In this document: positions 1-20,388 of the stretch, piece after piece
Numbering within the stretch: the stretch's first letter is position 1
How the letters are laid out: the number at the start of each line of letters is the position of its first letter
From: a bacterium
GTDB taxonomy: Bacteria > AUK180
Assembly: GCA_023144005.1 (NCBI GenBank)
Contig: JAGLGN010000035.1
Span: 1 to 20,388, forward strand
Reading direction: 5' to 3'
DNA length: 20,388 nt
Notes under the pieces: model-generated
What the model saw: the letters and a program-made list of their open reading frames with translations, nothing else
Database searches by the model: none
Told to the model about the DNA's origin: nothing
Translations under genes and position numbers: made by a program

Positions 1-60
1 CTTGGAACTTTTACATCGGGACAGACGAACTCCTACGGAGTACGACATGTCCCATATCTT
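1..60 (+). repeat. 60-bp interspersed palindromic repeat, copy A
   Basis: This block is repeated in inverted orientation at 19161-19220 with 55 of 60 bases identical; all five differences fall at positions 31-39. It folds as an outer stem (GGGACA with TGTCCC), an internal loop, and an apical stem (ACTCC with GGAGT, loop TAC). In the other copy the T-A pair of the apical stem becomes G-C, a compensatory change, although another pair is lost there. It has no coding potential. It is probably a REP-like intergenic element; it touches the window edge, so it may extend further left. Confidence 0.8.
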
Positions 61-110
61 GTTTGGGGTGCGGCGTGATATGATTGGAACAGGAGAATTA
101 AAGTGTTAAA

Positions 111-135
111 CGAAATATTGATTTTCCGGTTACGG
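111..135 (+). repeat. 25-bp dispersed motif, copy 1
   Basis: The motif begins CGAAATATTG and ends GGTTACGG. It recurs inverted at 19086-19110 (24 of 25 identical) and direct at 16838-16862 (22 of 25). It lies 50 bp after the 60-bp repeat here, and exactly the same distance separates the two blocks in the right-hand pair, so the two blocks form one composite element of about 135 bp with a diverged middle. Confidence 0.7.
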
Positions 136-227
136 GTGTGTTTCTTTTTCCACTTCGTACATCCAACCTCGTACCTCGTTCACTTATGAACGATTGTTAT
201 CGTATTTATGAATCAGAACACTAGGTA

Positions 228-256
228 TTGGAAAAAAACCGATAAAACCTTATACT
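228..256 (+). promoter_or_regulatory. Candidate sigma70 promoter for the leader ORF and photolyase-like gene
   Basis: TTGGAA at 228-233 and TATACT at 251-256 are separated by 17 bases (two mismatches and one mismatch to consensus). Transcription would begin near 262, directly at the AAGGAGGA sequence (263-270), the same very short leader arrangement seen for the pcm-like gene at 15859. Inferred from sequence only. Confidence 0.45.
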
Positions 257-273
257 ATAAGCAAGGAGGAAAG

Positions 274-360
274 TTGGAAGCCACATACGGTTATAAAATA
301 GAGAGAAAGCTTGTCAATAAAAATGAAAGCCGGCATCGTGGAATCCGCAAATGCAAATGA
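274..360 (+). CDS. Possible 28-residue leader peptide coupled to the photolyase-like gene
   Basis: A TTG codon at 274 sits four bases after a near-ideal Shine-Dalgarno sequence (AAGGAGGA, 263-270) and opens a 28-codon frame. Its TGA stop (358-360) overlaps the ATG at 357 of the downstream gene as ATGA, the usual signature of translational coupling. The peptide is basic (many Lys and Arg) and resembles nothing I recognise. The downstream gene has no good ribosome site of its own, whereas this site is strong, so ribosomes probably reach the photolyase-like gene through this ORF. Alternatively the Shine-Dalgarno is fortuitous. That the peptide itself has a function is unsupported. Confidence 0.35.
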   Translation: MEATYGYKIERKLVNKNESRHRGIRKCK

Positions 361-1736
361 ATAAAAATAGAATATTCAGACTCAACAGGGAAGTGCCGGG
401 CAAGGGGGATTATGTCCTCTATTGGATGCAGGCCTCTCAGAGCTATTATGACAACCATGCCCTTTACCATGCCATTGAAAGGGCAAATGAGCTGCAGCTT
501 CCGCTTGTTGTACTTTTTTGTATTATGCCTGAGTCCTCAACTGATAATTTCCGTCATTACGATTTTCTGATCAGAGGACTTTATGAAACAAGGGATGCAA
601 TTGAAGGCGCGGGAATAAATTTCGTTCTGAAATGGGGAGCGATACAGGAAAGTGTGCTGAAATTATCCAAGAATGCCGCTCTGGTGATATCCGACGCTTC
701 TCCGCTCCCACATATGGTGGACCTTCGAAGGAGCATCGCTCAGGAACTGATTACACAGTATCTACAGGTTGATTCTAATTCGATCGTACCGTTCATAATA
801 GCTTCAGATAAGGAAGAGAGCGGGATATATTCGATCAGTAGAAAAATAATGGGCCAGTTGGGGGATTTTCTGGACCTTCCAAATGAGCCTCCGAAAATAG
901 ATAATATTTGGACCGAGGATAGGAAAAATGAAAGTTCTTTCACGCTGGAAGAGGCCCATGAGAAACTGAAGGATTATAAATACGAAAATAACTGCATCGT
1001 TTCCGATTATTTTACCCCAGGTTATTCAGCGGGAATGCTGAGGATGGAAGAGTTTTTTAGTACCGGAAAGCTTGAAAGCTACCACTTGGATGGTAATGAC
1101 CCCGCAAGAGAAGGCAAATCTCTATTAAGCCCGTATCTGCATTTCGGTCAGATATCTCCGGTTCGCGTCTGCATGGCATCTCTGAAATACTCCGGAGGCA
1201 CCGGATGCCAGGCCTTCATCAAAGAATTAGCCGTGAGAAAGGGCTTGGCTGAGAATTTTGTATTTTTCAATGATAATTATTTCAATATCCGTTCGCTGCC
1301 TCACTGGGCCTTAACAACATTGAACGAACATATTTCGGATAAGCGTGAATATATCTATACTTTGGAACAATTGGAAAGGGGAGAAACTCATGACCCGTAT
1401 TGGAACGCTGCGCAGGAAGAAATGACCATTACCGGTTATATGCACGGCTATATGCGCGCGTATTGGGGAAAGAGGGTTATAGAATGGAGCTTGACACCCA
1501 AAGATGCTTATGACCGCCTGATATACTTGAATGACAAATATCAACTTGACGGCCACGATGCCAACGGTTATGCTGGTATTGCCGGATGCTTCGGCAAACA
1601 TGACAGGGAGTGGTTTGAAAAGCCGGTACTCGGCAGCGTGAGATCAATGGACTCAAGTGAACTGGGATGGAACTTTGATCTTGATAAATATGTTAAAAGG
1701 GTAAATTCTCTAAAAAAGCAGAGTGCTGATAAATAA
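357..1736 (+). CDS. Divergent class II deoxyribodipyrimidine photolyase-like flavoprotein
   Basis: A 459-residue protein of the class II CPD photolyase family, whose members use FAD and light to split pyrimidine dimers in cytoplasmic DNA. Visible marks are the N-terminal YVLYWMQASQ segment (about 19-28), the SPYLHFGQIS motif (258-267), HDPYWNAAQ, HGYMRAYWGKR and a DG.D.NGYAGIA..FGKHDR block near the C terminus. The three class II electron-transfer tryptophans are kept (W349, W370, W377). Several family-invariant positions differ: the lesion-contacting Trp of the GYAGIAW motif is G410, GKMHGYMR has Y361, DGRDPNGY reads H400/A402, and SQR reads SQS at residue 29. It may have a changed substrate or be non-repairing. 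ATG 357 is preferred because it aligns with archaeal homologues and overlaps the upstream stop; ATG 351 is the alternative. A 36-bp gap separates it from the cupin gene. Confidence 0.85.
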   Translation: MNKNRIFRLNREVPGKGDYVLYWMQASQSYYDNHALYHAIERANELQLPLVVLFCIMPESSTDNFRHYDFLIRGLYETRDAIEGAGINFVLKWGAIQESVLKLSKNAALVISDASPLPHMVDLRRSIAQELITQYLQVDSNSIVPFIIASDKEESGIYSISRKIMGQLGDFLDLPNEPPKIDNIWTEDRKNESSFTLEEAHEKLKDYKYENNCIVSDYFTPGYSAGMLRMEEFFSTGKLESYHLDGNDPAREGKSLLSPYLHFGQISPVRVCMASLKYSGGTGCQAFIKELAVRKGLAENFVFFNDNYFNIRSLPHWALTTLNEHISDKREYIYTLEQLERGETHDPYWNAAQEEMTITGYMHGYMRAYWGKRVIEWSLTPKDAYDRLIYLNDKYQLDGHDANGYAGIAGCFGKHDREWFEKPVLGSVRSMDSSELGWNFDLDKYVKRVNSLKKQSADK

Positions 1737-1772
1737 AACATATCATATGAAGTTGCTTTCTGGTATATTCAA

Positions 1773-2039
1773 ATGTTGACGATCACAAGACCGGGGCATT
1801 CCGAATTAAAGGAAATGAAGGTTTTCGGCTGGCCGATATGGGAAAAAGAGATATCTGAATTCTCCTGGCATTATGATTCCCGAGAGATATGCTATCTTCT
1901 TGAAGGAAAGGTAGAGATCACGGTCGGGAGCGGAGAAGTATTTAAATTCGGCAAAGGAGATCTTGTGATCTTTCCCAAAGGACTTTCATGTAAGTGGAAG
2001 ATCATTAGTCCGGTCAGAAAGCATTATAAATTCGAGTGA
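1773..2039 (+). CDS. Small single-domain cupin (DUF861/Cupin_3 type)
   Basis: An 88-residue protein with the compact cupin pattern of the Cupin_3 family: FSWHYDSREICYLLEGKVEI (about 30-49) followed by GDLVIFPKGLSCKW (62-75) and a terminal PVRKHYKFE. This is one beta-barrel with no extra domain and no signal peptide. Family members are mostly uncharacterised, and no substrate can be assigned. The start has no clear Shine-Dalgarno sequence, so translation may depend on the upstream gene 36 bp away. Its TGA overlaps a GTG that can start the next gene (GTGA), so it is probably co-translated with the cyclase-NTPase-TPR protein. That suggests, without proof, a small-molecule-binding accessory to the signalling protein. 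Confidence 0.8.
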   Translation: MLTITRPGHSELKEMKVFGWPIWEKEISEFSWHYDSREICYLLEGKVEITVGSGEVFKFGKGDLVIFPKGLSCKWKIISPVRKHYKFE

Positions 2040-5000
2040 ACATGGTCAAAAAGCAAGATTTGAAACGCCTTATTCCGGGTTATATAATCCAGAAATTCGC
2101 AGAGGGAAAATCCCGTGGATATATAGAAGGCAGCGTCCTTTTTGTCGATATCAAGGGTTTCACTGTCCTGACCGATGAGTTAATGTCTAAGGGACGTTCA
2201 GGCGCAGAAAAGGTATCTGATCTTCTGAATGAGGTCTTTGACCCTGCTCTCAATATAGTTTTTAGCAGAGGCGGCTTTATCGCCGGCTTCGCGGGAGATG
2301 CATTTACAGCGATCTTCCCCCGTGACGATGGACATATCGCGCGGAATGCGGCATTGGAGATCAGCAGGAACATGAGCAAGTCCAAGAACGATCTATCGGC
2401 TTCCATGGGTATTTCCACCGGCAGGATCTCCTGGTATATCATGGATCTGGCTGAGCAGCATATTTATTATTTCAAAGGAAAAGCGATCGATGACGCCGTT
2501 GCGTCGAGAGGAAATCTATCTATCAAAAAGACGGATATGCCCGCTGCGAAAGGGGCTTATGATTTTAGAGAAGTTGATTATACAAAAGACAAACTTCGGC
2601 ATTTCATATCCGACCCGATACTAAATATTGCCACAATGGGGGAGTTTCGTGAGATCACATCTCTCTTTATAGTGTTTCCCGAATGCAGCAGTAAGAAAAG
2701 GTATGAGCTGATCTCTAGCCTATCTTCCGAGGTCGTACGACACGGCGGCTCCCTTAATAAGGTCGATTACTCAGACAAGGGCGGTATTGGATTGGTTATT
2801 TTCGGCGCTCCTATTGCCAGGGAAAATGACGCGGCACATGCTGTGAAATTAGCTCTTAAATTGAAGGAAAGATTTCCTGCTTTAAAAATGGGACTGACCA
2901 AGGGAATGGCATACTGTGGATTCATCGGCGGCAAAGAAAGGATGGAATACACTTCCATCGGAAGAGTTGTGAACCTCTCCGCGCGATTTGCCGTAAATGC
3001 TTCAAAGGGACAGATAATCACCGATGTGAAGATTTTTGAACTTCTGAAGGAGGAATTTTCCTTCGATCCTCTCGGACATATCGATGTCAAAGGATTCAAG
3101 AAGAAGCAGGATGCGTATTTACTTAGCAAAGAGCTCAAAGAATTTCCCATTGACAGAAATGAGTTGACCGTCAGAGTAGTCGGCAGGGAAGTCGAATTGG
3201 AGAAGATGGAAAAATTCTCCGAAAATCTGATGGCAGGCCGATTCGCGGGCTTTATCCTTGTACTGGGGAATGGTGGAATGGGAAAGACCACGCTTGTAAA
3301 AAGATTTCGAAATGAACACGCCGGAGTATTTAACTGGTTAAGTTTATCTTGTGATGATCTGGATCCGGGTGGATTTGCGCCATTATCGCGAATGCTTCAA
3401 CAACATTTTAACCTGGACAGATTTGCTGAGCATGACGACAAGTTGGAATTTCTGAAAAAGCAATGCGAGGCATTGGAATTTGATGAACAGGACGCTTACT
3501 TTCTCGGTGAATTTCTCAATGTAAAAGTGGATGAGCGGCATTTTCAACAATTCGATTCCCGGGCAAAATATGAAAAAACAGCAGGGATCATTAAACGTTT
3601 ATTATTAGAATTTACTGACAATGGGCCTCTGGTAATAGAGATAGATGATGTGCAGTGGATAGACAGTGATACAGCGGCTTTCTTTGAGTCCTTTGTTAAC
3701 AATATCGAAGAGATCCCCGTGATGCTGATATGTGAGAGCAGAGAAGAGGATACTGCTTTTATTCAAAGTATAAGAAAAAAGAACTGTGACTTTCTCCTTC
3801 TGAATCTGAATCCTCTTTCCAAGAAGAATATTGAAAGCTTGTGCCGGCATAGATTGGCTTATCCGGCATCTGTACGGCTGCTTGAGATCATTATCGCTAA
3901 AAGTGAGGGGAACCCGCTTTATATCGAAGAAATACTCCATTACTTGGAGAACCATGGACTGCTTTCTCTTAAGAATGGATATTATATTCTACCCGAATCC
4001 GGTTTTTCTTTACCGGATCAGATCGGAAATATCATTGTTTCCCGACTGGACAGATTGGAGTCGAGCTTAAGGGAATTAGTGAAAACCGCCGCGGTATTGG
4101 GAAAGGAGTTCCCGATCCGTGTTCTGAAAGATATGACCGAGCATATTCCCGAAGAGATGGAAGAGCTTATCAGTAAAGGAGAAAAAGAAGATATCTGGTT
4201 CGGGCTCTCCAGATTGGTATATCTCTTTAAAAGCGCATTGATGAGGGATGCTGCTTACGGGATGCAATTGGGCAAGACATTAAAACGCCTGCATCTGACA
4301 GCGGCGAAAACCATTGAGACCATTTTCAAAGACGATCTGGCTCCGCATTACGGCAAATTGGCGATTCATTATGACCTTTCCGGGAAGGTGAAGCAGGCTA
4401 TTAAATATTACGCCAAAGCCGGCAGCAATGCTTGGGATAGATTTTTAAACAGTGAAGCATTGGAGCATTATACCCGTTTGGTCGAACTCCTTCCATCTGG
4501 AAGAAAACAGTCAATAATGAAAGAACGCATGGGACAAGTCCTTGAAATAACGGGTAAATGGGACGAAGCAAGAATTATTTTCGAGGAGAATCTGGAAGAA
4601 GGTAAGACTTTTAAAGATAATGAGATCATTGCGGATGCCCTTAATAATCTGGGAAGCTGTTATCGCGTGTCCGGTGAATATGAGAAGTCGATTGGAGTCT
4701 ATGAAGAAGCGCTGGAGATCTATAATAAAAAAGAGGACAAAGAAGGAGTCTCGACGATTATCGGTAATATGGGCATTGTCTATTATAAGCAAGGGAAATA
4801 TAAACGGGCGATGGAACTCTATGAAGAGCAGCTGAAAATGTCAAAGAAGGCCAAGGACTGGAAAGTGCTGAGCCACGCAGTCGGAAATATCGGTTTGATC
4901 TATTACAGTACCGGAGAGTATGAGAAGGCTATGGAATGCTACAAAGAGAAGATCAAGCTTGCGGAAAAAGAAAATGATAAGCGAAGTATAACCTATGCTA

Positions 5001-5719
5001 TCGGCAATCTCGGTAATCTCTACGACGCGATGGGCGATAAAGAGAAATCAATGGAAGCATATAAGCAATTACAGCTAATGTCAAAGGAATTAGGTGATAT
5101 CCGAGCTGAGTCGATCGCTGTTATGAATATTGGGGTGATCTTCTGGGAGACAGGCAGGATACAAGAGGCGCAGGAGTACCTTGAGAGGGCGCTGGAGGTT
5201 TCCAAGGAACTCGGAGATATCTCAAGCATTTGTATAAATCATGGTAATATGGGAGAGCTTTATCGGGAATTAGGGTTACTTGAAAAGGCCGAAACCAGTT
5301 TTATCAAGGCAATAGAAATAGCAGACAAAGCTAAATTGAACTACTACTTGTGCAGTTTTCTCAATGAAAGGGCAAAGTTGCTATTTTTAACGGGGAATGT
5401 GAAATTAGCGGATTCTCTAAATCGCCGTGCCTTAAAAATGGCAAAAGGCATAAAGAGAAAAGAAACTATAATAGAATCCTTGATCTTGATCCATCGTATT
5501 ACTGCACTCGAGAATAAAGCAAAGGGCCTGCAGGGATTAAGAAAGATGCTCACTGAAGATAAATTGAGCGAGCATACACATATCCTTTTTAACATAGCAC
5601 GGATCTCGATGGCCAAGGCGGATATTGATGTCGCCATAAAGGCATTAAAAAAGGAATTGGAGAAAACTCCCGGAAATTCCAAATTCGAAAGATTTCTAAA
5701 TGAATTAAGAAAATCATAA
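2036..5719 (+). CDS. Soluble adenylyl cyclase-like protein: C1-C2 cyclase pair, STAND NTPase, TPRs
   Basis: A 1227-residue cytoplasmic protein with the domain order of mammalian soluble adenylyl cyclase (ADCY10). C1 (about 30-170) supplies the metal aspartates D38 (FVDIKGF) and D88 (FAGDAF). C2 (about 205-365) lacks the metal aspartates but carries the base-recognition K248 (SDKGG) and T306, and the transition-state N313 and R317, at the same spacing as T405, N412 and R416 of ADCY10. One composite ATP site is therefore expected. The C1 positions that bind bicarbonate in ADCY10 (K95, R176) are G84 and V155 here. A STAND/AAA-type NTPase follows, with Walker A GNGGMGKT (411-418) and Walker B LVIEIDD (532-538). 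Seven TPRs with an exact 40-residue period start near 868. Numbering is from GTG 2036; ATG 2042 is an equally good start and neither has a clear ribosome site. Cyclic nucleotide output is inferred, not shown. A paralogue faces it across the gap. Confidence 0.9.
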   Translation: MNMVKKQDLKRLIPGYIIQKFAEGKSRGYIEGSVLFVDIKGFTVLTDELMSKGRSGAEKVSDLLNEVFDPALNIVFSRGGFIAGFAGDAFTAIFPRDDGHIARNAALEISRNMSKSKNDLSASMGISTGRISWYIMDLAEQHIYYFKGKAIDDAVASRGNLSIKKTDMPAAKGAYDFREVDYTKDKLRHFISDPILNIATMGEFREITSLFIVFPECSSKKRYELISSLSSEVVRHGGSLNKVDYSDKGGIGLVIFGAPIARENDAAHAVKLALKLKERFPALKMGLTKGMAYCGFIGGKERMEYTSIGRVVNLSARFAVNASKGQIITDVKIFELLKEEFSFDPLGHIDVKGFKKKQDAYLLSKELKEFPIDRNELTVRVVGREVELEKMEKFSENLMAGRFAGFILVLGNGGMGKTTLVKRFRNEHAGVFNWLSLSCDDLDPGGFAPLSRMLQQHFNLDRFAEHDDKLEFLKKQCEALEFDEQDAYFLGEFLNVKVDERHFQQFDSRAKYEKTAGIIKRLLLEFTDNGPLVIEIDDVQWIDSDTAAFFESFVNNIEEIPVMLICESREEDTAFIQSIRKKNCDFLLLNLNPLSKKNIESLCRHRLAYPASVRLLEIIIAKSEGNPLYIEEILHYLENHGLLSLKNGYYILPESGFSLPDQIGNIIVSRLDRLESSLRELVKTAAVLGKEFPIRVLKDMTEHIPEEMEELISKGEKEDIWFGLSRLVYLFKSALMRDAAYGMQLGKTLKRLHLTAAKTIETIFKDDLAPHYGKLAIHYDLSGKVKQAIKYYAKAGSNAWDRFLNSEALEHYTRLVELLPSGRKQSIMKERMGQVLEITGKWDEARIIFEENLEEGKTFKDNEIIADALNNLGSCYRVSGEYEKSIGVYEEALEIYNKKEDKEGVSTIIGNMGIVYYKQGKYKRAMELYEEQLKMSKKAKDWKVLSHAVGNIGLIYYSTGEYEKAMECYKEKIKLAEKENDKRSITYAIGNLGNLYDAMGDKEKSMEAYKQLQLMSKELGDIRAESIAVMNIGVIFWETGRIQEAQEYLERALEVSKELGDISSICINHGNMGELYRELGLLEKAETSFIKAIEIADKAKLNYYLCSFLNERAKLLFLTGNVKLADSLNRRALKMAKGIKRKETIIESLILIHRITALENKAKGLQGLRKMLTEDKLSEHTHILFNIARISMAKADIDVAIKALKKELEKTPGNSKFERFLNELRKS

Positions 5720-6012
5720 GAAGCATCATATTCAATATTCTTAATAAATATTATATTTATAATTTATCGGCAACTGATCACATCAGATAAAATAGGGGAT
5801 AATTAATATTCCAGCAATTTCAGTAAAATAGTATGAAATACTGAAATAATTGTTGTTCAAGAAAAAGCAGACATACAGGAACATATCAAGGAGTGACTTC
5901 GGGGCTTAGGATCGATATTTGAGACCCGTCAGCGTAATCGTCCTATATAACAGGGTATAAGGAATAGAATGTCATAATCTAAACAATAAGGATATATAAC
6001 CGGGCAGTAATC

Positions 6013-6046
6013 TGTGGAAAACCGGGGGTTTATACACTTATCCACA
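6013..6046. promoter_or_regulatory. Convergent pair of DnaA-box sequences
   Basis: TTATCCACA at 6038-6046 is a perfect consensus DnaA box. Facing it on the other strand, 6013-6021 reads TGTGGAAAA, one mismatch from the reverse consensus. The pair ends 17 bases before the dif candidate. DnaA binding, if real, could mean titration or local regulation; an origin is less likely because the flanking genes converge here. Confidence 0.45.
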
Positions 6047-6063
6047 GGCATTTCATATACATT

Positions 6064-6091
6064 ACTTTACATAATGTTGATTATCGGAAGT
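6064..6091 (-). other. Candidate dif site (XerC/XerD chromosome dimer resolution)
   Basis: Read on the minus strand this 28-mer is ACTTCCGATAA, then TCAACA, then TTATGTAAAGT: the 11-6-11 layout of dif. Against the Bacillus subtilis dif as I remember it, the XerC arm matches 9 of 11, the XerD arm 10 of 11 and the centre 3 of 6. The two arms are mutually inverted at 8 of 11 positions, as expected. It sits between convergent gene blocks and at a change of GC skew, the setting expected for dif at the replication terminus. No integrated XerCD-using element is visible next to it. Confidence 0.7.
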
Positions 6092-6210
6092 AATATATGT
6101 GTAAAATAATCCCCTCTGGTGCGCATTTCCGCATCATATCAGGGTCTACTGTTTATATTCCCTCTTTGTTTCTAATCTGCATCTTCCCCTGTATTATCTC
6201 AACTTCTTCA

Positions 6211-6292
6211 TTATCCAGAAATATCCACCTGATTTATTATGTTTCTTCTATCGACCAGAATATTAGAAATATTTACGATCTTGTTATTCACC
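6211..6292 (+). promoter_or_regulatory. Weak DnaA-box-like sites
   Basis: TTATCCAGA at 6211-6219 and TTATTCACC at 6284-6292 each differ from the relaxed TTATNCACA box at one position. Alone they could be chance; they are recorded because of the perfect box 170 bp upstream. Confidence 0.2.
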
Positions 6293-6760
6293 ATCATTTC
6301 AGTAATTAATTCAATTATAATTCCCCTATGCGAAAATCCCGACATGTATTGGTATGGCATTGATCGATATCGTGCCTTAGAATCAATATTTGGAAGCCGG
6401 ATTTTTACCCTTCTTGTAATTACTGACATATAGGGTATATGTATCAATTGACGGTAATTAGCTCTCCAAAATTGCGCTACATTTTGAAATGATCCCGATC
6501 CTCTGCATACCTAATTCGCTGTAAATGCATTACCTAGGTATATGGCCCACCAGAGTTGCAATCGACGCTATATCTTGTACATGATAGTATATTCATGATC
6601 TGTCAGGCCATTAATGATACTGTTCTTGACGCCTATTTTAAGACAAGTGAAATATATCACATGAGATGATAATGAGGTAAATTTACCCTATTGATATCAG
6701 TATATAAGTGTCAGTATAAAGGACGGTATTTTGAAGAGTACCCTTTCTTAATCACGCGCT

Positions 6761-9700
6761 CTATATTTTCCTTAATTTGTGCTTGAGTTCCTTTACTGTA
6801 TCGAGATATTGAGTATTCTCCCGTATTTTGCTTAATCTTTTGTAGATGCTCAATGCCCTATTTCCGTATTTCGGGTCATTAGTAACATTAAAGATCGTGT
6901 AATTTATGAGCCCGGATTTCATATCTTCTTTATTATCATCCAGGAGCTTGCGAAACATTTTCATGGACTTGTTCTTATTTATGCCGTATTCAAGCTCGCA
7001 TTGAAGGACTAAGGCGCGAAACATGCTTTCAGGATTATTGGTCTGCTTCAGCATTTCAAGAGATCTGAGAACGAATTCCTTCGCTTCTGCAATCTCCCCT
7101 CTTTTTTTTGAGATCTCCGCCTTTGTCGTCAGATTCCTTCCCAGGTACATCTTTGAATCCAAAAATGAATTCAATTTCATCGCTCTGTCCGTGAAATTGT
7201 CTGCCTTCTTAAGTTCATCTAGTGTCAAATGCAATTCGCCCAGGAAACCCAATGTTATCGCTTCGCTGTTCTTATTCTTTATTTTCTGGGTAATTCCCAA
7301 CTTTTTAATGAAACATTCTTTTGCCTTCGAATACTGTCCCATATCCCGGAAAACAAGCCCCATATTCCCTATGCAACGCGAATATTCCTCTTGGATCCCG
7401 GCTTTATCCGCAAGCTCCAATTCCCTCTGATAGTACTTCAGCGCTGACTTCAGCCGCCCGTTCTTCCATTCAAGGATCCCTACGTTACCAAGAGATGTTG
7501 CCTCGCTTTTCTTGTCTCCGACCTTAACCGCAAGGTCATGTTGCCTATTATGGTACTTCAAAGCTGTCTTATGATCACCGAGTTTTTCATAGATAACACC
7601 GATATTTCCTAAAACCGTCAATTGACTAATATAATCAAATATCTCTTCTGCCGTTTTCAGCCATTTCAGTAAATATTTCTTGGACTCTGTAAAATTACCC
7701 CGCCGGAAATGAACGACACCGATATTTCCGTAAGCAAAACTCTGCTGCTGCCTGTTCTTGGTCTTCTCGGCATTTTTTAATGTCTCCATATGGCAGTCAT
7801 AAGATTTATCGTACTCCCCGAACTTAGAATAAATAATGCCTATATTATTTAAGGCATTGTTATAACTAACTATGTCATCGCGCTTTTTCGAAATTTCGAG
7901 CCATTGCTTGTAATGCTCCATCGCCTTATTGTAATTCCCACGGCTTAATTCAATATTACCCAAAGTTCCTTGAACTCGTCCCATATCCTCCTTATTGTCT
8001 GATTTTTCTATATTTCTTTGTGCAATTTTCAAATGTTCTTCGGCTTTTTCATAATTGCCGGTGCGCCAGGCGATATCGGCAAGCTCCAGAAATAGCTTAC
8101 CCAGATATAGATAATTCTTATTCTCTTCGGCAAATGTAATTGTTTCAGTGACTAGTATTTCTGATTCAGAAAATCTCGCCATCATCGTGAATATCTTAAT
8201 TTTATTGAAAGATGCCTGCAATATTTTCTCACTGGATTTAAGATATTTGAGGCTGTCGTCAAAGTGTCTTATCGCTTCTTCGTTCCAGTACTTATTTTTT
8301 GCGTGTATTCCTGCCATAAACAGGTAGTGCGCACTTCTCTCTCTTACACCTGCTTCTATGAAGTGGCGCGCGATCGTTGATGAATGCGCCGCAAGGTCGT
8401 CTTTATATACTTTCTCCAGAGACCCGGCAGCAAGCAGATGTAATCTCTTCAATGTCTTCTTTAACTGCATTTTATATATCGAGTCCTTGATCAAAGCATG
8501 CTGGAAGATATACTTAAGCTCTGAAAACGGCCTCCAGATATTTTCGTCGCTCCCCTCTTTCAATGATCTGGAAATAACAGTATCGTTCAACATTAATGAG
8601 AGAACCCTTGATGAGAATTCCAGGCCGAGGACCGATGCGTTTATTATCGTATGCCGCAATTCTTTTTCCAACCGGTCAACACGGGCAATAATGATATCAG
8701 AAATTCCCGCCGGTATGGCGATATCTGTCTTTGTGATCTCAAGCTTCCCATTTGATTCTGCAAGCAGATCGTTTTCTTGCAGATAATTAGCCAGCTGTTC
8801 GATATAAAAGGGATTCCCGCCGCTGCGTTCAATTATAAATGCAATTAATGCTTCCGATGACGGAAGAGAAAATAGGAGTGACAAATATTCTAGAATATCC
8901 GTCTTTCCAAGAGCCTTTAGGTGAATGCTTTTCTCCTTGACGATGCTTTTACTTGACAATAGCGTCCCGATATTGCTGGTTCTTTCAGCTCCCCAGAAAA
9001 CATATGGATAATTCTGTGTTTTTTCCAGGAATGCTTGAAAGAGAGATCTTGATTCATTATCGATCCATTGGATATCGTCCAGAAATATCAGGGCATTTCC
9101 GTATTTAACCAAATGCGCAAGTATCTGGAGAAATGCCGCGTAAACGATCTTATACCTTACCGGCGGCGGACTGGCTTCAAATTCCGGAGAACTCACGGAT
9201 ATCCCTAGAACATCAGCTATGAACGGCGCGTTCTTCTTGACAAGCTCTGCGTTTTCCTTGTCAAGAACTTTATTTATAAAATTTGGAAATTTCTTTTTGA
9301 ATTGTGAAAGCTTTTTCTTTTGATCCATATCATCCGAGATATCCAGGATATTATTTAGGAATTCGACCATCGGGTAGAATCCCTGCCTTTGGAATTCATT
9401 ACATTTCAGAAGAAATACCTTGCTGATCGTTTTTCTGCAATTTCCTATTGCCTCTGTTATCAATGAACTTTTCCCGATACCTGCGGGCCCCGAGACGATC
9501 CAAACTCCCCCATTATTGCCACTTTGAACCTTTAACACACTTGATCGCAGAAGACCAAGGTCTTTTCTATGGCCGAAGAACGGCTTTTTCGGTGTCTCTG
9601 AAACTGTGCTCCCTGCTTTCTGAATATCAAATACCGCTGTCTCTGATCCGATGCCTCTGAAAACTTCTTTTCCTATACCCTTGAAAGAGTATGCGCGAAA

Positions 9701-10747
9701 GGAAGCGGCTTTCAAACTGGAATCAGAATGAACCTCACCCTCATCCGCAGCCATTGCGATCCTCGCGGAAAGATTAATTATCGAACCCAATGAAGTATAT
9801 TCCTCTCTGCATTTATTATCTCCGATAAACCCTGAGTAAACCTTACCTTTCGTGATACCTATCTTATTCTTGGGAAAATGCCTTAAGAATTCAAAAGCAA
9901 AATCAAGAGCGTGATGAACCTGATTCTCCAGGGCCAACGGTGCACCGAATACAACCAGTGATACCGCGCCTTTATCCCCTACTTCAATTTCATTCAATAC
10001 GCCTCCGTGCTTCAATGCGAGATCCGATAGAACAGGAACTATTATTTTAAGCGGGTGGGCTTTCGTATTAATTGAAATGAAGACGGATGTGATATTGCGA
10101 AATTCCCCTTGAGTGGATAATTCAAGAACACTATCCGGGATAAAATGCTGAAGGACCTTCTTGCTTGGAGCGTATTTGTGGATATGCTTTGGAGTAATTT
10201 CTTCGCACGGTACTTCTTTTACACTCAGTTCTTTCAGTGGAGTTCTGATCTTTCCCGGGGTACACTCCTGCTGAAGTGACGCCGCCTCGTTAACCGCCTT
10301 CCCGGTGAAAACCGATGCACATTGTCTTTGTCCGCAAAAGATACCCCAGTATATCCTTCCTGACGAGATGCCGATCCGGGCGTTGATATTATGAAGAACT
10401 CCTGAAATATCAATTCCGGGAGATGTGGTCAGGTATTTCTGGATCTGAGCGGCAGCTTGTTTCGCGAAATGCATGTCATGATCTTCAGGAAAGACGGCAA
10501 TGAAAGAATCTCCGGCAAATGATGTAACATACCCTCCGTTCAGATAAACAGTGGTTACGGCACGATTAAAGACCGAGTTGATAATGTCGGATAAGATCTC
10601 AGCGCCGCCGACTCCCTGTTTCATCAGTTTTTCTGTCATAACGGTGAATCCTGCCAGGTCGACTGAAACGGTTGAACCGTTGATATATCCTTTGAGCTTA
10701 TTATTTTTGTACTGATCGTGGATAAATTCTGTAATTAACCTTTTCAC
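6761..10747 (-). CDS. Second soluble adenylyl cyclase-like protein: C1-C2 cyclase pair, STAND NTPase, TPRs
   Basis: A 1328-residue paralogue of the protein at 2036-5719, similar along its whole length. C1 (about 20-170) has metal aspartates D30 (SVDLAGF) and D80 (FAGDSF). C2 (about 215-375) has K259 (GDKGA), T318, N325 and R329 in the ADCY10 spacing. The equivalents of bicarbonate-binding K95 and R176 are S76 and A156. The NTPase follows with Walker A GPAGIGKS (420-427) and Walker B ALIFLDD (552-558), then a helical STAND region and TPRs on a 40-residue period (GNIG-type turns near 928, 968, 1008, 1048, 1088, 1128 and 1168). It has no membrane segment. The start is GTG 10747, with no Shine-Dalgarno; a promoter-like sequence places transcription almost at the GTG, so the message may be leaderless. 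It lies 87 bp after the metH-like gene on the same strand. Active cyclase is likely from its residues; the signal sensed is unknown. Confidence 0.9.
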   Translation of the reverse strand: MKRLITEFIHDQYKNNKLKGYINGSTVSVDLAGFTVMTEKLMKQGVGGAEILSDIINSVFNRAVTTVYLNGGYVTSFAGDSFIAVFPEDHDMHFAKQAAAQIQKYLTTSPGIDISGVLHNINARIGISSGRIYWGIFCGQRQCASVFTGKAVNEAASLQQECTPGKIRTPLKELSVKEVPCEEITPKHIHKYAPSKKVLQHFIPDSVLELSTQGEFRNITSVFISINTKAHPLKIIVPVLSDLALKHGGVLNEIEVGDKGAVSLVVFGAPLALENQVHHALDFAFEFLRHFPKNKIGITKGKVYSGFIGDNKCREEYTSLGSIINLSARIAMAADEGEVHSDSSLKAASFRAYSFKGIGKEVFRGIGSETAVFDIQKAGSTVSETPKKPFFGHRKDLGLLRSSVLKVQSGNNGGVWIVSGPAGIGKSSLITEAIGNCRKTISKVFLLKCNEFQRQGFYPMVEFLNNILDISDDMDQKKKLSQFKKKFPNFINKVLDKENAELVKKNAPFIADVLGISVSSPEFEASPPPVRYKIVYAAFLQILAHLVKYGNALIFLDDIQWIDNESRSLFQAFLEKTQNYPYVFWGAERTSNIGTLLSSKSIVKEKSIHLKALGKTDILEYLSLLFSLPSSEALIAFIIERSGGNPFYIEQLANYLQENDLLAESNGKLEITKTDIAIPAGISDIIIARVDRLEKELRHTIINASVLGLEFSSRVLSLMLNDTVISRSLKEGSDENIWRPFSELKYIFQHALIKDSIYKMQLKKTLKRLHLLAAGSLEKVYKDDLAAHSSTIARHFIEAGVRERSAHYLFMAGIHAKNKYWNEEAIRHFDDSLKYLKSSEKILQASFNKIKIFTMMARFSESEILVTETITFAEENKNYLYLGKLFLELADIAWRTGNYEKAEEHLKIAQRNIEKSDNKEDMGRVQGTLGNIELSRGNYNKAMEHYKQWLEISKKRDDIVSYNNALNNIGIIYSKFGEYDKSYDCHMETLKNAEKTKNRQQQSFAYGNIGVVHFRRGNFTESKKYLLKWLKTAEEIFDYISQLTVLGNIGVIYEKLGDHKTALKYHNRQHDLAVKVGDKKSEATSLGNVGILEWKNGRLKSALKYYQRELELADKAGIQEEYSRCIGNMGLVFRDMGQYSKAKECFIKKLGITQKIKNKNSEAITLGFLGELHLTLDELKKADNFTDRAMKLNSFLDSKMYLGRNLTTKAEISKKRGEIAEAKEFVLRSLEMLKQTNNPESMFRALVLQCELEYGINKNKSMKMFRKLLDDNKEDMKSGLINYTIFNVTNDPKYGNRALSIYKRLSKIRENTQYLDTVKELKHKLRKI

Positions 10748-10753
10748 CGTTTT

Positions 10754-10781
10754 ATAATACCATTTAAGGGAAGAATTTCAA
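10754..10781 (-). promoter_or_regulatory. Candidate promoter for the second cyclase gene
   Basis: On the minus strand TTGAAA (10781-10776) and TATTAT (10759-10754) are 16 bases apart, each one mismatch from consensus. The -10 box ends only six bases before the GTG start, which would give a leaderless or nearly leaderless transcript. It would let this gene be expressed apart from the met operon upstream. Confidence 0.4.
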
Positions 10782-10834
10782 ATATTATCCGGGGGTATGT
10801 ACGCGCAATATCGTATTATGATCCCCTTCTTATT

Positions 10835-13231
10835 TTACTTCAGGCCCTGCAGATACTTCACGGCTTCGATCCCATCTCTACAATAGATACAGCCCAATTT
10901 ATCGGCCATCATTTTGTTGACTACGGCACCTCCGATCAAGATGGGCACCTCCACGTCATTATCTCTCAAGTACTTGACCGTTCCCGCAAGATTGTCAAGT
11001 GTGGTCGTCATCAGAACACTCAGACCGATAAAGTCACATTTTTCCTTTTTAAATACACGGAGTATTTCCTCAGGGTGAACATCCTTTCCCGCATCTACCA
11101 CATCGAATCCGTACCCTTGCAGGATCACCTTCACCAGGTTTTTGCCGATATCGTGAACATCGTCCTTAACCGTTGCCATGAGGATCTTTTTTCCTGAAGA
11201 AGGATTATCTCCGTCCACAAGGTGAGGATGAAGTATCCTCGATGCCTCCTGCATGGCTTTCGCGGAGGAAATGACCTGTGGAAGAAAGAAGTTTCCCTTT
11301 TGAAACTCATCCCCGACATGTGCGATCGCAGGAAGTAAATGATCGTTAATTATTGCCAATGCGCTTTTGCCTGTATCCATAAGGTCTTTAATGTCATCAA
11401 GCAATTGCTCGTCAAGTCCGTAAATAATATCTCGGTGCACCCTTTCATCCGGAGGAAGCACCTCCTCATCATTAATTTCAATATCCGGTGAGATATCCGT
11501 GGCTGCGCCGATGAAATTCTTACACCCCGGATCATTTCCCTTAAGCAATTCTCCGGCGATCTGATAGCCCTGATGCTTTCTCTTGCCGGAAGTGTTGTAT
11601 ATCCCCATGGATAGCCCGGATTCAATGGCCTGTTCTAAAAATGAACTATTCAGCATAGCTCTGTTTGGAAGCCCGAATGAGATATTGCTTATCCCCATGA
11701 TCGTTGTTATCCCCTCCTTTCTGAGGAGTTCAAGCGTTTTCAATGAAGCAATTGCAGCCTGGTCATTTGTGGATATGGTGGTGACTATCGGATCTATAAT
11801 AATATCTTCTTCCGGGATGCCCTCGGAAACGAGAAGCTCTATAAGTTTCATGGCGATCCTGAAGCGGTCTTTCGGTTTGAAACTGATGTCCTTTTTATCC
11901 ATGGCAAGGCCAACTACTGCCGTTCCAAAAGTTTTCACAAGAGGAATTACCCTTTCAAGAAGTTTTTTACTGAGGTAAACGGAGTTGATCACCGGTTTGC
12001 CTGATATGTATTTAAGGCCTTCCTCGAATATCGCCGGGTCGGGAGAATCCAGAAAGATCGGAATATGGGCAGTATTTTGAATTCCGTACAGAATATCTTT
12101 CAGAAACTCATTTCCGGTTTTTTTTAATACGGTATTCAGATTTATATCAAGCGCATCTGCGCCATTCTGGAACTGTTCGAACACTTCCATTTTAAGGGCG
12201 GACAGATCTCCCTTAAGAAGTCCCTTTCTTAACCTGCTGTTTGTGGAAGTATTTATTTTCTCTCCGATTGAAACAAACGGCAATCCTTTACCTGCTCTGA
12301 CAGTGCTTATCCTGTCCGTAAAGACCGTCGCACGGATAAAATCCTGTTGAACTGGACGCTTCCATTTTATTTGTTCGGCGATACGCTTGGTATGCTCTGG
12401 TGTGGAACCGCAGCAGCTTCCGATAATGTTCGCACCCGCTGAATAGAAACGCTGAGCGATGACAGCCAGCGCTTCTGGATTCTCGGGATGAAGAACTTCA
12501 CCATTTAAATGATAGGGTATCCCCGCATTTGGCTGAACGATCACGGGTCTGGAGGTGGATTTTCTAATTTTCGGAAGGATATCCAAATATGCTTCAGGAG
12601 TTGTTCCGCAATTAATACCTATAATATCCGCTCCCATTGCTGACGCTACGCATGCGAAGGTCTCCGGTTTTGTGCCGGTTACCGTTTGATCGCCATTGAA
12701 GCTCATCTGTGCAATGATATCCCTGGAAAATTCCTCAGAGGCAGCGATCAGTATTGCCCTGAGTTCCTGCAGATCTGTAATTGTCTCAATAGTCACTGCA
12801 TCCACTTCACTTCTTTCAAAAGCCCGGAACACGCGTCTATAGCCGAGAAGAGCCTCATCGAATTCAAGTTCGCCGAACGGTTTCAAAAATTCTCCCGAAG
12901 GTCCCACGGAACCGGCGATATAAATATCAGCTCCGGCATCTTTTCTCGCCTTGACAGCACACGATACTGCTGCTGCTATTAAGGTCTCGAGTTCGTTTAT
13001 AAGGCCGAAATGACGGAGTCTGAACGGATTTGCATTGAATGTATTGGTTGTAATAAGATCAGCTCCGAATTCTATGTAAAATTTGTGAAGCATGGTGATC
13101 TTTTCACTCATTTCAAGGTTCCAGACCTCAGGAAGAAGGTTTGGCGGAAGTCCCATTTCATGAAGCATTGTGCCGTAAGCACCATCGGAGACGAGAACTC
13201 TTTCCTTGAGTAGCGAAATGAGGCTTCTCAT
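10835..13231 (-). CDS. metH: B12-dependent methionine synthase lacking the activation domain
   Basis: A 798-residue cytoplasmic enzyme transferring methyl from 5-methyl-tetrahydrofolate through cobalamin to homocysteine. The homocysteine domain (about 1-295) has the zinc cysteines C208 (GINCGTTPE) and C273/C274 (GSCCGSTPEH). The pterin domain (about 316-560) shows IGEKIN and GADALDIN. The B12 cap (about 600-675) is followed by the Rossmann B12 domain with DVHDIG (691-696), where H693 is the expected cobalt ligand. The C-terminal reactivation domain found in E. coli MetH is absent and is supplied by the adjacent gene, as in Thermotoga maritima. Its ATG overlaps that gene's stop as ATGA and is preceded by GGGAGAAGAA, a good ribosome site. 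It is the last of three overlapping met genes. Confidence 0.95.
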   Translation of the reverse strand: MRSLISLLKERVLVSDGAYGTMLHEMGLPPNLLPEVWNLEMSEKITMLHKFYIEFGADLITTNTFNANPFRLRHFGLINELETLIAAAVSCAVKARKDAGADIYIAGSVGPSGEFLKPFGELEFDEALLGYRRVFRAFERSEVDAVTIETITDLQELRAILIAASEEFSRDIIAQMSFNGDQTVTGTKPETFACVASAMGADIIGINCGTTPEAYLDILPKIRKSTSRPVIVQPNAGIPYHLNGEVLHPENPEALAVIAQRFYSAGANIIGSCCGSTPEHTKRIAEQIKWKRPVQQDFIRATVFTDRISTVRAGKGLPFVSIGEKINTSTNSRLRKGLLKGDLSALKMEVFEQFQNGADALDINLNTVLKKTGNEFLKDILYGIQNTAHIPIFLDSPDPAIFEEGLKYISGKPVINSVYLSKKLLERVIPLVKTFGTAVVGLAMDKKDISFKPKDRFRIAMKLIELLVSEGIPEEDIIIDPIVTTISTNDQAAIASLKTLELLRKEGITTIMGISNISFGLPNRAMLNSSFLEQAIESGLSMGIYNTSGKRKHQGYQIAGELLKGNDPGCKNFIGAATDISPDIEINDEEVLPPDERVHRDIIYGLDEQLLDDIKDLMDTGKSALAIINDHLLPAIAHVGDEFQKGNFFLPQVISSAKAMQEASRILHPHLVDGDNPSSGKKILMATVKDDVHDIGKNLVKVILQGYGFDVVDAGKDVHPEEILRVFKKEKCDFIGLSVLMTTTLDNLAGTVKYLRDNDVEVPILIGGAVVNKMMADKLGCIYCRDGIEAVKYLQGLK

Positions 13232-13830
13232 TTCTTCTCCCAGCCTATTACCGCGGATACGGATTTTTCTGGCAGCATTATCATTGAATCGGTAAGCCGA
13301 ATACCTATCTTTCCGGCATCGGTGAGCGCAAAAAAAAGCTCTTGATTTGACAGTGCAAGATCACCATACCCCGGGCTGAACCTTCTTGTGATATCGCAGC
13401 CGTCCAGTCCCGCTCTGACAGCGGTATTTCTCTCCACGACTTCTGCAAGCCTTTCCACATATTCGGAACCTACAGCATCGAGGATCACACCGTCAACCTC
13501 ATTGTCACCCTTCATATTTTTCTTGATCTCTTCCTCAAGCGATCCGCCGATCGTGGCGAAGAACAATGTCATTATTCGAGAGTTCCGAAAAAGCTTCGCC
13601 AGATTTTTACTGATGATCGTTTCACCTTTTTCTATAATGATCCTTTCACCGGCGATAAAGAGTTCGACCTCTTTGTATGTATATGCAGGTTCTATATGCA
13701 CCCTTGCGTATTCTATGGCGCTCTTTATCTTGTCGAGTGTTTTTCCGTCCAATGGCTTACCCCTTTTGTACCCAAGCCGGAAAAGGACACGCTCCGTGTC
13801 AATATCTAATCTGATATTTTTGACGATCAT
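13228..13830 (-). CDS. Free-standing B12-dependent methionine synthase activation-domain protein
   Basis: A 200-residue protein homologous to the C-terminal AdoMet-binding domain of MetH, which supports reductive methylation of inactivated cob(II)alamin. The hallmark RFSPGYGDLALSNQ (150-163) and the closing MLPEKSVSAVIGW (185-197) are present. The family counterpart in Thermotoga maritima is likewise a separate gene next to a truncated MetH. The ATG at 13830 overlaps the upstream stop as ATGA and is chosen for that reason; a GTG at 13839 is the alternative (203 residues). It overlaps genes on both sides by four bases, so stoichiometric coupled synthesis with both partners is expected. The electron donor needed for reactivation is not encoded in the window. 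Confidence 0.9.
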   Translation of the reverse strand: MIVKNIRLDIDTERVLFRLGYKRGKPLDGKTLDKIKSAIEYARVHIEPAYTYKEVELFIAGERIIIEKGETIISKNLAKLFRNSRIMTLFFATIGGSLEEEIKKNMKGDNEVDGVILDAVGSEYVERLAEVVERNTAVRAGLDGCDITRRFSPGYGDLALSNQELFFALTDAGKIGIRLTDSMIMLPEKSVSAVIGWEKK

Positions 13831-15659
13831 ACTTGGCACGCCTTAATGATATTCTTTACAAGTCCATATCTGTTAAATGGTGTCATTATGCATACACCTT
13901 CGGCATAATCTCTGAATTTTTCGATCAATTCAACGGTCAACTCAATGCTCAATGAAGCGGAAGCAGACTTATCCAGTCCTTCGAATTTCTTCAGGATATG
14001 GTCAGGGACAGTGATCCCTGAAACCTCATTTTTCAGAAACTCCGCATGCTGATAGTTCACAAGCGGAATTATCCCAAGTATCTTCGGTAGCCCCAAAGAG
14101 GAGAGCTTATTTGAAAGTTTTTCTGCCTGATCGATATCATAAATGGGCTGCGTTTGGACAAAATGAGCTCCGCTGGCGATCTTTCTTTTGAGGTGGTCGA
14201 GAGCTTTCTGATCATCAACGATCGAGTATCCTGCGGCAACACCGATATTAAAATCGGTTCGAGTGGTGATCTCATTTCCCAGATAATCCTTTCCTTCATT
14301 AAGGTGTGATATTATCCCGACAAGGCCAAGGGCATCCACTTCATAAACAGCGGTGGCAAAAGGGTAATCTCCAACGGAAGGAGGGTCACCCGTAAGTGCG
14401 AGTATGTTATTTATTCCGAGAGAATATGCTGTAAGGAGGTCGGATTGTATCCCGATCAGGTTCTTATCACGGCAAGTAAAATGGAGTATCACATCAAGAT
14501 CAAGCTCTCTTTTCGCTATATATGCAAGGCCCGAGCTGGATTGCCTTAATCGCCCCATAGGAACATCGGCGACATTGATCGCGGAGACCTCCAGTTCCTT
14601 CAGATCTTTCAGAAAATCCATAACTTTTGTATTGTCAACAGTTTTCGGGGGATCCACTTCGACAGTGATCGAAAAATGATCGTTAAGGATCTTTCTAAAT
14701 TTGTTGGGAAATTCTACTGTTACGATCCTTTTTCTTTTAGTGATGTCTTGCTTTTTCTTACCGGCTGCAGGCTTTTTTGCTTTGATACTTTTAAATTCAT
14801 TCCTTCTTTCATATACAGCTTTAATATGCTCAGGAGTAGTCCCGCAGCATCCACCGATTATATTTACTCCATTCTTTATGAACTGTATCGCATAATCGGA
14901 AAAATATTTAGCCGTGACCGGATATCGGTACTGTCCGTATTGAAATTCCGGCTGCCCGGCATTGGGATGCACCAGCACGAATTCGGCAAAGGAAGTGATT
15001 TGAGTGAGTATCTGAGAAAGACTTTGAGGTCCTATTCCGCAATTCGCTCCGATCATCCTCGCTCCGGCTTCCTTTAGGGTACGAGTAGCTTCATCGGGCG
15101 ACACACCGAACATCGTCTTTCCGTTTGCAAGATAGGTAAGCGAACAACTCACAGGAAAGCCGGGATGAAGTTCGAACACCGCTTCCAGCGCGAGGAGGAT
15201 CTCATTAAGATTTGAAAATGTTTCCAGCTTAATAATATCCGCACCGGCATCTAAAAGGATCCCGATCTGCTCCAGATAGATATCCTTCATATATCCGCTT
15301 TCAAACCTGTCCACATCCTCATAAGGCCGGGATATCGGGCCGACCGAGGCGGCTACATAATGATCTCCGGGAATTTCTTTGACAAGGAGTGTCCCCTGTT
15401 TGTTTATTTCCTGTACATGATTCTCCAGACCGAAATACTTGAGTATGTGGTGATTTGCGCTGAATGTATTTGTCGTTATTATTTCTGCGCCGGCAGTAAT
15501 ATATTCGCGGTGTACACTCGTTATCAGATCAGGGTGTGTTATATTCAAATAATCATAACACTCTCCCTTTGGGATCTCCTTAGAATTAATATAGGTACCC
15601 ATGGCGCCATCCATAATAACGGGTCCCTCAAGCAGCCTTTCGAATATCTTCTTTTTCAT
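13827..15659 (-). CDS. Bifunctional homocysteine S-methyltransferase / 5,10-methylenetetrahydrofolate reductase
   Basis: A 610-residue fusion. The N-terminal homocysteine methyltransferase domain (about 1-285) has zinc cysteines C207 (GANCGIGP) and C271/C272 (GGCCGTTPEH). A lysine-rich linker (about 290-312) leads to an MTHFR (MetF) domain (about 328-610) with ITVEVDPPKT (E334, matching the catalytic Glu of E. coli MetF), ALTGDPP and FVQTQPIYD. The same fusion is known as YitJ in Bacillus subtilis. The MTHFR half makes the 5-methyl-tetrahydrofolate used by the MetH encoded two genes downstream. The methyl donor of the first half is not evident; S-methylmethionine or methyl-folate passed via MetH are possibilities. 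ATG 15659 is chosen because the in-frame extension to TTG 15689 has no family resemblance; the ribosome site is weak. Confidence 0.92.
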   Translation of the reverse strand: MKKKIFERLLEGPVIMDGAMGTYINSKEIPKGECYDYLNITHPDLITSVHREYITAGAEIITTNTFSANHHILKYFGLENHVQEINKQGTLLVKEIPGDHYVAASVGPISRPYEDVDRFESGYMKDIYLEQIGILLDAGADIIKLETFSNLNEILLALEAVFELHPGFPVSCSLTYLANGKTMFGVSPDEATRTLKEAGARMIGANCGIGPQSLSQILTQITSFAEFVLVHPNAGQPEFQYGQYRYPVTAKYFSDYAIQFIKNGVNIIGGCCGTTPEHIKAVYERRNEFKSIKAKKPAAGKKKQDITKRKRIVTVEFPNKFRKILNDHFSITVEVDPPKTVDNTKVMDFLKDLKELEVSAINVADVPMGRLRQSSSGLAYIAKRELDLDVILHFTCRDKNLIGIQSDLLTAYSLGINNILALTGDPPSVGDYPFATAVYEVDALGLVGIISHLNEGKDYLGNEITTRTDFNIGVAAGYSIVDDQKALDHLKRKIASGAHFVQTQPIYDIDQAEKLSNKLSSLGLPKILGIIPLVNYQHAEFLKNEVSGITVPDHILKKFEGLDKSASASLSIELTVELIEKFRDYAEGVCIMTPFNRYGLVKNIIKACQV

Positions 15660-15735
15660 ATTAATCTGAAGGGCCACCCAACTTATCAAATATTGTCATT
15701 TCTTTCTGACTATTTTTATACTCTTTCATCCTCAT

Positions 15736-15765
15736 TTTATATCATTATTCCAGAATGTATGCAAA
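15736..15765 (-). promoter_or_regulatory. Weak candidate promoter for the met operon
   Basis: On the minus strand TTTGCA (15765-15760) and TATAAA (15741-15736) are 18 bases apart. Match quality is modest. I saw no SAM or cobalamin riboswitch signature between here and the first met start codon. Confidence 0.3.
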
Positions 15766-15790
15766 CGGTGATGTCTCAAGAGGACATTAA

Positions 15791-15804
15791 GCGATAAAAA
15801 TCGC
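15791..15804. promoter_or_regulatory. Small perfect inverted repeat between divergent promoters
   Basis: GCGAT, four A, ATCGC: a 5-bp perfect inverted repeat four bases before the -35 box of the pcm-like gene. It could be an operator half-site pair or chance; no gene ends nearby, so it is not a terminator. Confidence 0.25.
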
Positions 15805-15808
15805 AATC

Positions 15809-15837
15809 TTGACATTTCAGGATTTTTGGCTTACAAT
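15809..15837 (+). promoter_or_regulatory. Strong sigma70-type promoter for the pcm-like gene
   Basis: TTGACA (15809-15814), a 17-base spacer, then TACAAT (15832-15837): a perfect -35 and a one-mismatch -10. Transcription should start near 15844, leaving only about 15 bases before the ATG, filled by AGGAGGA (15848-15854). Confidence 0.75.
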
Positions 15838-15858
15838 TCGAATGGGTAGGAGGATAAT

Positions 15859-16578
15859 ATGAAGATGCGCTATTTTTTATTCATAGCAGTATTAGTACTA
15901 TTAGGATGTATGGAGAACAAAATGATAAAACCGGAAGAGGATCACTTTGAGAAACAGCGCAGTGAAATGGTGGAATATCAGATCAAGGCCAGAGGGATAA
16001 GCGCGCCGGATGTGCTATCGGCAATGCTGAAGGTTGAAAGACATCTCTTTGTGACCGAGGCAAGCAAGAGATACGCATATGCAGATCACCCCCTGCCTAT
16101 CGGCTATGGTCAAACGATATCTCAACCCTATATTGTCGCATTTATGACCGAGGCAGCAAAATTGAAAAATGAGCATAAGGTTCTTGAGATCGGCACCGGT
16201 TCGGGCTATCAGGCAGCGGTACTTGGCGAGATCGCTTCCAGTGTATTCACGATCGAGATCCAGGAAAACCTTTGTGAAGAAGCACGCAAACGCCTGAAAG
16301 ATCTTGGCTATGACCATATTACCGTGATCTGCGGTGACGGATACAAAGGACTGCCCGACGAAGCGCCATTTGACAGAATAATCGTAACCGCCGCGCCCAC
16401 GAAGATACCGCAGCCGCTTTTGGATCAATTGAAGATCGGTGGAATACTGGTTATTCCGGTAGGCTCCGGCTTGCAGGAAATGATATTGGCGGAAAAAACA
16501 ACGGACGGGATCATACAAAAGGAGATTCTCTCCGTCCGTTTTGTACCGCTTGTGGATGAGAAAGGTAAGCAGTACTAG
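15859..16578 (+). CDS. pcm: Protein-L-isoaspartate O-methyltransferase with lipoprotein signal peptide
   Basis: A 239-residue AdoMet-dependent repair methyltransferase acting on isoaspartyl residues of aged proteins. The PIMT hallmark IGYGQTISQPYIVA (81-94), AdoMet motif I VLEIGTGSGYQAAVL (108-122), the GDGYKGLP loop (159-166) and VTAAP..IPQPLL (176-188) are all intact. Unlike the usual cytosolic enzyme it starts with a basic-hydrophobic signal and a lipobox ending LLGC (C17), so it should be a lipid-anchored exported protein; the residue after the cysteine is Met. How AdoMet would reach an exported enzyme is unclear. AGGAGGA four bases before ATG 15859 fixes the start. It is divergent from the methyl-cycle operon that regenerates its cofactor precursor. 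Confidence 0.93.
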   Translation: MKMRYFLFIAVLVLLGCMENKMIKPEEDHFEKQRSEMVEYQIKARGISAPDVLSAMLKVERHLFVTEASKRYAYADHPLPIGYGQTISQPYIVAFMTEAAKLKNEHKVLEIGTGSGYQAAVLGEIASSVFTIEIQENLCEEARKRLKDLGYDHITVICGDGYKGLPDEAPFDRIIVTAAPTKIPQPLLDQLKIGGILVIPVGSGLQEMILAEKTTDGIIQKEILSVRFVPLVDEKGKQY

Positions 16579-16590
16579 CGTATTTTCACG

Positions 16591-16620
16591 TGTGAAGTCT
16601 GAAGTGTGAAGTGCAAAGTG
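16591..16620 (+). repeat. Degenerate TGTGAAGT repeats
   Basis: Three imperfect copies of a unit like TGTGAAGT follow the pcm-like stop codon. It is low-complexity spacer DNA in the convergent gap 16579-16868, which otherwise holds the two motifs at 16724 and 16838 and no gene. Confidence 0.5.
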
Positions 16621-16723
16621 GGAAAATGCAATGAAGGATGAAGATTGTTCAAAGGTTCAATGTTGAGAAATAGATAGCCGGTTTGTAGGATGATAAGGTG
16701 ATAGGTTTGTAGGTGGAGAAAGA

Positions 16724-16748
16724 GATTCCCAATCCGGTTGGAAATGAC
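16724..16748 (-). repeat. 25-bp palindromic repeat (ATTCCCAA-TTGGGAAT type), copy 1
   Basis: Inverted relative to 20258-20282, with 22 of 25 bases identical. The stem is ATTCCCAA with TTGGAAAT (one mismatch) around a 5-base loop. It is an intergenic element between convergent genes. Confidence 0.6.
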
Positions 16749-16829
16749 AAAAAAGAGAGTGGATGACATTCAAAGAGGTGTGTGAATAATGTTTACGCGT
16801 GATTCTATATTTTACAAGCGACTCTATTG

Positions 16830-16856
16830 ACGAAAAGCGAAATAGTGATTTTTCGT
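16830..16856. terminator. Weak bidirectional hairpin between convergent genes
   Basis: ACGAAAA (16830-16836) and TTTTCGT (16850-16856) form a 7-bp AT-rich stem around a 13-base loop, 12 bases beyond the glycosyltransferase stop. It overlaps the 25-bp motif. The low GC content and lack of a following T-tract make it a poor terminator. Confidence 0.2.
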
Positions 16857-16862
16857 TTACGG
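16838..16862 (+). repeat. 25-bp dispersed motif, copy 2
   Basis: It begins CGAAATAGTG and ends TTTACGG; 22 of 25 bases match the copy at 111-135. Unlike the other two copies it is not accompanied by the 60-bp palindromic block at the usual 50-bp distance. Confidence 0.55.
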
Positions 16863-16868
16863 AGGCGA

Positions 16869-18968
16869 TTATTTAGATATTTCCAGAAGTGTGAATCTGG
16901 TATCCGGACAGCCAATGATCGCTATGCGGTTATCCCCTTTTTTATCGGGATCATACATACCCACGAAAAGAGTAAATTCTCCCTCAGGATCTGAGGGAAG
17001 TTCAAAGAAAAAGGAATCCATGACGATCTCCCCGTTATCCCATCGCTGAAGCGGATAGATATTATTTGTGATATAATGGTCACGATTAACTCTTCGGCCC
17101 TCATTATCAATATGAATAAGCATTTTAAGATCTCTAGTGACGGGTTGTGAGGTTTTCATGAATAGCTCGATCTTGAATTGATCATCACCGAGACGAAAAA
17201 GCTGATAGCCCAGTATCTCTATCCCGTTTTGAAATATTACCTTTTTGACTGTCATATCTACCGGAGCCCGTTCCAGTCGAATATTCAATTCATCCAGAAG
17301 TGCTGCCTTGTCAACTCTGTATAACTCATACTCTAATCCTGAGTCAAGAAGTCCTTTAATGCGCTCATTTACTTCAGGCAAGTCAGCGTTCAAAGGTTCT
17401 GTGAACCAGTCTCCCCTATTGCTGCCATTCAAGGCCGCTACCCTCTTTATAAACTTAAATTCAGACAGAATACTCTTGCTGCTCTCGATCAGATCATAAT
17501 GCTCATTAATGACTATCAGATCTACATTATTGTACGCGATATATTCCCTGAGCCGCTTTGCATCAGCATCGGTTGGAAATGGGATATGATGAAGTCCCAT
17601 ATAATATGGAATATCATTAGAAAAACCCATTATATTCAGGGCATCAGAGCCCTTTTCTCTCAAGTATACCGCCGCGTTTTTGTGCAGGATATATTTATCC
17701 GTGTACATATTGTATGTATAGTCCAGAGGCGGGATATTTCCAAGGTGCACCACTGCGTAGATCAGGATGAATAAAGAGGTAAATACGGCTCCTGCCGGGC
17801 GTTTGCTCAAATAATGCAATGCCTGCGCTATAAAGGTCAGAAAGAGCGGCAAAAGGAAAAGCACATAACGCGCATCTACTGTATAATCCACCATCGCGAT
17901 CGGAAGCAGAATAAAAAAACCGACAATTGGCAGAAGATATTTCATACCGGCGCGATTGCTGAAGATAAAGATCAGAACACCGAAAAATATAGAGAGCAGG
18001 ATCAGATCGTTCTTGATGAATTTGCCCCTGACCCTCTTTGCGATGTGCATGAGATTTCTGCCGTATCGCCGAATCAATTTTTTTATATTCAGATCTTTGC
18101 GGTCCCGGAACAGCTCACCTTCGACAATTTCTCTGCCGGAGCGAGCTAATTTGTTCTTCATGAGTGCGTAATCCCCTTCCGCTTTGGGGAAAAAGGTGAA
18201 GTGATATTGTCTCGCGCCAACGCTCATCCTGCCTGATACATCATTCAAAAAGCCAAGGTACGGTATGGTCAAGGTGAAAAAAATGAGTACAAATACAGAG
18301 TAGAGCCAAAGATGATAAAAGGAAGACATCCGCTTCTTTATTACCATATAGATAAAGAGCAGGATCGTCCAGAAAAACAGAAATATTCCTTCGGTGCGGG
18401 TAAGATATGCGGCAGCAGCGGCTAAAGAAAGTAAAACGCCGCTTCTCACATTCGGCTTGATAAGGAATTTTGCGTATATAACAAGATAAAGAAAGACAAA
18501 TAATGTAAAAAGGATATTTGTATTCACATCGATGGAATAATCCAGAAGGGTTGAATTCAAGGTGAAAAGTACGATAGTCAATGCCGCGATATACCTTGAT
18601 GATATTCGTTTTACAAAGTAGAAGACCGGGAAAATGAGCAATGACCCTGAGATTATCGCGACTAATTTAACGGATAATACAGCATTGGAAGTGATTTTGA
18701 AAAAGAGCGAAGATATGAATATATACAACGGCGGCCAGACAAGGTCAAATAGCGGAGCCTGCCCGCTGGTCCATCCTGCAGTTATCCTCGCTAATTCTAT
18801 TGCGTCTTCCGTGAGAAAATTGTAATAATTCCAAAAGATCAGGCGTGTCACAAGGGAGATCAGGAATCCGCACCACAATATATATAGTGAATGTTTTTCT
18901 ACAGTTTCCGTGAATATTTGATACCCTTTCACATATCTGGAATTCAATTTCTCTAAATATTCTCTCAT
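16869..18968 (-). CDS. GT39/ArnT-like polytopic membrane glycosyltransferase with C-terminal soluble domain
   Basis: A 699-residue inner-membrane protein of the GT-C fold, which transfers sugars from polyprenyl-phosphate donors to extracytoplasmic acceptors. After TM1 (about 28-48) comes the first external loop with FLTEDAIELAR; D55 is the likely catalytic acid-loop residue. About ten further hydrophobic segments follow to about 410, including LTRTEGIFLF (189-198). The region from about 425 is soluble; its last 130 residues (VIFQNGIEILGYQLF to the end) look like the beta-sandwich tail seen on many bacterial members. Acceptor and sugar cannot be told. The start is taken at ATG 18968: the 45 codons upstream translate degenerate GTGAATA repeats into a Phe/Ser-rich stretch that is probably not coding. 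No clear ribosome site is present, so the start is uncertain. Confidence 0.8.
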   Translation of the reverse strand: MREYLEKLNSRYVKGYQIFTETVEKHSLYILWCGFLISLVTRLIFWNYYNFLTEDAIELARITAGWTSGQAPLFDLVWPPLYIFISSLFFKITSNAVLSVKLVAIISGSLLIFPVFYFVKRISSRYIAALTIVLFTLNSTLLDYSIDVNTNILFTLFVFLYLVIYAKFLIKPNVRSGVLLSLAAAAAYLTRTEGIFLFFWTILLFIYMVIKKRMSSFYHLWLYSVFVLIFFTLTIPYLGFLNDVSGRMSVGARQYHFTFFPKAEGDYALMKNKLARSGREIVEGELFRDRKDLNIKKLIRRYGRNLMHIAKRVRGKFIKNDLILLSIFFGVLIFIFSNRAGMKYLLPIVGFFILLPIAMVDYTVDARYVLFLLPLFLTFIAQALHYLSKRPAGAVFTSLFILIYAVVHLGNIPPLDYTYNMYTDKYILHKNAAVYLREKGSDALNIMGFSNDIPYYMGLHHIPFPTDADAKRLREYIAYNNVDLIVINEHYDLIESSKSILSEFKFIKRVAALNGSNRGDWFTEPLNADLPEVNERIKGLLDSGLEYELYRVDKAALLDELNIRLERAPVDMTVKKVIFQNGIEILGYQLFRLGDDQFKIELFMKTSQPVTRDLKMLIHIDNEGRRVNRDHYITNNIYPLQRWDNGEIVMDSFFFELPSDPEGEFTLFVGMYDPDKKGDNRIAIIGCPDTRFTLLEISK

Positions 18969-19018
18969 CGTGAGATTATCGGATATTTGGGATGAGAAGT
19001 CAAGAAGAAAGTGCGAGG

Positions 19019-19055
19019 TGAATAAAAATAGTGAATAGTGAAAAATGAATAGTGA
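19019..19055 (+). repeat. Degenerate GTGAATA tandem repeats
   Basis: Four imperfect copies of GTGAATA separated by A-rich bases. Read on the minus strand it gives a spurious hydrophobic N-terminal extension to the glycosyltransferase. Confidence 0.55.
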
Positions 19056-19085
19056 ATAATGTGAGAAAAGAGAACGTAAATACAT

Positions 19086-19110
19086 CCGTAACCGGAAAAG
19101 CAATATTTCG
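19086..19110 (-). repeat. 25-bp dispersed motif, copy 3
   Basis: Inverted relative to 111-135 with one difference in 25. The 50-bp distance to the 60-bp block is the same as in the left-hand composite. Confidence 0.7.
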
Positions 19111-19160
19111 TTTCCTTAATTAAAACCATTCGTTAAAATAATAGAACGCCGGAGCGAAGT

Positions 19161-19220
19161 AAGATATGGGACATGTCGTACGCTAAAGGCGTTCGTCTGT
19201 CCCGATGTAAAAGTTCCAAG
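19161..19220 (-). repeat. 60-bp interspersed palindromic repeat, copy B
   Basis: Inverted copy of 1-60, 55 of 60 identical. Its apical stem is ACGCC with AGCGT around TTT, carrying one compensatory pair change and one lost pair relative to copy A; all other positions are unchanged. Confidence 0.8.
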
Positions 19221-19260
19221 CGAAGAGTTGAAAATTGTGAAGCAATTGTACACTCTTCGC
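19220..19260. repeat. Imperfect 41-bp hairpin
   Basis: GCGAAGAGT (19220-19228) pairs perfectly with ACTCTTCGC (19252-19260); inside it AATTG pairs with CAATT around TGAAG. It abuts copy B of the 60-bp repeat and has no equivalent after copy A as far as visible (copy A is at the window edge). It has no T-tract, so it is not an obvious terminator. Confidence 0.5.
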
Positions 19261-19320
19261 AATGTATAGAATCACCTGTAGTCGTTATTGCCTATTCCCT
19301 CCGTTCATTTATCTCCATTT

Positions 19321-19342
19321 GGGCAGACGCGCAGGTCTGCCC
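19321..19342. repeat. GGGCAGAC palindromic element
   Basis: A perfect 8-bp stem, GGGCAGAC with GTCTGCCC, around GCGCAG. Similar GGCAGAC/GTCTGCC elements recur between genes in many bacterial genomes, to my recollection. It has a single copy in this window. Confidence 0.5.
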
Positions 19343-19354
19343 CTACAATTCTAA

Positions 19355-19383
19355 TTGACTTATTCCGGGCTTTTTGATTAAAT
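19355..19383 (+). promoter_or_regulatory. Candidate promoter of the tRNA gene
   Basis: TTGACT (19355-19360), a 17-base spacer, TTAAAT (19378-19383). Expected initiation is within a few bases of the mature tRNA 5' end at 19393. Confidence 0.5.
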
Positions 19384-19392
19384 ACTTCTGTT

Positions 19393-19466
<74 letters not shown>

Positions 19467-19481
19467 TATTTGAGGAGTTCA

Positions 19482-20207
19482 ATGGAATTTTACCGCATAC
19501 TGTCTTATCTGCTCGTTCTTGCTTCATTTATCATAATCATAATTTCTGCTGTCAGAAATAAGATCACCTTATCCTGCCCTATCAAAAAAGCAGGTAAAAA
19601 GGGAATTATCCACGCTATGATATTCGGAGTATTTCTTGTTCTCTTCATCATCTTTCTTGATAAACCCTTAAAGGATCTTTTTCAGAGCCTGTCAGCGATC
19701 GAGCCATTTATGAAGGCGGCGGATCATGTGGGGAACGGAAGGTATCAGTATCCGGTGCTGGCATTTCTTTTCGTTACCGCATCGATATTCTCGTTTCCCA
19801 AACTTAAAAGGATATTTGCGGTCTCACTCTTCTCTTCTGTAGTCGCAGGATTATTAAATCAGATCCTCAAATTCGTTACACATAGAGCAAAACCCTATAT
19901 TTCCGAGAATCCGCTGGATTTCTTTAGATTTGACCTTTCCATTCAAATGGATAAATTGCTGAGCGTGGATTTTAAGAGTTTCGCATCCGGACATACGGTG
20001 ATCGCATTTGCCGCCATTACACCGATTGCTCTCGCGGTGAAGAACAAAGCATTGAGAATATTGATCCTTTTAATCCCCTTCTCCACTGGCCTTGCAAGGG
20101 TTTACTTGAATAAACACTGGTTCTCTGATGTTATAGTCGGAGCTCTGATAGGTTATTATTTCACAAAGAATATCTTCTTTTCTACCAGTGATCAGATTCA
20201 AAATTAG
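19482..20207 (+). CDS. PAP2-superfamily membrane phosphatase
   Basis: A 241-residue polytopic membrane protein of the type 2 phosphatidic acid phosphatase family, which dephosphorylates lipid phosphates or polyprenyl diphosphates. The C1 motif is K130-x6-K137-P138 (usually K-x6-R-P, so Arg is replaced by Lys). The C2 motif is FASGH (167-171, usually PSGH), containing the proton-donor His. The C3 motif is R206-x5-H212-x3-D216 with the nucleophile H212. About five or six hydrophobic segments surround them (7-24, 43-60, 90-105, 111-127, 171-186, 190-206). ATG 19482 is preferred because GGAG lies four bases before it; a TTG at 19470 is in frame. The substrate is unknown; undecaprenyl diphosphate or phosphatidylglycerophosphate are family precedents. 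It follows the tRNA closely. Confidence 0.85.
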   Translation: MEFYRILSYLLVLASFIIIIISAVRNKITLSCPIKKAGKKGIIHAMIFGVFLVLFIIFLDKPLKDLFQSLSAIEPFMKAADHVGNGRYQYPVLAFLFVTASIFSFPKLKRIFAVSLFSSVVAGLLNQILKFVTHRAKPYISENPLDFFRFDLSIQMDKLLSVDFKSFASGHTVIAFAAITPIALAVKNKALRILILLIPFSTGLARVYLNKHWFSDVIVGALIGYYFTKNIFFSTSDQIQN

Positions 20208-20257
20208 AGGATAGAGGCTAGAGGTTCGAGGTTAGTGCAGAAAAAGGAATCACATTC

Positions 20258-20282
20258 GTCATTCCCAACTCGATTGGGAATC
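20258..20282 (+). repeat. 25-bp palindromic repeat (ATTCCCAA-TTGGGAAT type), copy 2
   Basis: The perfect 8-bp stem ATTCCCAA with TTGGGAAT around CTCGA is 22 of 25 identical to the inverted copy at 16724-16748. It follows a degenerate GAGGTTAG-like stretch (20207-20236) downstream of the phosphatase. Confidence 0.6.
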
Positions 20283-20360
20283 CATCTTTTCATTATTAGC
20301 ATATGTTTTTCTCACATCATTTCATGATGCTTAAAAAGAAAGATATATATATTAGTGTTC

Positions 20361-20385
20361 CGAAAGGGGTTCTCTTTTCCTTTCG
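20361..20385. repeat. Hairpin at the window edge
   Basis: CGAAAGG (20361-20367) pairs with CCTTTCG (20379-20385) around an 11-base loop. The window ends three bases later, so its role (terminator, repeat or leader structure) cannot be judged. Confidence 0.3.
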
Positions 20386-20388
20386 CTT

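Follow-up and report, generated by a model that had tools for sequence, protein, structure and literature searches.

We identify, within a bacterial contig of 20,388 nt (herein referred to as the window, which is the whole contig; contig C29 of the genome labelled G000, an assembly of 2.67 Mb in 38 contigs that is 96% complete), a 28-bp site that is very probably the chromosomal dif site (table 1). This identification is based on a single genome-wide match that is kept in the family and has a low chance of arising in simulated genomes, on the presence of XerD, XerC, and FtsK genes together with a GC-skew maximum close by, and on the chromosomal setting of the contig (which carries methionine synthase, photolyase, and tRNA-Arg genes and is syntenic with a congener). 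The dif site itself is ordinary, a known kind of site in a new taxon, and it probably locates, with a precision of a few hundred bases, where replication ends in a lineage about which little is known. The sole part beyond the known dif pattern is a conserved pair of DnaA-box-like sequences at its side.

Table 1. Features in and around the gap that contains the dif site, in window coordinates.
Feature	Position	Strand	Remarks
Probable dif site, 28 bp	6064..6091	-	XerC arm 6081-6091, centre 6075-6080, XerD arm 6064-6074; exact sequence; genome-unique; nearly identical sites in three relatives from the family; 19/22 arm positions shared with B. subtilis dif
DnaA-box-like sequence TTATCCACA	6038..6046	+	17 bp from XerD arm
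Second DnaA-box-like sequence TTTTCCACA (TGTGGAAAA on plus strand)	6013..6021	-	42 bp from XerD arm
Putative weaker box-like sequence TTATACACT	6030..6038	+	Between the two; two bases off TTATCCACA
24-nt direct repeat, copy 1	5905..5928	+	Brackets dif
24-nt direct repeat, copy 2	6376..6399	+	471 bp from copy 1
Nucleotide cyclase-AAA-TPR protein, 1227 aa	2036..5719	+	Convergent flanking gene
Paralogous cyclase-AAA-TPR protein, 1328 aa	6761..10747	-	Convergent flanking gene

On its minus strand, the site reads ACTTCCGATAA-TCAACA-TTATGTAAAGT, exactly the 11-6-11 layout that had been predicted from the sequence, and its conserved XerC and XerD arms resemble the Bacillus subtilis dif (CodV/RipX) at 19 of 22 positions, a predicted count that holds against the published site, ACTTCCTAGAATATATATTATGTAAACT (PMC3025954). 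The runner-up place in the window agrees at 14 of the 22 arm positions and the best place on another contig of this genome, 271 kb long, at 16; across six simulated genomes (2.67 Mb each, with dinucleotide make-up taken from the window), 19 was reached nowhere and 18 at one place. When the whole genome was scanned for dif, as the original prediction had proposed, with the site's own arms as the pattern and up to three mismatches allowed, the site was the sole match, and a reversed control arm pattern gave none at the same tolerance. A single copy on the chromosome, a position at the switch of GC skew, and two recombinases accompanied by FtsK are features that the site shares with XerCD/dif systems in general.

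The site is also kept among relatives. In the congener (G001) and in members of two other genera of the same family (G003 and G004), each genome has a single main site, ACTTCCGATAA-(TGTATA/TATATA)-TTATGTAAAG(T/C), with identical XerC arms. Its non-coding location is kept as well: the dif of the congener lies in the same gap, within a gene order common to both contigs, and the sites of G003 and G004 have different neighbors. No convincing dif was found in a further member of the family (G002) or in the sister family, whose assemblies comprise 190 to 470 contigs, and this fragmentation is perhaps the cause. This negative result and the centre both count against the identification, TCAACA being unlike the TGTATA or TATATA of the relatives. 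The congener differs from the window at these 6 bp (TGTATA) though the proteins of the region are mostly more than 90% identical.

The original prediction had seen three independent signs of a replication terminus in the dif-like sequence, the converging genes, and the skew change between them. All three are present: the flanking genes do converge, and the plus strand passes from G excess (61 G and 51 C at 5721-6060) to C excess (103 G and 134 C at 6092-6760), counts that proved exact. The signs are not fully independent, however, because convergent genes by themselves add to the skew change; the genes that flank dif have third-position skews of +0.08 and +0.11 on their sense strands. Skew was measured contig by contig, the assembly being in 38 pieces with no genome-wide curve, and the proposed comparison of the skew extremum with the site places the cumulative maximum 36 bp from dif in the window (at 6028), likewise 36 bp in the congener (6206 vs. 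dif at 6242), and 218 bp from it in G004 (87312 vs. 87530), on a contig of 139 kb where the skew change persists over tens of kilobases. Under a uniform expectation, the chance of each such proximity is ~0.003, the window genome and the congener being close relatives and hence not independent. The dnaA gene lies on contig C35 of the same genome (271 kb), where cumulative skew declines over ~150 kb before it flattens out and reverses; its minimum, which is broad and noisy, is located 4.7 kb from the dnaA match. This turn is origin-like and opposite to the turn at dif. In G004, the cumulative minimum lies 40 kb from dnaA. The prediction of a probable replication terminus is thereby supported by the single genome-wide match, the skew maximum, the opposite turn on the dnaA contig, and the Xer and FtsK genes. 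Although the position of dif generally follows the point where skew shifts, it is debated whether forks meet exactly there (PMC3025954), and we infer that their exact meeting place here lies near dif.

Exactly two proteins in the genome match the phage-integrase family. One scores above the curated XerD cut-off; the other fits XerC best and falls 12 bits below the curated cut-off for XerC, which counts against the dif identification. FtsK_gamma has one match, within a protein whose best family is FtsK. Together, these proteins make up the components of a canonical Xer system with two recombinases. By analogy with the Escherichia coli and B. subtilis models of Xer binding and catalysis (PMC5357621), ACTTCCGATAA would be the arm bound by XerC and TTATGTAAAGT the one bound by XerD; FtsK would translocate and so bring together both dif copies of a chromosome dimer, its gamma domain would activate XerD at the paired copies, and strand exchange across the 6-bp centre would resolve the dimer. 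The dif site lies between the convergent genes, probably where the two replication arms meet. Xer binding and recombination at 6064-6091 are thus expected from these models.

An alternative is that the site was left behind by the attachment of a mobile element that uses dif, or is the pdif site of a plasmid, and such sites do exist in the family: in G004, a degenerate second dif-like copy (ACTTCCGATAATATATAGTACGTAAAAC), 34 kb from the intact dif, bounds a prophage, and the unusual TCAACA centre in the window might be a trace of past exchange. We consider this origin of the window site very unlikely. Both of its arms are intact, whereas the degenerate copy retains its XerC arm and centre but has an altered XerD arm; the genome has no second copy to delimit an element, the window proteins that were scanned include no recognized phage or plasmid gene, and the gene order is shared with the congener. 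Uniqueness and chromosomal setting led us to reject a mobile-element or plasmid site at 6064-6091. Even less probable is that the gap is a replication origin with dif beside it, as its two DnaA-like boxes within 35 bp, adjoining AT-rich DNA, might suggest. An origin would be expected at a skew minimum, where skew turns from minus to plus, but the turn at the gap is from plus to minus, the sign of a terminus; dnaA, with a box cluster of its own, lies on another contig that has the opposite turn, and the strong dif identity of the site likewise speaks against an origin. The skew sign, the separate dnaA locus, and the dif match led us to reject this reading, and the chromosomal dif is retained.

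All four family members that have dif carry a pair of TTWTCCACA-like boxes on the same (XerD) side of it. The first box lies 17 bp from the XerD arm in the window genome, the congener, and G004, and 25 bp from it in G003; the second, whose orientation varies, starts 42-45 bp from the arm in all four. The window thus has two near-consensus boxes within 34 bp of a short non-coding segment, with a weaker third, in an arrangement that is conserved in the family. We conclude that the box pair is real and, on present data, family-specific. Boxes beside dif as a general trait were rejected: a search of 386 genomes for an XerD arm followed by a box gave many chance matches, the XerC arm being present only in the four family members, and a match in G005, for example, is without the left arm.

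The most probable reading of the pair is as a small cluster of DnaA-binding sites at the terminus, and from the motif we would give binding by DnaA itself roughly an even chance. That the boxes arose by chance, or are sites for another protein (such as a Xer accessory protein), falls somewhat short of an even chance: the orientation of the second box and the spacing of the first vary between genera, only three independent lineages stand behind the pair, and the second box of G003 is one base off consensus. Against this, the region upstream of dnaA has this same box motif in both G004 and the window genome, and the flanks of dif have otherwise largely diverged between genera but the boxes are kept. 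The background rate of boxes is ~0.05 per kb in both genomes where it was computed, from which the chance of two boxes within 100 bp on one side is ~1e-5. Furthermore, among 34 comparison dif-like sites from elsewhere, which were found by pattern alone and some of which may not be true dif, 33 lack even a single exact box within ~100 bp and the remaining one (in G128) has just one; a pair is found at none of the 34.

If the pair is indeed a DnaA-binding cluster, its candidate uses, all of them speculative, would include a DnaA sink, a terminus signal, or an accessory element of dif; any particular role of DnaA at the boxes is less probable than binding. We consider it rather doubtful that the family possesses a DnaA-binding module physically tied to dif, through which the initiator might read or act on the terminus. 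Were this the case, the module could serve as a signal or sink that doubles once the last segment has been copied, or could aid dimer resolution or fork convergence. The boxes pose a testable question: origin-type DnaA boxes are kept less than 60 bp from dif in at least three genera, and the pair is absent at the dif-like sites of other lineages.

The TCAACA centre and the box pair beside the XerD arm both set the window site apart from the B. subtilis dif and other XerCD sites. The pair resembles the DnaA-box clusters known outside oriC (datA and DARS of E. coli, and those of B. subtilis and Streptomyces) in that a few TTWTCCACA boxes lie in a non-coding gap away from dnaA. This putative cluster is unlike datA, DARS, and other such clusters in directly adjoining dif; those discussed for B. 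subtilis and Streptomyces lie near oriC (PMC4585315). A search of the literature, mostly of non-subscription sources, returned papers on DnaA-box clusters and on dif, and those consulted showed no link between the two.

The prophage of G004 occupies 34 kb between the intact dif and the degenerate copy (G004:C14:87530-121769; loci L058-L060 and L088), the intact dif having the box pair on its chromosomal flank. Among the products of the prophage are a terminase, a head-tail adaptor, and a structural protein, and it has two tyrosine recombinases of its own, a Xer-like integrase beside the degenerate copy and a second further in. Like the gonococcal genomic island and TLC-phi, it is bounded by an intact dif and by a second copy whose XerC arm and centre are kept but whose XerD arm is altered (PMC5357621); unlike them, it combines tailed-phage genes with two own tyrosine recombinases, one of which adjoins the degenerate site.

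No clear gene, Rfam RNA, or terminator was found in the gap between the convergent genes. A 24-nt direct repeat, CTTAGGATCGATATTTGNNANCCG, occurs twice in the window genome and twice in the congener (6083-6106 and 6554-6577, locus L071), in every case at dif, and in both genomes one copy stands on either side of dif, with the same orientation and a distance of 471 bp between them. These repeats were considered as polar fork traps and rejected, as copies that point the same way misfit a Tus- or RTP-type trap. The two genes that flank the gap are distant paralogs (~30% identical), and TPR genes are also found near dif in G003 and G004. Beyond them, three genes at 10835-15689 together encode a split methionine synthase; their products are a protein of 798 aa with S-methyltransferase/pterin-binding/B12-binding parts, a short one matching the activation domain (203 aa), and, judged by eye, a putative fusion of a homocysteine methyltransferase with a methylenetetrahydrofolate-reductase-like part (620 aa).
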